A stretch of 64,000 nucleotides of DNA from the NCBI RefSeq assembly GCF_037996825.1, contig NZ_JBBNAC010000001.1, positions 620,001 to 684,000 of the forward strand, in the 5' to 3' direction. Within the stretch, counting starts at the first letter, position 1. Each line of letters starts with the position of its first letter. Position numbers and translations under genes: made by a program. This DNA is from Bdellovibrio sp. BCCA (lineage in GTDB: Bacteria > Bdellovibrionota > Bdellovibrionia > Bdellovibrionales > Bdellovibrionaceae). Below the pieces are notes generated by a model. That model ran no database searches, was not told where the DNA came from, and saw only the letters and a program-made list of their open reading frames with translations. Below are positions 1-64,000 of this stretch, one piece after another.

Positions 1-1
1 G

Positions 2-928
2 CCGCAAAGAAATGCGCAAGAGTCTTACCGCACTGACAACTGTGATGCGAATCTTGATAAGAACGATCGCTTTGCAGACCGCATCGCTTACGCTGTTGAA
101 TTAAAAATGCAGCCGTCAAAAGCGCAATTAGGTTATGTCGCTTCCTACTTTGCTTTGAATAAAGATGTGAACACGTATTTGCCAAACAGTTTGATTTCGC
201 ATCCTCTTTGTAACGTCACAAGTGATACGCTGAATACAACACTGAACGGTAAAAACGTTCCTTCCGCAGCGACAATCAAAAAAGCCAATGAGTTTGCCAA
301 CAAGATGAATGCCTATCGTCGCGAAGCTCTTTCTGGCAGCAGAGAAGGTTACGTGAAAGCTTCAAAGCTTTGGTCAAAATACATGATGTGCTTGTCGTAC
401 ATGGAATCACTGACGACGGCGGATTCTGCAAAAGCGCAACGCGTGGCTGAGAAATATGCTCCATCAGGTTATCGTCGTCCAGCTGGTGTAAACTTCTATG
501 AAGACCCAGCGCAACCACCAGAGTCGCGTTTAAATATCGGTCTTTTCCAATTCACTCCGGATGCGGGCGGAAATATCCAAGCATGTATTCGTGAGTGGAA
601 TATCCTTTATCCAAAATGCGGTATCTCACAAACGGCAAGTCAGTCTGAAATGATTCGCGTATTGGGAAGCTCTTTGCAAACGTTCAATGCTTTCTGTGCG
701 GCGGCGAAAGTCACGGGCATGTTTGCCGTGCAAGTGAATGCTCAAAAAGCGTATAACACGCATCCTTATAACGTGAATGCCAACGGTACATTGAAAGCGC
801 CAGCAGAGCGTTGCGTGAGCCCGCACATGGCAGTCGGTCGCTCGTACAATCACTTTGCACCTTTCCAAAACGGTTCTGGTTTTACGTTGGATAATATCTT
901 GAGCTGTACACTTAATGGCGAGTACTAA
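2..928 (+). CDS. Exported or cell-surface protein of unknown function, 5' end outside window
   Basis: The reading frame is open from the first complete codon at base 2 to TAA at 928, so the gene starts before the window. An internal ATG at 107 is not a convincing start: it has no Shine-Dalgarno site and coding sequence continues upstream of it. About 308 residues are visible. They hold several spaced cysteines and a segment GLFQFTPDAGGNIQACIREW, which faintly recalls the Gly-Leu-Phe-Gln-Phe signature near the active site of lysozyme-like transglycosylases; this is only a hint. A strong terminator follows. I do not recognise the family, and the missing N-terminus prevents a check for a signal peptide. 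Confidence 0.8.
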   Translation, partial: PQRNAQESYRTDNCDANLDKNDRFADRIAYAVELKMQPSKAQLGYVASYFALNKDVNTYLPNSLISHPLCNVTSDTLNTTLNGKNVPSAATIKKANEFANKMNAYRREALSGSREGYVKASKLWSKYMMCLSYMESLTTADSAKAQRVAEKYAPSGYRRPAGVNFYEDPAQPPESRLNIGLFQFTPDAGGNIQACIREWNILYPKCGISQTASQSEMIRVLGSSLQTFNAFCAAAKVTGMFAVQVNAQKAYNTHPYNVNANGTLKAPAERCVSPHMAVGRSYNHFAPFQNGSGFTLDNILSCTLNGEY

Positions 929-951
929 GATTTAAATCGAAAATGAAAAGC

Positions 952-981
952 AAAAGGCCCTTCATCGAAGGGCCTTTTTTT
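952..981. terminator. Rho-independent terminator, bidirectional
   Basis: Inverted repeat AAAAGGCCCTT / AAGGGCCTTTT with a 4-base loop, flanked by A and T runs. It separates the partial gene on the plus strand from the convergent marR-type gene. Confidence 0.85.
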
Positions 982-1495
982 ATTTTTCGCCAATTTTGTG
1001 AATGCTTTTAATTATTCTTTCCATGAAGTTATTCAATGTGTGTTTTTCACCTTCGTTGAATGCGGACCAGAAGTGACTGATGCGCTCATGGTAAAGAGGC
1101 ACGATCTCATTGCAAAGACGCTCGCCTTTTTCTGTTAAACGAATCACAAAAGAACGACCGTCTTTTTCGTGAGTCATTCTTTTTACCAACTCGGCCTTTT
1201 CCAAACTGTTGATCAGTCCCGAAATCGTCGCCTGCGTGACGCCTACTTTTTGCGCCAATTCAGAAGGCATCAAACCTCCTGGAGTCTTCTGCAACAACAT
1301 CATCAAAGTGAAGCGTCCTGAAGACAGGCTAAAGCGCGAGAAGAAACTATCGAGATTGATTTCCAGATCCGTTGTGACTTTTCTCAACAAAATGTGTGAG
1401 TACAAAGTGAGGTGATCTAACTCAGGATACAGAAGGGCTGCATTCTCTTGGAGTTCTTCACGAGTTGGAATCTCGGTAAAGAAGAGCTTCGCCAT
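980..1495 (-). CDS. MarR family transcriptional regulator
   Basis: The protein has 171 residues, within the usual MarR range of about 140-180. A winged helix-turn-helix is readable at about residues 70-125: LMPSELAQKVGVTQATISGL is the recognition region and DGRSFVIRLTEKG is the beta wing. MarR proteins are dimeric DNA-binding repressors or activators that usually answer to small phenolic or oxidative signals; the ligand cannot be inferred here. The ATG start has a good Shine-Dalgarno site (GGAG, 5 bases upstream). No partner gene is adjacent on the same strand, so it may act only on its own promoter or at a distance. The 3' end lies at the edge of the terminator shared with the upstream gene. 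Confidence 0.9.
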   Translation of the reverse strand: MAKLFFTEIPTREELQENAALLYPELDHLTLYSHILLRKVTTDLEINLDSFFSRFSLSSGRFTLMMLLQKTPGGLMPSELAQKVGVTQATISGLINSLEKAELVKRMTHEKDGRSFVIRLTEKGERLCNEIVPLYHERISHFWSAFNEGEKHTLNNFMERIIKSIHKIGEK

Positions 1496-1507
1496 ACTTA
1501 CTCCAAT

Positions 1508-1530
1508 CTTAATTAGGGTTCCAGATTAAG
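1508..1530. promoter_or_regulatory. Possible MarR operator
   Basis: Inverted repeat CTTAAT-N11-ATTAAG 13 bases upstream of the marR-type start codon. It is AT-rich, and its position fits autoregulation. The arms are only 6 bp, so this is tentative. Confidence 0.3.
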
Positions 1531-1678
1531 TACTGAAGTAGCTTAAGTGAGGGGCCCAATAGAGTGCAAGAAAAAGGACGCAGCTTTAGCGATAAAAAAC
1601 ATGTATGAGAGAATATCGCAAATTGTGGAATGAATGTGTCATCAAGATTCAGTCAAAGAATGAATTTCAGAGCAAAAA

Positions 1679-1724
1679 AAAAGACCTCTTTCATCAAATT
1701 GAAAATCAATTGAAAGAGGTCTTT
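1679..1724 (-). terminator. Terminator of the small exported-protein gene
   Basis: Perfect 14-bp arms AAAGACCTCTTTCA / TGAAAGAGGTCTTT. Read on the minus strand, the second arm runs into eight or more T residues, 17 bases after the stop of the gene at 1742-2134. Confidence 0.85.
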
Positions 1725-1741
1725 AAAAATTTCAGTCGCGA

Positions 1742-2134
1742 TTACTCAAGAGTGTACAAAACAACTTTCACAGAGTCTTTCGGCATAACTGCTTTTTCCA
1801 AGCAAGCGCGAGACGCTTCGAAAGTTGAAGGATTTTGTGCACCAGAGAAAGTGATTAAAAGAACACCGTTCATTGTCTCACCAACAACAGAGCATTTGTC
1901 GTCGATCAATTTGATCACGCGACCTTTGCTCACTGGAAGTTCTCCGTCAGTTGTGTATTTGATACCGCAAGAGAAAAAGCTTTTTGGCTTTGTTGTATCT
2001 TCCACTTTGCCAAGGCAAGTGTTGTAAAGGTCTGTGATTTCTCTTTCAACAGCGATCACGTTACCCACTTTGCGATCCGCAGCGTGAACAGTGAAAGCCA
2101 TCAACATTGTAGCTAGAACAAAAAATAGTTTCAT
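1742..2134 (-). CDS. Small exported protein of unknown function
   Basis: The protein has 130 residues. Residues 1-18 form a clear signal peptide ending in an AHAAD-like cleavage context (VHA-AD). The mature part has four cysteines (NTCLGK, FFSCGI, DKCSVV, RACLEK), suggesting two disulfides in the periplasm or outside the cell. The start is fixed by a Shine-Dalgarno GGAGGA 4 bases upstream of ATG and by the signal peptide. A plus-strand reading frame over the same interval is a shadow: it runs through the terminator and has no ribosome binding site. The gene is monocistronic, with its own terminator. I recognise no family. Confidence 0.8.
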   Translation of the reverse strand: MKLFFVLATMLMAFTVHAADRKVGNVIAVEREITDLYNTCLGKVEDTTKPKSFFSCGIKYTTDGELPVSKGRVIKLIDDKCSVVGETMNGVLLITFSGAQNPSTFEASRACLEKAVMPKDSVKVVLYTLE

Positions 2135-2250
2135 AAATCCTCCGTTATTAGACCCGTTTAGCCTTTCACCTTTTCAGCGAAGCTCAAGCCTTTAGGCAGC
2201 GTGTCTACAAAGAAAGTTAGGCCAGCCTGTTACGCCATTTTCCGGAAACA

Positions 2251-2739
2251 CTAAGGGTTTAACTTGTCTTTAATTTTATCAATACCCGCTTGAGCACAGA
2301 CTTCATCAAGAGGTCCGCCCGGCGCACCGCCCACGCCAATGGCGCCAATAACTGCGTTTCCAGAGCGAATGGGAAGTCCGCCGCCCAAAAGCAAGAAGCC
2401 ATCAATCTGTCCGAGGTTTTGTGCCGTGGGATTTGTTTGCGAAGTCGCAAGCATTGCTGACGTCGCATTTTTTGCGGAGGCCGAAGTATAAGCTTTGCGT
2501 CGGCTTGCATCGATGGTGTGGGGGCCAGCACCGTCCGCACGCACAGAGACTTTCACATCACCGGCAAAATCCACCACTGTGGCTGTGACCTGATAACCCG
2601 AACGCAAACAGTTTTCCACTGCTGCATCGGCCGCCATCTGTGCAAGTTCCAAAGAAATATTTTTTTGAGTCAGAACTCCCGCTGCAAAAGAGTTCAAAGC
2701 AAAAAGAGAGGAAACAGCGAAAACAGATAAGTGCTTCAT
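2251..2739 (-). CDS. HbpS/GlcG (DUF336) family exported protein
   Basis: 162 residues. A signal peptide (about residues 1-19, ending NSFAA) is followed by a complete HbpS/GlcG domain. The family hallmarks are visible: an N-terminal helix with AADAAVENC, VVDFAGDVKVSVRADGAGP, the RRKAYTSASAK helix, and the glycine-rich LLLGGGLPIRSG and GAIGVGGAPGG turns. Members of this family bind heme or small ligands; in Streptomyces, secreted HbpS acts in redox sensing. Here the protein should be periplasmic. The start has AAGGAG 5 bases upstream. No glycolate-oxidase or two-component partner lies nearby, so the ligand is unknown. Confidence 0.88.
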   Translation of the reverse strand: MKHLSVFAVSSLFALNSFAAGVLTQKNISLELAQMAADAAVENCLRSGYQVTATVVDFAGDVKVSVRADGAGPHTIDASRRKAYTSASAKNATSAMLATSQTNPTAQNLGQIDGFLLLGGGLPIRSGNAVIGAIGVGGAPGGPLDEVCAQAGIDKIKDKLNP

Positions 2740-2804
2740 AAAATCTCCTTCAAAGTGGAGAAAGCATAAAGCGAGGCACTTCGTTAAAGCAAGCGCCCGT
2801 GTAT

Positions 2805-3560
2805 TTAAACAGGATCAGGAATTGTCATGATCAGCGCGCGGTCTTTCAACACAACCATCGTATGCTCAAACTGAGCAGTTCTATGATTTTTTCCGGCAAC
2901 CAATGTCCAATTGTCAGGCTCCTCATCGACAAAGCGAGCGCCTGTCGAAACAAAAGGCTCAATCGTGATGACTTGTCCTTCTTTGAGTTTGCGGTTGTCA
3001 TTTTTGTCGTAATAACCGGCAATAAATTTTGGTTCTTCGTGAAGTCCGCGACCCACACCGTGACTTCCTAAGTTTTCAATCACAGTGTAACCATTTGCAT
3101 GGGCCACTTTTTCGATGTTGTAACCAATGACGTTGATAAGCTCTTTGGCTTTCACTGCCGCAATCGCCGCATCCAAGGCCTGTCGAGTGACGTCGAGCAA
3201 GCGTTGATAGTCTTTGTTCACCGGAGGAACAATAAAAGATCCTCCGTTATCAGCATAATAACCACCAAGTTCTGCCGACACGTCGATATTGATCAAGTCC
3301 CCTTTTTGAATCACTTTGTCTGACGGCACACCGTGCGCGACTTCGTGATTAAGACTGATGCAATTATAGCCTGGAAAATTATAAGTGAGTTTCGGTCCGG
3401 AACGGGCGCCGTGCATTTCTAAAAACTTGCCACCCAGTTCATCAAGCTCGCGCGTTGTCATGCCGGGCTCCATTTTTCGAGCCATGTACTGCAAACAGTT
3501 CGCGACAACTTTGCCAATCTTTTTTAGACCTTCTAAGTCTGCTTCCGTCTTTACGATCAT
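2805..3560 (-). CDS. map: Type I methionine aminopeptidase
   Basis: 251 residues, the normal length for bacterial MetAP-I. It removes the initiator methionine from new cytoplasmic proteins. All five metal ligands can be placed by eye: Asp93, Asp104 (11 apart as in the family), His167 in LGSHGVGRG, Glu201 in ITIEPF and Glu232 in QFEHT; His76 and His174 match the substrate-binding histidines. There is no Shine-Dalgarno site before the ATG at 3560. Instead a -10-like TATAAC ends 8 bases upstream of it, so the message is probably leaderless or nearly so. The gene is divergent from nnrD, with 25 bp between the two start codons. The pairing is not an obvious functional one. Confidence 0.96.
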   Translation of the reverse strand: MIVKTEADLEGLKKIGKVVANCLQYMARKMEPGMTTRELDELGGKFLEMHGARSGPKLTYNFPGYNCISLNHEVAHGVPSDKVIQKGDLINIDVSAELGGYYADNGGSFIVPPVNKDYQRLLDVTRQALDAAIAAVKAKELINVIGYNIEKVAHANGYTVIENLGSHGVGRGLHEEPKFIAGYYDKNDNRKLKEGQVITIEPFVSTGARFVDEEPDNWTLVAGKNHRTAQFEHTMVVLKDRALIMTIPDPV

Positions 3561-3568
3561 AGACGCTG

Positions 3569-3576
3569 GTTATACA
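3569..3576. promoter_or_regulatory. Shared -10 region of divergent map and nnrD
   Basis: GTTATACA reads TATAAC toward map and TATACA toward nnrD. Each hexamer ends 8-9 bases before the respective start codon (3560 and 3586), and neither gene has a Shine-Dalgarno site. A single near-symmetric -10 element therefore probably drives both genes. No good -35 is visible for either direction. Confidence 0.45.
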
Positions 3577-3585
3577 CTTAAAAGC

Positions 3586-4434
3586 ATGCAAAAATCCACT
3601 GCTCCCACATTTATCTTTAAGAAACAGAGCGCTCGGAAACTTTTACCGGCTGTTTCACCTTCGGATAACAAAGCATCACGTGGACGAAGCCTGCTTTTAG
3701 CGGGAAGTGCTGAGTATCCGGGCGCGGGGATTCTTGCCGCCAAAGCCGCGCAAAGAATGGGGAGCGGGTATGTAACACTCGCACAGAAAAATATTCCGGC
3801 AGCATTGTTAGAAAATCCGGATTTTTTATTGTGCGACCTCAACAAAAAATCCTGGAGGGACGTGCCAAGTGATGCCGTTTTGATCGGTCCCGGTTTTGGG
3901 GTGAATGATTTTACGGCGTCCGTGATTCAGGAACTTAAAGAGAAAAAAATCGAGCGCGTGGTTTTAGATGCTGACGCTCTGACAGTGTGTGCAAAGAAAA
4001 ATCTTTTTCCACTTTTGCCGACGTGGATTGTGACGCCTCATTCAGGAGAACTGGCTCGTTGCTTAAAAATCTCTTCAGAAGAAATTCAAAAAGACCGTGT
4101 GGCGGCTATCGAAAAAGCGCAGGCTCTTTTTCAGTGTGTGGTTTTGTTGAAAGGTCACGGCACCTTGATCGCTAATCAAAAAAGAATTTATAAAATCGCT
4201 TCCGGAAACTCGGCTCTGGCTAAGGCGGGAACCGGGGATGTTTTGGCGGGGGTTATCACGGCTTTAAGGGCGCAAGGCTTATCCCCCATGCGGGCCGCTC
4301 TTTTGGGAGCCTATGTGCATGGCGCGACGGCCAATCTGTGGAAAGCAAATAAACGCGATCTCCTGTCGATGACGGCCTCGGATGTCCTGGATTACCTCCC
4401 TAAGGTGCTCTTTATTCTTCGACGCGGGGCTTGA
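3586..4434 (+). CDS. nnrD: ADP/ATP-dependent NAD(P)H-hydrate dehydratase (NnrD-type, stand-alone)
   Basis: The enzyme repairs S-NAD(P)HX, the hydrated form of NAD(P)H, in the cytoplasm. 282 residues of ribokinase-like fold with the family blocks in order: LLLAGSAEYPGAGILAAKAA, a VLDADAL block, VTPHSGELARCL, VVLLKGHGTLIA and the nucleotide-binding ASGNSALAKAGTGDVLAGVI. The epimerase half found in fused YjeF proteins is absent, so this is the dehydratase domain alone. The frame is open further upstream to 3385, but that stretch lies inside map; the ATG at 3586 is preferred because it leaves 25 bp of intergenic DNA carrying a promoter. No separate epimerase gene is visible in this window. Confidence 0.92.
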   Translation: MQKSTAPTFIFKKQSARKLLPAVSPSDNKASRGRSLLLAGSAEYPGAGILAAKAAQRMGSGYVTLAQKNIPAALLENPDFLLCDLNKKSWRDVPSDAVLIGPGFGVNDFTASVIQELKEKKIERVVLDADALTVCAKKNLFPLLPTWIVTPHSGELARCLKISSEEIQKDRVAAIEKAQALFQCVVLLKGHGTLIANQKRIYKIASGNSALAKAGTGDVLAGVITALRAQGLSPMRAALLGAYVHGATANLWKANKRDLLSMTASDVLDYLPKVLFILRRGA

Positions 4435-4523
4435 AAAAACTACTAAGTAGGCCTACTGACCCAACCTTGACTTTCTTTTTTGTAAGGGGACAGGTACAAA
4501 CTCCCGAAACCAGGGAGATATTC

Positions 4524-5438
4524 ATGAAGCTTTTGATCGCGGCTCTTGTATGTGTGACTTCTTCAGTCTACGCACAGACATCTTCAACCACAACTCAACA
4601 ATCGACAACGACTGTGGGTGATGTTCTTAAAAATAAAAAGTTTGAAGAGGATAAAGAAATCACAGACTCCAAACTTAAAGCTGATTCAGGTTCTCTTTCT
4701 CGTTACTCATTAAAGTTCTCTCTTTCTTATTTCGGTCCTCCAGTAGGCGATCTTTCTAATGAAATGCAACCAAACCCAGACGGTTCTGTCGGAACTTATG
4801 AAACGGCTTTGGGTGGTTCGATTGGTTTCCGTTATCGCTTCGATACAAAAAGTGCGTTGTCTTTGGGAACGGGTGTGAACGCTGTAACACCGATTCAAGG
4901 TGTGAAACGTTATGACGTTAAAAATCCGTTTCTGTCTTACGATCGCAATGCTCGTCTTGGTGATGTGCAAATGCGTAACAGCTTTGGTGTGACTGCAGTT
5001 ACAAATCCAGCTTATCGCGATATCGGTGAGTATGCGGGTCTAAACTACGACAACTCTTTGGTTTACAACATCGGCGCTTCTGGTTTTGCCGTCGGTTTGG
5101 ATTCTTCTTTGAGCTACTACTTGTTTGAGCGCGGTATTAAACCGAAAAGCAGAAAAGAAGCAGCAGCAGGTCGTTATAGCTTGGGCTTTTACCCACAAGT
5201 GAAGTACAACTTCACGGACAAGTTCAATGCTTACACGTCACTAGCTATCAACTTTAATAATCCACGTGGCACTGAAGATCACACAGTTTTGTGGAACAGA
5301 ACTTTAAGCCAACGCCTGGGCTTCGGATATGCTTTCAGCCGCGATATTTATTTCGCACCTTATTTCAATTTCTATCCTAAGAGCTTCACAGCAGATTCAA
5401 CAACTGTGAATCTTTCGACGACATTCTCGATCTTGTAG
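4524..5438 (+). CDS. Outer-membrane beta-barrel protein of unknown function
   Basis: 304 residues from the ATG at 4524, chosen because it opens a clean signal peptide (MKLLIAALVCVTSSVYAQ) behind a GGGAG-type ribosome site. A Ser/Thr/Gln-rich linker follows the signal peptide. The rest alternates polar and hydrophobic residues with many aromatic-Gly pairs (LSLGTGVNAVTP, SLGFYPQVKYNFTDKF, FAPYFNFYPKSF). It ends in a strand closing with FSIL, as outer-membrane barrels do. The frame could be read from a TTG at 4431, but that would bury the signal peptide. The gene is flanked by a strong terminator and has no operon partner. Substrate unknown. Confidence 0.82.
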   Translation: MKLLIAALVCVTSSVYAQTSSTTTQQSTTTVGDVLKNKKFEEDKEITDSKLKADSGSLSRYSLKFSLSYFGPPVGDLSNEMQPNPDGSVGTYETALGGSIGFRYRFDTKSALSLGTGVNAVTPIQGVKRYDVKNPFLSYDRNARLGDVQMRNSFGVTAVTNPAYRDIGEYAGLNYDNSLVYNIGASGFAVGLDSSLSYYLFERGIKPKSRKEAAAGRYSLGFYPQVKYNFTDKFNAYTSLAINFNNPRGTEDHTVLWNRTLSQRLGFGYAFSRDIYFAPYFNFYPKSFTADSTTVNLSTTFSIL

Positions 5439-5454
5439 AGCGTGTACTACAGCG

Positions 5455-5497
5455 GTCCCAAATTTTAGGCAGTAGTGTTTAAGATTTGGGACTTTTT
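5455..5497 (+). terminator. Rho-independent terminator
   Basis: GTCCCAAATTTT pairs with AAGATTTGGGAC across an approximately 14-base loop and is followed by TTTTT. It ends the beta-barrel gene 16 bases after its stop codon. Confidence 0.8.
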
Positions 5498-5521
5498 GGC
5501 TCGGCTATTTCTGCTAAATAT

Positions 5522-7237
5522 TTACAATAATAATTGAATCAAAGCCGCCAACCAAACGTTGGCCATCTTGGCGTATCCTTGAGTATTAGGATGTGCTTGA
5601 TCGGCGCAGAAATCCTGCGAGTTCACCGCGTTCGACAAGGCACTGTTCATATCCACAACATAAACAGCCCGTCCCAGCGCTTGCTTTTGCGCGACGACAA
5701 GACCAATTGAATTATTATAGTCGGCAACGTAGGCGTTGTACTGCTGATAGACAGGCATCGGGACAATCTTCGCCACCACAATTTTAGCTTGAGGTGCATC
5801 GGCGTGAAGTTGATCTAACAGTGAACTCAGGCGGCCAGGGGTGTTTTGTAAATCGTAGTTCTGGAAAAAATCGTTCGTTCCGATATGCAGAAGGATCACG
5901 TCGGGTTGAGTAGTGCGTACCCAGCCGTATTGCTGAACGCCAGCCAAGATGTCACTGATCTTCCATCCTGAGTGTCCTTCATGAGACTTTTGAAGAAGAT
6001 CTGAGGGCCCTGCTGACCCGCTACCTACAAAATTGAATTTGAAACCACGATTGGTCAGGTGGTGATAAAGAAAATATCTGTACCCACCATTTGCACCCAA
6101 CCTTGTAGCTTCGCTGGTGTCTTCGTAACCAAGAGTGATGGAGTCACCTAGAGCCATAATTTTGTGAATGCGCCCTAACTGAGTCGTGCCGCTGACTACA
6201 GCGGACGAAGGATTAAGAATCACTCCCAGGATCGTATCTGCTGAGTGATCCAATCCGGCCTTGGCTTGACCAGAGTTCACACTTTGATTCACGGCCGCTG
6301 CCAAGTGAATTCGGTGTGTACCCGCAGGCAAATTGAGCGAAGCCGCAGGATAAAGAGCGATGTGTGTTTCACCGCCCGAAGCCGGCCAGGCTCCGACAGA
6401 AGCACTTTGATAAGTTCCATTAAAACCGATGACGGAAGACGCAGTTTCATACTGACTGCCACAACGGTTTGTCGTGGTAGGCAGAGAGGCCTCCATTTGA
6501 CCATACACAAGGGCATTCTTTGTTTCTGTCGTCGTGATATTCGCGGCGACGACATCTTGGGCTGCTGTTGTCAGAGCAAAAGGCGTTTCCACGCCGAACT
6601 TGGATCGCACATCACGAAAGTAGCTTGCAGTGATAAGACTCGAACCCGGACAGTCGGGATCTTCCACCCATACTTCAAGTTGCGCTCCTGGTTGAATAAT
6701 CAACGAACCATGAGTGCAATTCAAGCTTGTGTATTGATGAACCTGCATGCGCACGGTTTTGGAGTTTGCATTGAGCATTCCATACGAAAGAATCTGCTGT
6801 GACTGCAATGACTGTGCAGGACAAATCGTTTGTCCTGCACCTCCTCCGATTCGCTGTGAAAACGATGTGTCTCCTGTGGAGCCAAAACCCGCCCATGAGT
6901 GTACACCCAATAAGGGATCACCTGCAGAAGCAAAGTTGAAGATATTAAACGTAGCTCTGGCAAACGCACGTCCGTTGGCGGGAACTTGTACATCGAAAAG
7001 GACTACGTCATTGCTACCGTTAGAGCATTGAAGCGGAATAGCGTTGGTCTGTGTATAGATAAATTTTTTAAGTGGGTTGCAAGTTTTATTATTTGTTGGA
7101 GGAACCTGGGAAAGATCATCATCCTTTGGAGATAGGGTCTTTACTTCCAAAGGCTGTAGACCACCGCAGTTCTGGAATAATAGAATTATAAGGAAAATGA
7201 AAATAAACGCGACTGAGCGTCTGAAATATCTCAACAT
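5522..7237 (-). CDS. SGNH/GDSL hydrolase lipoprotein
   Basis: 571 residues from the ATG at 7237, which has GGAGG 4 bases upstream; an in-frame ATG at 7267 is less likely. A hydrophobic leader ends in a lipobox (LLFQNC, Cys24), followed by GGLQ, a common start in mature Bdellovibrio lipoproteins. Residues about 60-345 are an unrecognised beta-rich part with paired cysteines. The C-terminal 210 residues are an SGNH hydrolase: ALGDSITLGY (Ser365), HEGHSGW (block II region), LHIGTND (Asn455) and DQAHPNTQGY (Asp546, His549). Such enzymes hydrolyse esters, often acetyl groups on cell-wall sugars or lipids. The N-terminal part may position it on a substrate. The substrate cannot be read from sequence. 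Confidence 0.88.
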   Translation of the reverse strand: MLRYFRRSVAFIFIFLIILLFQNCGGLQPLEVKTLSPKDDDLSQVPPTNNKTCNPLKKFIYTQTNAIPLQCSNGSNDVVLFDVQVPANGRAFARATFNIFNFASAGDPLLGVHSWAGFGSTGDTSFSQRIGGGAGQTICPAQSLQSQQILSYGMLNANSKTVRMQVHQYTSLNCTHGSLIIQPGAQLEVWVEDPDCPGSSLITASYFRDVRSKFGVETPFALTTAAQDVVAANITTTETKNALVYGQMEASLPTTTNRCGSQYETASSVIGFNGTYQSASVGAWPASGGETHIALYPAASLNLPAGTHRIHLAAAVNQSVNSGQAKAGLDHSADTILGVILNPSSAVVSGTTQLGRIHKIMALGDSITLGYEDTSEATRLGANGGYRYFLYHHLTNRGFKFNFVGSGSAGPSDLLQKSHEGHSGWKISDILAGVQQYGWVRTTQPDVILLHIGTNDFFQNYDLQNTPGRLSSLLDQLHADAPQAKIVVAKIVPMPVYQQYNAYVADYNNSIGLVVAQKQALGRAVYVVDMNSALSNAVNSQDFCADQAHPNTQGYAKMANVWLAALIQLLL

Positions 7238-7265
7238 CCCCTCCGCCAGAATACGGTGTCTTAAC

Positions 7266-7286
7266 ACTTTTCGGAGACATTTAAGG
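7266..7286 (-). promoter_or_regulatory. Conserved upstream motif, copy 1
   Basis: On the minus strand, CCTTAAATG followed by TCTCCGAAAAGT lies about 29 bases upstream of the SGNH lipoprotein start. A near copy sits at 32287-32308 upstream of another minus-strand gene of unknown function. The two share a 12-base core and the A/T-rich shoulder. It may be a promoter or activator site. The function is inferred only from conserved sequence and position. Confidence 0.35.
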
Positions 7287-7382
7287 TGAGCTAAAGAGGT
7301 GTGGTGGTCCGCTTCGTGCGCACCCCCTAAATTTCATTTGGATGCGCGGATTCTTGCTTATGATCTCTATGTGAACAGACGT

Positions 7383-9089
7383 CTACTCGCAAGAGTTCAT
7401 GGCCTTTGGGTTTTCCGCTTGGACGGCGGTTTTGCAGCTCTCTGGCAGGCTTTCTTTGCGCATCAATGCGACTTGGATCGCACGGTAAAGAGTGGCGGAG
7501 TGAACATCCGTAGGATCTTGATTTTTAAGGCTTGGCAGGGCGTCGGTTGAAGCAAGAAGACAACCAAAGTTCCCTTGTTTTTTGCCTAGCGTGTTTTGCA
7601 AACCAACACTTACTTTCGAAGCGATGACATCCGCAAAGTCTTCTTCAATATATTTTGTCGCACCTTGCTTGTCCGCGAGACACGCTTTTTGTGAACCGTA
7701 AGCATTGCTGTATTTAGAAATCAAATGTCCGAATTCGTGAGCAAGGATGGAAGCTCCGTAAGCTGGGGCTTTAACCGAGATCCAACTTACTTTAATACCT
7801 TTATCAAGAGTGTTGGTTGCATCGGAAATACCAAGATCTACGATCTCATCACAAGTCTTATCGTCTACGGTATAGATCAAAGAAAAAATCGTTCCTAAGA
7901 CGATCAAAGATGAGCTGTCCATTTTTTTAAAGTTCTCTTGTTCTTGGCGCGCATCTTCTGCACTGTCCTTAACTGTTTTCGACCAACGAGCGGCGATCGC
8001 TTTTGCATCTTGAGGCATATACAGAGGAGCTTTTTGCACGACTTTATAAGCTGGATCTTGCTGACTTAGAACTTGCAATACTTGAGCGCGCACTTTTTCC
8101 GATGTCTCTTTAAAAGAGCCGATCTCGCTAGTTTGCGGATACAGATTGATAGCTCTATAGAAATTCTTTTCGCAGATTCCAGCAAGATCTTTAGATTTTT
8201 CAATGCGAGCTAAAAGTGTGTCACGAATCTTAGATTGGAAAAAGATCGCCTTGATGCTTTCTTGACTTAGCGGAAGGGAGTCCGTCAAAGCGGTGTCTCT
8301 GATAACCAAAACATCAAGCATACGAAGCGCCAACGCGTTATTGATCATGCGCATGAGATCATCGTTATCAACTCCTTCGCCTTTTTGAATTCGGGTCAAA
8401 GAAGCTTTCTCAAGATCAATAATACGAGCCTTCATGACATCATTGATTTTGTTTTCAAGGTCCAAAATCTTTTGCACTTCAAGACCTGCAGCCTGAAGCG
8501 TGGAAACACCAGGGTAAAGAGTGTCGAAATATCCTTGAGGGCCTTTCACGCGGCTTAACGAATAAGCCTTCATAAAGTCGTAAGAAGAAATTTTGTTGCG
8601 GAAATTTTCATGAATTTGAGTGTTCAGTTGATTGGACGTTACTACCAAAAGCATGGCTTTAACCATGCGTTGTTGAGCTTCCGAAAGATTGGCGTTTTTA
8701 AATTCGCCTTCGTGCTGAGATAAAAGATCCGCGAAGAGTTGAGTGGAGGCTTTCTTTTTTTCGATCATTTGCAAAGTAGGAGCGGAAATATAATCAGCGT
8801 AGTATTTCTTTTGTTCCTCTGTGGCCGTAGTCGCAAGTTGAATCATTGTGGGATACGACAGCTCGCTATTTGCAACACAAAGATCCGCGTAGCATAGCTG
8901 GCTTGGCGAATAGGAGGCACGGCGGCTCTGTTCTTCAGGTGACAAAGGCTTCCCTGGTGACGGCGCTGTCTGCTGCACCTTCTTAGGAGCTTGCACAGAG
9001 CTTTTATCAGAGCTGTCCGTCTTACAAGCAACAAGGCTCAAAACTGAAGCACAGATTCCAAGTGTCATCACCGCGCGAGACCATCTCAT
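7383..9089 (-). CDS. Lipoprotein zinc metallopeptidase (HExxH)
   Basis: 568 residues. The leader ends in the lipobox SLVAC (Cys22), so the protein should be membrane-anchored in the envelope. A long helical region carries the zinc motif HEFGH at about residue 450 (ILAHEFGHLISKYSNAY), with EEDFADVIASK about 30 residues later supplying the probable third ligand (gluzincin-like order). Two cysteines flank this segment (KACLAD, FGCLLA). The start has GGAGG 8 bases upstream. No family name is certain. A second exported HExxH protein with the same motif order lies at 57067-58365, so the two may be distant relatives. The substrate is unknown. Confidence 0.8.
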   Translation of the reverse strand: MRWSRAVMTLGICASVLSLVACKTDSSDKSSVQAPKKVQQTAPSPGKPLSPEEQSRRASYSPSQLCYADLCVANSELSYPTMIQLATTATEEQKKYYADYISAPTLQMIEKKKASTQLFADLLSQHEGEFKNANLSEAQQRMVKAMLLVVTSNQLNTQIHENFRNKISSYDFMKAYSLSRVKGPQGYFDTLYPGVSTLQAAGLEVQKILDLENKINDVMKARIIDLEKASLTRIQKGEGVDNDDLMRMINNALALRMLDVLVIRDTALTDSLPLSQESIKAIFFQSKIRDTLLARIEKSKDLAGICEKNFYRAINLYPQTSEIGSFKETSEKVRAQVLQVLSQQDPAYKVVQKAPLYMPQDAKAIAARWSKTVKDSAEDARQEQENFKKMDSSSLIVLGTIFSLIYTVDDKTCDEIVDLGISDATNTLDKGIKVSWISVKAPAYGASILAHEFGHLISKYSNAYGSQKACLADKQGATKYIEEDFADVIASKVSVGLQNTLGKKQGNFGCLLASTDALPSLKNQDPTDVHSATLYRAIQVALMRKESLPESCKTAVQAENPKAMNSCE

Positions 9090-9323
9090 TTTGAGACCTC
9101 CGATAAAAGTTCAACAGGCGTTCATCTTTTGGTCGATGAACTGCAACGGAATGATCGCTAAGGATCAATTCCTCGGTTGATTTGACAAAAAGCAAAGGGC
9201 ACACCAAGGGAATTAACGAAATCGTTTATTTTGCGGCTGAGCGGCTTGGTTTGCGAGGAGGGCCTTACTCGAAATAAATCCTTCTGCACGGGTTCCCATA
9301 ACAACAATCCTTAGGAGGGATTT

Positions 9324-9770
9324 ATGAAAACAGTAGTTTTGGTTTTAGCTTTATTGGGTGTCGCAGGGGTGGCTTCGGCGGCTTGTAAAGAAGGGCGCAG
9401 AAGTATCATCACCGTTCGCGATAGCAACGATCATTCACGCACCGAAGTTCGTACCTGCGTAAATGGTTCGTACATGACTCCTGAAGAAAGAGCGAAGTAC
9501 ATCCACAATCCGCGCACGACGTGTGTGGAAGGATCAAAAGGTTGGGTGACGTTGTATGACGATAACGATCATTCTTATACCGAAATGCGTATTTGTAGAA
9601 ACGGCTCTTACATGACGGATGAAGAAAGAGCCGCCTATGTTCGTGTTCCAAAGAATCGTTGTAAAGAAGGGTCTCGCCGTATTGAGGCTGTTCATGACAC
9701 TGTAAATGATCACACAGTGAACGTTTCTAAAGTTTGCCGCAACGGCAAATGGGTGGATGCGGGAAATTGA
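9324..9770 (+). CDS. Secreted protein with three tandem Cys modules
   Basis: 148 residues. The signal peptide ends at ASAA (about residue 20). The mature protein consists of three copies of a module of about 45 residues: C-[KV]-E-G-[RS]-x(8-10)-D-x-N-D-H-x(8-10)-C-[VR]-N-G-[SK]-[YW]. Copies 1 and 2 are followed by the linker MT-x-EERA-x-Y. Each module has two cysteines, so each could hold one disulfide. A single copy of the same module is encoded at 10774-11049. The start has GGAGGG 4 bases upstream. A weak 8-bp inverted repeat (9274-9281 with 9318-9325) overlaps the start codon. I do not recognise the module. Confidence 0.85.
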   Translation: MKTVVLVLALLGVAGVASAACKEGRRSIITVRDSNDHSRTEVRTCVNGSYMTPEERAKYIHNPRTTCVEGSKGWVTLYDDNDHSYTEMRICRNGSYMTDEERAAYVRVPKNRCKEGSRRIEAVHDTVNDHTVNVSKVCRNGKWVDAGN

Positions 9771-9788
9771 TTCTCGAAAAATCCACCA

Positions 9789-9822
9789 AGCGAGAAGGTT
9801 CTTGTGGCGGACCTTCTCGCTT
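9789..9822 (+). terminator. Rho-independent terminator
   Basis: AGCGAGAAGGTTC / GGACCTTCTCGCT with a short loop, followed by a T-rich but interrupted tail (TCTTTATTTCC). It closes the three-module gene. Confidence 0.7.
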
Positions 9823-9853
9823 CTTTATTTCCTCTTCATTACGTCCTTTAAAT

Positions 9854-9882
9854 TTGTATTCGTAAAGTTCTGTCATTAGAAA
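9854..9882 (+). promoter_or_regulatory. Promoter for leaderless XRE-type gene
   Basis: TTGTAT, 17 bases, TAGAAA. The -10 ends 6 bases before ATG 9889, so transcription should start at or within a few bases of the start codon. No Shine-Dalgarno site is present. Confidence 0.4.
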
Positions 9883-9888
9883 AAACGC

Positions 9889-10251
9889 ATGTCACAGACG
9901 ACGGATCTAAGACTTGAGCGTAGTGAAATCTTAATGTCACGAATTCGTGAAGTCTGTTTGCTTATGGGTATTCGTCAGAAAGATCTTGCCCAGAGTCTGC
10001 AGCTGAAGCCAAGTCAGATGAATTTATATTTTAACGGCAAAGTAGAAATGAGAGTCGAGCGTCTGCTCCCACTGCTTGAAATTCTCGGCGTCGATGTTGA
10101 GCTCCAGCTTGAAGAAAAAATCAAAGAACTGGGAGGAGAACTTCGGTCTTTTCAGGAAACCGAAAACAAAGTGCTCGCGAAAATAGGACGCTTGGATGAC
10201 TACAAAAGACAGTCTTTACTCAGAATCATTCATATTCTGGGATCAAAATAA
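9889..10251 (+). CDS. XRE-type helix-turn-helix protein
   Basis: 120 residues. Residues about 15-70 form an XRE/Cro-like helix-turn-helix: MGIRQKDLAQSLQLKPSQMN, then LYFNGKVEMRVERLLPLLEILG. The C-terminal 50 residues look helical and may dimerise. No ribosome site precedes the ATG; a promoter positioned for a leaderless message does. The next gene overlaps it by 56 bases in another frame, and the third gene overlaps that one by 4, so the three are probably one operon. The DNA-binding part sits here while the next gene carries only an effector-like part, so they may work together. Targets are unknown; the flanking Cys-module genes are the obvious candidates. Confidence 0.8.
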   Translation: MSQTTDLRLERSEILMSRIREVCLLMGIRQKDLAQSLQLKPSQMNLYFNGKVEMRVERLLPLLEILGVDVELQLEEKIKELGGELRSFQETENKVLAKIGRLDDYKRQSLLRIIHILGSK

Positions 10252-10777
10252 ATCGAGGGCCACTGACGGAGATCTCGGTGCCGAAGACTTTCTGGAGAAA
10301 GTAAAGGCCGACATCCGTCAGAACTACCAGTTCGCTCTTTTTAGCATTCTGCCAGGATTGGCTTCTGATCTGAATACTTTAAAAAAGCTTTCAAAAAAAT
10401 TGGGAATTGATCCGGTGACCGCTAATGATTTTTCGTATCGTCTTTTGCGTGCGGGATTATGGACCGCAACCGAAGATCGCATTGAAACAAATTTTGAATT
10501 TTTAAACCTGGGTGATATTTCCGTGAAAGACTATCTGGCGATGACTGTGAGTATTATCTCTCATCTTTCAGATTCAAAGTCTTATGAATATGACACCTTG
10601 TCCGTGGTGACCAACAGAGGACTGATTCGCAATTTTATTGTGAAGGTAAATCAGGCTTTAAAAGAGCTTCATGAAAAATCTCACGAGGCGCGCGTCGTTA
10701 AGGACTGTCTTTTTTCATGGAGCCACACAGGTGTCATCGAACTTGAACACAATTCTCAAAAGGACAACGAACAATGA
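10196..10777 (+). CDS. DUF4423/TIGR02147-like protein without N-terminal HTH
   Basis: 193 residues. The layout RLLRAGLW...RIETNFEFLNLGD, followed by SIISHLSD and a stretch with VVTNRGLIRNFIVKVNQALK, resembles the C-terminal half of TIGR02147-type regulators. In those proteins it follows an XRE domain; here no such domain is in this frame. The only upstream start is ATG 10196, with AGGA 5 bases before it, giving a 56-base overlap with the XRE gene. Its stop TGA overlaps the next ATG (ATGA), implying translational coupling. I infer that an HTH protein and its effector domain are encoded separately, or that an old fusion was split. The family call is by eye and tentative. Confidence 0.65.
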   Translation: MTTKDSLYSESFIFWDQNKSRATDGDLGAEDFLEKVKADIRQNYQFALFSILPGLASDLNTLKKLSKKLGIDPVTANDFSYRLLRAGLWTATEDRIETNFEFLNLGDISVKDYLAMTVSIISHLSDSKSYEYDTLSVVTNRGLIRNFIVKVNQALKELHEKSHEARVVKDCLFSWSHTGVIELEHNSQKDNEQ

Positions 10778-11049
10778 AGCTATTGATTTTGTTTTTTATA
10801 CTTATTTCCCTAAACTCATACGCACAAAGTGTGGGAGGAGGAGGCTCTGGCGGCGGCGGTCTGCGCGGAGATCGCAACGCCGAATATATTTACAACCCCC
10901 ACATCCGCTGCAAGGAAGGTCGTCGTGAAATTTGGACAATGGAAGATTCGAGTGGTGATAGATCTAGGGCTGTCACGGTTGTTTGTAAGAACGGGAAGTG
11001 GATTCCATTTAAGCCGAAGCCGATAAAAATTCGCTGGCCCTGGTGGTAA
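10774..11049 (+). CDS. Secreted protein with one Cys module
   Basis: 91 residues. The signal peptide ends at SYAQ, followed by a Gly/Ser-rich linker (VGGGGSGGGGLRGDRN). Then comes a linker plus module matching the proteins at 9324: AEYIYNPHIRCKEGRREIW and CKNGKW, compare AKYIHNPRTTCVEG and CRNGKW. The C-terminus is short, basic and Trp/Pro-rich (IRWPWW). It is translationally coupled to the preceding regulator-like gene (4-base overlap) and ends at a bidirectional terminator. The shared module on both sides of the two regulator-like genes ties the locus together. The role is unknown; it is likely periplasmic or secreted. Confidence 0.78.
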   Translation: MKLLILFFILISLNSYAQSVGGGGSGGGGLRGDRNAEYIYNPHIRCKEGRREIWTMEDSSGDRSRAVTVVCKNGKWIPFKPKPIKIRWPWW

Positions 11050-11065
11050 GCGTTTTCAAAAAAGA

Positions 11066-11098
11066 AAAAACCAGAATCCCTTGTGATTCTGGTTTTAT
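11066..11098. terminator. Bidirectional terminator
   Basis: AAAACCAGAATC / GATTCTGGTTTT with a 6-base loop, and T/A runs on both sides. It serves the plus-strand operon ending at 11049 and, on the minus strand, would end a transcript through the small ORFs at 11401-11129. Confidence 0.85.
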
Positions 11099-11128
11099 TA
11101 ATCACCAATATTTAAATTGATATCTGGG

Positions 11129-11218
11129 TTATGGTGGCCCCGTCTCCCTGTGTAGATCCAATTCACGAATCTCCGTTGATAAAACAAGTTCGTGACGTAC
11201 TACTTTTGAATTCGCCAT
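11129..11218 (-). CDS. Candidate small protein, 29 residues
   Basis: A short frame starting MANSKVVRHELVLSTEIREL has an ideal Shine-Dalgarno site (AAGGAG, 6-base spacing) and ends 31 bases before the bidirectional terminator. It lies 30 bases downstream of another short ORF on the same strand. The peptide is charged, has no membrane segment, and matches nothing I recognise. Support comes from the ribosome site and the position of the terminator only. Confidence 0.4.
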   Translation of the reverse strand: MANSKVVRHELVLSTEIRELDLHRETGPP

Positions 11219-11248
11219 TCAAGGCTCCTTTCATTCAAGGTAGTAAGC

Positions 11249-11401
11249 TTATCGGCTGGACCTTGGGATAGTTGAGGGTGTTTTTGCAAATATTTCGAAA
11301 AAAATGGCGCCGTCCAAGATTGGAACGAGGTCAGTCAAATTACATTCACAGTTTTTGTTCTCTCTTAGAGGAGCCATAAATTGTTCTTCTAGCTGTGACA
11401 T
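11249..11401 (-). CDS. Candidate small protein, 50 residues
   Basis: A frame from ATG 11401 (MSQLEEQFMAPLRENKNCEC...) to TAA, with an internal in-frame ATG at 11377. Two cysteines (CEC) precede a hydrophobic stretch, LVPILDGAIFFEIFA. The ribosome site is poor. It is reported because it is the only frame of any length in this interval, and because a second short ORF with a strong ribosome site and a terminator follow on the same strand. It could also be chance or a gene remnant. Confidence 0.3.
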   Translation of the reverse strand: MSQLEEQFMAPLRENKNCECNLTDLVPILDGAIFFEIFAKTPSTIPRSSR

Positions 11402-11696
11402 CTTTCTATCTTACCGAAATAACTTTGCTCTTCTTTAAATGCTTAAAAAATGACATTTGGTGTTGAGACAAAATAGGTCTCTGCTTTTGAGACATTCAGG
11501 AACAATTGTTGTCACAGTTGCCCGCGGGGCCAAGCCTGGCGCGGGAAAAAAGCGAAGTGATCTTGGGAGTTTGAATTTTTTCCCCGCTCACGCGGAGATC
11601 TTTTGGCATCTTCCTTGGAATAACCCCAATCGCTGCCGCATTCACAATATAGGGGAAAGAGTGCGGTAACAATTAACCAATACAAGGGGGAAAATC
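11402..11696. other. Intergenic stretch upstream of porin-like gene
   Basis: There is no convincing gene. The stretch holds a perfect palindrome AACAATTGTT (11501-11510), a GC-rich hairpin CCCGCG/CGCGGG near 11520-11545, and repeated GAGAC words (11464 to 11492). The 40 bases before the porin start include a GGGGGAAAA ribosome site. The promoter of the porin gene should lie here, but I cannot place it. Confidence 0.4.
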
Positions 11697-12704
11697 ATGA
11701 AAGTACAATTAACCACAGCCGTTCTAGCAGCATTGTTTTGCGCACAAACAGTGAGAGCAGAAGGCGCACCTTGGCTTAAGGTAGATGGCCAAGCGAATTT
11801 CGACGTTACTGGTAGCTCTTCAGAAGATTATGAAAGAACTCTTCGCGTGCAAGATGCGGAAATCAAGTTCGAACTCTTGGTTCGTGAAGGTATCAAGCTC
11901 GTTGTAAAAACAGAGCTTGAGCAAAAACTAAATAAAGCCACGATGGATGATAAATTTGATATCGGCAAATTCTTAGAAGAAGCCTATATCCAAATCGAGA
12001 CAGACAAGATTTCAGGTTTGCCTCGCGCCATCATCACAGCCGGTAAACACCAAATGGCCTTTGGTCAAAATTACCATGAATTGCCAATGTTCAAAGATTC
12101 TCTTTTATACAACCTTTCTAAGCAAGATGAAGTGATTGGTTTCACTGTCGAGCTTCCAATGAACTTCTTTAAGATTGTCGACTCTGTCGCGATCTCTATG
12201 TTTGAAGCGGGTGCTGGAGACCTAAAAATCTCTGATGAAAAGGGCGCTTCCATCCGTCTGAGCAAAGAGTTGACGAGCCAACTTTCTGCACAGATTTCAG
12301 GAATGATGAAAGAAAATCAAGGCACTGACGTTAAAGAAAAACGCGGCAGCATTGGCTTTGTTTTCAAATCTCAAGACGGTTCTTGGAAAGTTTGGGCTGA
12401 GGGACTCGTGATCGTTGATAATCCCGTCTACACAGACACGACTGTGGGTGGACAAATCGGTGGATCTTACAAAGTAGGTCCGGGCGCGATCGTTGTTGAG
12501 TATCAATATCTTGATAAGCAAGCGCACGAAGTGGCTGTAGCTTACAATCTTCCTGTCGGCAGATGGTTGGTGTTAAGCCCAGAGATCCGTCACCGTATGG
12601 ACCGCACTGGTTCCGGCACTGACGACACTGTTGTAGGAATCCGTGCACGTCTTCAAGCACATCAAGAAGTTCGTCACAATTTGCTCACTGGTAAGAAAAA
12701 TTAA
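11697..12704 (+). CDS. Porin-like outer-membrane protein (OprP/OprO-like)
   Basis: 335 residues with a signal peptide (cut near VRA-EG) and then alternating strands typical of a beta-barrel. Features recalling phosphate-selective OprP/O porins are the early RTLRVQDAEIKFELLVREG strand pair, the KTELEQKL turn, EAYIQIE, IITAGKHQMAFGQNYHEL, and the late YKVGPGAIVVEYQYLDKQ and RWLVLSPEIRH strands. The C-terminus is not a classical aromatic residue. The ribosome site is AGGGGG, 8 bases before ATG. A strong terminator follows, so the gene is monocistronic. The substrate cannot be assigned; the family call is moderate. Confidence 0.78.
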   Translation: MKVQLTTAVLAALFCAQTVRAEGAPWLKVDGQANFDVTGSSSEDYERTLRVQDAEIKFELLVREGIKLVVKTELEQKLNKATMDDKFDIGKFLEEAYIQIETDKISGLPRAIITAGKHQMAFGQNYHELPMFKDSLLYNLSKQDEVIGFTVELPMNFFKIVDSVAISMFEAGAGDLKISDEKGASIRLSKELTSQLSAQISGMMKENQGTDVKEKRGSIGFVFKSQDGSWKVWAEGLVIVDNPVYTDTTVGGQIGGSYKVGPGAIVVEYQYLDKQAHEVAVAYNLPVGRWLVLSPEIRHRMDRTGSGTDDTVVGIRARLQAHQEVRHNLLTGKKN

Positions 12705-12718
12705 TTGGATCTGATCCT

Positions 12719-12756
12719 GGGGCGCTTTTCGGAGGGGGAAGCGCCCCTCTTATTTT
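12719..12756 (+). terminator. Rho-independent terminator
   Basis: GGGGCGCTT / AAGCGCCCC stem with an 11-base loop, then TCTTATTTT. It separates the porin-like gene from the next gene. Confidence 0.8.
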
Positions 12757-12770
12757 GAGGGGAAATTTTT

Positions 12771-13754
12771 ATGAAAAAGGTTTTTTTGATTCTTGCGATG
12801 ATTATGGTTTCTCAAGCGGCTTCGGCTCGCACATCCGCTTTGCAACGTATTCTTTTCGAACTTGGTTTTATCGAAGATCCTTACATTCAAATTTGCCCTG
12901 AAGATACAAAGATCGATTACAAAGCGACAGAAGCTGAATTGTGGGCGAGTGCCCGCAAAGCGGAAGCGGGTTATAACAAATGCAAACCTGCTGAATACTA
13001 CAGAAGTCTTTATGTGAATTATCCCAGCAGCTATCGCGAAGCTTTTCGCCGCTACATTGAGACTTTTCTGAATGCGCAAGATTTTATCATGGCGATGAAC
13101 GAAGCTAACATGTACATCACAAACTGGAGAGGCATGAATGACTCCGAATACATTCATTTGCTTTTATTGCGTGCGGTGGATGGAGAGATCAAACAATCTT
13201 GGCGCGATAAAAACCGTCAAATGGAATTTGTAGCCTTCAGTTTAGGGGCGGCTTTAGCGCAAACCGAAGATGCGCCTTTTTTGATGAATCTTCAGTACCG
13301 TGCTTTTTTAGATAAGTATCCTCAATCACCTTGGAAGAATGAAGTTTTAGGAATGCTCAATGACTCGCGCCAAATGTACGGAAAAAATGTTTTAAATGAA
13401 GCGCGCATGTTTATCTTAAAACGCGATTACCCAACGGCCTTTCAAAAGTACAATGTGATTCTAAAGTGGGGTCCGGCCGTCGGAGTTTTTGAAGAAGCTC
13501 TGTACGAAATGATTCAATATCACTTTGAACTATCCTGGCTTCTGACGAATAAATCTCTTTTGAGTGATTTTAGTTTAAATCAGTTTTTAAAACGGGATTT
13601 TGCGACAGTCAGTACTATGGAAGAACGTAAAGAACTTTCTGAACAGACACGTCAGCAAGCTCGCAACTACGTGGAGCAAATGAAAGCCAATCTGCCGAAC
13701 AGTCCTTGGACGGCCAAAGCGCTCAAACTTGAAAGTGCTTATCCTATTTTATGA
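12771..13754 (+). CDS. Exported helical-repeat (TPR-like) protein
   Basis: 327 residues. The signal peptide ends ASA-RT. The mature part is predominantly helical, with repeated 30-40 residue units rich in Ala/Tyr/Arg (for example FRRYIETFLNAQDFIMAMNE, and KRDYPTAFQKYNVILKWGPA). It recalls TPR or BamD-like lipoproteins, although there is no lipobox. The start has GAGGGG 8 bases upstream. Its end overlaps the convergent Nudix gene by 11 bases. A periplasmic scaffold role is possible, but there is no specific evidence. Confidence 0.72.
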   Translation: MKKVFLILAMIMVSQAASARTSALQRILFELGFIEDPYIQICPEDTKIDYKATEAELWASARKAEAGYNKCKPAEYYRSLYVNYPSSYREAFRRYIETFLNAQDFIMAMNEANMYITNWRGMNDSEYIHLLLLRAVDGEIKQSWRDKNRQMEFVAFSLGAALAQTEDAPFLMNLQYRAFLDKYPQSPWKNEVLGMLNDSRQMYGKNVLNEARMFILKRDYPTAFQKYNVILKWGPAVGVFEEALYEMIQYHFELSWLLTNKSLLSDFSLNQFLKRDFATVSTMEERKELSEQTRQQARNYVEQMKANLPNSPWTAKALKLESAYPIL

Positions 13755-14388
13755 CCCCGCGAAATCTCTCTAAGAGATTCAGCACCATCAAATACGTGAG
13801 TCCCCAAAGCGGGGGCTCGCGATCCAAATAGACAGCAGGCAGTTGAGCAATGCCTGATTCGCGTTTTACTTCATACTGAGTTTGTCTTTGCGGATCTTTG
13901 ATATGTTTTATTGGAATCCAAAAAAAATCGGCGACCTCAGCAGCATCCAGCGTGATGCCAAAATCCCGTTGCACGTGAAACACAAAAGGACGAATGTAAA
14001 AATCCAAAAGCGTTCCCGCTTTACGGGCTTGAATATCATCTAGACGTCCTAAAAGTTCGGATCGATTTAATTCAACACCCACTTCTTCTCTCGTTTCCCT
14101 GAGGGCGGCGTCGAGGTCCGTTTTATCTATGTCTTCTCTTTTTCCGCCAGGGAAGGCTATTTGGCCGGACCAGCGGTCTTCGGGATTAAAGGCTCTTTGT
14201 ATAAAAGCAATTTCTAGGTTATCCAGAGTTTCACCTTTTAGAATCACCGAAACACAAGCGTGCCTTGATAGGCGCGACTGCAAGTCAAGGGGGGATGGAT
14301 TCTCTAAAAGCGAAGAAAGTAAATTTCTCAAGCGTTTGTCCTCTTTGCTTAGAATATCATGACTTTCAAAAGGAGCCGTAATTTTCAT
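13744..14388 (-). CDS. Nudix hydrolase, probable CoA pyrophosphatase (NudL-like)
   Basis: 214 residues. The NudL/UPF0035 order is visible: AFIQRAFNPEDRWSGQIAFP precedes GGKRED and the Nudix core RETREEVGV at residues 97-105, whose glutamates bind the metal. A family member of this type hydrolyses CoA or acyl-CoA to 3',5'-ADP and phosphopantetheine. The upstream Nudix Gly and first Glu are shifted from the textbook spacing, as is usual in this subfamily. The start at 14388 lacks a good ribosome site. The gene is convergent with the exported TPR-like gene (11-base overlap). Confidence 0.85.
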   Translation of the reverse strand: MKITAPFESHDILSKEDKRLRNLLSSLLENPSPLDLQSRLSRHACVSVILKGETLDNLEIAFIQRAFNPEDRWSGQIAFPGGKREDIDKTDLDAALRETREEVGVELNRSELLGRLDDIQARKAGTLLDFYIRPFVFHVQRDFGITLDAAEVADFFWIPIKHIKDPQRQTQYEVKRESGIAQLPAVYLDREPPLWGLTYLMVLNLLERFRGVIK

Positions 14389-14476
14389 CTTGTTTTCAAT
14401 GACACGCAGGAGCAGTCTAGACTCTGGACAAGGAGCTAAGAGTTCGAGAAAAGGAAGTCACTTTTAGGAGGTTCAA

Positions 14477-14737
14477 ATGAAGGCTCTTTTTGTTATTTTC
14501 GTTGTTTTAGCTGGGTCTGTTTCTTTCGCAGCACCGGAGTGTACAAAAGAAGCAAAAGACAAATGGATGTCAGAAGCCAAAATGAAGGAGATGATTCTTT
14601 CTCAAGGCTACAAAATAAAAATCTTTAAAATCGCTGGCAATTGTTACGAAATTTACGGCTGGGATAAAGAAGGCAAAAAAGTTGAGATCTATTATAATCC
14701 GGTTGACGGCTCTGTGGTAAAAGAAAATAAAAAATAG
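14477..14737 (+). CDS. Small exported PepSY-like protein
   Basis: 86 residues. The signal peptide ends FAA, followed by one PepSY_2-type unit: MKEMILSQGYKIKIFKIAGN, then CYEIYGWDKEGKKVEIYYN and DGSVVKE. The two cysteines (residues about 18 and 55) may pair. PepSY proteins of this size are often encoded beside b-type cytochromes; the next gene, 22 bases on, is a cytochrome b561. The start has AGGAGG 7 bases upstream. It is likely periplasmic and cotranscribed with the cytochrome. Confidence 0.85.
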   Translation: MKALFVIFVVLAGSVSFAAPECTKEAKDKWMSEAKMKEMILSQGYKIKIFKIAGNCYEIYGWDKEGKKVEIYYNPVDGSVVKENKK

Positions 14738-14759
14738 TTTCATCAAAGGGACCAGAAGA

Positions 14760-15287
14760 ATGAAGGATGAAAAAAGAATCTACGTTTGGGATCTTTTTGT
14801 TCGAATATTTCATTGGGTTCTGGTCCTTTGCATTTTCTTAAATTTTTTTGTTACCGAAGAAGGTGAAAAACCTCACGCCGTTATCGGCTATATTGCCACC
14901 GCTTTTGTGATTCTTCGTTTTATCTGGGGATTTTTCGGCAGCTATTACGCACGGTTCAGCACGTGGCTCGCAAGTCCTGGTACCGTCTTTCGTTATCTTC
15001 GCAATTTTAAATCACGACGCGTGTATATGTCCCACAACCCGATTGCGGGATGGATGATGATCTTTCTTATGCTTTGTGTGATTGGTTTGGGGCTCACAGG
15101 TTTTATGATGGGAACGGATCGTTTCTTTGGTGAAGAGTGGGTTGAAAAACTTCACGGTACCATCGCTGATGTTATGATGGCTGCCGTTTTTGTTCACGTC
15201 TTAGGCGCTTTATATGAAAGCTACCACGAGAAGCAAAATCTCGTGGCAGGCATGATTCACGGTTATAAAAAAGATCGTACAAATTAA
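14760..15287 (+). CDS. Cytochrome b561 (Ni-Fe hydrogenase b-type) family membrane protein
   Basis: 175 residues with four membrane segments, which bind two b hemes through histidines: FHWVLVLCIF (helix 1), HAVIGYIATAF (helix 2), NPIAGWMMIFLML (helix 3), HGTIADVMMAAVFVHVLGAL (helix 4). It should pass electrons between the quinone pool and a periplasmic or cytoplasmic partner. The small PepSY gene upstream is the likely partner. No hydrogenase or dehydrogenase subunit is adjacent. The stop overlaps the convergent Cys-rich gene by four bases. Confidence 0.88.
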   Translation: MKDEKRIYVWDLFVRIFHWVLVLCIFLNFFVTEEGEKPHAVIGYIATAFVILRFIWGFFGSYYARFSTWLASPGTVFRYLRNFKSRRVYMSHNPIAGWMMIFLMLCVIGLGLTGFMMGTDRFFGEEWVEKLHGTIADVMMAAVFVHVLGALYESYHEKQNLVAGMIHGYKKDRTN

Positions 15288-15703
15288 CGGCAAGAACGGC
15301 GAGACACTGTCTCTGAATTTTCGCTGCAGCTCACGATGCGGCAGTTGTCGTAACGGTATTGGCAACGGTCGATGGCTTCGCGTTCTGTGTAGTAGCGAGA
15401 TTCTCCGCGAGCTTCCATTGTCATTTTGTATCCGCGATAATCAACACCCTCTGCTTGGCATGTGAAGTATTTTGATTCACAAGTTTCAATACAGTTTCCG
15501 TGTTTCGCTAAACACTCACGACAATCTCTGTGTGCACCCCAGTGTTCTTCCCAACCAGTATCATGTGCTGTGCACGTAACTTGAGGACGGCCGCCGCCAC
15601 GGCCATCGCCTGGACGAGGATCAGGGCGAATCCAATCAAGAATTCCTGCGTATGTGTTGAAAGAAAAAAGTGTGATCAAAAGAATGGTGGTTAGTGATTT
15701 CAT
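15284..15703 (-). CDS. Small secreted cysteine-rich protein
   Basis: 139 residues from the ATG at 15703, chosen for its signal peptide (MKSLTTILLITLFSFNTYAG) and GGAGGG ribosome site; the frame runs further upstream without support. The mature part has a Pro/Gly/Arg-rich linker and then about ten cysteines, some in pairs (CRECLAKHGNC, CESKYFTC, CQYRYDNC), suggesting a disulfide-stabilised extracellular or periplasmic domain. I recognise no family. A sigma-54-like site near 15755 on this strand is imperfect (GT instead of GC at -12). Confidence 0.78.
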   Translation of the reverse strand: MKSLTTILLITLFSFNTYAGILDWIRPDPRPGDGRGGGRPQVTCTAHDTGWEEHWGAHRDCRECLAKHGNCIETCESKYFTCQAEGVDYRGYKMTMEARGESRYYTEREAIDRCQYRYDNCRIVSCSENSETVSRRSCR

Positions 15704-15805
15704 TGTTTCCCTCCTAATTGGTAACAAGAAGGAACAATACAAAGACGATGCCAATGGATGAGGAGTCAAAATGACTCCGACTCAAAAATTTTTTATCACG
15801 CCGAG

Positions 15806-16423
15806 TTAGACAAGATAAAAGAGAATGCAGAAATACTGACAGATACTTCCGCCCATCACGAACAAATGCCAAATGCCATGAAAGTGTCGGACTTTTTCGT
15901 CATACAAAAAGAAACCGATGCCTCCTGTATATAACAATCCACCCAATGCTAGCCAAACAACTCCTGCTGTTGGCAGCGCCGCCGTTAGAGGTTTCATCGC
16001 CACGACGACAAGCCATCCCATCAAGACATAAATAATCATCGAAGGAATGCGTGTGCGATGAGCCATGGTCAGCTCATAAATAATTCCGATCAATGCCAGC
16101 GACCAATTAATTCCAAAGAGCCACCAGCCCCAAGGTCCTCGCAGTGTGATTAACGTAAATGGCGTGTACGTGCCTGCGATCAAAAGATAAATCGCGATGT
16201 GATCTAATTTTTGCAGAACTTTTTTCGCGCGCCCTTGTAGGCTGTGGTACAAAGTCGAGATCGTATAAAGTAGAACAAGCATGCCACCATAAACACTGGT
16301 CCCGACGATTTTCCAAACGTCACCGTGAATGGTCGCCATCGTTACTAATACTGAAGTGCCAGCCACAGAAAGAGCTGCGCCGATGAGATGAGTAATGCTG
16401 TTAAAACGTTCTCCGTGATAGAT
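15806..16423 (-). CDS. Hemolysin III / PAQR family membrane protein, apparent ATC start
   Basis: 205 residues if read from an ATC at 16423. The family expects an N-terminal block such as GERFNSITHLIGAALSVAG before the first membrane helix. That block is encoded here but has no ATG, GTG or TTG in front of it up to the upstream stop. A perfect GAGGAGG lies 5 bases before the ATC. A GTG at 16366 is the next option, but it cuts off the first helix and has no ribosome site. Seven membrane segments can be traced. PAQR signature residues are present: STLYHSLQGR, KLDHIAIYLLIAGTYTPF and HLFVMGGS. The family is linked to membrane homeostasis; a true haemolysin role is doubtful. Confidence 0.8.
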   Translation of the reverse strand: MYHGERFNSITHLIGAALSVAGTSVLVTMATIHGDVWKIVGTSVYGGMLVLLYTISTLYHSLQGRAKKVLQKLDHIAIYLLIAGTYTPFTLITLRGPWGWWLFGINWSLALIGIIYELTMAHRTRIPSMIIYVLMGWLVVVAMKPLTAALPTAGVVWLALGGLLYTGGIGFFLYDEKVRHFHGIWHLFVMGGSICQYFCILFYLV

Positions 16424-16428
16424 AACGA

Positions 16429-16435
16429 CCTCCTC
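16429..16435 (-). promoter_or_regulatory. Shine-Dalgarno site that decides an ATC start
   Basis: GAGGAGG with a 5-base spacer before the ATC at 16423. It is the only good ribosome site for the hemolysin III gene, and it is positioned for a non-AUG start. Confidence 0.55.
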
Positions 16436-16544
16436 GCGCCTTGCATCTGACTTTTTGATATTATCACAAAGCCGTGAAGGTACGAGAGGCTAGAATGAAA
16501 ATCATTGAGAAAAATGAGCTTTCAAATTATTGAACGGTCTCGAA

Positions 16545-17744
16545 TTAAGCCGTCTTTTGTTTCGCGATAATGATCCACGAGATGACGCAGATCAAGGCTC
16601 CGAAATAATAAGGAGCACCTGGGACGTAAACCCCCTGTGGATTCGCGGTAAAAACGGCAAACAGTTTTGTCGCCACAAGAGGATTGATGATCGCAGCTAG
16701 CGACGCCAAACTCACGAGCGTACCTTGCAGCTCACCTTGCTCTTGCGAAGGAGTTTTGTGAGTTATCATAGATTGCAGCGCCGGTTGAGACACCCAGAAG
16801 ATCGAAGACACAATCAAGATGGCATACATCATCCAACCTTGAGTGGCCGCTCCGAAAAGAAAGAACGTCACGCCATATCCGAAAGCTCCGTAAACGACAG
16901 CACGGCGTTCACCAATTTTTGGAATCACAATGCGAGTGAGCCAACCTTGTGCGATTGCAGAAAGAACTCCGACAAGAGCCAAAGAAATTCCAACCTCTGC
17001 TGTCGTCCAACCAAAGCGCGTCTCTGTGTAAAGAGTCCAAATGGAAGGATGAGTTTGCCCTGCCAATTGAAAGAAGAAATACACAACAAGAAGACCCAGA
17101 ATGTGTTTGGCTTGAAAAATCTTTTTCAATGAGCTCAGCGGATTTGTTTTTTTCAAATCCACTTTGCGACGCATTTCTTTTGGTAAAGATTCTGGAAGAA
17201 TGAAAAGACCAAAAAGGAAGTTGAGCAAATTCATTCCAGCTGCAACAAGGAATGGATACTGCGGTCCCATGTGTCCTAACAAACCGCCGATCGCAGGACC
17301 GATGATGAATCCCAAACCAAACGCCGCACCAATCATACCAAAATTCGCTGAACGATTTTTATCATCACTCACGTCAGCGATGTAGGCCATGGCGACGGTG
17401 ATATTAGCACCCGTAAGGCCCGAGATCACTCGACCGATAAAAAGAATTTCAATCGTCGGCGCATATGCCATCAGGATGTAATCAAATCCCGCGATAAAAA
17501 GCGAAACCAACAAAATTGCACGTCGACCGAAGCGGTCTGAAAGAGCGCCTAAGAGCGGTGAAGCAATAAACTGCATCAAAGCATAAAGCGCAATAAAGTA
17601 TCCGAAGTACTCCGACACGCTGGCTTCTGACGTTACAAAACGTCTCATGATATCGGGAAGGGAAGGAATAACTAGACCAATCCCGATCATGTCCAAAGTC
17701 ACTGTAATAAAAATGAAAAGGATTCCAGCTTTTAAATTCTTCAT
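16545..17744 (-). CDS. MFS transporter, TetA-like drug:H+ antiporter family
   Basis: 399 residues with 12 membrane segments. Motif A of the major facilitator family is present twice in degenerate form; the first copy is GALSDRFGRRAILLVSLF (loop 2-3). Motif C-type GLGFIIGPAIGGLLG lies in helix 5, a mark of the antiporter (TetA/bicyclomycin) branch. This family expels drugs or metabolites in exchange for protons. No tet-type repressor is adjacent, so resistance is not implied. The start has no strong ribosome site. The substrate cannot be read from sequence. Confidence 0.88.
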   Translation of the reverse strand: MKNLKAGILFIFITVTLDMIGIGLVIPSLPDIMRRFVTSEASVSEYFGYFIALYALMQFIASPLLGALSDRFGRRAILLVSLFIAGFDYILMAYAPTIEILFIGRVISGLTGANITVAMAYIADVSDDKNRSANFGMIGAAFGLGFIIGPAIGGLLGHMGPQYPFLVAAGMNLLNFLFGLFILPESLPKEMRRKVDLKKTNPLSSLKKIFQAKHILGLLVVYFFFQLAGQTHPSIWTLYTETRFGWTTAEVGISLALVGVLSAIAQGWLTRIVIPKIGERRAVVYGAFGYGVTFFLFGAATQGWMMYAILIVSSIFWVSQPALQSMITHKTPSQEQGELQGTLVSLASLAAIINPLVATKLFAVFTANPQGVYVPGAPYYFGALICVISWIIIAKQKTA

Positions 17745-17867
17745 GAAATCAAAATTAAGAGAGGTGCGGCAAAAAGTCAGCTTTGTTTTTTTCTAAGACC
17801 GCAAATTATTAACCGACGGGCCTTTCCCGGGACTCCTATAGATAGGAACTTAAACAGGAGGGCAAGG

Positions 17868-18116
17868 ATGCGCTTCTTTATCGTTTTAATCAGTTTTGTT
17901 AGCAGTTCGATTTCAATGGCGGCCGTAAGTGACTTTAACGGACTTGTGAAGGAGGCGACTCAGCAGGAAAAAAGACTTCATCGCAAACTTTTACATGCGA
18001 TTCAAGGAACTCAAGTGTCGATCGCTTACAACGATCGGATCGAACAAATTCAAGCCAAGGATGTTTTAGAAAACAACACGATGTCAGTACGTTTAGTTCA
18101 AGCTCAGGAAAAATAA
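17868..18116 (+). CDS. Small exported protein of unknown function
   Basis: 82 residues. The signal peptide ends SMAA. The mature part is short, charged and helical (EATQQEKRLHRKLLHAIQGT). The ribosome site GGAGGG lies 7 bases before the ATG. The gene has its own terminator. No cysteines or recognisable domain. Confidence 0.75.
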   Translation: MRFFIVLISFVSSSISMAAVSDFNGLVKEATQQEKRLHRKLLHAIQGTQVSIAYNDRIEQIQAKDVLENNTMSVRLVQAQEK

Positions 18117-18145
18117 AAAAGGGGATCTGTTGAAGATCCCCTTTT
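18115..18145. terminator. Bidirectional terminator
   Basis: AAAAGGGGATCT / AGATCCCCTTTT with a 5-base loop. It serves the small exported gene and the convergent RNA-binding protein gene. Confidence 0.85.
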
Positions 18146-18171
18146 AGCATTCTTAATTTCTAAGAAAAATC

Positions 18172-18501
18172 TTAGTAACGAGGGCGTCCGCCGCCTGCGC
18201 CACCGCGAGAGTTTCCTCTGCCGCCGCCGAAGCCGCCACGATTTTCACGTGGAGCCATTGGTTTCGCTTCAGAAACGTTCATGTTACGACCCAATTGCTC
18301 AGTGCCGTTCAATTTTGTGATCGCTGTTTGAGCTTCGTCATCAGAAGACATTTCAACGAAACCGAAACCTTTGCTACGGCCAGTCTCACGATCAGTTACG
18401 ATGCGTGCAGATTCAACTGTACCGAATTCAGCAAAGATATCACCAAGAGATTGATCGTCCATTTGGTAAGAAAGGTTTCCAACGTATAATTTTTTGCCCA
18501 T
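18172..18501 (-). CDS. RNA-binding protein with one RRM and an RGG tail
   Basis: 109 residues. RNP2 is LYVGNL (residues 5-10) and RNP1 is KGFGFVEM (44-51), so the RNA-contacting aromatics are present. The last 25 residues are a glycine/arginine repeat (GGFGGGRGNSRGGAGGGRPR). Small RRM proteins of this type act as RNA chaperones in cyanobacteria and proteobacteria. The start has AAGGAGG 6 bases upstream, one of the strongest ribosome sites in the window, consistent with high expression. The gene ends at the bidirectional terminator. Confidence 0.95.
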   Translation of the reverse strand: MGKKLYVGNLSYQMDDQSLGDIFAEFGTVESARIVTDRETGRSKGFGFVEMSSDDEAQTAITKLNGTEQLGRNMNVSEAKPMAPRENRGGFGGGRGNSRGGAGGGRPRY

Positions 18502-18788
18502 GTATTCCTCCTTAGGATGGGGGTACTACTAAAGAGAAATGAGCCCTACGCTATTAACTCAAGAGAGACCGATATTGGAGCCCTGGTTGTAGCCTAAATA
18601 AAAGGCGATATAAAGAGGAAAAAACTCAATTGTGTAGAAACTCTCTAAGGGCGCCTATAATAGCTTTCAAATCGGATATAATCGAGCTGGGCGCTGGTCG
18701 GGGCTCCCTGACTGTCTGCAGGTACCCTGTAAAAATCTTGAAAAGACGACCCGAGCCGCTCCAAATACCTCTTAGAAAGAGGTGATTT

Positions 18789-19697
18789 ATGAAGACACGG
18801 ATTGTTTTTATGGCCTTGTTTTTTGCCGGTTCCCTGAGTCTTGCCGCGGAAAAGACGCAGACATCAATGGATAATAGTAAAGTCATGTCAGAGATACGCG
18901 GCACGTTTGGGATGGTGCCGACATTCATGAAAGAGTTCCCGCCGGAAGCGCTTCCAGGGGCATGGGAAGAGTTTAAGACCATTCAACTTAGTCCCAACAC
19001 GGCGCTGGAACCAAAAATCAAAGAGGTGATCGCTCTTGCCGTCGCGTCACAAATTCCTTGTCGTTACTGTGTTTACTTCCACAAAAAAACGGCCACTTTC
19101 AATGGAGCTAAAGCCTCTGAGTTGAAGGAAGCTATCGCTATTGCTGCAAGTACACGCAAGTGGAGTGCTTACTTCTACGGATCTCAGCAAGACATGGCAA
19201 GTTTCAAAGCGGATGTTGATAAGATGGTTACATCGATGAAAAATCCACCAAAGGGGAAAGAGCCCGTGACGGTCACAGATGCAAGTTCCGCTTTCAAAGA
19301 CATGGAAAATACCATGGGCTTTGTTCCGAATTTTATAAAGGCCTATCCTGAAGCCGGGATCGCAGGGGCCTGGAATGAACTTAAAGGGTTGGAGATGAAT
19401 CCCAACACGGCATTGAATGCGAAAACCAAAGACCTGGTCAGTCTTGCAGTTTCATCGCAAGTTCCTTGTCAGTATTGCACTTATCTCGACACTGAATTTG
19501 CGAAAGCCGACGGAGCGACAGCTCAAGAAATCAAAGAGGCTGTGGCGATGGCGGGACTTGTTCGTCACTGGAGCACTGTCTTAAATGGACTTCGTCAGGA
19601 AGACAAAGCGTTCGAGAGAGAGGTCGATCAAATCATTAAACATCTTGAACGCGGAAAAAACTTGGCTCCGAAAAAGGTTTCTTACAAAGAAGAATAG
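18789..19697 (+). CDS. Exported tandem AhpD/carboxymuconolactone-decarboxylase-fold protein
   Basis: 302 residues with a signal peptide (cut near SLAA). Two homologous halves, about 29-150 and 165-290, each carry FVP/MVPTF...P...W-E. The first half has the CxxC motif SQIPCRYCVYFH with Cys91, Cys94 and His98, as in AhpD-like peroxidase partners. The second half has SQVPCQYCTYLD, with Cys227 and Cys230 but Asp234 where His is expected. A redox role in the periplasm is likely, with the first half the more competent. The start has AGAGGTG upstream. Both halves have conserved spacing, so an internal duplication is clear. Confidence 0.85.
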   Translation: MKTRIVFMALFFAGSLSLAAEKTQTSMDNSKVMSEIRGTFGMVPTFMKEFPPEALPGAWEEFKTIQLSPNTALEPKIKEVIALAVASQIPCRYCVYFHKKTATFNGAKASELKEAIAIAASTRKWSAYFYGSQQDMASFKADVDKMVTSMKNPPKGKEPVTVTDASSAFKDMENTMGFVPNFIKAYPEAGIAGAWNELKGLEMNPNTALNAKTKDLVSLAVSSQVPCQYCTYLDTEFAKADGATAQEIKEAVAMAGLVRHWSTVLNGLRQEDKAFEREVDQIIKHLERGKNLAPKKVSYKEE

Positions 19698-19704
19698 TTT
19701 TTAT

Positions 19705-20241
19705 TTAAGCCGCTTTGTCTTCAAGGTGGCGTAAATAATTTTGCAAATTCTTAAGGGCTTTGTCTATGTTGCCTCCCGAAAGAACGTAAAGATCTAAGCC
19801 CATGGCATAGATAAATATATCCTCCGCGAACTTCTTCAATCGGGAGGGGAGAAGTTCGCGGAGGGAGCCGATAACACGTTCATTGTCTTTTTGATTCTGC
19901 GATTTGCGCGGACTTTGAAGGTTTGAAATCAAACTCAGTCTGCGGTCATCCTTGTGAGAATCTTGCAAAGAGCTTTCCCAAGCAGAGCAAACAAGACCCT
20001 TCCAGTTTTTGTGGGGAGGGGCGCTGGAAAGATCCTTGTGCAGGCGGGACTCTAAATTCTTTTTACATTCGTTAATTAAATTTTCTTTTGTGCCGAAGTG
20101 GTGGACCAGCATGCGCGTGGAGGTATGAAGCTGGCGCGCAATCTCATTTAAGGATAAATCCCAGCCGCCGTGTTTTCTTAACACTTTTAATGTGCTCTTC
20201 AAAATTTCATCCCGGCGTTCGAGATCCTTGGGTCTGGCCAT
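19705..20241 (-). CDS. TetR family transcriptional regulator
   Basis: 178 residues. The N-terminal HTH is GGWDLSLNEIARQLHTSTRM followed by LVHHFGTKENLI, the typical TetR signature (residues about 25-60). The C-terminal ligand domain is helical and unremarkable. The gene is divergent from the APH-like kinase gene. A 22-bp palindrome 12 bases upstream of the start codon is the likely operator and could control both genes. The ligand is unknown. Confidence 0.92.
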   Translation of the reverse strand: MARPKDLERRDEILKSTLKVLRKHGGWDLSLNEIARQLHTSTRMLVHHFGTKENLINECKKNLESRLHKDLSSAPPHKNWKGLVCSAWESSLQDSHKDDRRLSLISNLQSPRKSQNQKDNERVIGSLRELLPSRLKKFAEDIFIYAMGLDLYVLSGGNIDKALKNLQNYLRHLEDKAA

Positions 20242-20252
20242 GACATCTCCGT

Positions 20253-20274
20253 TTATGTACTAATTAGTTCATAA
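20253..20274. promoter_or_regulatory. Palindromic TetR operator candidate
   Basis: TTATG-T-ACTAATTAGT-T-CATAA: a 22-bp palindrome perfect except for one T/T pair. It lies directly upstream of the TetR gene in the divergent intergenic region. Confidence 0.7.
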
Positions 20275-20333
20275 ATTATTTTTGAAAGCAAGTTTTTTGA
20301 CAAAAAATTCTCATGACGATTCAGGAATTCCTT

Positions 20334-20342
20334 TGCTAGTCT
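20334..20342 (+). promoter_or_regulatory. Possible extended -10 of the kinase gene
   Basis: TGCTAGTCT ends 7 bases before ATG 20350, which has no ribosome site. The same 9 bases lie upstream of gcvP at 50392-50400 on the minus strand. The hexamer TAGTCT is only a partial match to TATAAT. Confidence 0.3.
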
Positions 20343-20349
20343 AGTTTTG

Positions 20350-21246
20350 ATGGAATTTCCAAAAGATTTTACGAGCAATATTCTTGAGGTTTACGGCGCT
20401 GAAGGAAAAGCGTGGCTGGCGGAGCTGCCACTGCTATTGCAAAAGGTTTCACAAAGGTGGAAACTGCAGTCGCTTGTGCTCGTCAATAATCTCAGTTTTA
20501 ACTTTGTCGCGCGGGTGACAATGGAAAATGGTGTCAAAGCCATTTTGAAAATGGGTCCGGCGGGCGCTGATTACTCTCGGGAAACGTTGTGGCTTTCTTC
20601 CTATCAAGGTTTAGCTCCGCAAGTCTTGGTATTTGATCATGATTTAAATGCGTTTTTCATGGAAGAACTCAATCCAGGACAAACTTTGCAAGGGCTTACG
20701 ATTTCAGGACATGATGAGGAAGCGACACGGGGTGTGGCTCGCCTGATAAAATCATTGTACGTTGATCATCAAGTGAATGTGCCTCCGCATATTCAGCATT
20801 TGGCCGAACTTATTTCGTCGTTCCGCTTTCTTGACGGAGTCATGGAGAAAAAAATTTTAGATAAAGGCATTGCCATCTACCGCGAACTTTCACAGCCTTC
20901 ATCCGAAGATGTGTTTTTGCACGGCGACCTTCACCACGACAATATTCTGCTTTCGGGAACTGAGTGGAAGATCATTGATCCGCACGGTTATATCGGTGAC
21001 AAAGTGTCTGAAGTGGGGTCGATGATTTACAATCCATTGGATTGGTCTCCATCAGGATCTTTAAAGGCCTTTATTTTGCGTCGGTTGGATGTGCTTTATG
21101 AAGAGCTGCCGTTTGATTCCCAAAGAATTCGGGCTTGGGCTTTTGCGAAAACAATGCTGTCGATAGCTTGGAGTTTTGAAGGAGGGCAAAGAATCCCTCC
21201 TCGGGAATTGGCGATCGCTCAGATTATTGATGAAGTGATTGATTAA
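20350..21246 (+). CDS. Aminoglycoside-phosphotransferase-like kinase (streptomycin 6-kinase/hydroxyurea type)
   Basis: 298 residues. The kinase core is clear: the catalytic HGDLHHDN motif (His191, Asp193, Asn198) and the metal-binding IIDPHGYIGD (Asp210), matching the APH(6)/hydroxyurea-kinase order better than other APHs. The N-lobe has the NFVARVTMENGVKAILKMG nucleotide fold. Such enzymes phosphorylate streptomycin or unrelated small molecules; many chromosomal members have no proven resistance role, so I make no resistance claim. The start ATG at 20350 follows a TTG at 20347. There is no ribosome site. It is divergent from the TetR regulator. Confidence 0.85.
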   Translation: MEFPKDFTSNILEVYGAEGKAWLAELPLLLQKVSQRWKLQSLVLVNNLSFNFVARVTMENGVKAILKMGPAGADYSRETLWLSSYQGLAPQVLVFDHDLNAFFMEELNPGQTLQGLTISGHDEEATRGVARLIKSLYVDHQVNVPPHIQHLAELISSFRFLDGVMEKKILDKGIAIYRELSQPSSEDVFLHGDLHHDNILLSGTEWKIIDPHGYIGDKVSEVGSMIYNPLDWSPSGSLKAFILRRLDVLYEELPFDSQRIRAWAFAKTMLSIAWSFEGGQRIPPRELAIAQIIDEVID

Positions 21247-22229
21247 TGCTTTGCTAAGAAAGAATCAAAGAACTGCACTGTTTTTTCGTGCATGTCCTTG
21301 GCAACTTCCGGTAATTCATTGTCAATTTCGTGAAGGGCTCCGTTGTAGGCGACAACTTTAAAGTGGGGCGCTTTCTTTTTTAGAGTTTTTTCTGTGGCAA
21401 GGCGATCCACGTAAGTGTCTTCAACTCCCGACAGAAAAACCAAGCCGTCAGTTTTTTTAGCGATCTCCCAACCTTGGGAAAACTCGGACGACAAAAGCAG
21501 ATTGGTTGCAAAGAGTGGCACGACCGCTGGAGAAACCGGTTTGATCGGGTCGACATGGGGATTAAAATTTTTCTCAAACTTATTACGCGTAAGAGTTCTT
21601 TCTGAAATTACCTGATCTAACGTGAACATCAGTTTGGGCGAAGTCGCAGCTTCACCTACAAATTTCTTAGGGTGAATTCCCGGAGCAATTAAGACGACAG
21701 CATCCGCCCATCCTTCATGAGCAAGACCGTAAGTTGCAAGTCCACCAGTGGACCAACCCATCACCATTTTTTTACTTTGTGAACAATCGCGACCGAAGTA
21801 TTCGTCTTTGCGGTTGGAGTAACGGTCCCAAATAAATTTCGCTTGTGTAGAAATTTGTAAAGAAGACGAAAGAGGTGCGACGATACGGGTGTTGTTCATC
21901 GAACCTTGCGAGCCGCCTTGTCCCATGTAATCAAAAAAGACGACTCGATATCCGGCTTTACTCAATTTACTGAATAAAGCACTGTGGTTCGCAACGGAGT
22001 CTGCAAGTCCTTCAAGGTAAAGCACGCAGCCTTTAAAGTTTGTTGCTTCAGCTTCTAAATAATATCCCGTGCGCAGATAAACGCTTTGAACGAAAGGATC
22101 ATGAGTTTCATAAAAGGTTTGCTCAAAGAACCACGGGGAACGCGAAAGCTCCGATTGGGGTGCGCGTGTTTGAAAACTTGAACATCCAGCTAATAGAACG
22201 AACCAGAGAAGGATATTTATTCTTTTCAT
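21243..22229 (-). CDS. Alpha/beta-hydrolase lipoprotein
   Basis: 328 residues. The leader ends in the lipobox LLAGC (Cys16). The fold resembles monoacylglycerol lipase or serine aminopeptidase S33: nucleophile elbow GWSTGG with Ser160, a strand VFLSGVEDTYVD with the probable acid Asp, and NGALHEIDNE with the probable His. An oxyanion region, VLYLEGLADSVANHSALF, precedes them. It is probably anchored in the envelope, acting on lipid or ester substrates. It overlaps the convergent kinase gene by 4 bases. The substrate is unknown. Confidence 0.88.
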   Translation of the reverse strand: MKRINILLWFVLLAGCSSFQTRAPQSELSRSPWFFEQTFYETHDPFVQSVYLRTGYYLEAEATNFKGCVLYLEGLADSVANHSALFSKLSKAGYRVVFFDYMGQGGSQGSMNNTRIVAPLSSSLQISTQAKFIWDRYSNRKDEYFGRDCSQSKKMVMGWSTGGLATYGLAHEGWADAVVLIAPGIHPKKFVGEAATSPKLMFTLDQVISERTLTRNKFEKNFNPHVDPIKPVSPAVVPLFATNLLLSSEFSQGWEIAKKTDGLVFLSGVEDTYVDRLATEKTLKKKAPHFKVVAYNGALHEIDNELPEVAKDMHEKTVQFFDSFLAKH

Positions 22230-22238
22230 AGAAAAATT

Positions 22239-23159
22239 TTAATCGGGATTGAGGATCCCGTAAAGCACCATATCCATCCAACGTCCGTTTTTATTGAAAT
22301 GCTTTTTTAGATAGCCTTCTTGTTCCATTCCCGCTTTTTGCATGACTTTTCCTGACGCTGGATTAATAGCCATGTGGCACGACGTGATTTTTTTAAGGCG
22401 CAGTCTTGTGAAAGCAAAGTCAATGGCCGCAGTGGCAGCTTCGGAACAAAAACCTCGACTCCAAAACTCTTCACCGATCCAATAACCCACTTCCGCACGC
22501 TGGTGGTTTTGGGAAATACCAAGGCTGATACAACCCACAAGCGTGTTTGTGTCTTTAAGCGTGATCGCCCAGTCGACAGCCTGGCCTTTGCAGAAACGTT
22601 CCGCGTGAGTCGCAATCCAACTTTCAGCCATGCCGTCAAGATACGGATGAGGAATCAGAGCTGTCATTTCGGCGACTTTGATATTTCCAGCCATGCGTTG
22701 AACCTCTTTGGCATCGCTGAGCGAGAAAGGACGCAACACAAGCCGGTCCGTTTCGATTCTTGGAATAGGGTTCTCGGTATTATTTTTATAAATGACTTCG
22801 TCATTCCCGGATTTAGAGCGAATAACAAGAACGCGTGCTTCTTCGGTGGTTTTATTTTCAAGATGATGATGGAACGGATCTTGAGGCTTAAGGCCCACGA
22901 AATCTCCTGGAGATAGTTCGTAAGATTTTTCTCCGTGATGAAGTGTGGGATGTCCTTCAAGAATCAAAAACATTTCTTCATCGTGACTGTGCGAATGAGG
23001 CGAAGAAGCTTTTCGTCCTGGGGGAATGATTTCATGAGACGTAAAGAATTTTGAAAAATCCACGAGATCACTTAAAACAGATGAATGCGAAAGCTTTTCG
23101 CCGGTTTTTTTGATTTCTAATTCTTTATGATTAAGATCGCGCAAATTTAAAATCTTCAT
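22239..23159 (-). CDS. Fused cupin and GNAT N-acetyltransferase
   Basis: 306 residues made of two readable domains. Residues about 35-115 form a cupin: PHSHSHDEEMFLILEG (His57/His59 and Glu, metal ligands) and LSPGDFVGLKPQDPFHHHL. Residues about 132-305 form a RimJ/RimL-type GNAT: RLVLRPFSLSDA, GCISLGISQNHQRAEVGYWI (acetyl-CoA loop) and GFCSEAATAAIDFAF. The cupin may bind a metal or ligand that feeds or regulates the acetyltransferase. I know of no standard name for this fusion. There is no clear ribosome site before the ATG. It is divergent from hutD with 50 bp between starts. Confidence 0.82.
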   Translation of the reverse strand: MKILNLRDLNHKELEIKKTGEKLSHSSVLSDLVDFSKFFTSHEIIPPGRKASSPHSHSHDEEMFLILEGHPTLHHGEKSYELSPGDFVGLKPQDPFHHHLENKTTEEARVLVIRSKSGNDEVIYKNNTENPIPRIETDRLVLRPFSLSDAKEVQRMAGNIKVAEMTALIPHPYLDGMAESWIATHAERFCKGQAVDWAITLKDTNTLVGCISLGISQNHQRAEVGYWIGEEFWSRGFCSEAATAAIDFAFTRLRLKKITSCHMAINPASGKVMQKAGMEQEGYLKKHFNKNGRWMDMVLYGILNPD

Positions 23160-23196
23160 ACTGAAAAGAATTCTTTCAACTGGCAGATCATTTGGC

Positions 23197-23202
23197 TATA
23201 AG
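23197..23202 (+). promoter_or_regulatory. -10 element for leaderless hutD-like gene
   Basis: TATAAG, preceded by TGG, ends 7 bases before ATG 23210. There is no Shine-Dalgarno site. The -35 candidate TTTCAA at 17 bases is weak. Confidence 0.4.
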
Positions 23203-23209
23203 AATGCAT

Positions 23210-23776
23210 ATGGACACAAAATTAATCAAAAGTTCCGAATACCAGATTATGCCGTGGAAAAATGGTTTGGGCTCAACCGCACAGATTGATATTTTTCCGG
23301 AAGGTTTGGTATTTCCTGGCGATGATTTTTTGTGGCGTGTGAGTTCGGCAACGGTGGGAACTTCTTCTCCATTTTCAAACTTTCCAGGTCTTGATCGTTT
23401 GCTTGTGGTGTGGAAAGGGGCGGGACTTTATTTAAATAATGAAAAATTAGAGCCTATGGAACCTTTGCGTTTTTCAGGAGAAACTCCCATGGATTGCCAT
23501 TTGGTGAGTGGCGAAGTGATTGATCTTGGCGTGATTTATCGCCGCGATCAGGTGTCTGCGAATTTAACTGCAAACCAAATTGAAGCAGGGAAGTCCTCGA
23601 AACTACTTCTGGATTCCGGGACTCATTATTTGTTTTGCGCTGCGGGAACGTTTTCCGCTCTGGGAAACTCTGTGGAAACCGGTTCTACATTGAAAATCCA
23701 AGGAGCAGGCTCGTTGGAACTTTATTCTTCATCGGGCGCGCAATACTTTTTCATCACTCTTCGCGCAACGGCTTAA
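23210..23776 (+). CDS. HutD/Ves family cupin protein
   Basis: 188 residues from ATG 23210; ATG 23204 and TTG 23192 are alternatives. The family's opening motif PWKNGLGSTAQI is present, followed by FLWRVSSATV, the GLDRLLVVWKGAGL turn and DCHLVSGEVIDLGVIYRR. HutD and Ves are small all-beta proteins of the RmlC cupin superfamily; HutD is linked to histidine use, but no hut genes are nearby. The chosen start is the one a leaderless transcript would use. Confidence 0.82.
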   Translation: MDTKLIKSSEYQIMPWKNGLGSTAQIDIFPEGLVFPGDDFLWRVSSATVGTSSPFSNFPGLDRLLVVWKGAGLYLNNEKLEPMEPLRFSGETPMDCHLVSGEVIDLGVIYRRDQVSANLTANQIEAGKSSKLLLDSGTHYLFCAAGTFSALGNSVETGSTLKIQGAGSLELYSSSGAQYFFITLRATA

Positions 23777-23880
23777 AAGATACGTCGCAGCATGAAAGCG
23801 CTGTGCGGCTCCAGTGCTCTTTTCTTCCCAAGTTTTAGAATGTGTGCTCTATTTCCTCCATTATAAAAGTGAGGGAATCC

Positions 23881-25149
23881 ATGAAAAAAAAGTCATCTAA
23901 ATCACCGCGGACACAAGCCATTCACGGTGAGTTCTTATCGCAATCTTGGGAGTTCTCTCATCACTTGATTCCTCCGATGACTGCTTCCACAACATTCCGT
24001 TTGGGATCGTTAGAGCGTGGTGCGGAAGGCTTCAATACGTTCGGTGCGCAAAAAACAGATTCGCCAATTTGGATTTATGACCGTCTGGAAGAGCCAACGA
24101 CGAAAATGTTGGAAGACCAATTAGCACTTTTAGAAAAAGGCGAGTGTGCCGTGACATTTGGAAGCGGTATGGGCGCGATTGCTTCTACTTTGATGTCGCT
24201 GCTCAAAGCGGGTGACAAGGTCGTCGCTCACAAAACTTTGTATGGATGTACTTACAGTCTTTTGACGAATTGGCTTCCTCGTTTGCAAATTAAAAACTCT
24301 TTGATCGATGTCAACGATTTTAAAGTTTTGGAAAAAGAACTCGCAGACCCTGCCACTCGCGTCGTGTACTTTGAATCTGTTTCTAATCCGATTCTGGAAA
24401 TTGCGGATCTAGAAAAAATCGCAAGCCTTGTTAAAGCGGCTAATAAGAAACGCAAAAATGAGAATCAAATCTACACGGTGGTTGATAATACGTTTGCGAC
24501 TCCGTGGGCTTTAAGACCTGTCGAGTGGGGTATTGATTTTGTTATTCAAAGTTTGACGAAAAATATCTCAGGCTTTGGAACAGAGATGGGTGGAGCTGTC
24601 ATTGCGCCGAAAGAACACGAAAGCATGTTGCGTGTAGCTCGTAAAGATTTCGGTGCCATCATTCATCCGTATTCAGCATGGCATATTCTTGTATACGGTA
24701 TTTCCACTCAAGCCATTCGTTTTGAGCAACAACAAAGTACGGCTTTGAAAGTGTCCCAATTCCTCGAAAAACATCCGAAAGTTCAAAGTGTCACTTATCC
24801 TGGATTGAAAACTCATCCGCAGTTTAAGCTCGCAAAAAAATATTTAAAATCTCCAGAGAACACATTTGCTCCGGGAACAATGATTTCTTTCCAGCTTAAA
24901 GGCGACATGAAAAAGTGTCAGAAGTTTGTCGACGACATTGCAAAGAATTCTTACGCAATCACATTGGCAGTAAGTTTGGGGCTTACAAAAACTTTGATCG
25001 AGGTTCCGGGCTTCATGACTCATTCTGCGATTCCAACGGAAAAGCGCGGAGAAAGCGGTATCGATCCGCGCGCGATTCGTTTGTCGATCGGTTTAGAAAA
25101 TGCCCAAGACATTATCGCCGATTTGGAAGAAGCCCTTAAGAAAATCTAA
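23881..25149 (+). CDS. PLP-dependent Cys/Met-metabolism lyase or synthase
   Basis: 422 residues, fold type I. The PLP lysine is Lys227 in SLTKNISGFGTEMGG. The usual form of this motif in cystathionine or methionine gamma-lyases is S-x-TK-Y-x-xGH, so the histidine-containing turn is changed here. Other blocks are present: IYDRLEEPTTKMLEDQLALL, TFGSGMGAIAS, VDNTFATPWALRP, IRLSIGLENAQDIIADLEEA. It probably works on sulfur amino acids; the exact reaction (gamma-lyase, beta-lyase, or O-acyl-homoserine sulfhydrylase) cannot be separated by eye. The start has GAGGGA 6 bases upstream; an earlier in-frame start at 23842 is less likely. Confidence 0.88.
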   Translation: MKKKSSKSPRTQAIHGEFLSQSWEFSHHLIPPMTASTTFRLGSLERGAEGFNTFGAQKTDSPIWIYDRLEEPTTKMLEDQLALLEKGECAVTFGSGMGAIASTLMSLLKAGDKVVAHKTLYGCTYSLLTNWLPRLQIKNSLIDVNDFKVLEKELADPATRVVYFESVSNPILEIADLEKIASLVKAANKKRKNENQIYTVVDNTFATPWALRPVEWGIDFVIQSLTKNISGFGTEMGGAVIAPKEHESMLRVARKDFGAIIHPYSAWHILVYGISTQAIRFEQQQSTALKVSQFLEKHPKVQSVTYPGLKTHPQFKLAKKYLKSPENTFAPGTMISFQLKGDMKKCQKFVDDIAKNSYAITLAVSLGLTKTLIEVPGFMTHSAIPTEKRGESGIDPRAIRLSIGLENAQDIIADLEEALKKI

Positions 25150-25623
25150 TTAATGAAGTCTTGCGTTGACGTTGCCACGGGGTTGGCGGTGTTGCACTAA
25201 GCTGCACTCGCGAACTCCTGTCTGTCCTGTTTTTTCATCGACGACGTTCAGCTTCGTACGCGCATACATAATGCCCATCTTGGCTTCTTGCCATACATAA
25301 TAAACTTTTCCAGGTTCTGTTTTTAGTTCGATATCATGAGAGTTTTCTGCTCGACTTGAAATAACATGGACGCCGGGTTGCATATTAATCCACAAGTAAT
25401 GACCCGTTCTTGTTTCACCCAAGAGTTCGTTATCGACCATGACATCCATTCTGACAGCGCCGCCTATAGCTTCGTTACGATAAACATAGAGAATAGATTT
25501 CTCTGGATGCGCTTTGAATAGCTTGGCTTCAGTATCGAGTTTTTTGTCTGCCTGAGGAATCGATGCGCAACCAATAAAGAAAAATGCGAATGTCAGCAAT
25601 GTCAGTGAAAATATTTTGTTCAT
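25150..25623 (-). CDS. DUF2846-like lipoprotein
   Basis: 157 residues. The lipobox is FFIGC (Cys19). The mature beta-rich domain carries LYVYRNEAIGGAVRMDVMVD, then TGHYLWINMQPGVHVISSRA and TEPGKVYYVWQEAKMG, the DUF2846 pattern. It is probably an envelope lipoprotein of unknown role. It is convergent with the PLP-enzyme gene: the two stop codons are adjacent with no space. Confidence 0.82.
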   Translation of the reverse strand: MNKIFSLTLLTFAFFFIGCASIPQADKKLDTEAKLFKAHPEKSILYVYRNEAIGGAVRMDVMVDNELLGETRTGHYLWINMQPGVHVISSRAENSHDIELKTEPGKVYYVWQEAKMGIMYARTKLNVVDEKTGQTGVRECSLVQHRQPRGNVNARLH

Positions 25624-25798
25624 AATAAGCTCCCAAAGTTTATTGTTATTGTGAATTTAATCAAAAACCGGAGTCAATAAAACTGAGTTTATAAATATGA
25701 AGACTCAGCCTTAGTCTTGAGGACGGTGACAATTTAGAGCGCTGCCTAAGTCATAAACATGTTTTAAGGGAGCAGTTTCTCTATATTTGAGAGGAAAA

Positions 25799-25814
25799 TG
25801 GTGCCCTTATTGCT
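25799..25814 (+). promoter_or_regulatory. Weak sigma-54-like promoter
   Basis: TGGTGC-CCTTA-TTGCT has the GG-N10-GC spacing and a good -12 box, but the -24 box departs from TGGCAC. It is 36 bases before ATG 25851. Confidence 0.35.
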
Positions 25815-25850
25815 AATAAATGGAACGAATTCATTTATTTGGGAGTGTTT

Positions 25851-26459
25851 ATGAAAAGCCTTTTGGTGTTGTTCCTGTTGGCTCTTTCGTTTTCTGCGCA
25901 AGCCATGACAGACATTCAGTCCCTTCCTATGAACCTTTCAAGCGAATTTAAAGGGGACATTGTTATTTTTAAAAGTGATATGGGTGTGAACTCCTTGTCC
26001 TTAGGAGCAGTGGATATTTCCGTCATTCCAAGTGATCGAAATTCTGAGATGGAGCAGTATCTTATCAAAGGACCTATGATCACAAATCCTTATCTGAAAT
26101 CTTTGATGGCGGATTCAAAAAGCGGGACCCGTCAGCGCTTATTTTTCGGTGTAGGTGGAAGCCAGGCGGTTGACGCAGTAGCTATGGGTATTGCGGATGC
26201 AGTTTGCATGCAGATGAGTTCATCAAAAGATTTTTCGGCGGTGGATTTTAAAATGGCGAAAGTAGATCTTGCTAAAGAAGCCCGCGCAAGAATTTCTTTT
26301 GCTGAAAACACTTATCTGAACAACATCTATTTTACTTTTGATATTAAAGGCGTTCCTCAAGCAAGCCGCTTGGAAAAAACCATTCAATTGAAGATGTTTA
26401 AAGACCTTCGTGGTGAAGAGCTTTACAGTCTCACGCATATCACTTGCGGAAGAAAATAG
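25851..26459 (+). CDS. Exported protein of unknown function
   Basis: 202 residues from ATG 25851, which opens a signal peptide (LLALSFSAQAM); a TTG 12 bases upstream is disregarded. The ribosome site is GGGAG. The mature part has two cysteines and a mixed beta/helical look, with FFGVGGSQAVDAVAMGIADAV as a glycine/alanine-rich segment. I recognise no family. The stop is 2 bases from the stop of the convergent DUF2914 gene. Confidence 0.75.
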   Translation: MKSLLVLFLLALSFSAQAMTDIQSLPMNLSSEFKGDIVIFKSDMGVNSLSLGAVDISVIPSDRNSEMEQYLIKGPMITNPYLKSLMADSKSGTRQRLFFGVGGSQAVDAVAMGIADAVCMQMSSSKDFSAVDFKMAKVDLAKEARARISFAENTYLNNIYFTFDIKGVPQASRLEKTIQLKMFKDLRGEELYSLTHITCGRK

Positions 26460-26460
26460 T

Positions 26461-27555
26461 TTAATAAATCGTTTTATAAAATGTTCGCTCGGGATTGATC
26501 TCGGGCGTTTTGGTTACGTTGAAATAAATGCGACCAATCTCGCGGCCATCGGTCGTCTCGACACTGATGCGCCATTTTCCTTCTGAATAGTTTTGTTTTG
26601 AAGCAAATCCTCGATAACCGCTTTTTCGACCTCCTGAGATATTCATAGGAATTCGATCAGTGGTCTGCCATCCAGTTTTAGGATCTTTAAAATACCAATG
26701 TAAAATCACCGAATCACTAAAACGCGCTGGAGAAAAGATTTGCGCAAAGAAATAAATTTTATCGTTAGGTTCTGCAATAAAATCCTGATCGCCGGTGTGC
26801 CAGAACATCCATCCTGAATTTTCTGAAGAAACGATGTAGTTACCCTCGGATTTCTCAATCATGTGGTAAATACCCATATTTTGAATTGAAAGCGGCACTG
26901 GAGGAATCCAACCGATAAAGTAAAAAGCAAAGAACAAAACAAGAACGACGGCCCCAGGAGCAGCTAAGCCACGAAGCAAAGCTTTGTTGTCTGAAATCTT
27001 TCTTTTAAGCAGTCCATACACTCCGTAAAGAGTGGAGCCTGTGAGTAAAATCGAAAGAAGAAAAGGCACGATGCCGACAAAGCCTAAAATAACAGGAACA
27101 AGGATCGAGAAGAATGAAAACACACAGATAACATAAAGACCGATCTTGATGTTGATTTCGCTTTCGCGAACGCGCTTAAACTCATTGGCAACCATCAAGC
27201 CCATGAGAAGCGCAATAAAGACAATCGACGACCAAAGCGAAGCGCTTTTAAGAAAGAAAAGAGAATAAAGGCTTAATAAACTTCCCAAAAGGAAATGCAA
27301 AGCAAGCTGTCGATATTCCCAGATTCTTTCCAAGCGTTTCGGAATTTGAAAAGCGCCATGACGGCCCAAGAAATCAAAATAAAGAATGGACCCCAGAATC
27401 AAAAGATACGCAACTTGCTGCGCGACTCCTAAAATATCATCGACATCAGATAAAGTTAAAACATCAAAAAAGAAACCGCCCAGAAAGAACAAAATATCCA
27501 ATTTAGTTTCGTTAGCTTCATAAAATTGCAAAAGGCGGTTTTTAATTTTTTCCAT
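26461..27555 (-). CDS. Membrane protein with C-terminal DUF2914 domain
   Basis: 364 residues. About eight hydrophobic helices occupy residues 15-220. The C-terminal 110 residues are a soluble DUF2914-type domain: DKIYFFAQIFSPARFSDSVI, HWYFKDPKTGWQ, SGGRKSGYRGFASKQNYSEG and KWRISVETTDGREIGRIYF. The gene starts 2 bases after the trmO stop, so translation is coupled. The role is unknown; the shared operon with ileS and trmO may reflect only co-expression. Confidence 0.85.
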   Translation of the reverse strand: MEKIKNRLLQFYEANETKLDILFFLGGFFFDVLTLSDVDDILGVAQQVAYLLILGSILYFDFLGRHGAFQIPKRLERIWEYRQLALHFLLGSLLSLYSLFFLKSASLWSSIVFIALLMGLMVANEFKRVRESEINIKIGLYVICVFSFFSILVPVILGFVGIVPFLLSILLTGSTLYGVYGLLKRKISDNKALLRGLAAPGAVVLVLFFAFYFIGWIPPVPLSIQNMGIYHMIEKSEGNYIVSSENSGWMFWHTGDQDFIAEPNDKIYFFAQIFSPARFSDSVILHWYFKDPKTGWQTTDRIPMNISGGRKSGYRGFASKQNYSEGKWRISVETTDGREIGRIYFNVTKTPEINPERTFYKTIY

Positions 27556-27557
27556 AC

Positions 27558-28304
27558 TTACTTTTGATAACCCAAAGCGTAGACCAAAAAATGTCCTTCG
27601 CGGATTTCATACTTTATGTCATTGCCGACGACATCAAAGCCGTATTTAGTGCCCCAGCTTTTTTCGTCTTCCACAGGCAATTGACGCTTTTGAAATGCAG
27701 GGCGGGGATCAAGTTCTAAAATGTCGATAATCAACGCACGCAGTTTCTTTTCTCCGCTAGGGTCACGCTTCGCAATTTCCGCCTCAGCTTCTTCTGTGAA
27801 ATTGACTGGATAACGAGGAATATCTCCCGAAGCCCAACCTGCGTTCGCTTCAGGAATCGCATCAGCATAAGGAATATAAGGCTTAATATCTAAAATCGGC
27901 GTGCCATCTATCAAATCAACTCCGCCGACATAAATTTCTGCTCCACCTTCGGCATCAAGATCAATTCTTTCTATAGAAACAGCAGAGATCCCAATGGGAT
28001 TTGGACGGTGAGGAGAACGCGAAGCTAAAACTCCCACTTTGCGATTGCCGCCTAATCTTGGCGGACGAATGCTCGGCTTCCAATTTTTTCCGCCGTGCTC
28101 GTGGAAAACAAAAACAATCCACAAGTGGCTGAACTCTTCGAGGCTTTTAAGTGCAGTTTTTAAATCAGGATCAGGATTTAATTTAATGACGCCTTTGGCT
28201 TCAGCGGCAAGACCCGGTTGGCGAGGAACTCCGAACTTGTCTTTGAACGGAGTCCTGACAACGCCTATGGCAGAAAATGAGAATTCTTCCCCGAGCTTTT
28301 TCAC
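27558..28304 (-). CDS. trmO: tRNA (N6-threonylcarbamoyladenosine37-N6)-methyltransferase
   Basis: 248 residues, the TrmO/TsaA (VirR-like) family. Motifs: IGVVRTPFKDKFGVPRQPGL, HLWIVFVFHEHG, KVGVLASRSPHRPNPIGISA (SAM-binding RxPxRPNPIG) and DLIDGTPILDIKPYIPYAD. It methylates t6A37 in ANN-reading tRNAs, using AdoMet. The GTG start overlaps the ileS stop by 4 bases (GTGA). Both act on tRNA, so operon co-expression makes sense. Confidence 0.94.
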   Translation of the reverse strand: MKKLGEEFSFSAIGVVRTPFKDKFGVPRQPGLAAEAKGVIKLNPDPDLKTALKSLEEFSHLWIVFVFHEHGGKNWKPSIRPPRLGGNRKVGVLASRSPHRPNPIGISAVSIERIDLDAEGGAEIYVGGVDLIDGTPILDIKPYIPYADAIPEANAGWASGDIPRYPVNFTEEAEAEIAKRDPSGEKKLRALIIDILELDPRPAFQKRQLPVEDEKSWGTKYGFDVVGNDIKYEIREGHFLVYALGYQK

Positions 28305-31300
28305 GCGCGAGGAAGAGCGGTCACACCGACTTTAATAACTTCGCCGTCGATATCTGAAGCTTCTGTATGCGTGCCTTTTGGATCAGCCGCCACATCCATG
28401 ATGTTCAAATTCATCGTCAAAGTTTCAGAAACAACCATGTCCTTGTGAGCTTCAAGAGCTTCACGCAAAGCCGCCGTACATGCGATCTCAAGCGTGATCT
28501 TATCATCAAGCTTAAAGTCAGCAGACTTACGCGCCACTTGAACCTTACGCATGATCTCACGAGCCAAACCTTCACGCTCTTGCTCCGGAGTCACTGTTGG
28601 ATCAACTTCGATTGAAACGATTTGATGAACAGACAAATTCGCATTATCACCTTTTGGTGCTCTGCGGATCTCAACATCAGACAATTGAATGTCTTCGCCT
28701 TCCACTTGAATCGTTTCACCGTTTTCAAGTTTCAAAATCGCAGCTAAATCCAATTTTTGGATCGCGCCACCAACGGCCTTCATCTTAGGTCCCAAACGTT
28801 TACCCAAAACAGGGAAGTTTGCTTTCGCAGTCACTTGCACGTATTGGTCTTCGTGAGAATCGTAAGTCACTTTACGGAAGTTCAACTCATCAATGAAAAG
28901 ATGTTCAAACATCTGCAAAGTTTTTAGAAGCTCTGGATTTCTGTGGATGATCTTGATTTCGTTCAAAGGGATCTTCGCTTTCACGGCGATCTTTTCACGA
29001 TGATTACGTCCCAATGTCACAAGAGTATCCATGGCCTTCACAGCTTCTTCCAATTCAGGACGAAGCATAGAAAGATCTTCTTTCGGGAAGCTTTCCAAGT
29101 GCACAGAGTCTTTTTTATTAGGAAGAACCTGCGCCAAGTTTTTATAAGTCACTTCCGACAAGAACGGCGCAAACGGAGCCATCAAACGTGACAAGGTCAC
29201 AAGAACTTCATGCAAAGTCTCGTAAGCGTAACGTTTTGTCTCAGGCATACCATCTTGCCAGAACAATGAACGGTTAAAGCGGATGTACGTGTTCGTCAAA
29301 TCTTCAATGAACTGAAGAAGATGAGGAACAACGTTGTACAAACGGTAAGCGTCCATCTCTTTGTGAGTGTTCGCAATCAAACCATTCAAACGAGAAAGAA
29401 CCCATTGGTCCAAAATGTTTGGAGATTTTTTCGCATCACCTTTTGGAACAAATCCATCAATGTTCGCGTAATTCGCAAAGAACGAATAAGAGTTCCACCA
29501 TCTGAGCAAGATCTTACGAACAATATCGTAAACACCTTTTTCAGAGAACTTCAGCTCTTGTGCTTTCACCACCGGAGAATCAATCAGATATAAACGCAAA
29601 GCATCCGCACCGTGCTGATTTAAAACTTCCATTGGATCAGGATAGTTTTTCAAGCTCTTCGACATCTTGCGACCGTCTTCCGCTAGCACAAGACCGTTCA
29701 CAACAACGTTTTTAAACGGAGCTTGGTTAAACAACGCAGTTCCAATGATTGAAAGAGTGTAGAACCAGCCACGAGTTTGATCCAAACCTTCCGCGATGAA
29801 ATCAGCCGGGAAAGCTTTTTTGAAATCTTCAACAGAAGTTTCAGGATAACCCCACTGAGCGTAAGGCATAGAGCCCGATTCAAACCAGCAATCCAAAACG
29901 CCATCAACACGTTTCAACGGCGATTTTCCTGTTGGAGAAGGAATCGTGATCTTATCCACGAACTCGATATGAAGATCATCAATTTTTTGACCAGAAAGTT
30001 TTTCAAGCTCCGCGCGAGAACCGACACAGATCACTTCGCCTTCTGAATTTCTCCAGATTGGCAATGGAGTTCCCCAGAAACGGTTACGAGAGATCGCCCA
30101 GTCACGAGCGCCTTCAAGCCAGTTACCAAAGCGACCATCACGAAGATGATCTGGAACCCATGTTGTGTTTTGGTTGTTTGCGATCAATTGTTCTTTGATT
30201 TTCTCAACCGCTACAAACCAAGAAGACACCGCACGATAAATCAATGGAGTGTCTGAACGATAACAGAACGGATAACTATGTTGGATCGTATCTTGTTTGA
30301 AAAGATTCCCGCGTTTTTTCAAATCCGCGATGATATCTTTATCCGCATCTTTTACGCGTTTGCCAGCGTAATCCGGAACTTCATTTGTGAACATACCGTC
30401 ATCATCCACTGGATTCACCAACGGGATGCCGGCTTTTGCGCACGCATAGTAGTCTTCCTCACCGAATGCAGGTGCCATATGAACAACACCTGTACCACTA
30501 TCCGTCGTCACGTGATCAGAAGAGATAATACGGAATGCTCCTTTATCAGCGCGATCACCAAAGTAAGGGAAAAGAGGTTCGTAAGTAAGACCAACAAGTT
30601 CTTGGCCTTTCATCATTTGCAAAACTTCAACTTCTTCGTCTGGTTTTTTAAACACAGAAGGAAGCAAAGCTTGTGCAAGAATGAGTTTACGACCTGTCGC
30701 TTTTTCCTGAACTTTGACGTAATCAATTTCAAGTCCGACAGCCAATGCTAAGTTCGAAGGAAGAGTCCAAGGAGTCGTCGTCCATGCAAGAACAGAAGTG
30801 TCAGGCTGATTGATCAGCTTAAACATCACTGTGATCGCAGGGTCTTGAACCATCTTGTAGTTTTGGTTTGCTTCAAAGTTTGAAAGAGACGTCGAAATCC
30901 CTACAGAGTAAGGAACGACTTTGTAACCTTCATAGATCAAACCTTTTTGGAAAAGTTGTTGGAACACCCACCACACAGACTGCATGAAAGAAACGTCCAT
31001 TGTGAAGTATGGATTTTCCATATCAACCCAACGGCCGACACGACGAACCGTTGTTTTCCATTCTGTCGAATAACGTTTTACAATCGAACGACAAGCATCG
31101 TTGTAATTCGCCACACCCATTTTGAAAACGTCTTTACGACTTTCGATTTTATGAGTCTTGTTGATTTCATACTCTACCGGAAGACCATGGCAGTCCCAAC
31201 CAAAACGGCGCGGAACTGTATAGCCCTTCATCGTCCAGTAACGAGGAACAACGTCTTTCAAAACTCCGGCAAGCAAATGCCCGTAGTGAGGAAGACCTGT

Positions 31301-31477
31301 TGCAAACGGAGGCCCGTCATAAAAGCTGTAAGTCTTTTTGCCTTTTGGATCTAAAGACTGCGCAAAAATTTTCTCTTGATCCCAGAAATCTAAAATCGTC
31401 TCTTCTTGCTTTGCAAGTTGGACATCGGGTTTTACGGGATTGTAGGGATTTGAACGGGTGTTTTTTGCATTTGTCAT
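28301..31477 (-). CDS. ileS: Isoleucyl-tRNA synthetase
   Basis: 1058 residues. The class I signatures are PPFATGLPHYGH (HIGH-type) near the N-terminus and KMSKS at about residue 604 in DGRKMSKSLKN. The editing (CP1) domain lies in between. The length and the long C-terminal helical/beta part suggest the IleS2 (eukaryotic-like) type rather than the approximately 940-residue E. coli type; IleS2 enzymes are often less sensitive to mupirocin, though that is only a family tendency. The ribosome site GGGGA lies before the ATG. It is the first gene of the ileS-trmO-DUF2914 operon. Confidence 0.97.
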   Translation of the reverse strand: MTNAKNTRSNPYNPVKPDVQLAKQEETILDFWDQEKIFAQSLDPKGKKTYSFYDGPPFATGLPHYGHLLAGVLKDVVPRYWTMKGYTVPRRFGWDCHGLPVEYEINKTHKIESRKDVFKMGVANYNDACRSIVKRYSTEWKTTVRRVGRWVDMENPYFTMDVSFMQSVWWVFQQLFQKGLIYEGYKVVPYSVGISTSLSNFEANQNYKMVQDPAITVMFKLINQPDTSVLAWTTTPWTLPSNLALAVGLEIDYVKVQEKATGRKLILAQALLPSVFKKPDEEVEVLQMMKGQELVGLTYEPLFPYFGDRADKGAFRIISSDHVTTDSGTGVVHMAPAFGEEDYYACAKAGIPLVNPVDDDGMFTNEVPDYAGKRVKDADKDIIADLKKRGNLFKQDTIQHSYPFCYRSDTPLIYRAVSSWFVAVEKIKEQLIANNQNTTWVPDHLRDGRFGNWLEGARDWAISRNRFWGTPLPIWRNSEGEVICVGSRAELEKLSGQKIDDLHIEFVDKITIPSPTGKSPLKRVDGVLDCWFESGSMPYAQWGYPETSVEDFKKAFPADFIAEGLDQTRGWFYTLSIIGTALFNQAPFKNVVVNGLVLAEDGRKMSKSLKNYPDPMEVLNQHGADALRLYLIDSPVVKAQELKFSEKGVYDIVRKILLRWWNSYSFFANYANIDGFVPKGDAKKSPNILDQWVLSRLNGLIANTHKEMDAYRLYNVVPHLLQFIEDLTNTYIRFNRSLFWQDGMPETKRYAYETLHEVLVTLSRLMAPFAPFLSEVTYKNLAQVLPNKKDSVHLESFPKEDLSMLRPELEEAVKAMDTLVTLGRNHREKIAVKAKIPLNEIKIIHRNPELLKTLQMFEHLFIDELNFRKVTYDSHEDQYVQVTAKANFPVLGKRLGPKMKAVGGAIQKLDLAAILKLENGETIQVEGEDIQLSDVEIRRAPKGDNANLSVHQIVSIEVDPTVTPEQEREGLAREIMRKVQVARKSADFKLDDKITLEIACTAALREALEAHKDMVVSETLTMNLNIMDVAADPKGTHTEASDIDGEVIKVGVTALPRA

Positions 31478-31602
31478 AGGTCCCCAATATCTATCAGGTT
31501 TTCCCTAAACATGCATCCTTTTCAGGCCCTCCGGAGAGGCAGATGTAGCGATAATGCGAGGCAACATTGTGAGTTAGCTTAAAGCTAATGGAACTGTACT
31601 AA

Positions 31603-31629
31603 ATAAAGAGGAGCCCGGAGGCTCCTCTT
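31603..31629 (-). terminator. Rho-independent terminator
   Basis: AGAGGAGCC / GGCTCCTCT with a 4-base loop, followed on the minus strand by TTTATTT. It ends the gene at 31657-32250, in front of ileS. Confidence 0.8.
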
Positions 31630-31656
31630 CGCAAAAATGAATAAATCAACTAACTA

Positions 31657-32250
31657 CTACGGCTCTGTAAAAGTCGTATTCGATGTTGTCGGATATGATC
31701 CCGCTTGTCCGGCATTCCAAATCGTACTTGTTTGGTGAAATGAAGTGACGGATGTTTTTGCAGCCGATGTGTCCAACGTGACAGCGTTATACAAAACGTC
31801 GCCAATTGTTGGAAATGCTGGGAGAGCGAAATCAGGGGCTGTGACCTTAGAGCTCTGCCACCCTGACACAGTTTTAGTGTCATTCGCAGATGTGCTAAAT
31901 CCAGGACTGCCAGGAGAACCATTGAAATAACCGGCCCATGTTTGAGAGTCTCCCGCTGTGCCACCGTATGTCGTTAATAGAGAAGTCCCTACTGTCATAA
32001 TAACTTCTGTAGCGCCTGCTGGAGAAGTCATCACTCCACCTGTTTGGAATACCCCTCCCTGCGTATAGGCTAAAATTTGTGCTCCACCCATTTGGCAGTT
32101 CGCACCCGTAAACCAAAATGTAGTCAGAACATAACTTCCATCTGCATTGAAGGTAAGACCTTGCATGTAAGATGTGGGATTAAAAGCAGCACCGAAAGCT
32201 GAGTCGCTCGAAATCGCAACACAAGAACTATAACGGCTTCGTATCTCCAT
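31657..32250 (-). CDS. Beta-rich protein resembling lipocalin-like exported families, possibly 5' truncated
   Basis: 197 residues, Ser/Thr/Gly-rich. The order SSCVAIS...LTFNADGSYVLTTFWFTG-NCQ looks like the lipocalin-like C-terminal domain of exported Bdellovibrio proteins, where a conserved Trp-x-Ser-x-Cys normally precedes it; only the SSC remains. There is no signal peptide or lipobox, and an in-frame stop lies 6 codons before the ATG. The ATG has no ribosome site and follows a GCGCC/GGCGC hairpin. It may be a remnant of a longer lipoprotein gene. The conserved motif at 32287-32308 still lies upstream. Confidence 0.55.
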   Translation of the reverse strand: MEIRSRYSSCVAISSDSAFGAAFNPTSYMQGLTFNADGSYVLTTFWFTGANCQMGGAQILAYTQGGVFQTGGVMTSPAGATEVIMTVGTSLLTTYGGTAGDSQTWAGYFNGSPGSPGFSTSANDTKTVSGWQSSKVTAPDFALPAFPTIGDVLYNAVTLDTSAAKTSVTSFHQTSTIWNAGQAGSYPTTSNTTFTEP

Positions 32251-32286
32251 TTTATTTTTGTGCGCCTTCTAGGCGCGGGGTTGAGA

Positions 32287-32308
32287 ACTTTTCGGAGAAA
32301 AATTTAGG
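32287..32308 (-). promoter_or_regulatory. Conserved upstream motif, copy 2
   Basis: On the minus strand CCTAAATTT then TCTCCGAAAAGT, the same 12-base core as copy 1 at 7266-7286. It lies 37 bases upstream of the 31657-32250 gene. Confidence 0.35.
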
Positions 32309-32453
32309 AAGCATAACTAAGTAAATGCTGAACAGTTGATTATTTTCTTCTGAGCGTATCGTTTTGAGAAAAGGCTGTAGACCGTTCAGGGGAGGTCATT
32401 ACCAAACTAAAATATTTAAAATCAATTGATTGTTTATCGTGCTTTTTAAACCA

Positions 32454-33401
32454 CTAAAAAAACAACGTCGCCGTCGCGGACGCTTCTCGCAGCAGATAGT
32501 AATTGTAGAGCACACCCAGCATAAAATTTTTCGACAGAGAATACTGAACTCCACCAAAATATTCTTCTTTGATTTTTCGTGTTTCCAATTGTTCAGTATC
32601 GTAATTGAAAGCCGGCGCGTCTGAATCTTCTAAACGCTTTGAGGCCGTCAGAATAAATTTTCCCAAAGTTAAACTCGCAGTGTAGAGCTGAACCGTGGCT
32701 ATGTATTCACCAAAAGAAGAATCTTCAGCGGTTTTCAAACGCAGATTTGCATAATTTAAAATCAAAGAATTGAGATAAAGGCCGACGTTGTAAGTCTGAA
32801 CTTGATATTTGATAACCAGCTTTTGTCCGCCAGACTCCAGCTGCGTTTCATCTCCGTAAAGAGAATAACCTACCGCAAAGGGACCCCAGATTCCATTTAG
32901 ACCTGCGCCCGGACTCACAGCCGTGGTGAGAGTGTTGTACTTTGCCATGGCTCCCAGTTTCAGGCTGTAGCGATTAAAACCGCTGCCTTTTCTGTCAGCC
33001 AAGTCGAAGGCCGCTGCCAAAGTGTATTTTTGATTCGGGAACTTTTTCTTATTTATTTTTCTATCTAAGAAATCTTCAGTGGTTTCAAAGCCGGGAGCCC
33101 CAAAAAAAGTATCTTCACTGTTTGAAGGAGAAAGTGCAGCGCCCATACGGCCATTTCCGCGCACCAAAGAAAAATCTCCTCCGCCGCTAAAATAAATCGC
33201 TTCAACACCAAAACCCTTATCTGTCGGCACGGCAGAGGGATTGATTTTGACTTGAGTACTGGGGGAGGGACTCGAAGGATCTCTGCGAAAGTGACTGCAT
33301 TCGTTTATCAGATAACAATTTGTCTCTGCAAAAACTTGTTGAGGTGCTTGAACACACAATATGAATAACAAGCCCAAGCAAAAATAAAAGCTGCGAAACA
33401 A
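32454..33401 (-). CDS. Outer-membrane beta-barrel protein with TTG start
   Basis: 315 residues. The TTG at 33401 has AAGGA 8 bases upstream and opens a signal peptide (ends VFA-ET); there is no ATG nearby. Two Cys residues (NCYLINEC) follow, then strand-like segments of alternating residues (KYTLAAAFDLADR, YSLKLGAMAKYNTL, GVLYNYYLLREASATATLFF). The C-terminal Phe is typical of barrels recognised by BamA. No substrate or family is assignable. Confidence 0.75.
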   Translation of the reverse strand: MFRSFYFCLGLLFILCVQAPQQVFAETNCYLINECSHFRRDPSSPSPSTQVKINPSAVPTDKGFGVEAIYFSGGGDFSLVRGNGRMGAALSPSNSEDTFFGAPGFETTEDFLDRKINKKKFPNQKYTLAAAFDLADRKGSGFNRYSLKLGAMAKYNTLTTAVSPGAGLNGIWGPFAVGYSLYGDETQLESGGQKLVIKYQVQTYNVGLYLNSLILNYANLRLKTAEDSSFGEYIATVQLYTASLTLGKFILTASKRLEDSDAPAFNYDTEQLETRKIKEEYFGGVQYSLSKNFMLGVLYNYYLLREASATATLFF

Positions 33402-33514
33402 AAAAAGTCCTTTGGAAGAGTTCTTTCTAGATTAATGGAATTAGGTGTTTTTGTTAAGGGCCATTTTCAATCGAAAAAAGATGCGCTTGCGGTTTACATT
33501 GATAAGCTTGCGCC

Positions 33515-34597
33515 ATGAATGCAAAACCACTCTTGCGTAAAATTCCTATTGCGATCTGGGTCCTGATTTTAGTTTTGATCCTCGTCCGTATTTTTCTTCC
33601 GGTTGGAGTGAAGTATGGAGTTAATTGGTACCTTGGTCAGAAGCTCCAGAACTATGAGGGGCATCTTGACGACTTCGGTCTGGCTTTATATCGAGGTGCC
33701 TACCAGTTTGAAGGACTTCGTTTATGGAAAAAAGGAAAAAGTGCGAAAGACCCATTGATTGAAATCAAACACACGGACCTGTCCTTGGCCTGGCGGGCCT
33801 TGTTCAAAGGAAAGTTGCTTGGAGATCTTAAAGTGGATGGCGTGTTGCTTAACCTCGTCGACAGCCAGGAAAAACAGAAACAACAGTTCGGGGGCGGAGA
33901 AGATTGGAAGACCGTAGTCGGAAAGTTAATTCCTATCGAGCTTGAATCGTTTAAACTCAGCCGCAGTGAAGTTCTATTCGTTAATAAAGAATTTAAAGTG
34001 CCTGTGAAAATCGTGATGGATGAAATCAACGCTGAAGCCACGAATATTAAGAACACCGACGACCGAAAAGAACTTTTGCCCAGCACGGTGCAGGCTTCAG
34101 CAAGACTGCAAAAAAGTGCGAAGCTTCATGCTGAGGCTAAAATCAATTTGCTCTCTCGTCTTCCTGCTTTTGAGTCCAAGTTTAAACTTGATAAGTTAGA
34201 TGTCACAAAGCTGAACGATTTTTTCTTGGCTTACGGTTCTTTCAACGTGCATTCCGGGAAGTTCAGTCTTTATGGAGAGGTCAGTACCAAAGAAAATATG
34301 GTGAAAGGTTATGTAAAACCTTTTTTTGAAAATCTTGACGTCATGTCTCCGAAAGAAAAGTTCGAAAGCCCCAAAAGATTTTTTAATGAAGTCGCTATCG
34401 CCTGGGCTAATGTTTTTTTAAGAAATAGCAAAGATCACACTGTTGCTACCAAGATTGAATTTGAAGGAGCTTCCAAGGCGCCGAGTATCAATAAATGGGG
34501 CGCATTCTGGGAGTCTTTAAGAAATGGATTTGTCGAGGCTTTGAAAAAGCAGCTTGATGAGAAGATCACAATTAAGGACGTGCCGAAGAAAAAATAA
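33515..34597 (+). CDS. Inner-membrane-anchored DUF748/AsmA-like protein
   Basis: 360 residues. One N-terminal membrane helix (IPIAIWVLILVLILVRIFLP) is followed by a periplasmic beta-rich domain of the DUF748/AsmA type: EIKHTDLSLAWRALFKGKLL, GDLKVDGVLLNLV, IELESFKLSRSEVLFVN, and a late GSFNVHSGKFSLYGEVSTKE. AsmA-like proteins are linked to lipid transport and outer-membrane assembly. The C-terminus is Lys-rich. The ribosome site is weak. The 3' end abuts the convergent 34598 gene with no gap. Confidence 0.75.
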   Translation: MNAKPLLRKIPIAIWVLILVLILVRIFLPVGVKYGVNWYLGQKLQNYEGHLDDFGLALYRGAYQFEGLRLWKKGKSAKDPLIEIKHTDLSLAWRALFKGKLLGDLKVDGVLLNLVDSQEKQKQQFGGGEDWKTVVGKLIPIELESFKLSRSEVLFVNKEFKVPVKIVMDEINAEATNIKNTDDRKELLPSTVQASARLQKSAKLHAEAKINLLSRLPAFESKFKLDKLDVTKLNDFFLAYGSFNVHSGKFSLYGEVSTKENMVKGYVKPFFENLDVMSPKEKFESPKRFFNEVAIAWANVFLRNSKDHTVATKIEFEGASKAPSINKWGAFWESLRNGFVEALKKQLDEKITIKDVPKKK

Positions 34598-35128
34598 TCA
34601 AAGTTCATTTCGTTGCGCAAGGATTAAAGACTGCGGATCGAAAACTTTCTGGGCGCGAACGCTGTTGCCACAGCCCGAGATAGGAAAGTTGGAAAGTGTT
34701 TTACGATTGAAATAACTTTGCGCAATTTCAAGATCCTGAATCTTTTCTGTGTACGCTCCGGCATAAACGCCTTCCCCTTTGGGAGAAGTCACGAGAAAAT
34801 AAGGGCTCTGTAAAGTAGGCAGCGCTTGGGCCAATACCTGTCGGCTTCCCGGCGTCACGATATATCCTTTTTTGCGTAACTGAGTTTGAAGATTTTCGTT
34901 CGGTTCGAGAAGAATTACGAGTTCATCAAAAACTTTGGCCGATTTTCTATTAAGAAGATAATCAAGAATTCTTTGGTCCTCGGCGGTGGCTGAATCAATT
35001 ACGTGAGTAAGCACCCATCGGCCCGGAGGAGGGGCATTTAAAATAGGAACCCCATTCAATAGCGAGACTAATAAAATACTGACCGTGGCCCACAGGAAAA
35101 CTAAGAAGAAACGTACCGCTTTTAGCAT
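34598..35128 (-). CDS. Membrane-anchored protein of unknown function
   Basis: 176 residues. One N-terminal membrane segment (FFLVFLWATVSILLVSLLNG) places the rest outside the cytoplasm. The globular part has an alpha/beta feel (FDELVILLEPNENLQTQLRK, KGYIVTPGSRQVLAQALPTL) and ends with an ISGCGNSVRAQ segment. The Cys-x-Asn motif is not a known active site. Its stop lies directly beside the stop of the convergent DUF748-like gene. Confidence 0.65.
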   Translation of the reverse strand: MLKAVRFFLVFLWATVSILLVSLLNGVPILNAPPPGRWVLTHVIDSATAEDQRILDYLLNRKSAKVFDELVILLEPNENLQTQLRKKGYIVTPGSRQVLAQALPTLQSPYFLVTSPKGEGVYAGAYTEKIQDLEIAQSYFNRKTLSNFPISGCGNSVRAQKVFDPQSLILAQRNEL

Positions 35129-35264
35129 ACTTATCTTTTCGGTATCAAACCTTCTTTTGTATAGTTAAAAATTGGAAAATTCGTTTCATATTGGAGCAAT
35201 TCGACCATGAAACTTAAAATGTAATGCGGTTGAATGCTCAGTCCTAACATGTTAACTAAGAGTC

Positions 35265-36014
35265 ATGGCAAAAGAACCTGGAGAGCTTAAGTGGATTGAG
35301 GAACTGTTACCCGAGGAAGGGTATCGGCGCAAATCCATGTTCGGTGGGTTTGCTTACTATATCGATGACAAAATCGTACTCTTGATTTTTGAATCCGATG
35401 ACAAACGCTGGAACGGAACTATGTTTCCTGTCGAGCGTGAGTTTCAACCACAAGCTCTTAAAAAATTTCCAGAATTATCTCCGCATGTGATTTTGCCAAA
35501 GTGGCTTTATCTGCCGTTGCATACAGAGGGTTTCGACGAAATCGTTCCCGATATTCTCCGCGAAGTTTTAAGACCTCGCAGTTTTTGGGGAAGTATCCCG
35601 AAGCCTAAAGGTAAAAAAGGAAATTCCAGAAAAAGAAAGAATGTCGAAGACGAAATTTCAACAAAGATCGACACACGAAAGCCGCGACTTTTTTCAGATG
35701 AACCTGCTGAAGACGCATTAAAGAAAGCCAAGAAAATTTCTGACCTAAAAAATCTTGGTGAAGTGACGGAAAAGCAATTCGCGAAAATCGGCATCACGAC
35801 AGCTCAGCAGTTTATTAAGCTTGGCTGGAAAAAGACTATGAAGAAGTTGATCGAGTATAATCCCAAATATCGCCATTCTCTTTATGCTTACGCTCTCATT
35901 GGAGCATTGACCAACACTGAATTCACGCACATTTCCGATGAAGAAAAAGCAGAGGCGAAAGCCTTTATCAAATCTATTCCCAAACCGGATGCGAAGAAAA
36001 AGAAATCCAAGTGA
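35265..36014 (+). CDS. TfoX N- and C-domain protein
   Basis: 249 residues. The N-terminal TfoX domain shows KSMFGGFAYYIDDKIVLLIF. A charged linker, rich in Lys, Arg and Glu, occupies residues about 110-155. The C-terminal TfoX_C domain shows LKNLGEVTEKQFAKIGITTA, QQFIKLGWKKTM, and RHSLYAYALIGALTN, and ends in a Lys tail. TfoX (Sxy) homologues regulate competence in gammaproteobacteria; outside that group the role is open. Start ATG 35265 has only a weak ribosome site (AAGAG). Confidence 0.85.
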   Translation: MAKEPGELKWIEELLPEEGYRRKSMFGGFAYYIDDKIVLLIFESDDKRWNGTMFPVEREFQPQALKKFPELSPHVILPKWLYLPLHTEGFDEIVPDILREVLRPRSFWGSIPKPKGKKGNSRKRKNVEDEISTKIDTRKPRLFSDEPAEDALKKAKKISDLKNLGEVTEKQFAKIGITTAQQFIKLGWKKTMKKLIEYNPKYRHSLYAYALIGALTNTEFTHISDEEKAEAKAFIKSIPKPDAKKKKSK

Positions 36015-36122
36015 GTTTGCTGATAACTCGGCTCCTGCTGAAAATCCGGCGCCAGGTTTCGCCGGGATTTCGGCAAATGTTGAAAGAGAGCGAATAGCTT
36101 GATTTTGGGAGTCCGTTTTAGC

Positions 36123-36138
36123 TGGCACTGCTCTTGCC
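36123..36138 (+). promoter_or_regulatory. Sigma-54 (RpoN) promoter
   Basis: TGGCAC-TGCTC-TTGCC: exact -24/-12 elements with GG-N10-GC. It lies 39 bases before the start of the small secreted protein at 36177, which has AAGGAG. It needs an RpoN enhancer-binding protein; none is in this window. Confidence 0.85.
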
Positions 36139-36176
36139 TTAGTGAATGTTAACAACAAATCACTAAGGAGAAAAAT

Positions 36177-36578
36177 ATGAAAAACGCAAGATATCTAATG
36201 GCAGCTTTGGTAGCTTTGACGGGCTTGACGTTATCATCAGTTTCAAAAGCAGACATATCGCCAATTACGACAGTGAACGACACGGCCTACGGAATGTGGA
36301 TCACTATCTACGATCCTTTCGATAGTGGGCATGCCGACTATGGCTGTGTGCCGCCACGACAAACTAAAACCTGGAGTTCAGGAAATTACATCTCCATTAT
36401 GGCGCCTTACACTGTTCGGGCTGAAATGATGAGCACAGCAGATTGTCGCGGTAAAAAGTTGGATGACTTATCAGTGGGTGCTTCTCCGAATCGAACCTAC
36501 ATGGTGAGTTTAGTCAGCGGAGGTTTCATCTGGTCCAGAGTTCTGGGAAGTCCCGCACAGGCCCCTAACGAGAACTAA
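36177..36578 (+). CDS. Small secreted protein under sigma-54 control
   Basis: 133 residues. The signal peptide ends SKA-DI. The mature part has two cysteines (YGCVPP, ADCRGK), a likely disulfide, and a beta-rich look (YGMWITIYDPFDSGHADYGC, RTYMVSLVSGGFIWSRVLG). The ribosome site is AAGGAG. A textbook sigma-54 promoter is upstream and a terminator downstream, so it is a monocistronic, regulated unit. I recognise no family. Confidence 0.8.
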   Translation: MKNARYLMAALVALTGLTLSSVSKADISPITTVNDTAYGMWITIYDPFDSGHADYGCVPPRQTKTWSSGNYISIMAPYTVRAEMMSTADCRGKKLDDLSVGASPNRTYMVSLVSGGFIWSRVLGSPAQAPNEN

Positions 36579-36589
36579 GTGTAGAAAAT

Positions 36590-36618
36590 AAAAAAGCGAC
36601 CTCTTGGGTCGCTTTTTT
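36590..36618. terminator. Rho-independent terminator
   Basis: AAAAAAGCGACC / GGTCGCTTTTTT with a 5-base loop, symmetrical enough to work both ways. It ends the small secreted protein gene and lies 26 bases from the tRNA 3' end. Confidence 0.85.
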
Positions 36619-36643
36619 ATTTGATTTTTTCTCTTTCGAGAAT

Positions 36644-36726
36644 TGGTGCCCCGCGAGGGACTTGAACCCCCACGCTTGCGCACTAGATCCTAAGTCTAGC
36701 GTGTCTGCCAATTTCACCAGCGGGGC
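36644..36726 (-). tRNA. tRNA-Leu (anticodon UAG)
   Basis: On the minus strand: acceptor GCCCCGC pairs with GCGGGGC, then A73 and encoded CCA. The anticodon arm is CTAGA-CTTAGGA-TCTAG, giving anticodon TAG, and the T arm contains GGTTCAAGTCC. A long variable arm (TGCGCAAGCGT region) marks a class II tRNA, Leu by anticodon. It reads CUA and, by wobble, other CUN codons. It sits 3' of gcvH, on the same strand as the gcvT-gcvH genes. Confidence 0.97.
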
Positions 36727-36785
36727 AACACCTTAAATTTGAAACACAGTGATAGCGCAGTTCTGCGCTATCTTGCAAGAAAAAA

Positions 36786-37175
36786 CTATTTCTCGCTGAT
36801 CAATTTTTTGTAGTCCGGAGCTCTCATAAGATTTGCGAGTTCCTTTTCAGTATCCATTTCGATACGAACCAACCAGCCTTCATTCACTGGATCGTCGTTC
36901 AATACAGATGGATCGTCTCCCAAAGCTGTATTTACTTCGATAACAGTTCCTGAAACAGGGGCATAAAGGTCGCTCACGGCTTTAACGGACTCAATAACGC
37001 CGAAAGTTTGGCCTTGAGTGATTTTTTGACCTTCTTCTGGAAGCTCAACGTACACGACTTCACCCAATTGATCTTGAGCAAATTCAGTGATTCCAACAGT
37101 TACGATGTTCTCGTCAACTTGAGCCCACTCGTGTTCTTTTGTGTAGTAATAATCTTCAGGGATGTGAAATGCCAT
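36786..37175 (-). CDS. gcvH: Glycine cleavage system H protein
   Basis: 129 residues, normal length. The lipoyl-bearing lysine is Lys65 in IESVKAVSDLYAPVSG. GcvH carries the aminomethyl group between GcvP, GcvT and the L protein in the cytoplasm. The gene begins 10 bases after the gcvT stop and is preceded by an AAGGAG site within the gcvT end. The partner gcvP lies at 47496-50369, separated by about 9 kb. Confidence 0.96.
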   Translation of the reverse strand: MAFHIPEDYYYTKEHEWAQVDENIVTVGITEFAQDQLGEVVYVELPEEGQKITQGQTFGVIESVKAVSDLYAPVSGTVIEVNTALGDDPSVLNDDPVNEGWLVRIEMDTEKELANLMRAPDYKKLISEK

Positions 37176-37185
37176 GTTCGGCTCC

Positions 37186-38268
37186 TTATTTCGTTACAAA
37201 TGGGGTCTTGCACACAACGGCTTTTACTTTGCGGCCGCGAATATCAAGAAGGAATTCTGTTCCCTCTTTCGCATAAGCCACGTCGATAAAAGCGATCCCA
37301 ATAGGTTCATCCAAAGTCGGAGAATGTGTACCACTTGTTACCTTGCCGATTTCTTTGTTGTCAAAAGAAAATAGGCTGTAACCTTGGCGAGGGATACCCT
37401 TCTCAAGCATCTTAAATCCCACAAGATTTTGCTTAAGACCCGCTTCTTTTTTGCCTACAATTTGGGCTTTTCCCATAAAGTCTTTTTTAGCGGGTTTAAT
37501 CACCCAACCAAGACCGGCTTCGTATGGATTCGTCGTGTCATCAATTTCATGACCATATAGAGAGTATTTCATCTCCGTGCGCAAAGTATCGCGAGCGCCC
37601 AGGCCGATGCCCATAACTCCCAAATCTTTACCTTGCTCAAGAAGTGCATTCCAAAGAGCCACTGTGCCTGCAGCTTCAACGAAAACTTCACAGCCTTTTT
37701 CGCCTGTGTAGCCTGTTGTTGCCACCATGATTTTATAATTTTGGAATTCGCCGGTTTTCAAAGTGAAAGATTTCATCTCGCTCACTTTGAATCCGAAAAC
37801 GCGATCGCAAAGTTCCAAAGCTTTCGGTCCTTGAATCGCGATCTGACCCCAACGATCACTCTCGTCAGTCATGTCGGCGCCCTTGTTGTGTTTTGTCATC
37901 CACGCAAAGTCTTTGTCTTTGTTCGAGGCATTTACACACACAAGGTAGTCTTCATTTTTCTTAAGGCAATAAACAATGATGTCGTCAACCAAACCGCCTT
38001 GGTCATTCGGAAGAAGAGAGTATTGAGCTTCGCCATCGTTCAATTTAGCAACGTCGTTTGTTGTCAGCCACTCTAGAGTCTCTAGAGCTTTCGGGCCTTT
38101 CACGCGAACTTCTCCCATGTGAGAGACGTCGAAAAGTCCCACGTTCGTGCGCACGTTGTTGTGCTCTTCACGAAGGCCGATGTATTGAACAGGCATGTAC
38201 CAGCCGGCGAAATCGACCATGCGGGCACCCATTTTTTCATGTGTTTCTGCGAGAGGTGTCTTTTTCAT
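37186..38268 (-). CDS. gcvT: Glycine cleavage system T protein (aminomethyltransferase)
   Basis: 360 residues from ATG 38268, giving the family N-terminus KKTPLAETHEKMGARMVDFA; the frame runs upstream without support. Key features are GWYMPVQY, DVSHMGEVRVKG, the YTGEKGCEVFVEA folate-binding region and LGARDTLRTEMKYSLYGHEI. GcvT transfers the methylene group from H-protein-bound aminomethyl to tetrahydrofolate. It is followed within 10 bases by gcvH. I see no glycine riboswitch in front of it; the ribosome site is weak (AGGA, 11 bases). Confidence 0.94.
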   Translation of the reverse strand: MKKTPLAETHEKMGARMVDFAGWYMPVQYIGLREEHNNVRTNVGLFDVSHMGEVRVKGPKALETLEWLTTNDVAKLNDGEAQYSLLPNDQGGLVDDIIVYCLKKNEDYLVCVNASNKDKDFAWMTKHNKGADMTDESDRWGQIAIQGPKALELCDRVFGFKVSEMKSFTLKTGEFQNYKIMVATTGYTGEKGCEVFVEAAGTVALWNALLEQGKDLGVMGIGLGARDTLRTEMKYSLYGHEIDDTTNPYEAGLGWVIKPAKKDFMGKAQIVGKKEAGLKQNLVGFKMLEKGIPRQGYSLFSFDNKEIGKVTSGTHSPTLDEPIGIAFIDVAYAKEGTEFLLDIRGRKVKAVVCKTPFVTK

Positions 38269-38317
38269 GGGCCCGAGTGTCCTTTCCTCTGGACAGACAG
38301 TCAATGAGGATTCTATT

Positions 38318-38833
38318 TTGACTCGCTCCATGTTTAAACTTTCTCGCCGAATGCAGCTTATTTACGATCTTCTTTTGCCCGGAAAACCCGTCTGGGACTT
38401 CTGTTGCGACCATGGCTATATGGGGTTGAACGCCTATGAAAGCGGCCTTTTTCCCGAAGTGTATTTTGTTGACAAGGTGGAGCACATCATAGCCCAGCTT
38501 AAGACACGCTTTGAAAATGAATATCATCGTGCAGATTCGCCTGCACAAGCGCACTTTCTTGCTCAACAGGGGGAGGAAATTGCGCGTCCTTTGCGAGGTT
38601 CCGTTGTCGTTGCCGGAGTGGGGGCGTTTACCATTTTTAAAATTATCCAAAGTCTTCATGAAAAAGGTCACTTAGAGGCTCAGAGATTGATCTTGTGTCC
38701 TCAAAGAGACGAGGAAAAACTGCTTCAGTTTTTCGCCGAGAGATCGAATTTTGGATATGAATTGAGCAACGAACATTACGAAGTTGCCGAACGGGGACGC
38801 ACTCGTAAGTTATTGATTTTTGATAAAAATTAA
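38318..38833 (+). CDS. TrmK-like tRNA (adenine22-N1)-methyltransferase, TTG start
   Basis: 171 residues. The motif VWDFCCDHGYMGLNAYESG stands where TrmK proteins have D-x-G-x-DH-x-Y, followed by YFVDKVEHIIAQL (adenosine-binding acid). VVVAGVGAFTIFKIIQSL and LILCPQRDEEKLLQFFAE match later motifs. The TTG at 38318 has GAGGA 9 bases upstream; the ATG at 38330 is too far from it. TrmK proteins are usually 220-240 residues, so this is a short version and the call is moderate. Confidence 0.65.
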   Translation: MTRSMFKLSRRMQLIYDLLLPGKPVWDFCCDHGYMGLNAYESGLFPEVYFVDKVEHIIAQLKTRFENEYHRADSPAQAHFLAQQGEEIARPLRGSVVVAGVGAFTIFKIIQSLHEKGHLEAQRLILCPQRDEEKLLQFFAERSNFGYELSNEHYEVAERGRTRKLLIFDKN

Positions 38834-38904
38834 GTAATGTTCGGCCTTTTCATGACGCACCCGGAATGGCAGTATTAAATGTCTGTAAGGCTGTGAACAA
38901 AATA

Positions 38905-38932
38905 TTGATTATTAGGGTACCTGCAAATAATT
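38905..38932 (+). promoter_or_regulatory. Promoter for leaderless TIGR02147 regulator
   Basis: TTGATT, 16 bases, ATAATT. The -10 ends 8 bases before ATG 38941, where there is no Shine-Dalgarno site. Confidence 0.45.
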
Positions 38933-38940
38933 GTGTCCTC

Positions 38941-39420
38941 ATGCAGGATGTAAATAATAACTCAGATTTTAGACAGTTTCTTGAAGATGAATTGGCTCGT
39001 CGTAGCCAAAACTATCCCCGTTATTCATTGCGTGCGTTCGCTCGTCATTTGGAAGTGGACTCGTCTTTCTTGTCCAAGATTCTAAACGGCAAAAGAACTG
39101 TCACAATGAGAACAATCCGTATGTTCGGGGAGCGTTTGAACCTGACTCCGGAAGAGCTTTCTCGTTTTGGCGAAATCAGCCGCGAGAAAAAAATGAAGCG
39201 CAAGCTTGAGCGTCTTTTAGAGAAAATGCCAACGGAAGAGCGTGAACAATCAACTATTTCAATCACAGTTGATGAAAACCGCCTTCCTGAAGCGAAAGAG
39301 AAAATCAAAGCCTTCCGTAAGGAATTGGCTCAGTTTCTTGATTCAGGCGTTTCACAAGGAAAGACATATCAAATTTCTGTGTCTCTTTTTCCTGTGTCAG
39401 GCTTCGGCGTTAACGACTAA
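38941..39420 (+). CDS. TIGR02147/DUF4423-type transcriptional regulator
   Basis: 159 residues from ATG 38941; the frame is open from an ATG at 38866, but the promoter lies inside that stretch. The XRE HTH is RYSLRAFARHLEVDSSFLSK then ILNGKRTVTMRTIRMFGERL, NLTPEEL. The C-terminal part (TISITVDENRLPEAKEKIKA, SGVSQGKTYQISVSLFPVSG) is the short form of the family effector. The family is abundant in Bdellovibrio and Fibrobacter. It is similar in kind to the split pair at 9889-10777. Confidence 0.88.
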   Translation: MQDVNNNSDFRQFLEDELARRSQNYPRYSLRAFARHLEVDSSFLSKILNGKRTVTMRTIRMFGERLNLTPEELSRFGEISREKKMKRKLERLLEKMPTEEREQSTISITVDENRLPEAKEKIKAFRKELAQFLDSGVSQGKTYQISVSLFPVSGFGVND

Positions 39421-39453
39421 GCGTTGAAGTATCATTTAAAATAAAACTCGATC

Positions 39454-39490
39454 AACCGAGTGGTCTTTGCGGATCACTCGGTTTTTTTAT
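39454..39490 (+). terminator. Rho-independent terminator
   Basis: AACCGAGTG / CACTCGGTT stem with a 12-base loop and TTTTTTT. It ends the TIGR02147 gene. Confidence 0.85.
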
Positions 39491-39574
39491 TTAAAAATCT
39501 GAGAAATTTTAAAGTTTTCTTTGTACTTTAGCACTGTCTTCTTGCCTCAAAAATTCTCATGATAGAATGCAACT

Positions 39575-40157
39575 ATGAAGAGATTGTTTTCACTATTTTT
39601 TCAAAGTGGAAGTCGTTCCTCGTGCTCGGTTGGTAAAGTATTTAGAAGAGAAAAAAACGTATGTAGTGCCTTTGGTCGCACCCGAGTGGTTTAAAGATCC
39701 TTATCAAGAAAAATTCTTATGGATGTCTTCGCTGTATGAGGATGAGAACCTTTTGATCTCTCCGTCGCAAAAACCCGTGGAATTTTTGAATCGTGAGTCT
39801 TTGGTGGGTAAAAAAACGTCCGATGTGATTGGCCATCGAAACGCGATGGTTGAAGATCTGATCACTCACAAACAGGTGCAAAGAATTGAGGCGGGTTCTT
39901 ACGAGAATATTTTAAAAATGCTGGCTTCCGAAAGAATCGACTTCGCGATTTTTGGACGTATGCTTTATGGATCTTTGGTTGATGAGTTGGGATTGCAAAA
40001 AGAACTGTATGTTTCTGCAAAACCGATAGAAAAGTTCTCGCGCAAAGTTTTGATCAATCCAAAAAGTCGCACGGATTTGCAAAAGTGGTTAGAAAAAGCG
40101 GTTCTGGATCTTCGCGGTAGCAAAGAATGGAAGCGCATGCTGGTTTGTTCTTATTGA
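39575..40157 (+). pseudogene. Remnant of an SBP_bac_3-type periplasmic solute-binding protein
   Basis: The open frame 39606-40157 (183 residues, GTG start) begins in the middle of the family: VEVVPRARLVKYLEEKK is the segment that follows the first lobe in complete proteins. The later blocks are intact (DPYQEKFLWMSSLYEDENLL, SYENILKMLASERIDFAIFG, QKWLEKAVLDLRGSKEWKRM). Directly upstream an ATG at 39575 opens MKRLFSLFF, a typical signal-peptide start, in another frame. A deletion of roughly 50-60 codons that also shifted the frame explains this. No intact copy is in this window. The 3' end overlaps the large lipoprotein gene by 7 bases. Confidence 0.7.
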
Positions 40158-43100
40158 ACATCGAAAATAGGATTCGGGACCATCAACTTCGGATAAGGCA
40201 CGACACTGTTAAGTCGGGTGTCGTATTTGAAAACTAAATTTCCGACAGCAAACAAGGCGTAAGGCGAAATAACGGAGCCCCGGAATTCTCCATAGTAGCG
40301 GCTATGAACGTTTTGAGCATTCACGCGCAAGTGATCGAAAACCGTTGAAATACGAAGTGTATTGATAGTTGCAGCTCCCACTTTCGTAGGTTGTTCGCCC
40401 CAATAACCCGCCCACGTCCAGCCGTAGTTTGCATAGTTTGTCATTTGATAACCGCCATTATAGCGGCACATTGTTTCGTAAGCTTCGACCATGTTGATAA
40501 GCGAATTTGTCGACGGACGATAAATCACCGGAGCTGTTGTTAAGTGATTGTAGCCTGTCACTGTGCCAGTCCAATTATTAAAAAGCGCATTCGCCCAAGC
40601 ACACTTCGCACTGTCCGTCGCCGGATCACAAGCGGTGTAGTTTCCATTCGACACATAGTGGGCTTCAAGATAAGTCACATGCTCAGGGCGAAGTGGACAC
40701 TTCATGTATTCAAAAGCTCCAGCATCGTCGTTACTTTTGATTGTCAGAGCTGCATCTGAAGCGTCACGGAGCCCGCTAGGATTTGCAGGATTTGCAATTT
40801 TCAAAGCATCGTTATACGCATTATTTGAATTGCGAATCGCATAAAGATCGTAAAGTCCAATCCCCATATGCAAATTACGAGAAGACGTGATTTGTAAAGT
40901 GGGTGATGTCGCTCCACCAACGTAGCTGATGGCAGGATTGCGAGTGGTTTCAATGAAGACGTGACCCGCGACATAAATCGAGCAGCCAACGTCATCTGTT
41001 TGAATATCTGGATTCACAAGGTGAAGAGTTCCGCTAATGATAATACTTCCATAGCACACAATCGTTCCGCTATTTCTCACGAAACTGCCATAACCGTAAT
41101 CATGAATTTGCAAACCACTTAATCCCGGTTTTGAGTTTGGTCCCTTATAGACAAAGGCTGTTGTGCCTGCACTCAATGAAGAATCCAAAGCCAGAACTTC
41201 GGCATCGGAAGGAGCCCTGATTTTGACAGCGGATTTAAGAGTGATTCCACCTTGGATATTTGCCACCGGCCAAGCAGGCATGGCGGTTGGTGCGGGATTG
41301 ACTTGCACAAAACCATCGCCATCCATTTGAATCGTTCCTTGCGCATCAGTCACAGGGGCGTAATAGTTCCAAGGATTCGTGAAGAAATTTTTTAAATTGA
41401 TAGGAGCGGCGTTAGGATTTGTTGTCGCTTGTTTAATAAAGTTTTTATCGGTGATGGTGATATCAGGCATGTACATCGAACCTGTGATCGAAAAAGGTAC
41501 CGAGTTATTGTCGACGTGGAACATGTGAGAGCCATTGATCGGTGCTGCACCAAGAATGTTATTGGCGTTTCCATAGTTGGCTGGGGCAATTCCGAAATCA
41601 GTCACAAGGTCGGCTTGGATATTCGCATGACACCAAATACAGGAAAGCGGTCTGCTGACAGCTAAAGCTGGGTACATGCTCATTACATAGTTATCGACGT
41701 GTACTCCAAAAGTTTTTGTATCTGTAGTAACACCATCACTGACTGTTAACGTGATAAGAGTCGTGTCGGAAGCAGAAGCGTGGGCTGCACCCATTTGCAA
41801 AGACAAAGTTCCCGTCGTTCCAGAGACGCTGCAGTTTGCGACATCTACATAATAACCATCCGCTGTCGTCGCGGAGCAAGTGAGAGTTTGTGGATCTGGA
41901 AAAGTTGCTCCACCAGGATTTGTCGTAAAGTTTAAATCAAAGATCGCATTGGCAAAACATTTGTTACCGCATTTCTCTGCGACAGTGCCATTCGTTCCAG
42001 GCCATGCGGTGATTTGTGGAACTTCATTCACAAAATTCACAGTGATGGCAACTTCTGAAGAAGCCGAATGCGGAGTGGGAACAACGTTGTCAGAGAACTG
42101 CACTTTCACCTTACAAGGTCCGCCATTGTAATCGGAACTGTTGTAACGATTGAAATAGTGGGCGGTCGGTTGGAATGTCAAAGCGCCCGTTGTGGCATCG
42201 ATACTCACAGTTCCATAATCAGAACACTTTGGTGACGAAGCTGCTGGCAAAGAATAAGTGCCGCGACTCTCTTCGTTAGAGTTCACTTGAGCGTCTACAA
42301 ATAAAACTGTCGCGCTCACATTGCGATTTAAGGACGCGGTTGTTGGAACTGTGAGAGTTGGAACAGAAGTGTCCAGATTGAATGTCACTTGATTGCTTTG
42401 AGAAATATTCCCGGCTTCGTCACGCACCCACATCGTCAAAGTATGAGTGCCATCTGGCCCGGCGACTGAAACGTAGTTTGTACCTGTCGCGCAGTTCATC
42501 CAGTCGGCATCAGTCAAAGCAGGTGCCGGAGCTCCGTCTTGTCTAAAAATAACTTTGTAAAACGAATCCGAATTTTGATTGAGATCATCGCAAGACGCGA
42601 TGTCAACCCCTACGGGACTGTCTTGAATAGAACCGAACGCCAAGCTGATTGAAGGTGTTGAAGGGTTGGTTTGATCGAGCGTATAGGGGAGAGGATAAGG
42701 ATAACAAAATGTATTTCCTGCGGCGTCTTCAGAAAGAACGCTCCACGAATAAGAGCCTTCTGCTGTCAGCGCATTGCCAATAGGAAAATGAAATTCTCCG
42801 GAATCTTTATCTGCTGTGGTGTTTGCTAATATCTGTCCTGAGCAGGTGATGGAATTATAAAGTGTGACGATGGCTTTAGGCTCCGTGACCCCGTCAATAA
42901 TAGGACGTGGATCAGGACTGACGGCGGCAGGAAGAATGGTTGCCGTGCCAATGGTGGGCAGAATGTCGTCAAAAATCACTTCGAAGGTGTCTGAGCTTTC
43001 TGATTTTTCCCCGTATTGTCCTAAGGCTGCACCTTTAGGAAGATTTAAAGAGACAAGTCCTTGTCCTTTGGGAGTGAGGTGAACAATGTAAGTTGTTTCA

Positions 43101-43348
43101 TCGACTTTCGTGATACTCGTGATGTCGGCGTTCATCAATTGAAATTCACTTTCAACCAACGTTTGAGGCGCACGATTGAATTTCAAGGTCACTTTGATAT
43201 CTGAATTGTTTGTGTAATAAGCAAGGGAGTCTGCAGCTTTAAGATTAGGAATAAGAGAGGTCGCACTGATATCGCCTCTCAGTGTACATCCTCCTAAAAT
43301 AAACAGGAGTATAAATATGAATGTTACAGATACGTCCCGGGTATTCAT
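40151..43348 (-). CDS. Large multi-domain lipoprotein with Ig-like parts and a CxxCH motif
   Basis: 1065 residues. The lipobox is ILGGC (Cys21). Residues about 30-130 look like an Ig-like or SbsA-type domain (VTLKFNRAPQTLVESEF). More Ig/cadherin-type beta domains follow (PIIDGVTEPKAIVTLYNSIT, DGTHTLTMWVRDEAGNISQS, TDTKTFGVHVDNYVM). At Cys570-His574 stands a c-type heme site, CIWCH, with SHMFHVD about 50 residues on. The last 400 residues contain hollow beta-helix-like repeats (SGTIVCYGSIIISGTLHLVN, VAGHVFIETTRNP) that could form a solenoid. It should sit in the outer membrane or outside. The role is unknown. Start ATG has a weak ribosome site. Confidence 0.8.
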   Translation of the reverse strand: MNTRDVSVTFIFILLFILGGCTLRGDISATSLIPNLKAADSLAYYTNNSDIKVTLKFNRAPQTLVESEFQLMNADITSITKVDETTYIVHLTPKGQGLVSLNLPKGAALGQYGEKSESSDTFEVIFDDILPTIGTATILPAAVSPDPRPIIDGVTEPKAIVTLYNSITCSGQILANTTADKDSGEFHFPIGNALTAEGSYSWSVLSEDAAGNTFCYPYPLPYTLDQTNPSTPSISLAFGSIQDSPVGVDIASCDDLNQNSDSFYKVIFRQDGAPAPALTDADWMNCATGTNYVSVAGPDGTHTLTMWVRDEAGNISQSNQVTFNLDTSVPTLTVPTTASLNRNVSATVLFVDAQVNSNEESRGTYSLPAASSPKCSDYGTVSIDATTGALTFQPTAHYFNRYNSSDYNGGPCKVKVQFSDNVVPTPHSASSEVAITVNFVNEVPQITAWPGTNGTVAEKCGNKCFANAIFDLNFTTNPGGATFPDPQTLTCSATTADGYYVDVANCSVSGTTGTLSLQMGAAHASASDTTLITLTVSDGVTTDTKTFGVHVDNYVMSMYPALAVSRPLSCIWCHANIQADLVTDFGIAPANYGNANNILGAAPINGSHMFHVDNNSVPFSITGSMYMPDITITDKNFIKQATTNPNAAPINLKNFFTNPWNYYAPVTDAQGTIQMDGDGFVQVNPAPTAMPAWPVANIQGGITLKSAVKIRAPSDAEVLALDSSLSAGTTAFVYKGPNSKPGLSGLQIHDYGYGSFVRNSGTIVCYGSIIISGTLHLVNPDIQTDDVGCSIYVAGHVFIETTRNPAISYVGGATSPTLQITSSRNLHMGIGLYDLYAIRNSNNAYNDALKIANPANPSGLRDASDAALTIKSNDDAGAFEYMKCPLRPEHVTYLEAHYVSNGNYTACDPATDSAKCAWANALFNNWTGTVTGYNHLTTAPVIYRPSTNSLINMVEAYETMCRYNGGYQMTNYANYGWTWAGYWGEQPTKVGAATINTLRISTVFDHLRVNAQNVHSRYYGEFRGSVISPYALFAVGNLVFKYDTRLNSVVPYPKLMVPNPIFDVQ

Positions 43349-43443
43349 CTTTATGGTTCCTAAACATGTACTTATATATCGGCATAAATGTTCGCTCAGT
43401 TGAGCAAAATGTTCCCATTTCGAATAAAAGAAATGTGGGTCAT

Positions 43444-43472
43444 TTACCGTGACTCATTTCGAGTCACGGTAA
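43444..43472. repeat. 12-bp perfect inverted repeat
   Basis: TTACCGTGACTC / GAGTCACGGTAA with a 5-base loop, between yheU and the large lipoprotein gene. It has no T run on either side, so it is not a normal terminator. A smaller GCTCA-gt-TGAGC palindrome lies at 43390-43401. Confidence 0.5.
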
Positions 43473-43510
43473 TCTGCATATGGTACATGTGTAGGACAAG
43501 GAGACGACGT

Positions 43511-43777
43511 TTACTTTTTCTTCTGCATTCTTTGCCACTCTGTTTTTGTGACAATACCTACAGTTTCTGTATTTGGATCGAAAACGATTTTGACGTCACC
43601 GTTATCTAACTGCTTTTTGATTTGTTTGAATTTGGTTTCAAACGCGGCTTCTTCGCGACCGTAATCGGTTCCTTCTCTTAGAATGAAATTTTCAATAATC
43701 CCATGCAGAGCTTCAGGACTGATGTCGCTTGCGGAAACTTCGATGGGCGGTTGCTGGTTTTCTTTGTCAAAACTCAT
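43511..43777 (-). CDS. YheU/UPF0270 family protein
   Basis: 88 residues. The family signature is nearly complete: VSASDISPEALHGIIENFIL, REGTDYGREEAAFETKF, QLDNGDVKIVFDPNTETVGI. The N-terminal leader of 12 residues is extra. Function unknown in all members I recall. Its ATG overlaps the stop of the preceding Rsm22-like gene by 4 bases, so the pair is coupled. Confidence 0.88.
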   Translation of the reverse strand: MSFDKENQQPPIEVSASDISPEALHGIIENFILREGTDYGREEAAFETKFKQIKKQLDNGDVKIVFDPNTETVGIVTKTEWQRMQKKK

Positions 43778-44790
43778 AGTGTTTGAATCTCTTTTTGCAC
43801 GCGAAGTTCATTGGAAACTTTTTGGATGTCTTCCGGAATTTCAACAAGAACACCGCGAGGAATCTCTTGCTCGATTTTGGATTTATGCATCCATGCAAGG
43901 AATTCTCTCTCAGAGCCTCGGCAGATCATTTGGCGGTCTTTGCCTTTTTCTTGAAGCTGGTCTCCGACAACACGTGCGGCATTTATTTTTTGTGCCGGGG
44001 TTTTTCGCATCAAAAGATAACTCATTGTGAGTGTGCGATTTTTCATAGGAAGCTGTTCTTCCATTTTATTAAACCATTCAGGAGCGGCGAAATGAACTCG
44101 ATCATGACACCAGTCCGTTTTAGATTGCGTGAGCAAAGGACAAAGCCCTTCGTGTGTGCACGGAGCCCAGGCGTGATAGCCATTGTCTAAAAGCTTTTGA
44201 CGAAGCTGCAAAAGTTTTCTGCCATCTTGCTGAGTAGAAGGTTCTACCAACATCAAGGCTTCGCATTGATAAGCCCAATCGGGGATATCGCTCAATTCAG
44301 TCAGTGAGTAAGAAAAAACCGCTAACGTTTTTTGAGGATCTTTAAGCCTAGGAGCACTGAAAGTGCGCTGCCATTCTTCGGCCTGAAACTGCGGAAAGAA
44401 TTTTTCAATAATCTTTTGCGGTTCTGCCGCTCGCTCAATGAGTTGAAATTTGAACGAGCGTTTTTCTGAAAGTGCCAAAGACGCCGTAGCTAATCCTGCT
44501 CCAAAATCAATCACACGCTCAATACCTGAAAAGAAATTTCTTTTTTCTGCTTCTTCAATGATGCCGCGAAGGCGGGTCGCATTTAAAGGAAGATAATAAC
44601 AAAGATAAGCCACTTGAGCCCACGTCTCGTGCCACGGTGTCGCGTCGTCAGGCTTATGAATAAAAAAATCCGATAAGGCCTGCACGCATTTTGCGAGAGT
44701 TTTGGATTCTTTCAACGTGAGCTGATAACTGGCCAGCGCTTTCGTTAAAGAATCCTCAAAAGAAGGCGGGTATGTGAATTGTCTTTGCAT
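43774..44790 (-). CDS. Rsm22-family small-subunit rRNA/ribosome methyltransferase-like protein
   Basis: 338 residues from the ATG at 44790. A frame opening at a TTG (44943) is longer but overlaps the start of the divergent FAD gene and adds no conserved block. The family features are AQVAYLCYYLPLNATRLRGI, IERVIDFGAGLATASLALSE (SAM-binding motif I), LMLVEPSTQQDGRKLLQLRQ, and a Cys cluster CTHEGLCPL ... DWCHDRVHF. In mitochondria these proteins help small-subunit assembly. The role in bacteria is less studied. There is no good ribosome site. Confidence 0.82.
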   Translation of the reverse strand: MQRQFTYPPSFEDSLTKALASYQLTLKESKTLAKCVQALSDFFIHKPDDATPWHETWAQVAYLCYYLPLNATRLRGIIEEAEKRNFFSGIERVIDFGAGLATASLALSEKRSFKFQLIERAAEPQKIIEKFFPQFQAEEWQRTFSAPRLKDPQKTLAVFSYSLTELSDIPDWAYQCEALMLVEPSTQQDGRKLLQLRQKLLDNGYHAWAPCTHEGLCPLLTQSKTDWCHDRVHFAAPEWFNKMEEQLPMKNRTLTMSYLLMRKTPAQKINAARVVGDQLQEKGKDRQMICRGSEREFLAWMHKSKIEQEIPRGVLVEIPEDIQKVSNELRVQKEIQTL

Positions 44791-44931
44791 TGTTAAAATA
44801 CTAACGGATCCGTGCGATTCAGGCAAAGATTTCGGCGCATCGGCGGTGTATTCCCGCAGAAAATCCAAGTAAAAATGGCTAAGGCTAGAAGCTCTTTCTA
44901 TATCTGAATAGGAAAAACAAAAGGAAAGAAC

Positions 44932-46503
44932 ATGAATTCTCAAGACCGCCGCGAGACAACGTCAATTTGGATGGACACTCAAATTATGCCAAATTTTTTT
45001 CCGCTCTCCGACAATCTCAATGTGGATGTTTGTATTGTCGGAGGCGGAATGGCGGGATTGACCACGGCTTACTTGCTGATGAAGGAAGGGAAAAAAGTCT
45101 GTGTGGTTGAAGCCTATGGACTGGCCAGTGGCCAAACAGGACGGACGACAGCTCATTTCGTCACGGCTTTAGACGATAGATTTTTTGATATTGAAAAATA
45201 CCACGGAGAAAAAGGAGCTGTCACCGCAGCACAAAGTCATCGTGCCGCTATTGATAAAGTAGAACAGATCGTCGCCTCGGAACAAATCGATTGTGAAATG
45301 GAAAATTTAGATGGCTTTTTGTTTGCGCAAGACGATCCACGTCCGAATGTTTTACGTCGTGAGATCGAAGCAGCTCAGCGTGCGGGTCTTAAAGACGTAG
45401 CTCTTCTTGAAAAAGTTCCTTTCCTTTCGTTTGATACAGGACCTTGTTTGAAGTTTGCAAATCAGATGCAGCTTCATCCTTTAAAATATTTAGCGGCTCT
45501 TGCCGAACGGATTACAAAAGGCGGCGGATTGATCTTCACCGGAACTCATGTCACCGAAGTTCACGGTGGCGATGAAGCTTTTGTAAAAACAGAATACGGT
45601 CATCGCGTTTATTGTAAATCCGTTGTTGTTGCGACGAATACTCCTGTGAATGATCTTGTCGCGATTCATACGAAGCAAGCTCCTTACAGAACTTACGTTT
45701 TGGGATTTCAAATTCCTGCGGGATCTGTTCCGAAAGCTCTTTACTGGGACACTCTCGATCCTTATCACTACATTCGCTTAGAAAAGGGACCTTCCGCAGA
45801 AACCGAAGTTCTTATTGTCGGCGGAGAAGACCATAAAACAGGACAAGAGAATCATCCCGAGGAACGTTTTAAAAAAATTGAATCCTGGACACGAGCGCGA
45901 TTCCCGATGGTCGAGGATATTCTTTATCAGTGGTCCGGTCAGGTCATGGAACCTGTTGATGGAATGGCTTTCATTGGCCGTAATCCCATGGATAAAGACA
46001 ATGTTTACATCATTACAGGAGACTCTGGTAATGGCATGACTCATTCAACTTTGGGAGCAATATTAGTCACGGATCTCATCATGGGAAGGGAAAACTCTTG
46101 GGAAGACCTTTACAATCCATCGCGAATTTCTTTAAAAGCTTCCGCGGAATTTCTCAAAGAGAACGGAAACGTGGCGGCCCAGTACGGCGATTGGGTGACG
46201 ACAAAGCCAAAAACACCATTGGCGGATCTGCAAGAAGGCGAAGGCACCGTTTTTCGAGCAGGTGCGAAAATGGTGGCGGCCTATAAAGATGACTCCGGTG
46301 ATATGCATTTCATGTCAGCAGCGTGCACACACTTAGGTTGTCTCGTGGGTTGGAATAATGTTGAAAAATCTTGGGACTGTCCTTGTCACGGATCGCGTTT
46401 TGACTGTGCGGGAAAAGTGATTGAAGGACCTGCCATTGCAGATCTAAAAAAATTAGACTTGCTTACTGAAGAGCCAAGACCTTCAAAAGATCTTCGACTT
46501 TGA
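44932..46503 (+). CDS. FAD-dependent oxidoreductase with C-terminal Rieske [2Fe-2S] domain
   Basis: 523 residues. The dinucleotide-binding motif is DVCIVGGGMAGLTTAYLL with VVEAYG following. The catalytic part belongs to the DAO (glycine/D-amino-acid oxidase) superfamily. A linker leads to a Rieske domain at about residues 430-515 with both cluster-binding pairs: CTHLGC and CPCHGSRF. This arrangement is known in a family of uncharacterised oxidoreductases (YhfW-like). The substrate is unknown. Ribosome site AAAGGAAAG. The 3' end overlaps the convergent GT9 gene by 41 bases. Confidence 0.92.
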   Translation: MNSQDRRETTSIWMDTQIMPNFFPLSDNLNVDVCIVGGGMAGLTTAYLLMKEGKKVCVVEAYGLASGQTGRTTAHFVTALDDRFFDIEKYHGEKGAVTAAQSHRAAIDKVEQIVASEQIDCEMENLDGFLFAQDDPRPNVLRREIEAAQRAGLKDVALLEKVPFLSFDTGPCLKFANQMQLHPLKYLAALAERITKGGGLIFTGTHVTEVHGGDEAFVKTEYGHRVYCKSVVVATNTPVNDLVAIHTKQAPYRTYVLGFQIPAGSVPKALYWDTLDPYHYIRLEKGPSAETEVLIVGGEDHKTGQENHPEERFKKIESWTRARFPMVEDILYQWSGQVMEPVDGMAFIGRNPMDKDNVYIITGDSGNGMTHSTLGAILVTDLIMGRENSWEDLYNPSRISLKASAEFLKENGNVAAQYGDWVTTKPKTPLADLQEGEGTVFRAGAKMVAAYKDDSGDMHFMSAACTHLGCLVGWNNVEKSWDCPCHGSRFDCAGKVIEGPAIADLKKLDLLTEEPRPSKDLRL

Positions 46504-47449
46504 TTTGCTCCATGCATTGCGGGTCGACATTATCCATGTCAGGAATTTCCGGCATAAAGATATGAACGTCTTTTCCGCGAGCAGCCCAACGACGAGGATG
46601 TTGAACGCGCACCGGAGAATAAATTCCTAAAACAGTAGCACCTAAAGAAGCTGCCATATGCGCAACGCCCGTACTTGGCACAACAACAGCCTTGGCATCT
46701 TTAAGTATCGTAAAAAGCTCTGCGGGTTTTAATTGGTTCTGCAAAGAAAGAACATGGCGGTTGCTTTTAAAATGTTCTTTGATGTCTTTAAGCCAAGATT
46801 CATCCGCCGGAGTTCCCGTGAGCACCACTTGAGTCGTCTTAGAAACTTCCTCGATCAATTCGATGTACTTTGGAATTGGCCAATTTAATGCAGATCCCGC
46901 CATACCAGGATGAACGACGACATATTTTTTAATCGCCAGTTTGTACTTATCTAAAAGCGCGATGTTTTCAGGAGCTGTGAGTTTTAAAATCGGTGTCTTT
47001 TCTTGCAAAAGATCTTCTTCAATATCAAAAGCATGAAGCAAAAGATCTAGATTGTAGTCCGCTTCATGTTGGGTCGCAAGACTGCGGCGCTGGCGAAGCC
47101 CTCGGTTGAGAAACAGAAAACTGTGCCACTGGGATTTGACTCCCGCACGCGTAGGAACATTCTCAGCCCACAATGCGTAACTCACCCACCACGGAGCTTG
47201 AAAGCTCACAGCGACGTCGGGTTTGTACTCACGAAGAAATTTACGAAGAACGTGAAGGGAATCTTTCCAATTCTCTTTAGAAAGTTCGATGTACTTACGT
47301 TTGGGATCGGCATTATCAGGAACAAATCCCAAACCCTTAGAGATTACCCACCGAACATCGCAGTCTTTCAAAAAAGAAACCTGATCAACACACATGGTGC
47401 AGATCAGGTCGCCTATTTTGTCGAGTCTAATTAAGAGAACTTTTTTCAT
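46463..47449 (-). CDS. Glycosyltransferase family 9 (heptosyltransferase-like)
   Basis: 328 residues from ATG 47449, which gives the family N-terminus MKKVLLIRLDKIGDLICTM; an upstream extension lacks support. Other blocks: VVHPGMAGSALNWPIPKYIE (nucleotide-sugar loop), VVLTGTPADESWLKDI, AKAVVVPSTGVAHMAASLGA (the S-TG-x-x-H signature). It probably adds a heptose or a related sugar in lipopolysaccharide or glycan synthesis. It is downstream of gcvP, on the same strand. The 3' end overlaps the FAD-Rieske gene. Confidence 0.88.
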   Translation of the reverse strand: MKKVLLIRLDKIGDLICTMCVDQVSFLKDCDVRWVISKGLGFVPDNADPKRKYIELSKENWKDSLHVLRKFLREYKPDVAVSFQAPWWVSYALWAENVPTRAGVKSQWHSFLFLNRGLRQRRSLATQHEADYNLDLLLHAFDIEEDLLQEKTPILKLTAPENIALLDKYKLAIKKYVVVHPGMAGSALNWPIPKYIELIEEVSKTTQVVLTGTPADESWLKDIKEHFKSNRHVLSLQNQLKPAELFTILKDAKAVVVPSTGVAHMAASLGATVLGIYSPVRVQHPRRWAARGKDVHIFMPEIPDMDNVDPQCMEQIKVEDLLKVLALQ

Positions 47450-47450
47450 C

Positions 47451-47497
47451 GTCCAGTTCCGCGGGCTACCGCCCGCTGCATCCGGCGCGTCCGCGCT
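47451..47497 (+). repeat. Double-hairpin intergenic repeat, copy A
   Basis: GTCCAGTTCCGCG starts the element; then GCGGGC-TACC-GCCCGC hairpin, and GCGCG-TC-CGCGC hairpin. The related copy B is at 53353-53402, sharing the first 13 bases and the two-hairpin layout. It lies between gcvP and the GT9 gene. Confidence 0.6.
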
Positions 47498-50369
47498 ATT
47501 GGTAAGTATCCATCGGAGGGCATGAGCAGACAAGATTTCTGTCGCCATAGGCGTTATCAACACGTCCTACTGCTGGCCAGAATTTGTTAGCGCGCAACCA
47601 TTCCAATGGGTAAACGGCTTCTTCACGAGAATACGGATGATTCCATTCAGGCTTCATCAACATTTGAGCCGTGTGTGGAGCGTTCTTAAGGGCGTTGTTC
47701 TCTTTATCCATTTTTCCAGATTCAATCGCCGCGATTTCTTTGCGGATTGTGATCATAGAATCAATGAAACGATCGAGTTCCTTTTTAGATTCAGATTCTG
47801 TCGGCTCGATCATCAAAGTTCCCGCAACAGGGAAGCTCATTGTCGGAGCGTGGAACCCGAAGTCCATCAAACGTTTCGCAACGTCCGTCACGTCAATGCC
47901 CGAAGTTTTCTTAATTTCGCGAACATCCACGATACACTCATGGGCTACAAGACCGTTTTTACCTTTGTAAAGAACAGGGAAGTGCGGCTCTAGTTTTTTC
48001 GCGATGTAATTGGCACTCAAGATACTTACAAGAGTCGCTTTTCTTAAACCTTCAGCACCCATCATCGTGATGTAAGCCCAAGAGATCGGCAAAATACTTG
48101 CGCTTCCCCAAGGAGCTGACGTCACCGCCGAAATTCCTTTTGCAGGACCCGCTTCAGGAACCAAAGAGTGTGTTGGTAAGAACTCTTTTAAGTGAGCGGC
48201 TACACCGATCGGACCCACACCCGGTCCGCCACCACCGTGAGGGATCGAGAAGGTTTTGTGTAAATTCATGTGAGAAACGTCAGGACCAAACACACCTGGA
48301 CGGCACATGCCCACAAGAGCATTCATGTTCGCGCCATCCATGTAAACTTGTCCGCCGTTGTCGTGAACGATTTTGCAAATCTCAACGATACCTTCTTCAA
48401 ACACACCGTGTGTAGAAGGATAAGTGATCATCAACGCCGCCAAATTATTGCGATGTTGTTCTGCTTTTGCTTTTAGATCCGCAATATCAACGTTACCTTG
48501 ATCATCCGTTGCCACAACCACGACTTGCATATTCGCAAGGGCCGCAGACGCCGGATTGGTTCCGTGAGCCGAAGAAGGAATCAAGCAGATGTTTCTGTGG
48601 CTGTCACCGCGAGATTGGTGGTATTTACGAATCACCAGAAGACCCGCATATTCACCTTGAGATCCTGCATTCGGTTGCAAGCTCACGCCCGCAAAGCCAG
48701 TGATGTCCGACAATTTCTTTTCCAGATCGTGGATCATTTCAATCAAACCCGCGGCTTGAGATGTTGGCGCAAACGGATGAAGTTTGCTGATCTCTGGCCA
48801 TGAAACTGGAACAAGCTCTGTTGTCGCATTCAGTTTCATTGTGCAAGACCCAAGCGGGATCATAGAGTGAGTCAAAGTTAAATCTTTGTTTTGCAAAGCG
48901 TGGATGTAACGAAGCATCTCTGTTTCGCTATGGTGAGAGTTAAACACCACGTGAGTCAAATACGGAGAAGTGCGAGTGAGTTTCGTTGGAATCTCAATGT
49001 CTTTCAGAGCTTCATCCACAGACAACGCTGTGAATCCTGCCATGTTACCAAGATTGAACGCGGCCCAGATCATCTCAACATCTTCAAGAGTTGTTGTCTC
49101 ATTCAAAGAGATTCCCAACTTGTTGTTACCAAAGTTGCGGAAGTTGATTTGCATTTTGTCTGCTTGAGCGACAATCGCAGCGGCTTTGTCTGTTGTTACT
49201 GTGATCGTGTCAAAGAACGGAGTTTTCGCAACGTTCATTCCAAGTTTCGTCAAACCTTCAGCCAAGATTCCTGTCAAACGTTGTACACGCAATGCGATTT
49301 TCTTAAGTCCTTGAGGACCGTGGTAAATCGCATACATCGAAGCCATATTCGCCAAAAGAACTTGCGCTGTACAAATGTTCGAAGTCGCTTTTTCACGACG
49401 GATGTGTTGCTCACGAGTTTGCAAAGCAAGACGCAAAGCTGTTTTCCCTTGAGAGTCCACGCTCACGCCGACAAGACGGCCTGGCATCAAACGCTTGTAA
49501 GAATCTTTTGTTGCCAAGAAGCCCGCGTGAGGACCACCGAAACCAAGTGGCACACCAAAACGCTGAGAGTTACCCACAGCCATATCAGCACCCCATTCTC
49601 CTGGAGGAGTCAGAAGTGTCATCGCAAGCAAATCCACAGACGCAGTTACAAGAGCTCCGTGGTCTTTATATTTTTTTGCAAGATCAGCGTAGTCTTCAAC
49701 TGCGCCATTTGTGTTTGGATATTGGAAGAACACACCAAACACTGGTTTTGCGAAATCATATTTCGCCGGATCCATCACGATCATTTCAAAACCCAAGGGC
49801 TCAGCACGTGTGCCAAGAACTTCGATCACATGAGGGTGCATTTCTGGAGACACGATGAAGGCATTCGCTTTGTTTTTGCAAAGGGAGTGCGCCATGAACA
49901 TCGCCTCTGCCGCGGCAGTTCCTTCATCAAGCAAAGAAGCATTTGAAATCTCCATGCCTGTCAGATCAGAAACCATTGTTTGGAAATTCAAAAGAGCTTC
50001 CAAGCGGCCTTGAGAAATTTCCGGCTGGTAAGGAGTGTAGGCTGTGTACCACACCGGATTTTCAAAGATGTTTCTTTGAATCACAGTCGGAGTGATAGTG
50101 TCGTGGTAACCCATGCCGATATAAGTTTTATAAACTTTGTTTTTTGAAACCATCGATTTCAAATGATTCAAAAGTCCGTATTCAGAGATTCCTGGGCCTA
50201 CATCTTCGTACTTGTGTTGCGTGCGAATTTGTTGAGGGATGACTTTATCAGCCATCTGATCTAAAGAATTAAAACCCAAAGTTTTCAGCATCGTGTGGAT
50301 GTCTGCATCTGTGGGACCAATGTGACGGGGAGTGAATTCGTTACGGGGAGATAAATCGGCAATTTTCAT
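47496..50369 (-). CDS. gcvP: Glycine dehydrogenase (decarboxylating), P protein
   Basis: 957 residues from ATG 50369; the GTG two codons upstream is disregarded because the GAGGTG site favours the ATG. It is a single-chain (alpha plus beta fused) P protein. The PLP lysine is Lys705 in [20 protein letters not shown]. Other blocks are [36 protein letters not shown] and [20 protein letters not shown]. It decarboxylates glycine, passing the aminomethyl group to GcvH. It is separate from gcvT-gcvH (37-38 kb). An inverted repeat and a possible extended -10 lie upstream. Confidence 0.97.
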
Positions 50370-50391
50370 GTGCACCTCAATGACGCCCCCG

Positions 50392-50415
50392 AGACTAGCA
50401 CACGCCCCCTAGTCT
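50392..50415 (-). promoter_or_regulatory. gcvP promoter region with inverted repeat
   Basis: AGACTAG-N10-CTAGTCT. On the minus strand it contains TGCTAGTCT, which also precedes the kinase gene at 20334. With TTCATA 17 bases upstream, TAGTCT can act as a -10, giving a leader of about 16 bases. The same AGACTAG/CTAGTCT arms occur at 52773-52804. Confidence 0.4.
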
Positions 50416-50444
50416 ATGAAAGTTTTGTAAGGGGAGCGGGTAGG

Positions 50445-51623
50445 CTAATGCGAGGCGAAATAGCGTATTTTTTGGCCTTTTGCGAATATCATACTGGCTC
50501 CGAGGCAGAAAACGAGTCCACCAAGGCTAACGGCAGGCCATTTTCCCCAACTCCAAAGCTGGGAGCCGATATAGGAACCGAGGCTTCCTCCGATAAAATA
50601 GAAGAAGACATAGATGGAGCTAAGGCGGGATCTAGCTTCAGCCGAGATCTCAAACATGCGCGTTTGATTTGAAATATGCGCCACCTGAATTCCCAAATCC
50701 AAAATTAAAACGCCTAAGATAATTCCAACGACGAATGTTGATGACAGAGCCAGAATCGCAAACGCCGCCATTGAACAGTAAAGCCCTAAACGAATTGTCG
50801 CCGCTGTCCCTTTTTTATCGGCGTATCTGCCAGCCAAGGGAGCAGCGAGTGCGCCGATCATTCCCAACGCCCCGAAGAGTCCGATTGTTTGCGGAGAATA
50901 ATTAAATGGTTCTGCTTCAAGTAAGAACGTCAATGTTGTCCAAAATGCAGAGAAAGAACCAAAAAGAATCGCACCCATCATCGCAGCTTCACGCACGAGT
51001 TGAAAATCGCGAATCAGTTCGAGTGTCGATCTTAACAATGCTTTGTAGCTACCGTGAAATTGTGGTTCTGAAGCTGGTAAAGCCCATTGAGTGACCAATG
51101 CTAAGATCAAGTTCACGGCACCCGCAAAGATAAAAATACTCTGCCAACCTAAGTGTTGAGCCATGAATCCAGAAAGAGTTCGCGCCATCAAAGAGCCCAG
51201 TAGAATTCCCGAAAGCACAGTGCCGACCACTTTACCGCGCTCTTCAGGTCGAGCGAGATTTGCAGAAAATGGAATTAGCACGGTTGCTGAAACATTGAAG
51301 AAACCCATCACAAAACTCAACGCACAAAGAACCGCAAAGTTGGGACTAAACGCAATTGCCAAGGCCAAAGATCCCGCGGCCGTCATACTTACTTGCAAAA
51401 GTTTACGACGCTCCATCATGTCGCCAAGTGGAACTAATAACAAAATGCCAATAGCATAACCAATCAAAGTCAAAGCGGGGATAAGAGAAACTGTTTTTTC
51501 AGCAACACCAAATTCACGAGCTAAAATTCCAAGAAGAGGCTGATTGTAGTAGAGGTTGCCGATCACCAGGATGCAAGTGACAACCATGAATAAAACTTGA
51601 GAGCGTGAGACACCTTTACCCAT
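50445..51623 (-). CDS. MFS transporter
   Basis: 392 residues, 12 membrane segments. The N-terminus MGKGVSRSQVLFMVVTCILV is followed by helix 1, and motif-A-like PLGDMMERRKLLQVSM is in loop 2-3. A later loop carries PLAGRYADKKGTAATIRLGL. The closest layout is the DHA1 group (YdhP/YnfM/arabinose-efflux-like). The substrate is unknown. It sits alone between gcvP and the 51662 gene. Confidence 0.85.
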   Translation of the reverse strand: MGKGVSRSQVLFMVVTCILVIGNLYYNQPLLGILAREFGVAEKTVSLIPALTLIGYAIGILLLVPLGDMMERRKLLQVSMTAAGSLALAIAFSPNFAVLCALSFVMGFFNVSATVLIPFSANLARPEERGKVVGTVLSGILLGSLMARTLSGFMAQHLGWQSIFIFAGAVNLILALVTQWALPASEPQFHGSYKALLRSTLELIRDFQLVREAAMMGAILFGSFSAFWTTLTFLLEAEPFNYSPQTIGLFGALGMIGALAAPLAGRYADKKGTAATIRLGLYCSMAAFAILALSSTFVVGIILGVLILDLGIQVAHISNQTRMFEISAEARSRLSSIYVFFYFIGGSLGSYIGSQLWSWGKWPAVSLGGLVFCLGASMIFAKGQKIRYFASH

Positions 51624-51661
51624 AAGCCTTAGGGGTAAACGATCTAAAGATGAATATCAAT

Positions 51662-52402
51662 TCAGTTTGCGATTTGAGAATGGCAATCAGCGAAAATTTT
51701 CTTGCGAGGAGTTCCTCTTTCGCAAGAATGCACAAGTTCACGAAGAACTTTCAACTTTTCGGTGTCTTGCTTCATCGAATCGAAGCGCGCACTCATGCTC
51801 GAAATTTCTTTAAGAACAGCAAACTCCAAATGCACAGCAAGACCGAATTTATCGACTTCTTTGCCTTGTTTTTGCGCGAGTTCAATTTGTTTTAAAACGA
51901 ATCTCAATGACGGTGGGAAAAGGCGAGAAAGAAAATCGATTTCTTCCAACTTTATTCGGAAGACAGGATCTTGCAAGGCGCGCGTGCCTTCTTGTTTGTA
52001 GTAGGACGCGAGATAAGCACTGCGCTCGGTCCTCATGCGTTCACGATCTAAATTAGAGGGATTGCAAAGCGTTGAACAAATTTCCGGCAAAGATCTTTTA
52101 GAAATGTCTTCCGCGAGACGATCAAAGATCGCAAACTCTGCGGTGTAGTTGTAGCCAATGCGTGTGACCTCTTTCAAATTCGGATTCACGGTCTCTGGAT
52201 CTTTCGCAGTTTCCTCAAGACTTGGCAGCATCGAAGCTTTTGCGACAGGCATTTTCTTCGCGGGCTTGGCTTCAGGAGCCTGTGCTTTCACAAGTTGGTC
52301 GATGGCGTAATAAGAAATACCTGTTAGTCCGACGATGGCACAAACAACGACGCCCAAAAGGAAGAATCCAAAATATTTGAGAACACTTTTCGCGAACTTC
52401 AT
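51662..52402 (-). CDS. Membrane-anchored protein of unknown function
   Basis: 246 residues. One membrane segment (FGFFLLGVVVCAIVGLTGIS, residues about 11-30), then a Pro/Lys/Ala-rich linker and a helical globular part with four cysteines (EICSTLCNP, HSCERGT, ADCHSQ). No recognised domain. Its start faces a noncoding interval of about 180 bases that precedes the small peptide gene at 52580. It likely acts in the periplasm. Confidence 0.75.
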   Translation of the reverse strand: MKFAKSVLKYFGFFLLGVVVCAIVGLTGISYYAIDQLVKAQAPEAKPAKKMPVAKASMLPSLEETAKDPETVNPNLKEVTRIGYNYTAEFAIFDRLAEDISKRSLPEICSTLCNPSNLDRERMRTERSAYLASYYKQEGTRALQDPVFRIKLEEIDFLSRLFPPSLRFVLKQIELAQKQGKEVDKFGLAVHLEFAVLKEISSMSARFDSMKQDTEKLKVLRELVHSCERGTPRKKIFADCHSQIAN

Positions 52403-52440
52403 AGAGACTTGAATTTACTAATCTGGCTTTAAAAATGCAA

Positions 52441-52463
52441 AAAAATATCAGGATGATATTTTT
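52441..52463. repeat. 10-bp perfect inverted repeat, AT-rich
   Basis: AAAAATATCA-GGA-TGATATTTTT. It is in the interval between the 51662 gene and the small peptide. A weak sigma-54-like TGGC-N8-TGCA is 15 bases before it on the plus strand (52424-52439). Confidence 0.5.
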
Positions 52464-52464
52464 T

Positions 52465-52505
52465 CGCGTAAGCCCCGAAGGGGTTGGAGGCAGGATGCCG
52501 GAAAC
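52465..52505 (-). repeat. Hairpin repeat element, copy C2
   Basis: On the minus strand: GTTTCCGGCATCCTGCC then AACCCCTTCGGGGCT and CGCG. Copy C1 at 53447-53492 on the plus strand is a near match over about 38 bases. The CCCC-TTCG-GGG tetraloop hairpin is the core. Confidence 0.6.
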
Positions 52506-52540
52506 AAAAGCGAGTTCTGCTCTTGCAGGACTCGCTTTTT
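52506..52540. terminator. Strong bidirectional terminator-like hairpin
   Basis: AAAAGCGAGTTCTGC / GCAGGACTCGCTTTT, 15 pairs with one G-U, loop TCTT, T-run on the plus side and TTTTGTTT on the minus side. It lies 40 bases before the small peptide gene. It could end an upstream RNA, or an antisense RNA to the peptide message. Confidence 0.8.
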
Positions 52541-52556
52541 AGAAGATCTCTTATCC

Positions 52557-52612
52557 GATTGTCCGAAAGGAGATCCGAAATGACCAAACGCTATAGGTCT
52601 TTTCGGACAATC
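52557..52612 (+). promoter_or_regulatory. Hairpin sequestering ribosome site of the 33-residue peptide
   Basis: GATTGTCCGAAAGGA (52557-52571) pairs with TCTTTTCGGACAATC (52598-52612): 15 pairs, one G-U. The first arm includes the Shine-Dalgarno AAAGGA, and the ATG (52580) is in the 26-base loop. Translation should be blocked unless the RNA is opened or processed. Confidence 0.7.
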
Positions 52613-52681
52613 TTAAGAATACTTAAACAGATTCTTTTGATCGTCCTAACTATTGTTAGAATTATTAAAGAGTTGAAATAG
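52580..52681 (+). CDS. Hydrophobic cationic peptide, 33 residues, type I toxin-like
   Basis: MTKRYRSFRTIL begins it, and the central ILKQILLIVLTIVRII forms one probable membrane helix with Lys/Arg at both ends; the C-terminus is KELK. The ribosome site AAAGGAG lies 7 bases before ATG. The same site and start codon are held in a strong hairpin, as in messages of small membrane toxins that are controlled by RNA. The upstream hairpin at 52506-52540 could end an antisense RNA. No similarity to a named toxin is claimed. Support is ribosome site, hairpin and composition. Confidence 0.6.
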   Translation: MTKRYRSFRTILRILKQILLIVLTIVRIIKELK

Positions 52682-52810
52682 GTTCAAGGGGTTGCGCGAC
52701 AGCGTCTCCAACAAGTAACGTGACTGAAGTCCAAAGGACAGGACTATAAATCCTCGGATGGAATTTTCATGGAGACTAGACCTGCGGGAGCACTAGACTA
52801 GTCTAAAATA
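52682..52810 (+). ncRNA. Structured noncoding stretch before terminator
   Basis: No open frame of note. Short hairpins can be drawn: GTCC-AAAG-GAC, AGGA...TCCT, and AGACTAG (52773-52779) with CTAGTCT (52798-52804). A strong terminator follows. It may be the 3' part of the peptide message or a separate small RNA. I cannot match it to 4.5S, 6S, tmRNA or RNase P. Confidence 0.35.
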
Positions 52811-52841
52811 AAAAAGGAAGGTGATTAACACCTTCCTTTTT
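52811..52841. terminator. Bidirectional terminator
   Basis: AAAAAGGAAGGTG / CACCTTCCTTTTT with a 5-base loop. It ends the plus-strand unit carrying the small peptide and the convergent histone-like gene. Confidence 0.88.
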
Positions 52842-52863
52842 GTTTTCAAACCACAAAAAAATC

Positions 52864-53331
52864 TTAAGCTCTTTTAGCCGCTTTTTTTGTTGTCTTACGA
52901 GCTACTTTTTTCGTAGCTGCTTTTTTAGTCGTCGCAGGTTTTGCTTTTGCAGGCGCTTTTTTCGCAGAAGTCTTTTTCATTGTTTTCTTGAAAAGAGTTT
53001 TTTCAAGTTTCGTCTTTTGCGCGATCGCTTTCTTTTTGTAAGCTGCGATGTTTTTTTCCAAACCATCCGCAGATTTTTTAATTTTAGCGATTGTGCTGTT
53101 CACTTCTTTTTCAAGTTTCGCTTCAGAAGTGCCAAGGACTTTCACGATCTCTTGGTATTTCTTCCAAGCAAGTTCGATCTTTTCATCTTTTTGTTGATCG
53201 AAACGGTCTTTCAACTCAGACTCTTTTTTCTTAATTTCGTCGTTGAGTTTTTGGAAGCTTTCAAGAAGGTTTTGAACACCTTTTGCTCCAGAGATATTTT
53301 CCAAAATTTTTTGAAATGCTGCTGTAGCCAT
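52864..53331 (-). CDS. Histone H1-like DNA-binding protein with coiled-coil N-terminus
   Basis: 155 residues from ATG 53331, which has GGAGG upstream; the frame extends 17 codons without support. Residues 1-100 form a charged coiled coil (LLESFQKLNDEIKKKESELK, EKEVNSTIAKIKKSADGLEK). The last 45 residues are a Lys/Ala/Thr/Pro repeat (KKAPAKAKPATTKKAATKKV), as in histone H1-like tails. It probably binds DNA non-specifically and may compact the chromosome. It is highly basic overall. Confidence 0.85.
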   Translation of the reverse strand: MATAAFQKILENISGAKGVQNLLESFQKLNDEIKKKESELKDRFDQQKDEKIELAWKKYQEIVKVLGTSEAKLEKEVNSTIAKIKKSADGLEKNIAAYKKKAIAQKTKLEKTLFKKTMKKTSAKKAPAKAKPATTKKAATKKVARKTTKKAAKRA

Positions 53332-53352
53332 CACAGCCTCCTTTTTGATTAA

Positions 53353-53402
53353 GTCCAGTTCCGCGAGCGGAGCTCGCTCCACATCCTGCGGTCAAGCCGC
53401 AC
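53353..53402 (+). repeat. Double-hairpin intergenic repeat, copy B
   Basis: Begins GTCCAGTTCCGCG as in copy A, then GCGAGC-GGA-GCTCGC and TGCGG-TCAAG-CCGCA. The first hairpin differs from that of A by a compensated pair (G-C to A-T). It lies just upstream of the histone-like gene. Confidence 0.6.
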
Positions 53403-53446
53403 CATACACCGAAAGAGGGGCGAAATGAAGCCCCTCCTCTTAAATT

Positions 53447-53492
53447 GTTTCGGGCTCCTGCCCGAAACCCCTTCGGGGCTGGCGCGTAAAAA
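53447..53492 (+). repeat. Hairpin repeat element, copy C1
   Basis: GTTTCGGGC-TCCT-GCCCGAAAC is itself a 9-bp hairpin. It is followed by CCCCTTCGGGG and GGCGCG. It matches copy C2 (52465-52505, other strand) and lies about 45 bases from copy B. Confidence 0.6.
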
Positions 53493-53510
53493 TCCCATCC
53501 CGGGATTTTT
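53488..53510 (-). terminator. Terminator of the DUF4286 gene
   Basis: AAAAATCCC / GGGATTTTT with a 5-base loop. It overlaps the stop codon of the 53509-53829 gene and is followed on the minus strand by TTTTTACGC. A second hairpin, GAGGGGC / GCCCCTC (53414-53436), lies further on. Confidence 0.65.
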
Positions 53511-53829
53511 ATGACTCAAACTTAATAGTTTCCAGCCAAACTTCGCGCTGGGCGGAGAACTGACCTGGGAATTTCTCAAGGCCTTTCTCACGCAATTTCA
53601 TCGCATATTCAGTCATGTAGAGCTTCAGGTGCTCTTCATCTTTGAGTTTATAGATGATTTTAACGTCTTTACTCGAGGCTTCGAGGCTTCCACCCTTACG
53701 CAGGCACAATTCCGCACCCAAGAAACCCGGGCAAGCGAGCATTTCTTTGATGTGTTCAGTTTTAAGCCATTCAACGTACTCAGCATAAGCTTCGTGTCGA
53801 ACCATCAAGTGGACCATATACGTAACCAT
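53509..53829 (-). CDS. DUF4286-like small protein
   Basis: 106 residues of ferredoxin-like alpha/beta fold. The family pattern is MVTYMVHLMVRHEAYAEYVE, WLKTEHIKEMLACPGFLGAE, and KLKDEEHLKLYMTEYAMKLR then EKGLEKFPGQFSAQREVWLE. Function unknown. The gene starts 8 bases after the stop of the PmbA-like gene and has the same direction, so it is likely in the tldD-pmbA operon. Confidence 0.82.
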   Translation of the reverse strand: MVTYMVHLMVRHEAYAEYVEWLKTEHIKEMLACPGFLGAELCLRKGGSLEASSKDVKIIYKLKDEEHLKLYMTEYAMKLREKGLEKFPGQFSAQREVWLETIKFES

Positions 53830-53837
53830 GGGACTCC

Positions 53838-55175
53838 CTAAAGCGTGAATTTAAAGTCCTTGATTAGCATACCGGGAACCTTTTTTCCACCGAAAGCGCG
53901 GCTTTCATAGGTAGAAACCATCGGATCGACCTCTTGGAAGTCCGTGACGGCCAAAAGATTTTCGCCAAGGCAGTCGTAAAGGCTCTCATCAAAACGCAAA
54001 TCCGCAATGGGAGCGACGATTTCGCCGTTTTCCACCCAGAAACACGCATAACGAGTCATTCCGGTAATACGAGCATTCATACGATCTGACCAGTTCAAAT
54101 AGTGAAGATTTGACAGGTAAAGACCCGTGCCGAGTTCCTTTAAGATCTCTTCGCGTTTCAGTCCACCCGGCAGAATCTCCATCGCACGAGGATATTCACC
54201 GACATCCGCCGCATTTCCTTGAACGCCGTACTCTTTGGCAGAACGAGAGCTTGTCAGGAAATTCTTAAGCTCACCGTGAGAAATCAAATCCATTGTTTCC
54301 GGAGCCAATTCACCCAAAGAATTAAAACGGTGAGTCAGACCCATGCCGTAGTTCTCACGCAAGGAAAACTTCTGCGACAAAGTTTTTTCTTTGTCGGCAA
54401 GTTTCTGCATGGAGCTTCCACCTTGTTTGTAACCATTAAAGCTCAAAGAACCCCAAGAGAACATCGAAGCCATTTCAGCCACAGCTCCCGGAGCCAAGTA
54501 AGTGCGATAAGCACCTGGCTTTAAAGTCATCTTTGGACGCTCCATCAAGCGCAATTGATTTTTACTTTGTGCTAAGTTCGCATCGAAATCTTTTTGATTC
54601 CAAGCTGTGCCCGCATAGATCGACTTCACGGCTTTTTCACCCATATAAAGTGAATAATCCATAAAGAAGTTTTCTGTCGCAAACCAGTGACTTTGCCCCT
54701 TGGAATTTTTATTTCCCGTTAAAAGAGGACCACCACAATAAAGTCCCGCAAGGTCCGTTCCCTGAGCAGGGGCCGTGATTGCAGCAATGACTTTTTCATC
54801 CGCCAACAAGTCACCTTTAAACGTGTTGTCACTTGTGCCGTTGTTCGTAAGAGCCACTTGGTAAGGATCTTCCGGCAAAAGGTCACACTCTTTGCGAGCT
54901 TGTTCGAGCCAATGATCCGCGCGTTTTTTATCTTCGTCGGCTTGGCCCGTAATAGAAAAACTTAAGTTCGCAGTCTTCCCATTTTTTTGCAAAGTTAGAC
55001 CCAGAGTTCTTTGTTCAACATGTGTGTTCTGACGAACTTTGTTGCCGTTAAAACGCACGAACAAAGATTCTTCTGCATTCAAATTAATATTAGCGTCTTC
55101 GCCGTTTTTCAAATTTCCAAGCAAGTGATCAGCAACAGCGTTGAAGGCTATTTTCATATTCTCAGTAAAATTCAT
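53838..55175 (-). CDS. TldD/PmbA family protein, PmbA (TldE)-type
   Basis: 445 residues from ATG 55175. It matches the PmbA/TldE side of the family: a long N-terminal helical part (ENMKIAFNAVADHLLGNLKN), SYLAPGAVAEM-type region (RTYLAPGAVAEMASMFSWGS), and a C-terminal ARITGMTRYACFWVENGEIV. It lacks the HExxxH zinc motif that is present in the partner gene upstream, as expected for TldE. TldD/TldE form a heterodimeric peptidase. Its start is one base from the tldD-like stop. Confidence 0.88.
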   Translation of the reverse strand: MNFTENMKIAFNAVADHLLGNLKNGEDANINLNAEESLFVRFNGNKVRQNTHVEQRTLGLTLQKNGKTANLSFSITGQADEDKKRADHWLEQARKECDLLPEDPYQVALTNNGTSDNTFKGDLLADEKVIAAITAPAQGTDLAGLYCGGPLLTGNKNSKGQSHWFATENFFMDYSLYMGEKAVKSIYAGTAWNQKDFDANLAQSKNQLRLMERPKMTLKPGAYRTYLAPGAVAEMASMFSWGSLSFNGYKQGGSSMQKLADKEKTLSQKFSLRENYGMGLTHRFNSLGELAPETMDLISHGELKNFLTSSRSAKEYGVQGNAADVGEYPRAMEILPGGLKREEILKELGTGLYLSNLHYLNWSDRMNARITGMTRYACFWVENGEIVAPIADLRFDESLYDCLGENLLAVTDFQEVDPMVSTYESRAFGGKKVPGMLIKDFKFTL

Positions 55176-55176
55176 A

Positions 55177-56601
55177 CTACGCTCCAAAAACTTCGACGTT
55201 GCCGAAGAGACAGTAAGGAGTTGTGTGACCCACACGGATCACTTGGTTTGGTTCACCTTTTCCGCAGAATGGAGAACCGTAAGTCTCACGATTTGCACTG
55301 ACAGCTTTCAAACTATTCCAGAACTTCACAGTCGTTCCGCGATAGTTTGGATTTTTCAAAGTCTTCGTGATTTTTCCGTTTTCGATCAACTTCGCATACT
55401 CGCAACCGAACTGGAATTTGTTGCGGTAGTCGTCGATGGACCAAGACTTGTTGGCCATCATGAAAACACCGCGCTCAACGGAAGCAATCATATCTTCAAA
55501 TTTCGTTGTGCCAGCTTCTAAGTTGATATTCGCCATACGATCAATCGGAGCACGATTCCAAGAAGCTGAACGGAAATTTGCTACCCCTGGGAGGTTCAGG
55601 CGAGATTGCGATTCCAAACCGCCAAGACCGCGCACCAAAACGCCGTCCTTGATCAAAAACTCTTTCGTCGCTTTGTATCCAGAGTCATCAAACGCATAAG
55701 AAGCCATGGCATCAGAGATCGTCGGATCAAACGTCACGTTCATGAGTTTTGAACCGTATTGCAATTTTCCGAAGTCATCTGGTTTTACAAAACTCCAACC
55801 CGCATAGTTGCGCTCGTCACCTAAAATACGATCGTACTCAAGCGGGTGACCGATGGACTCATGCACTTGCAAAGTCATTTGGTCTGGAGCTAGCAATAAA
55901 TCCATCGCAGTGTCAGGGCAGTTTTCAGCACCCAACAATTCAACGGCTTCTTCCGCGATTCTTTTAGCACGTTCTAAAATGGAAGCACGGTTGAAAACCT
56001 CAGCTCCGATTTGCAAACAGCGAGCAAGACCGCCGTTGTCTGAACGAGTTTGCGTTTCTCCGCCAGCTCCGGCTGTGGCAGAAAAGTCTGTGCTTACGAT
56101 TGAGAAATTTTGATAAACTTCAGAACCTGAAGAACTTGCAGATTGGAATTCTGTTTCCACGATCATCGTGTTTGCGGAACGATTCATAATTTTGTCGGAA
56201 ACTTTCATGGCGCGAGTGGCGTCCACGAAAATATCGGTAATTTCTTTTGCTGAAAAAGAATCCAACGGTTTCACCACAGGAGATTTGTAAGAACCCTTCG
56301 CCGTTGGACGTTGAGCTAGGGAGAACTCGTGGACTTTTTGAGAGGACGCAGCTTTCGCCATCGTGACGGCTTTAGCTAGAGCTCTTTTGATACCGCCTTC
56401 ACTCAAATCCGTCGTTCCTGCAAATCCGAAATGGCCGTTTACCAAAACTTCAACCATGATTCCTTGATCGAAAGAGATGTGATTGCGATCCGTTTTTTCA
56501 TCACGAACCATGCGCCAAGTTGTTTTTTCAGTGACGAGACGTAAATTGACCCAGTCCGCATCGTTTCGTACCGAATTGAGGGTGCGTTGCAAATCGAGCA
56601 T
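55177..56601 (-). CDS. tldD: TldD-type zinc metallopeptidase
   Basis: 474 residues. The zinc motif is HESIGHPLEYDR at about residue 246 (family: HExxxH). Other blocks are LAPDQMTLQVHESIGHPLEY, VRGLGGLESQSRLNLPGVAN and GKGEPNQVIRVGHTTPYCLF. It acts with the PmbA-like protein encoded next to break down unfolded or modified peptides in the cytoplasm. The ribosome site GGAAAGGGG precedes ATG 56601. The pair plus the DUF4286 gene form one operon. Confidence 0.93.
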   Translation of the reverse strand: MLDLQRTLNSVRNDADWVNLRLVTEKTTWRMVRDEKTDRNHISFDQGIMVEVLVNGHFGFAGTTDLSEGGIKRALAKAVTMAKAASSQKVHEFSLAQRPTAKGSYKSPVVKPLDSFSAKEITDIFVDATRAMKVSDKIMNRSANTMIVETEFQSASSSGSEVYQNFSIVSTDFSATAGAGGETQTRSDNGGLARCLQIGAEVFNRASILERAKRIAEEAVELLGAENCPDTAMDLLLAPDQMTLQVHESIGHPLEYDRILGDERNYAGWSFVKPDDFGKLQYGSKLMNVTFDPTISDAMASYAFDDSGYKATKEFLIKDGVLVRGLGGLESQSRLNLPGVANFRSASWNRAPIDRMANINLEAGTTKFEDMIASVERGVFMMANKSWSIDDYRNKFQFGCEYAKLIENGKITKTLKNPNYRGTTVKFWNSLKAVSANRETYGSPFCGKGEPNQVIRVGHTTPYCLFGNVEVFGA

Positions 56602-56743
56602 CTGTGGCCCCTTTCCTTAATGTAATTCAACACTTCCAATAAAGGATGCTACCTAAAAATACAACCCGGAAACGTCCAGTTGTGAAAAGTCGCATCGAGT
56701 AATACTTCGCAGGACCGCTGAGGGAACTGGTAGCAAAACTTCC

Positions 56744-56759
56744 TGGCAAGCCGTTTGCT
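56744..56759 (+). promoter_or_regulatory. Sigma-54 (RpoN) promoter
   Basis: TGGCAA-GCCGT-TTGCT: GG-N10-GC and both boxes nearly exact. It lies 61 bases before ATG 56820 of a small secreted protein. A second such promoter is at 36123. Confidence 0.75.
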
Positions 56760-56819
56760 TTATATGGGATGCAGGGAGGTTCTGGTGTCATAAAGACCCA
56801 GAGTAAAAAGAGGCAGATT

Positions 56820-57059
56820 ATGAGAATCCTTTACGCTCTAATAACAACAATGATGATCGCAATGTTAACTCACCTCGCGTCGGCTCAAGCAGCCATTCCA
56901 TCCGTGCCGTCTTGCACGATGGCGAGCGAGGGAATTTATAACGGAGCGTGGGTGAAGCACCGTATCGTTGTGAATGAAGACGTTTTGGGCGGCGCAAACG
57001 ACATGGATTCGATCCTCTCCCAACTTGAAAACTTGCGCACTCAGGGACTTTGCCGCTAA
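56820..57059 (+). CDS. Small secreted protein under sigma-54-type promoter
   Basis: 79 residues from ATG 56820 (upstream in-frame ATG 56769 lies between promoter and ribosome site and is ignored). Signal peptide MRILYALITTMMIAMLTHLA, cut near SAQA. Mature part about 55 residues with two cysteines (PSCTMAS, GLCR) at its ends and HRIVVNEDVLGGANDMDSIL between. No recognised family. It ends 7 bases from the convergent peptidase gene. Confidence 0.75.
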   Translation: MRILYALITTMMIAMLTHLASAQAAIPSVPSCTMASEGIYNGAWVKHRIVVNEDVLGGANDMDSILSQLENLRTQGLCR

Positions 57060-57066
57060 GTCTCGC

Positions 57067-58365
57067 TTATTTTGTACCGCTGAAAGATTTTATTTCCGAA
57101 GATGTTGGAGAAACTCCGTATCGGGAAGGCGGCTTGCAGTAACGAGGCGCCTCTTCATTAGAACAACCGTAGATCGCGCGAATCTTAGGGTGAGCGAAGT
57201 ATATTTTGTTGATTCTGTCCTTAAAAGACGAATGGACATCTCGCTTATCTCCATAAAAATGTATATCCGTTCGTGTCGCTCCAAAAACCATTTCTTGTTC
57301 TAGAAGATCTTTCTTCTCCTGTTGAGTTAACTTTGGATTATCTAAGATGGTCTTAACCATAAGTTCCACCCCAAACCAATCACAGAATGCTTCAGCAATA
57401 CGATCGGTGCTAAAGCCAAAACAAATTTCGTTTGTACGAGGTTTGCCAACAGGTTGAGCGTAAATCGATTCCGGCGAGCGCAAGCAAGAGACCACCTCTT
57501 TAAAAGGATATTTTCCTTCGGCATTGTTCGGCCTCAAGGAAGAATTCATTGTTGCAGTATATTCAAGATTGTTGTTGTAACAGGGATCTATGCGGTGACC
57601 TAGCTCGTGGCCAATAACGGAGATATGTGACCGAGAAAGAAGAAGATTTCCTGTACCAATTTCAACCCGGTTTAAGTGCGCCCTAAACTGACCACCTTCG
57701 TATGCATTCGAGGCGCCATCATCGAGATCGACATAATCACTGGCTTGCACCTTTAAAGAGCTCACATAGCTCTTATAATTCTCTCTAAGGACCGGATCCA
57801 AAATAGTGTCTTCAAGAAATTCATCAGCGGCCTTTTTGGTTAAGCCCGCTTGTTGTGTTAAGTATTCATATACATTTTCTTTCAGAAACGGAGCCGCGCC
57901 ATTTTCGGGGCTCATGGCCCCATCGGCTGATATAGCACGTATGATTTTTCTTTTTAAATAAGCTTCGGCTGACCCATGATTGGAAGCTTTTTTAAGGAAC
58001 TCTGCAACACTGGGATCTTCGCTATACTTGCTGTCTAGTTTTGACAACATAAGGGCTTTAGATATTTTTTTCACCGTCATTGATGCATCTGAACAGTCTG
58101 CAAGACGACATTGAGCAGGTAAGAGCTTCGCATCTTTCGCCAACTGCATAAATTCTGGATCTTTTGCCAAACGCTCATTGATGAGTTTTGAATTAGCTAA
58201 AGCCAATTTCTCTTCATTCAGCGAATTTATCATTTGTTTGCGTTTTTCGGAAACGTACTTGCCGTTAAATTTATTTCTGAAATAGCTCGCAGGATCTTTA
58301 CAAAATTCAGATTGAGCCAAAGCCAAATTAGAAATCAATGTTGTCAAAATCAATAGAAACTTCAT
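57067..58365 (-). CDS. Exported zinc metallopeptidase (HExxH)
   Basis: 432 residues from ATG 58365 (the longer frame is not needed). Signal peptide cut near LALAQS. The zinc motif HELGH is at about residue 252 (VIGHELGHRIDPCYNNNLEY); a later RIAEAFCDWFGVELMV supplies Glu as the third ligand. Several Cys residues suggest disulfides. The order resembles the lipoprotein peptidase at 7383-9089, HExGH then E-x2-D. Predatory bacteria secrete many proteases, but no target can be stated. Confidence 0.8.
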   Translation of the reverse strand: MKFLLILTTLISNLALAQSEFCKDPASYFRNKFNGKYVSEKRKQMINSLNEEKLALANSKLINERLAKDPEFMQLAKDAKLLPAQCRLADCSDASMTVKKISKALMLSKLDSKYSEDPSVAEFLKKASNHGSAEAYLKRKIIRAISADGAMSPENGAAPFLKENVYEYLTQQAGLTKKAADEFLEDTILDPVLRENYKSYVSSLKVQASDYVDLDDGASNAYEGGQFRAHLNRVEIGTGNLLLSRSHISVIGHELGHRIDPCYNNNLEYTATMNSSLRPNNAEGKYPFKEVVSCLRSPESIYAQPVGKPRTNEICFGFSTDRIAEAFCDWFGVELMVKTILDNPKLTQQEKKDLLEQEMVFGATRTDIHFYGDKRDVHSSFKDRINKIYFAHPKIRAIYGCSNEEAPRYCKPPSRYGVSPTSSEIKSFSGTK

Positions 58366-58404
58366 TGTAAGCTTGTCGGAAGAAATGAAAGGCTTCTTTA
58401 TGCC

Positions 58405-58433
58405 TTGCACGTCTTGGGTATGGCTTATAAAAT
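58405..58433 (+). promoter_or_regulatory. Promoter for near-leaderless EpmA-like gene
   Basis: TTGCAC, 17 bases, TAAAAT. The -10 ends 9 bases before the GTG start at 58443, and there is no ribosome site. This is the best promoter of this class in the window. Confidence 0.55.
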
Positions 58434-58442
58434 AGCCGAACT

Positions 58443-59654
58443 GTGACCAGACAAGAATATTTATCCCAAATTTGGACAAACTATCCCGCAATGCCTTCTA
58501 ATTCTAAGGCTGCTGGTCGAATTTATAAAATCGAACGGGACGAGGATTCTTTGAAGTTGGTTCTCCTTCGCGATCAAAAGACTCGAAAAATCCAATTTGA
58601 AAAAGCTCCGCCGTATTCAGAGTTTTTGATGGAAGGGGACCTGGTTGCCGTTGTTTCTTCGAACGAAATCGTTCTGCTGGCTCCGCAAAAAAAATCTTTA
58701 CCTCATCGTCAGTTTGATCCTGAGTTGCTAAAGACTTGGAATGTCTACGTGCAAGGTCTTCGTGATTTTTTTACTTCTCAAGATTTTATCGAATTAAAAA
58801 CGCCGTCTTTGGTTGTTTGTCCTGGAACAGAACCAAGTCTTGATGTGTTCTCTACGACTTTAAAAGTAGGTTCACGTACACAAAAACTTTATTTGCCGAC
58901 AAGTCCTGAGCTTCATCTCAAAAAAGCTTTAGCTTTAGGGGCAGAAAAGATTTTTGAAATAGCTCCGTGTTACCGAAATGGTGAAGTCACGGAAAGACAT
59001 CAGCCGGAATTTTTGATGCTCGAATGGTACAGAGCTTTTGATAATCTTACGAGTATTAAAAAAGATGTGGAAAACCTGGTGCACACTTTGACGAAGCTTC
59101 TGAAGGTATCCGGCCCGCGCAGTGTGAAAAGTCATTCGATCGCAGAACTTTTTAAAACCTACAGCGATTTCGATCTTCGCCCTGATACAACAAAAGAAGA
59201 ACTCAAAAAATTAGCAGAGAAGTTGCAAGTCGACGTGCGCAGTGCCGAAAGCATCGACGATTTTTTCTTTTTGATTTTTATGGAAAAAATCGAATCAAAA
59301 CTTCCGCCAGAAGATTTGATCTTTGTCGAAAAATACCCCCCTTATCAAGCGGCTCTGGCGCGTTTAACAGAAGATGGGTGGGGAGATCGTTTTGAAGTTT
59401 ATTGGAAGGGCCTGGAACTTGCGAACGCTTTCCATGAGCTCAATCATCCCGAAATTCAACGTCTGCGCTCAGCCGAAGATTTAGAAAAAAAGAAAGACCT
59501 TCGTAAGGAAGTCGTCAGTCTCGACGAAGAATTTTTTGAATGCCTAGAAGCAGGAATGCCTCCTTCAGGAGGCATCGCTCTCGGTGTTGAGCGTTTATTT
59601 ATGGCAATACTCGGAAAAGAGCGTATCTCAGACCTTCGTCTTTTCCCTTTGTAA
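58443..59654 (+). CDS. epmA: EpmA-like (GenX/PoxA) lysyl-tRNA synthetase paralogue, EF-P lysine ligase type
   Basis: 403 residues; GTG start at 58443. The class II core matches EpmA: KTPSLVVCPGTEPSLDVFST, LYLPTSPELHLKKALALGAE, KIFEIAPCYRNGEVTERHQP, EFLMLEWYRAFDNL and the C-terminal GGIALGVERLFMAILG. EpmA attaches beta-lysine to elongation factor P. The protein has an extra N-terminal region of about 85 residues (SLKLVLLRDQKTRKIQFEKA), OB-fold-like; E. coli EpmA, at about 325 residues, lacks this. EpmB or efp are not in this window. Full LysRS function is less likely. Confidence 0.85.
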   Translation: MTRQEYLSQIWTNYPAMPSNSKAAGRIYKIERDEDSLKLVLLRDQKTRKIQFEKAPPYSEFLMEGDLVAVVSSNEIVLLAPQKKSLPHRQFDPELLKTWNVYVQGLRDFFTSQDFIELKTPSLVVCPGTEPSLDVFSTTLKVGSRTQKLYLPTSPELHLKKALALGAEKIFEIAPCYRNGEVTERHQPEFLMLEWYRAFDNLTSIKKDVENLVHTLTKLLKVSGPRSVKSHSIAELFKTYSDFDLRPDTTKEELKKLAEKLQVDVRSAESIDDFFFLIFMEKIESKLPPEDLIFVEKYPPYQAALARLTEDGWGDRFEVYWKGLELANAFHELNHPEIQRLRSAEDLEKKKDLRKEVVSLDEEFFECLEAGMPPSGGIALGVERLFMAILGKERISDLRLFPL

Positions 59655-59800
59655 TCATCATTATCTCTTTGTTTTATTCGTGACCTGTATTGAGAAGAAC
59701 TCCGTACTTGAGATTCACTTGGATTTTCGTGGAACGAAAGTCCTTCGTGTTTCTGCGTATTTACTTTGGATTTGGAAAGCCTGTTCCGAAGAGATCAATT

Positions 59801-62800
59801 ATGGAACTCATAAAAAGAATGGCACGTCACGGATTGTTTTTAGGCGCACTAATGTTTGGTGCTACGGCACTCGCGACTCCGGGAACTTTAAACTACCAGG
59901 GCCGGATCTTAAAATCCGATGGAACCGCGTTGGAGTATAACAACGTGAGCTTCGCGTTTGAGGTTACGAACGAAACTGGCACTTGTGTTTTCTATCGCGA
60001 ACAACGCAACAACGTGAACATGCAGGGCTCAAAAGGAATTTTTGATATTCCTATTGGTGAAGGAACAAAACTTTATCCAACATCTTTAGGCTATTCTTTG
60101 CGCGATGTTTTTAATAACTCTGTTCAACATACCTGCGAAGGAAATACGACTTATACACCGGCCTTTGATGAAGTGCGCGTCCTGCGTGTGCAATTTCACG
60201 ACGGGACGGGATGGAAGGTCGTCACCCCGAACACGACAATTCGTTCAGTACCCTTTGCCAACTTTGCTTACTCGGCATCTCGAATCGGCGACAAGCAGGC
60301 GGCCGATTTTATTTTAAAAAACGCGGTAACATCGTGTACGGCAGGTCAGTACTTAACTTTTGATGGAACAAATTTTACATGTCAAAACGACGCCGGTGGG
60401 GCAGGAATGGTGGCAGATATCAATGTCACGGCTCCTCTCACTAAAAGCGGCACCGCTTCAATTCCAACTTTAGGAATTACGACGGGAACAACTGCGGGCA
60501 CCGTGGCTGCGGGCAATGATGCGCGTTTCACAGACGCTCGTCCTCCCACGGGAACGGCCGGAGGAGATTTAAGTGGCTCGTATCCAAATCCAACAGTTGC
60601 AAAAATTCAAGGTGTGGCTGTTTCATCAACGGCACCGACGTCAGGTCATTTTCTAAAATACGATGGGTCGCAGTGGTTAAGTTCTGCGGTTGCAACAAGT
60701 GATGTCTTGGGACTTTCAGCGACACTTTCAAATTATCTAACGACATCGGCATTCAATTCAGCTGTAGGCAGTGGCAACTGTGCGGCCCACCAAACTCCCT
60801 ATTGGAGTTCGGTTTCAGGATCTTTTCAGTGTCAGTCAATCAATGTGTCTTTAGCAGGTGATGTGAGTGGAACTATCGGCTCTGTTTCTGTGAATAAAAT
60901 TAAAGGCGTAGATGTTGATACAACAGGATTAACAAGTGGTCAGATTTTAAAATACGACGGAACGAAGTGGGCACCGGCTGCGGACTCCAATGCAGGAGGA
61001 ACTGTTACGAATATCACAACAGGCACAGGGCTTAGCGGTGGTCCGATCACAACGACGGGAACTATTTCTCTTGCGAATACTGCGGTTTCAGCAGGTTCTT
61101 ATACTAGAGCAAATATCACGGTGGATGCTCAAGGTCGTTTGACGTCTGCAAGCAATGGGGCCGCTGTGAATCTTGCTTCGGAAATCACGGGTGTTTTGCC
61201 CATCGTAAATGGTGGCACCGGACAAGCTACGGCTCTGGCGGCTTTCAACGGACTTTCTCCTGCGACGACAAAAGGCGACCTTATCACAAGAGATACAACG
61301 AACAACATTCGTCTTCCCGTGGGAACGAATGGACAAGTTTTATCTGCAAACTCGGCGCAGGCGTCAGGACTTGAATGGATTACGCCAACAAACGGAACTG
61401 TCACAAATGTCTCTGGAACAGCTCCTATTGTTGTTGCCACTGGCTCGACGACTCCGGCGATTTCAATTAACGATGCGACGACTTCAACAAAAGGTGCTGT
61501 TCAAATCGGTTCAGGTCTTTCTGTATCATCAGGAACGATCAGTGCAGATCCATCCACGTTTTCTTCTGCAGTGCCGGTCAGTAAGGGTGGTACAGGCGCA
61601 ACATCCATGACGGCCAATCGTTTGATTGCGTCGAATGGAACGGGTTCGGCTCTTGTGCCTTTTACTTGTTCTGCGGGTTATGTGATTACCTTTGATGCTA
61701 CCGGAATGATGATCTGCAGTCCTTTTCCAGATGCTTTTGTTAACGGTGGAAATATTTTCGGCACGACAACAACTTTGGGAACTAACGACGCCCAAAATTT
61801 AGGATTTAAAACAAATGGTGTCGTTCGTGCGACTCTTAAGACTGACGGAAGTTTCGGTCTTGGAAATCCCAATCCTTCTTACCCTCTTGATGTCACGGCG
61901 TCTTCAAATGCGGCCCGCTTTACTTCGAGTTACAACGCTGGAACTCGCGTGCTATTTGCAAATACGGACACCGGAGGTAAGACGTGGAATTTAGTCTCAA
62001 CAGGTTCCGCAAGTACGGGTGGAGCAGGGGCCCTTGTTATCGCGGATTTCTCTTCAAGTTCAACGGGACAATTTTCTTTTAGAGGTGATGGAAAACTAGG
62101 TGTGGGAACCGTGTCTCCTGCCGCGGCTCTTCATGTTTCAGCGCCCAGTGCTGTTGGAAGAATTTCTGCGAGCGGTCTTAATGAAGATGCGACTTTTCAA
62201 ATCAATAATGAAATAGAGAACAGTGGTTTTGCGCTCAAACGTTCCGATGTTACAAATACTTTGCAATTCAACTACGAAGCTCCGATTGGAACAACATCAA
62301 AACAGATTCTTTCGATGACGAGCTCAGGCTATGTTGGCATCGGTACAACCGCTCCGACTTCCGCTCTGACGATGATAAACAATGCCGTGTCGGATCTTAA
62401 TGATGATTTTAATATCATGACTTATTCGGATACTTACACGCCGTCGATCTTATTGACGAGATACAAAGGAACTTTGGCGGCACCAACAGCTATTACGGCG
62501 GGACTTCTTAGCAGTATTCAAACCAGAGGCTATAATGGTTCTACAATTGCCGAGGTCGCAGGTTTGCGTTTTCTTGCCGAGGAAAACTGGACAACGACCG
62601 CAACGACGAATAACGGAGCTCTCTCATTCCATACATCTACGAATGGAGCATCGACAGAAAAAATGCGTGTGACGTCTTCTGGCAATGTCGGGATTGGTAT
62701 CACGGCACCTCTTGCAACTTTGCATGTGGGAGGAAATATTAAACTTGGCCCCGTGAATCCAGCCAATACGGGAACTTTACCTGGATATGGAAACTATCTT

Positions 62801-63658
62801 TATTTCCATGGGGGACCTGCACCAGCGACGTCAGACAGTGATGTGACCGATCCGATCTGGATGGCACGTTATAATATTGCAGCTGACCAATCTGAATTAC
62901 GTGTGAATTTTACGGATAACAATCAAGCGCAAGACGCATTTTCCGTGGGATACACCAATGCCGGAGTATTTAATTCCATGATGCGTGTTCAAGGTGATGG
63001 CAAAGTAGGAATCGGTGACACCTCTCCAAGTTACAAACTCGACGTCAACGGCGAGGTGGCAGGTCGTAACGGTCTTGGTTATGTTCTTTATATGGGAGGA
63101 GATTCTTCAGGTGATCTTGAAATCGGGACAACCCAGACGTCCAACAATAATTTAGTGTTCTACAATCGGGGCGGTGGTTATGCGATGGACATTATGGCCC
63201 GAAATATCACTTACACGGGTTCTTTGAATCCCTCAGATCGCCGTTTGAAAAAAGATATTCATCCATTGCAAAAATCTTTGGAAAATATTTTGAAAATCGA
63301 AGGTGTTAGCTACTTCTGGAAAGAGCCTCAGAAATATTCCGAAGGTCTTCAGCGCGGAGTGATCGCACAACAAGTGGAAGAAGTTTTTCCGGATTTAGTA
63401 AAAACAGATAAAGCCGGAATGAAAAAAGTGAATTATCTGGGCTTCATTTCGCCGATCATTGAAAGTCTTAAAGAGTTTTATTCGTTGTGGTTCCATGACA
63501 GCCAAAAAATCCATCAGGAACTCGCTGAACAAAAATCTCAAATCGCTATTCTGGAAGAGAAAAACAAAGCTCTTGAAAGACACAATGAGGCTTTGGAAAA
63601 ACGTCTTCAAGCGATTGAAGCGCATCTTCGTCAGCCGACTTCCGTGGGCTCTCATTAA
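59801..63658 (+). CDS. Large exported fibre protein with C-terminal S74 intramolecular chaperone
   Basis: 1285 residues from ATG 59801, giving the signal peptide (MELIKRMARHGLFLGALMFG, cut near ALA-TP). After an N-terminal globular domain (TLNYQGRILKSDGTALEYNN) come fibre repeats: GGDLSGSYPNPTVAKIQGVA, AGDVSGTIGSVSVNKIKGVD, VNGGTGQATALAAFNGLSPA and VSKGGTGATSMTANRLIASN, then several VGIGTTAPTSAL-type units. The last 110 residues are a Peptidase S74 domain (SDRRLKKDIHPLQKSLENIL), which in phage fibres trimerises the stalk and then cuts itself off; the catalytic Ser and the downstream region are present. A coiled coil ends the protein. It resembles the mosaic adhesive trimer fibres of Bdellovibrio. 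Confidence 0.92.
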   Translation: MELIKRMARHGLFLGALMFGATALATPGTLNYQGRILKSDGTALEYNNVSFAFEVTNETGTCVFYREQRNNVNMQGSKGIFDIPIGEGTKLYPTSLGYSLRDVFNNSVQHTCEGNTTYTPAFDEVRVLRVQFHDGTGWKVVTPNTTIRSVPFANFAYSASRIGDKQAADFILKNAVTSCTAGQYLTFDGTNFTCQNDAGGAGMVADINVTAPLTKSGTASIPTLGITTGTTAGTVAAGNDARFTDARPPTGTAGGDLSGSYPNPTVAKIQGVAVSSTAPTSGHFLKYDGSQWLSSAVATSDVLGLSATLSNYLTTSAFNSAVGSGNCAAHQTPYWSSVSGSFQCQSINVSLAGDVSGTIGSVSVNKIKGVDVDTTGLTSGQILKYDGTKWAPAADSNAGGTVTNITTGTGLSGGPITTTGTISLANTAVSAGSYTRANITVDAQGRLTSASNGAAVNLASEITGVLPIVNGGTGQATALAAFNGLSPATTKGDLITRDTTNNIRLPVGTNGQVLSANSAQASGLEWITPTNGTVTNVSGTAPIVVATGSTTPAISINDATTSTKGAVQIGSGLSVSSGTISADPSTFSSAVPVSKGGTGATSMTANRLIASNGTGSALVPFTCSAGYVITFDATGMMICSPFPDAFVNGGNIFGTTTTLGTNDAQNLGFKTNGVVRATLKTDGSFGLGNPNPSYPLDVTASSNAARFTSSYNAGTRVLFANTDTGGKTWNLVSTGSASTGGAGALVIADFSSSSTGQFSFRGDGKLGVGTVSPAAALHVSAPSAVGRISASGLNEDATFQINNEIENSGFALKRSDVTNTLQFNYEAPIGTTSKQILSMTSSGYVGIGTTAPTSALTMINNAVSDLNDDFNIMTYSDTYTPSILLTRYKGTLAAPTAITAGLLSSIQTRGYNGSTIAEVAGLRFLAEENWTTTATTNNGALSFHTSTNGASTEKMRVTSSGNVGIGITAPLATLHVGGNIKLGPVNPANTGTLPGYGNYLYFHGGPAPATSDSDVTDPIWMARYNIAADQSELRVNFTDNNQAQDAFSVGYTNAGVFNSMMRVQGDGKVGIGDTSPSYKLDVNGEVAGRNGLGYVLYMGGDSSGDLEIGTTQTSNNNLVFYNRGGGYAMDIMARNITYTGSLNPSDRRLKKDIHPLQKSLENILKIEGVSYFWKEPQKYSEGLQRGVIAQQVEEVFPDLVKTDKAGMKKVNYLGFISPIIESLKEFYSLWFHDSQKIHQELAEQKSQIAILEEKNKALERHNEALEKRLQAIEAHLRQPTSVGSH

Positions 63659-63768
63659 GGAAGCCGTATTAAGGGAATTTCGAGGAAGATCCGCAAAATT
63701 CCTTGGTTTTAGTTAGTAAAAATAACAAACAACGCGATCCTAACTTTGATTCTGTGATTTTCTTTATT

Positions 63769-63806
63769 AAAACCTCTGCATCTTCAATCACATATAAAGA
63801 GGTTTT
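63769..63806 (+). promoter_or_regulatory. Hairpin over the ribosome site of the last gene
   Basis: AAAACCTCT pairs with AGAGGTTTT (9 bp, 20-base loop). The second arm holds the AGAGGT ribosome site, 3 bases before ATG 63809. Confidence 0.4.
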
Positions 63807-63808
63807 CG

Positions 63809-64000
63809 ATGAAAAAGCTTATCGTTGCGTTATTAGTTTTATCTGCGGCTCCTGCTTCTTACGCAGGGAAAATGAAAGAAATCTGGTCGATGACGAACGA
63901 AAGCGTTCTAGAAACATTGGGTTTTGATGAAGGCGCTGTCGCGATTGAAAACCATAAATTCGTGCAAGTCGAAGGCGCAGATCTAGCGATCCAAACAACA
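63809..64000 (+). CDS. Exported protein, 3' end outside window
   Basis: 64 residues are visible from ATG 63809, open to the last base. The signal peptide MKKLIVALLVLSAAPASYAG is clear (cut after SYA). The mature start is KMKEIWSMTNESVLETLGFD, charged, without cysteines in view. Ribosome site AGAGG, 6 bases before ATG. Product unknown. A frame in another register over this stretch is a shadow. Confidence 0.75.
   Translation, partial: MKKLIVALLVLSAAPASYAGKMKEIWSMTNESVLETLGFDEGAVAIENHKFVQVEGADLAIQTT

Follow-up and report, generated by a model that had tools for sequence, protein, structure and literature searches.

The short gap between the divergent genes map and nnrD of Bdellovibrio sp. BCCA contains the element GTTATACACT, which very probably forms the core of a single bidirectional promoter of the housekeeping type. 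It combines two putative -10 hexamers on opposite strands, which share a TA and would serve a near-leaderless map message in one direction and a leaderless nnrD message in the other. Judged by comparison of genomes, the element is not a product of chance, being symmetric and fixed across the genus at saturated divergence.

Organization of the map-nnrD intergenic region

The window, that is, the whole stretch of 64,000 nucleotides under analysis, lies at 620001-684000 on contig 1 of a genome of 4.0 Mb (G000). It includes the following two genes:

2805..3560, minus strand: map, type I methionyl aminopeptidase, 251 aa (TIGR00500, Peptidase_M24)
3586..4434, plus strand: nnrD, ADP-dependent NAD(P)H-hydrate dehydratase, 282 aa (TIGR00196, Carb_kinase PF01256)

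The first-pass annotation had named both genes from the sequence, and these identities are borne out by scores above the cut-offs: 261 bits for map against TIGR00500 (cut-off 171) and 187.8 bits for nnrD against TIGR00196, the NAD(P)H-hydrate dehydratase family (cut-off 129.85). A second, distant map paralogue with 31-36% identity occurs in almost every genome of the genus, in this one at G000:C1:1243599-1244330 (L029). The start codons of map (3560-3558, minus strand) and nnrD (3586-3588, plus strand) are separated by the gap 3561-3585, consistent with the 25 bases originally reported. Also correct is the remark that neither gene has a ribosome site: neither start shows a Shine-Dalgarno (SD) site, and among the 18 tightly spaced map-nnrD pairs of the genus described below, SD-like words occur upstream of nnrD in two and of map in one. 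In the Bdellovibrio sp. BCCA genome itself, an in-frame stop lies inside the predicted map -10, upstream of the ATG, and thus the map start cannot lie further upstream.

Within the gap, GTTATACA (3569-3576) had been proposed to contain a -10 common to both genes, read as TATAAC on the minus strand (3574-3569) and TATACA on the plus strand (3571-3576). These words do end 8 and 9 nt before the respective ATGs, as claimed. The plus-strand hexamer, however, was placed two bases off: the conserved one is TACACT. The core can be described as follows:

3569..3578, not assigned to one strand: predicted shared bidirectional promoter core GTTATACACT, which reads AGTGTATAAC on the minus strand; TTATACACT is invariant in 18/18 tight pairs
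3569..3574, minus strand: predicted map -10 TATAAC, 8 nt before the map ATG; TATAA is invariant in 18/18
3573..3578, plus strand: predicted nnrD -10 TACACT, 7 nt before the nnrD ATG; sequence and spacing are invariant in 18/18

Conservation of the shared element

A full map orthologue was found in 21 of 24 genomes of the genus (59-100% identity). In 17 of these 21, nnrD starts 25 or 26 bp from map, and an eighteenth tight pair, in G019, was found by pattern, giving 18/24 genomes. The pair is split in G013 (gap 895) and G023 (gap 52), which form a sister pair in the map tree (support 99/98) and thus represent one lineage rather than two independent tests. G002 and G012 have map and nnrD at separate places; G022 has nnrD and no map match at 1e-60, and neither gene was found in G017 (88% complete). 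In other genera of the family, map and nnrD are apart wherever both were found.

The invariant TTATACACT is preceded by G in 15 tight pairs and by T in three, and the rest of the intergenic columns around it are variable; G001 carries the TTTATACACT form. The conserved block is the exact union of TATAAC (map) and TACACT (nnrD) on opposite strands. The two hexamers overlap only in TA, which is self-complementary and kept in all 18 pairs, so that key -10 positions on opposite strands overlap reciprocally, as in bidirectional promoters. What stands of the initial proposal is therefore one element with a -10 per strand, as the comparative data indicate; the hexamers share no more than TA, and map probably has a leader of 2-3 nt instead of being strictly leaderless.

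The invariance of TTATACACT does not reflect a lack of divergence, since four-fold sites of map in the Bdellovibrio sp. BCCA genome are only 28-51% identical to those of the other 16 rows of the alignment. Only one of 53 such sites is invariant, namely, that of codon 3. The same data bear on the idea that the symmetry is accidental, a feature of the A+T-rich gap of one genome. Short -10-like words are indeed common: in 464 kb sampled from this genome (the window and 20 further stretches of 20 kb each, L052-L071), TACACT occurs 86 times and TATAAC 95 times with both strands counted. Yet invariance in 18/18 pairs at saturated divergence refutes chance as a full account and leaves it a negligible probability. 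The conserved decamer might alternatively serve as a site for a regulator acting on both genes, and not as a pair of -10 hexamers. This would fit a short intergenic block that is so strongly conserved, and also the single occurrence of the 9-mer TTATACACT in the 464 kb (both strands), which indicates that it is not a common promoter word. We consider a regulator site very unlikely, given that the spacing to nnrD is fixed at 7 nt, that the block equals two -10 hexamers, and that split genes each retain a -10-like word at start-codon distance, not the decamer. A coding role for the element was also considered and is ruled out by the 1-bp change in gap length (25 bp in some genomes, 26 in others), with no frame kept.

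The predicted nnrD promoter extends into map codons

In the nnrD direction, TACACT is accompanied by a putative -35 hexamer located within the map gene:

3550..3555, plus strand: predicted nnrD -35 TTTACG, within map codons 2-4; in 18/18 pairs, 17 or 18 bp upstream of TACACT

The distance between the two hexamers is 17 bp in pairs with 25-bp gaps and 18 bp in those with 26-bp gaps, which agrees with the 17 +/- 1 bp of a housekeeping sigma factor. Each hexamer matches its consensus at four of six positions (TACACT to TATAAT, TTTACG to TTGACA). A simple promoter scan did not return the map-nnrD site in its output.

TTTACG is the complement of map codons 2-4, and comparison of genomes reveals a constraint on these codons. 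They read ATC GTA AAG in all 17 full rows of the alignment. Among the 132 map codons with an invariant amino acid in these rows, only five (2, 3, 4, 6 and 67) are codon-identical, and the probability that codons 2, 3 and 4 would all fall among the five by chance is 2.7e-5. General freezing of codons at the start of genes is ruled out for three control genes, gcvP (16 rows), the window gene at 53841-55175 (17 rows) and gcvH (17 rows), where codons 2-4 are never jointly frozen. A feature related to the translation of map is rejected as well, given that genomes with a split pair have other codons here, ATT ATC AAG in G013 and ATC GTT AAA in G023. Where the genes are apart, comparable nnrD promoters can be recognized, namely TTTACC-17-TAGAAT-7 in G013, TTTACC-17-TAGACT-7 in G023 and TTTACC-18-TAAACT-6 in G012 (the last number being the distance to the start codon). 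Thus, as far as can be read from these sequences, the nnrD promoter moves out of map intact upon gene separation, and each separated gene keeps its own promoter near its start.

The map direction

The case for transcription of map from the shared element is weaker, since no -35 accompanies TATAAC, the sixth base of the -10 is C or A rather than T, and the hexamer lies 8 or 9 nt from the ATG across the tight pairs, versus the usual 6 in its relatives. At 17 +/- 1 bp no -35 is recognizable, the mean best match being 2.56 of 6 positions versus 2.50 in shuffled sequences. It is thus conceivable that only nnrD starts here and that the map message begins farther upstream, within nnrD, and carries a leader independent of an SD. 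Such a one-way promoter would explain why nnrD has both a -35 and a -10 and map has no -35, and would sit well with a distance from -10 to map ATG that is longer than in relatives. We nevertheless regard it as improbable on three grounds. First, the TTA upstream of TACACT is invariant in 18/18 pairs, yet nnrD does not need it in G013, G023 and G012, whose nnrD -10 is not preceded by TTA; only a map -10 explains its presence. Second, TATAA followed by C or G is retained near map in the split genomes (TATAAC in G013 and TATAAG in G023, each 6 nt before the ATG). Third, TANNNT is found exactly 6 nt before the map ATG in seven of 11 loci of the other clade, comprising G002, G012 and nine from other genera (five family matches without a locus were left out). 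An SD-like word is present in three of the 11, one of which (L038) also has TANNNT. In L021 (G002) and L032 (G034), map is preceded by an SD-like site and lacks a -10-like word close to its ATG, suggesting that the leaderless state was gained or lost within the family.

Predicted start sites and probable leaderless genes

Under the preferred reading, a bidirectional promoter, start sites can be predicted from the 7-bp optimum between -10 and transcription start site (TSS) reported for bidirectional promoters (PMC12825309):

3561..3562, minus strand: predicted map start-site region, TSS at about 3562, 2-nt leader
3585..3586, plus strand: predicted nnrD start-site region, TSS at 3585 or on the ATG

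The 7-bp rule places the two sites, 3562 and 3585, 23 bp apart, which would correspond to the 23-bp configuration of a bidirectional promoter. TATAAC would fire leftward into map and TACACT rightward into nnrD, with RNA polymerase bound in one orientation at a time; in the nnrD orientation, it would also contact TTTACG within map codons 2-4. The nnrD message would begin on the start codon or one base before it, and that of map would have a leader of approximately 2-3 bases, so that both would be translated without a Shine-Dalgarno site. Comparison of sequences establishes the element, its spacing and conservation, the constraint on the map codons and the move of the nnrD promoter on gene separation. 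From these we infer the positions of the start sites, activity in both directions and mutual exclusion of the polymerases. The last point is in keeping with the description in PMC12825309, according to which two polymerases cannot bind at once and compete for shared -10 elements rather than being co-recruited. With a shared -10, the two directions would then be competitors at high activity and would not increase in parallel. The suggestion that the arrangement couples the removal of methionine to the repair of NAD(P)HX is accordingly unsupported: the pairing is confined to one clade (18/24 genomes), the genes are apart elsewhere in the family where both were found, and shared -10 elements are reported to compete.

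Both genes lack a Shine-Dalgarno site, as expected of leaderless messages. The predicted -10 is 7 nt from nnrD in 18/18 pairs, within the 6-7 nt at which such words are enriched in the same genome, and 8-9 nt from map. This suggests that nnrD is leaderless and map probably near-leaderless, with a 2-3-nt leader. The enrichment was determined in the 464-kb sample with our own simple gene caller, based on codon log-odds and ORFs of at least 80 aa, which yielded 393 genes, 198 with an SD-like word and 195 without. Of the genes without SD, 24 have TANNNT ending 6-7 nt before the start, an approximately fourfold enrichment over the roughly 6.2 predicted by offsets farther away (Poisson P 5e-8); of those with SD, only three do. 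Leaderless genes thus very probably exist in this organism, judging from the position of these words, which is consistent with a 2011 survey whose row for delta-Proteobacteria gives 8 of 33 genomes and a mean of 15.8% (PMC3160421). Among the called genes of the window, the start of gcvT (minus strand) overlaps that of a divergent plus-strand gene by two bases (38267-38268) and is probably a wrong start.

A second symmetric pair

Strict symmetric patterns are more frequent in the whole genome than their reversed controls, with 54 forward and 50 reverse matches versus 30 and 35 for one pattern and 37 and 37 versus 26 and 26 for another. Most raw matches are not between two genes. We inspected 135 pattern matches among the matches listed, counting overlapping patterns apart and leaving out a few places on the second contig (G000 contig C2; 209,039 bases, possibly a plasmid or chromid). 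Open frames of at least 50 codons with positive coding scores on both sides were found, among the matches listed, at L124, L226 and L260. The candidate in L226 (G000:C1:2267592-2267622) is a strict symmetric match flanked by frames of 73 codons and at least 198 codons, the latter running off the stretch.

L124 contains a second symmetric pair, CATTTCTCTATGCTAAGGCAATG, at G000:C1:208036-208058 (about 1501-1523 of L124), outside the window. It belongs to the TANNNTA pattern of the 18-bp class and is laid out as CAT-TTCTC-TATGCTA-AGGCA-ATG between divergent genes of 209 and 206 aa, neither of which has a Pfam match. Its hexamers, TATGCT and TAGCAT, each lie 6 nt before their own start codon, so that start sites would fall on the two ATGs, 18 bp apart. 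CAT(4-8)TATGCTA(4-8)ATG is present at this position in 24/24 genomes of the genus and a stricter pattern in 22/24; the gap is 17 bp in 22 genomes and 18 bp in two. TTGTTT is kept at 17-18 bp in 23/24 genomes, again inside the codons of the opposite gene, and matches TTGACA at only three of six positions. In the other direction, the -35 match scores 4.1 versus 2.6 in shuffled sequences.

It is about an even question whether Bdellovibrio keeps a class of such ultra-compact divergent pairs, in which 7-10 bp would be the whole non-coding core for two (near-)leaderless messages and the first codons could double as the -35 of the partner. Protein, translation start and both promoters would then be encoded over the same 40-60 bp and evolve as a unit enforcing mutual exclusion of the two transcription directions. 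The putative leaderless class of the genus, seen as TANNNT enrichment at starts without SD, is worth mapping.

Comparison with known systems

Bidirectional promoters are known mostly from TSS maps of a few model bacteria, where selection on symmetry is hard to read. At map-nnrD, the element comes apart into its components once the distance between the genes increases, and one component can be seen in the neighboring protein as a constraint on silent sites. Together with genus-wide fixation at saturated divergence, this allows selection on a shared -10 to be measured in the sequence itself. The pair also illustrates the degree to which promoter and coding information can be packed together if the messages require no leader.

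Both bidirectional promoters and divergent leaderless pairs are already known, the latter from Mycobacterium tuberculosis. Among the best matches listed from the open literature, we found no description of this pair or of doubly leaderless shared -10 elements, and none of a -10 that serves two (near-)leaderless genes in combination with a -35 buried in the codons of the partner and genus-wide fixation. Attack-phase promoters of the FliA (sigma-28) type, described in the same group of organisms (PMC3627812), have the consensus TTAAG-N16-CCGATA, which is absent here, the map-nnrD region containing no CCGATA when read directly; the published HD100 start-site map covers, according to that source, attack-phase promoters only. 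The control regions of the EcoRV and CfrBI restriction-modification systems likewise combine divergent genes with overlapping core promoters, in their case with coupled transcription (PMC5333194). They differ from map-nnrD in being regulated by a C protein, and the EcoRV C transcript is not leaderless. Closer in layout are prpD and Rv1129c of M. tuberculosis, adjacent divergent genes whose messages are both leaderless; the same source calls closely juxtaposed divergent promoters common (PMC3898074). They belong to another phylum, and the passage describing them is silent on one shared -10.

The closest parallel is provided by the bidirectional promoters described by Warman, Grainger and colleagues in Escherichia coli and Salmonella, in keeping with the first-pass statement that divergent transcription from symmetric -10 elements occurs in bacteria. 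In E. coli, 18 bp is the most frequent distance between divergent start sites, and 10 and 23 bp are common as well (PMC12825309); map-nnrD resembles these promoters in the overlapping key bases of its -10 hexamers and its predicted 23-bp spacing. This predicted distance would also fall within the 7-25 bp reported in PMC10268837, and, like bidirectional promoters of the Salmonella chromosome in that study, the element is intergenic between divergent genes. A text search of PMC12825309 returned none of the words leaderless, conserved and conservation. Unlike the E. coli and Salmonella promoters, the map-nnrD element would produce (near-)leaderless messages, carries a predicted -35 inside the codons of the other gene and has a sequence fixed throughout the genus.
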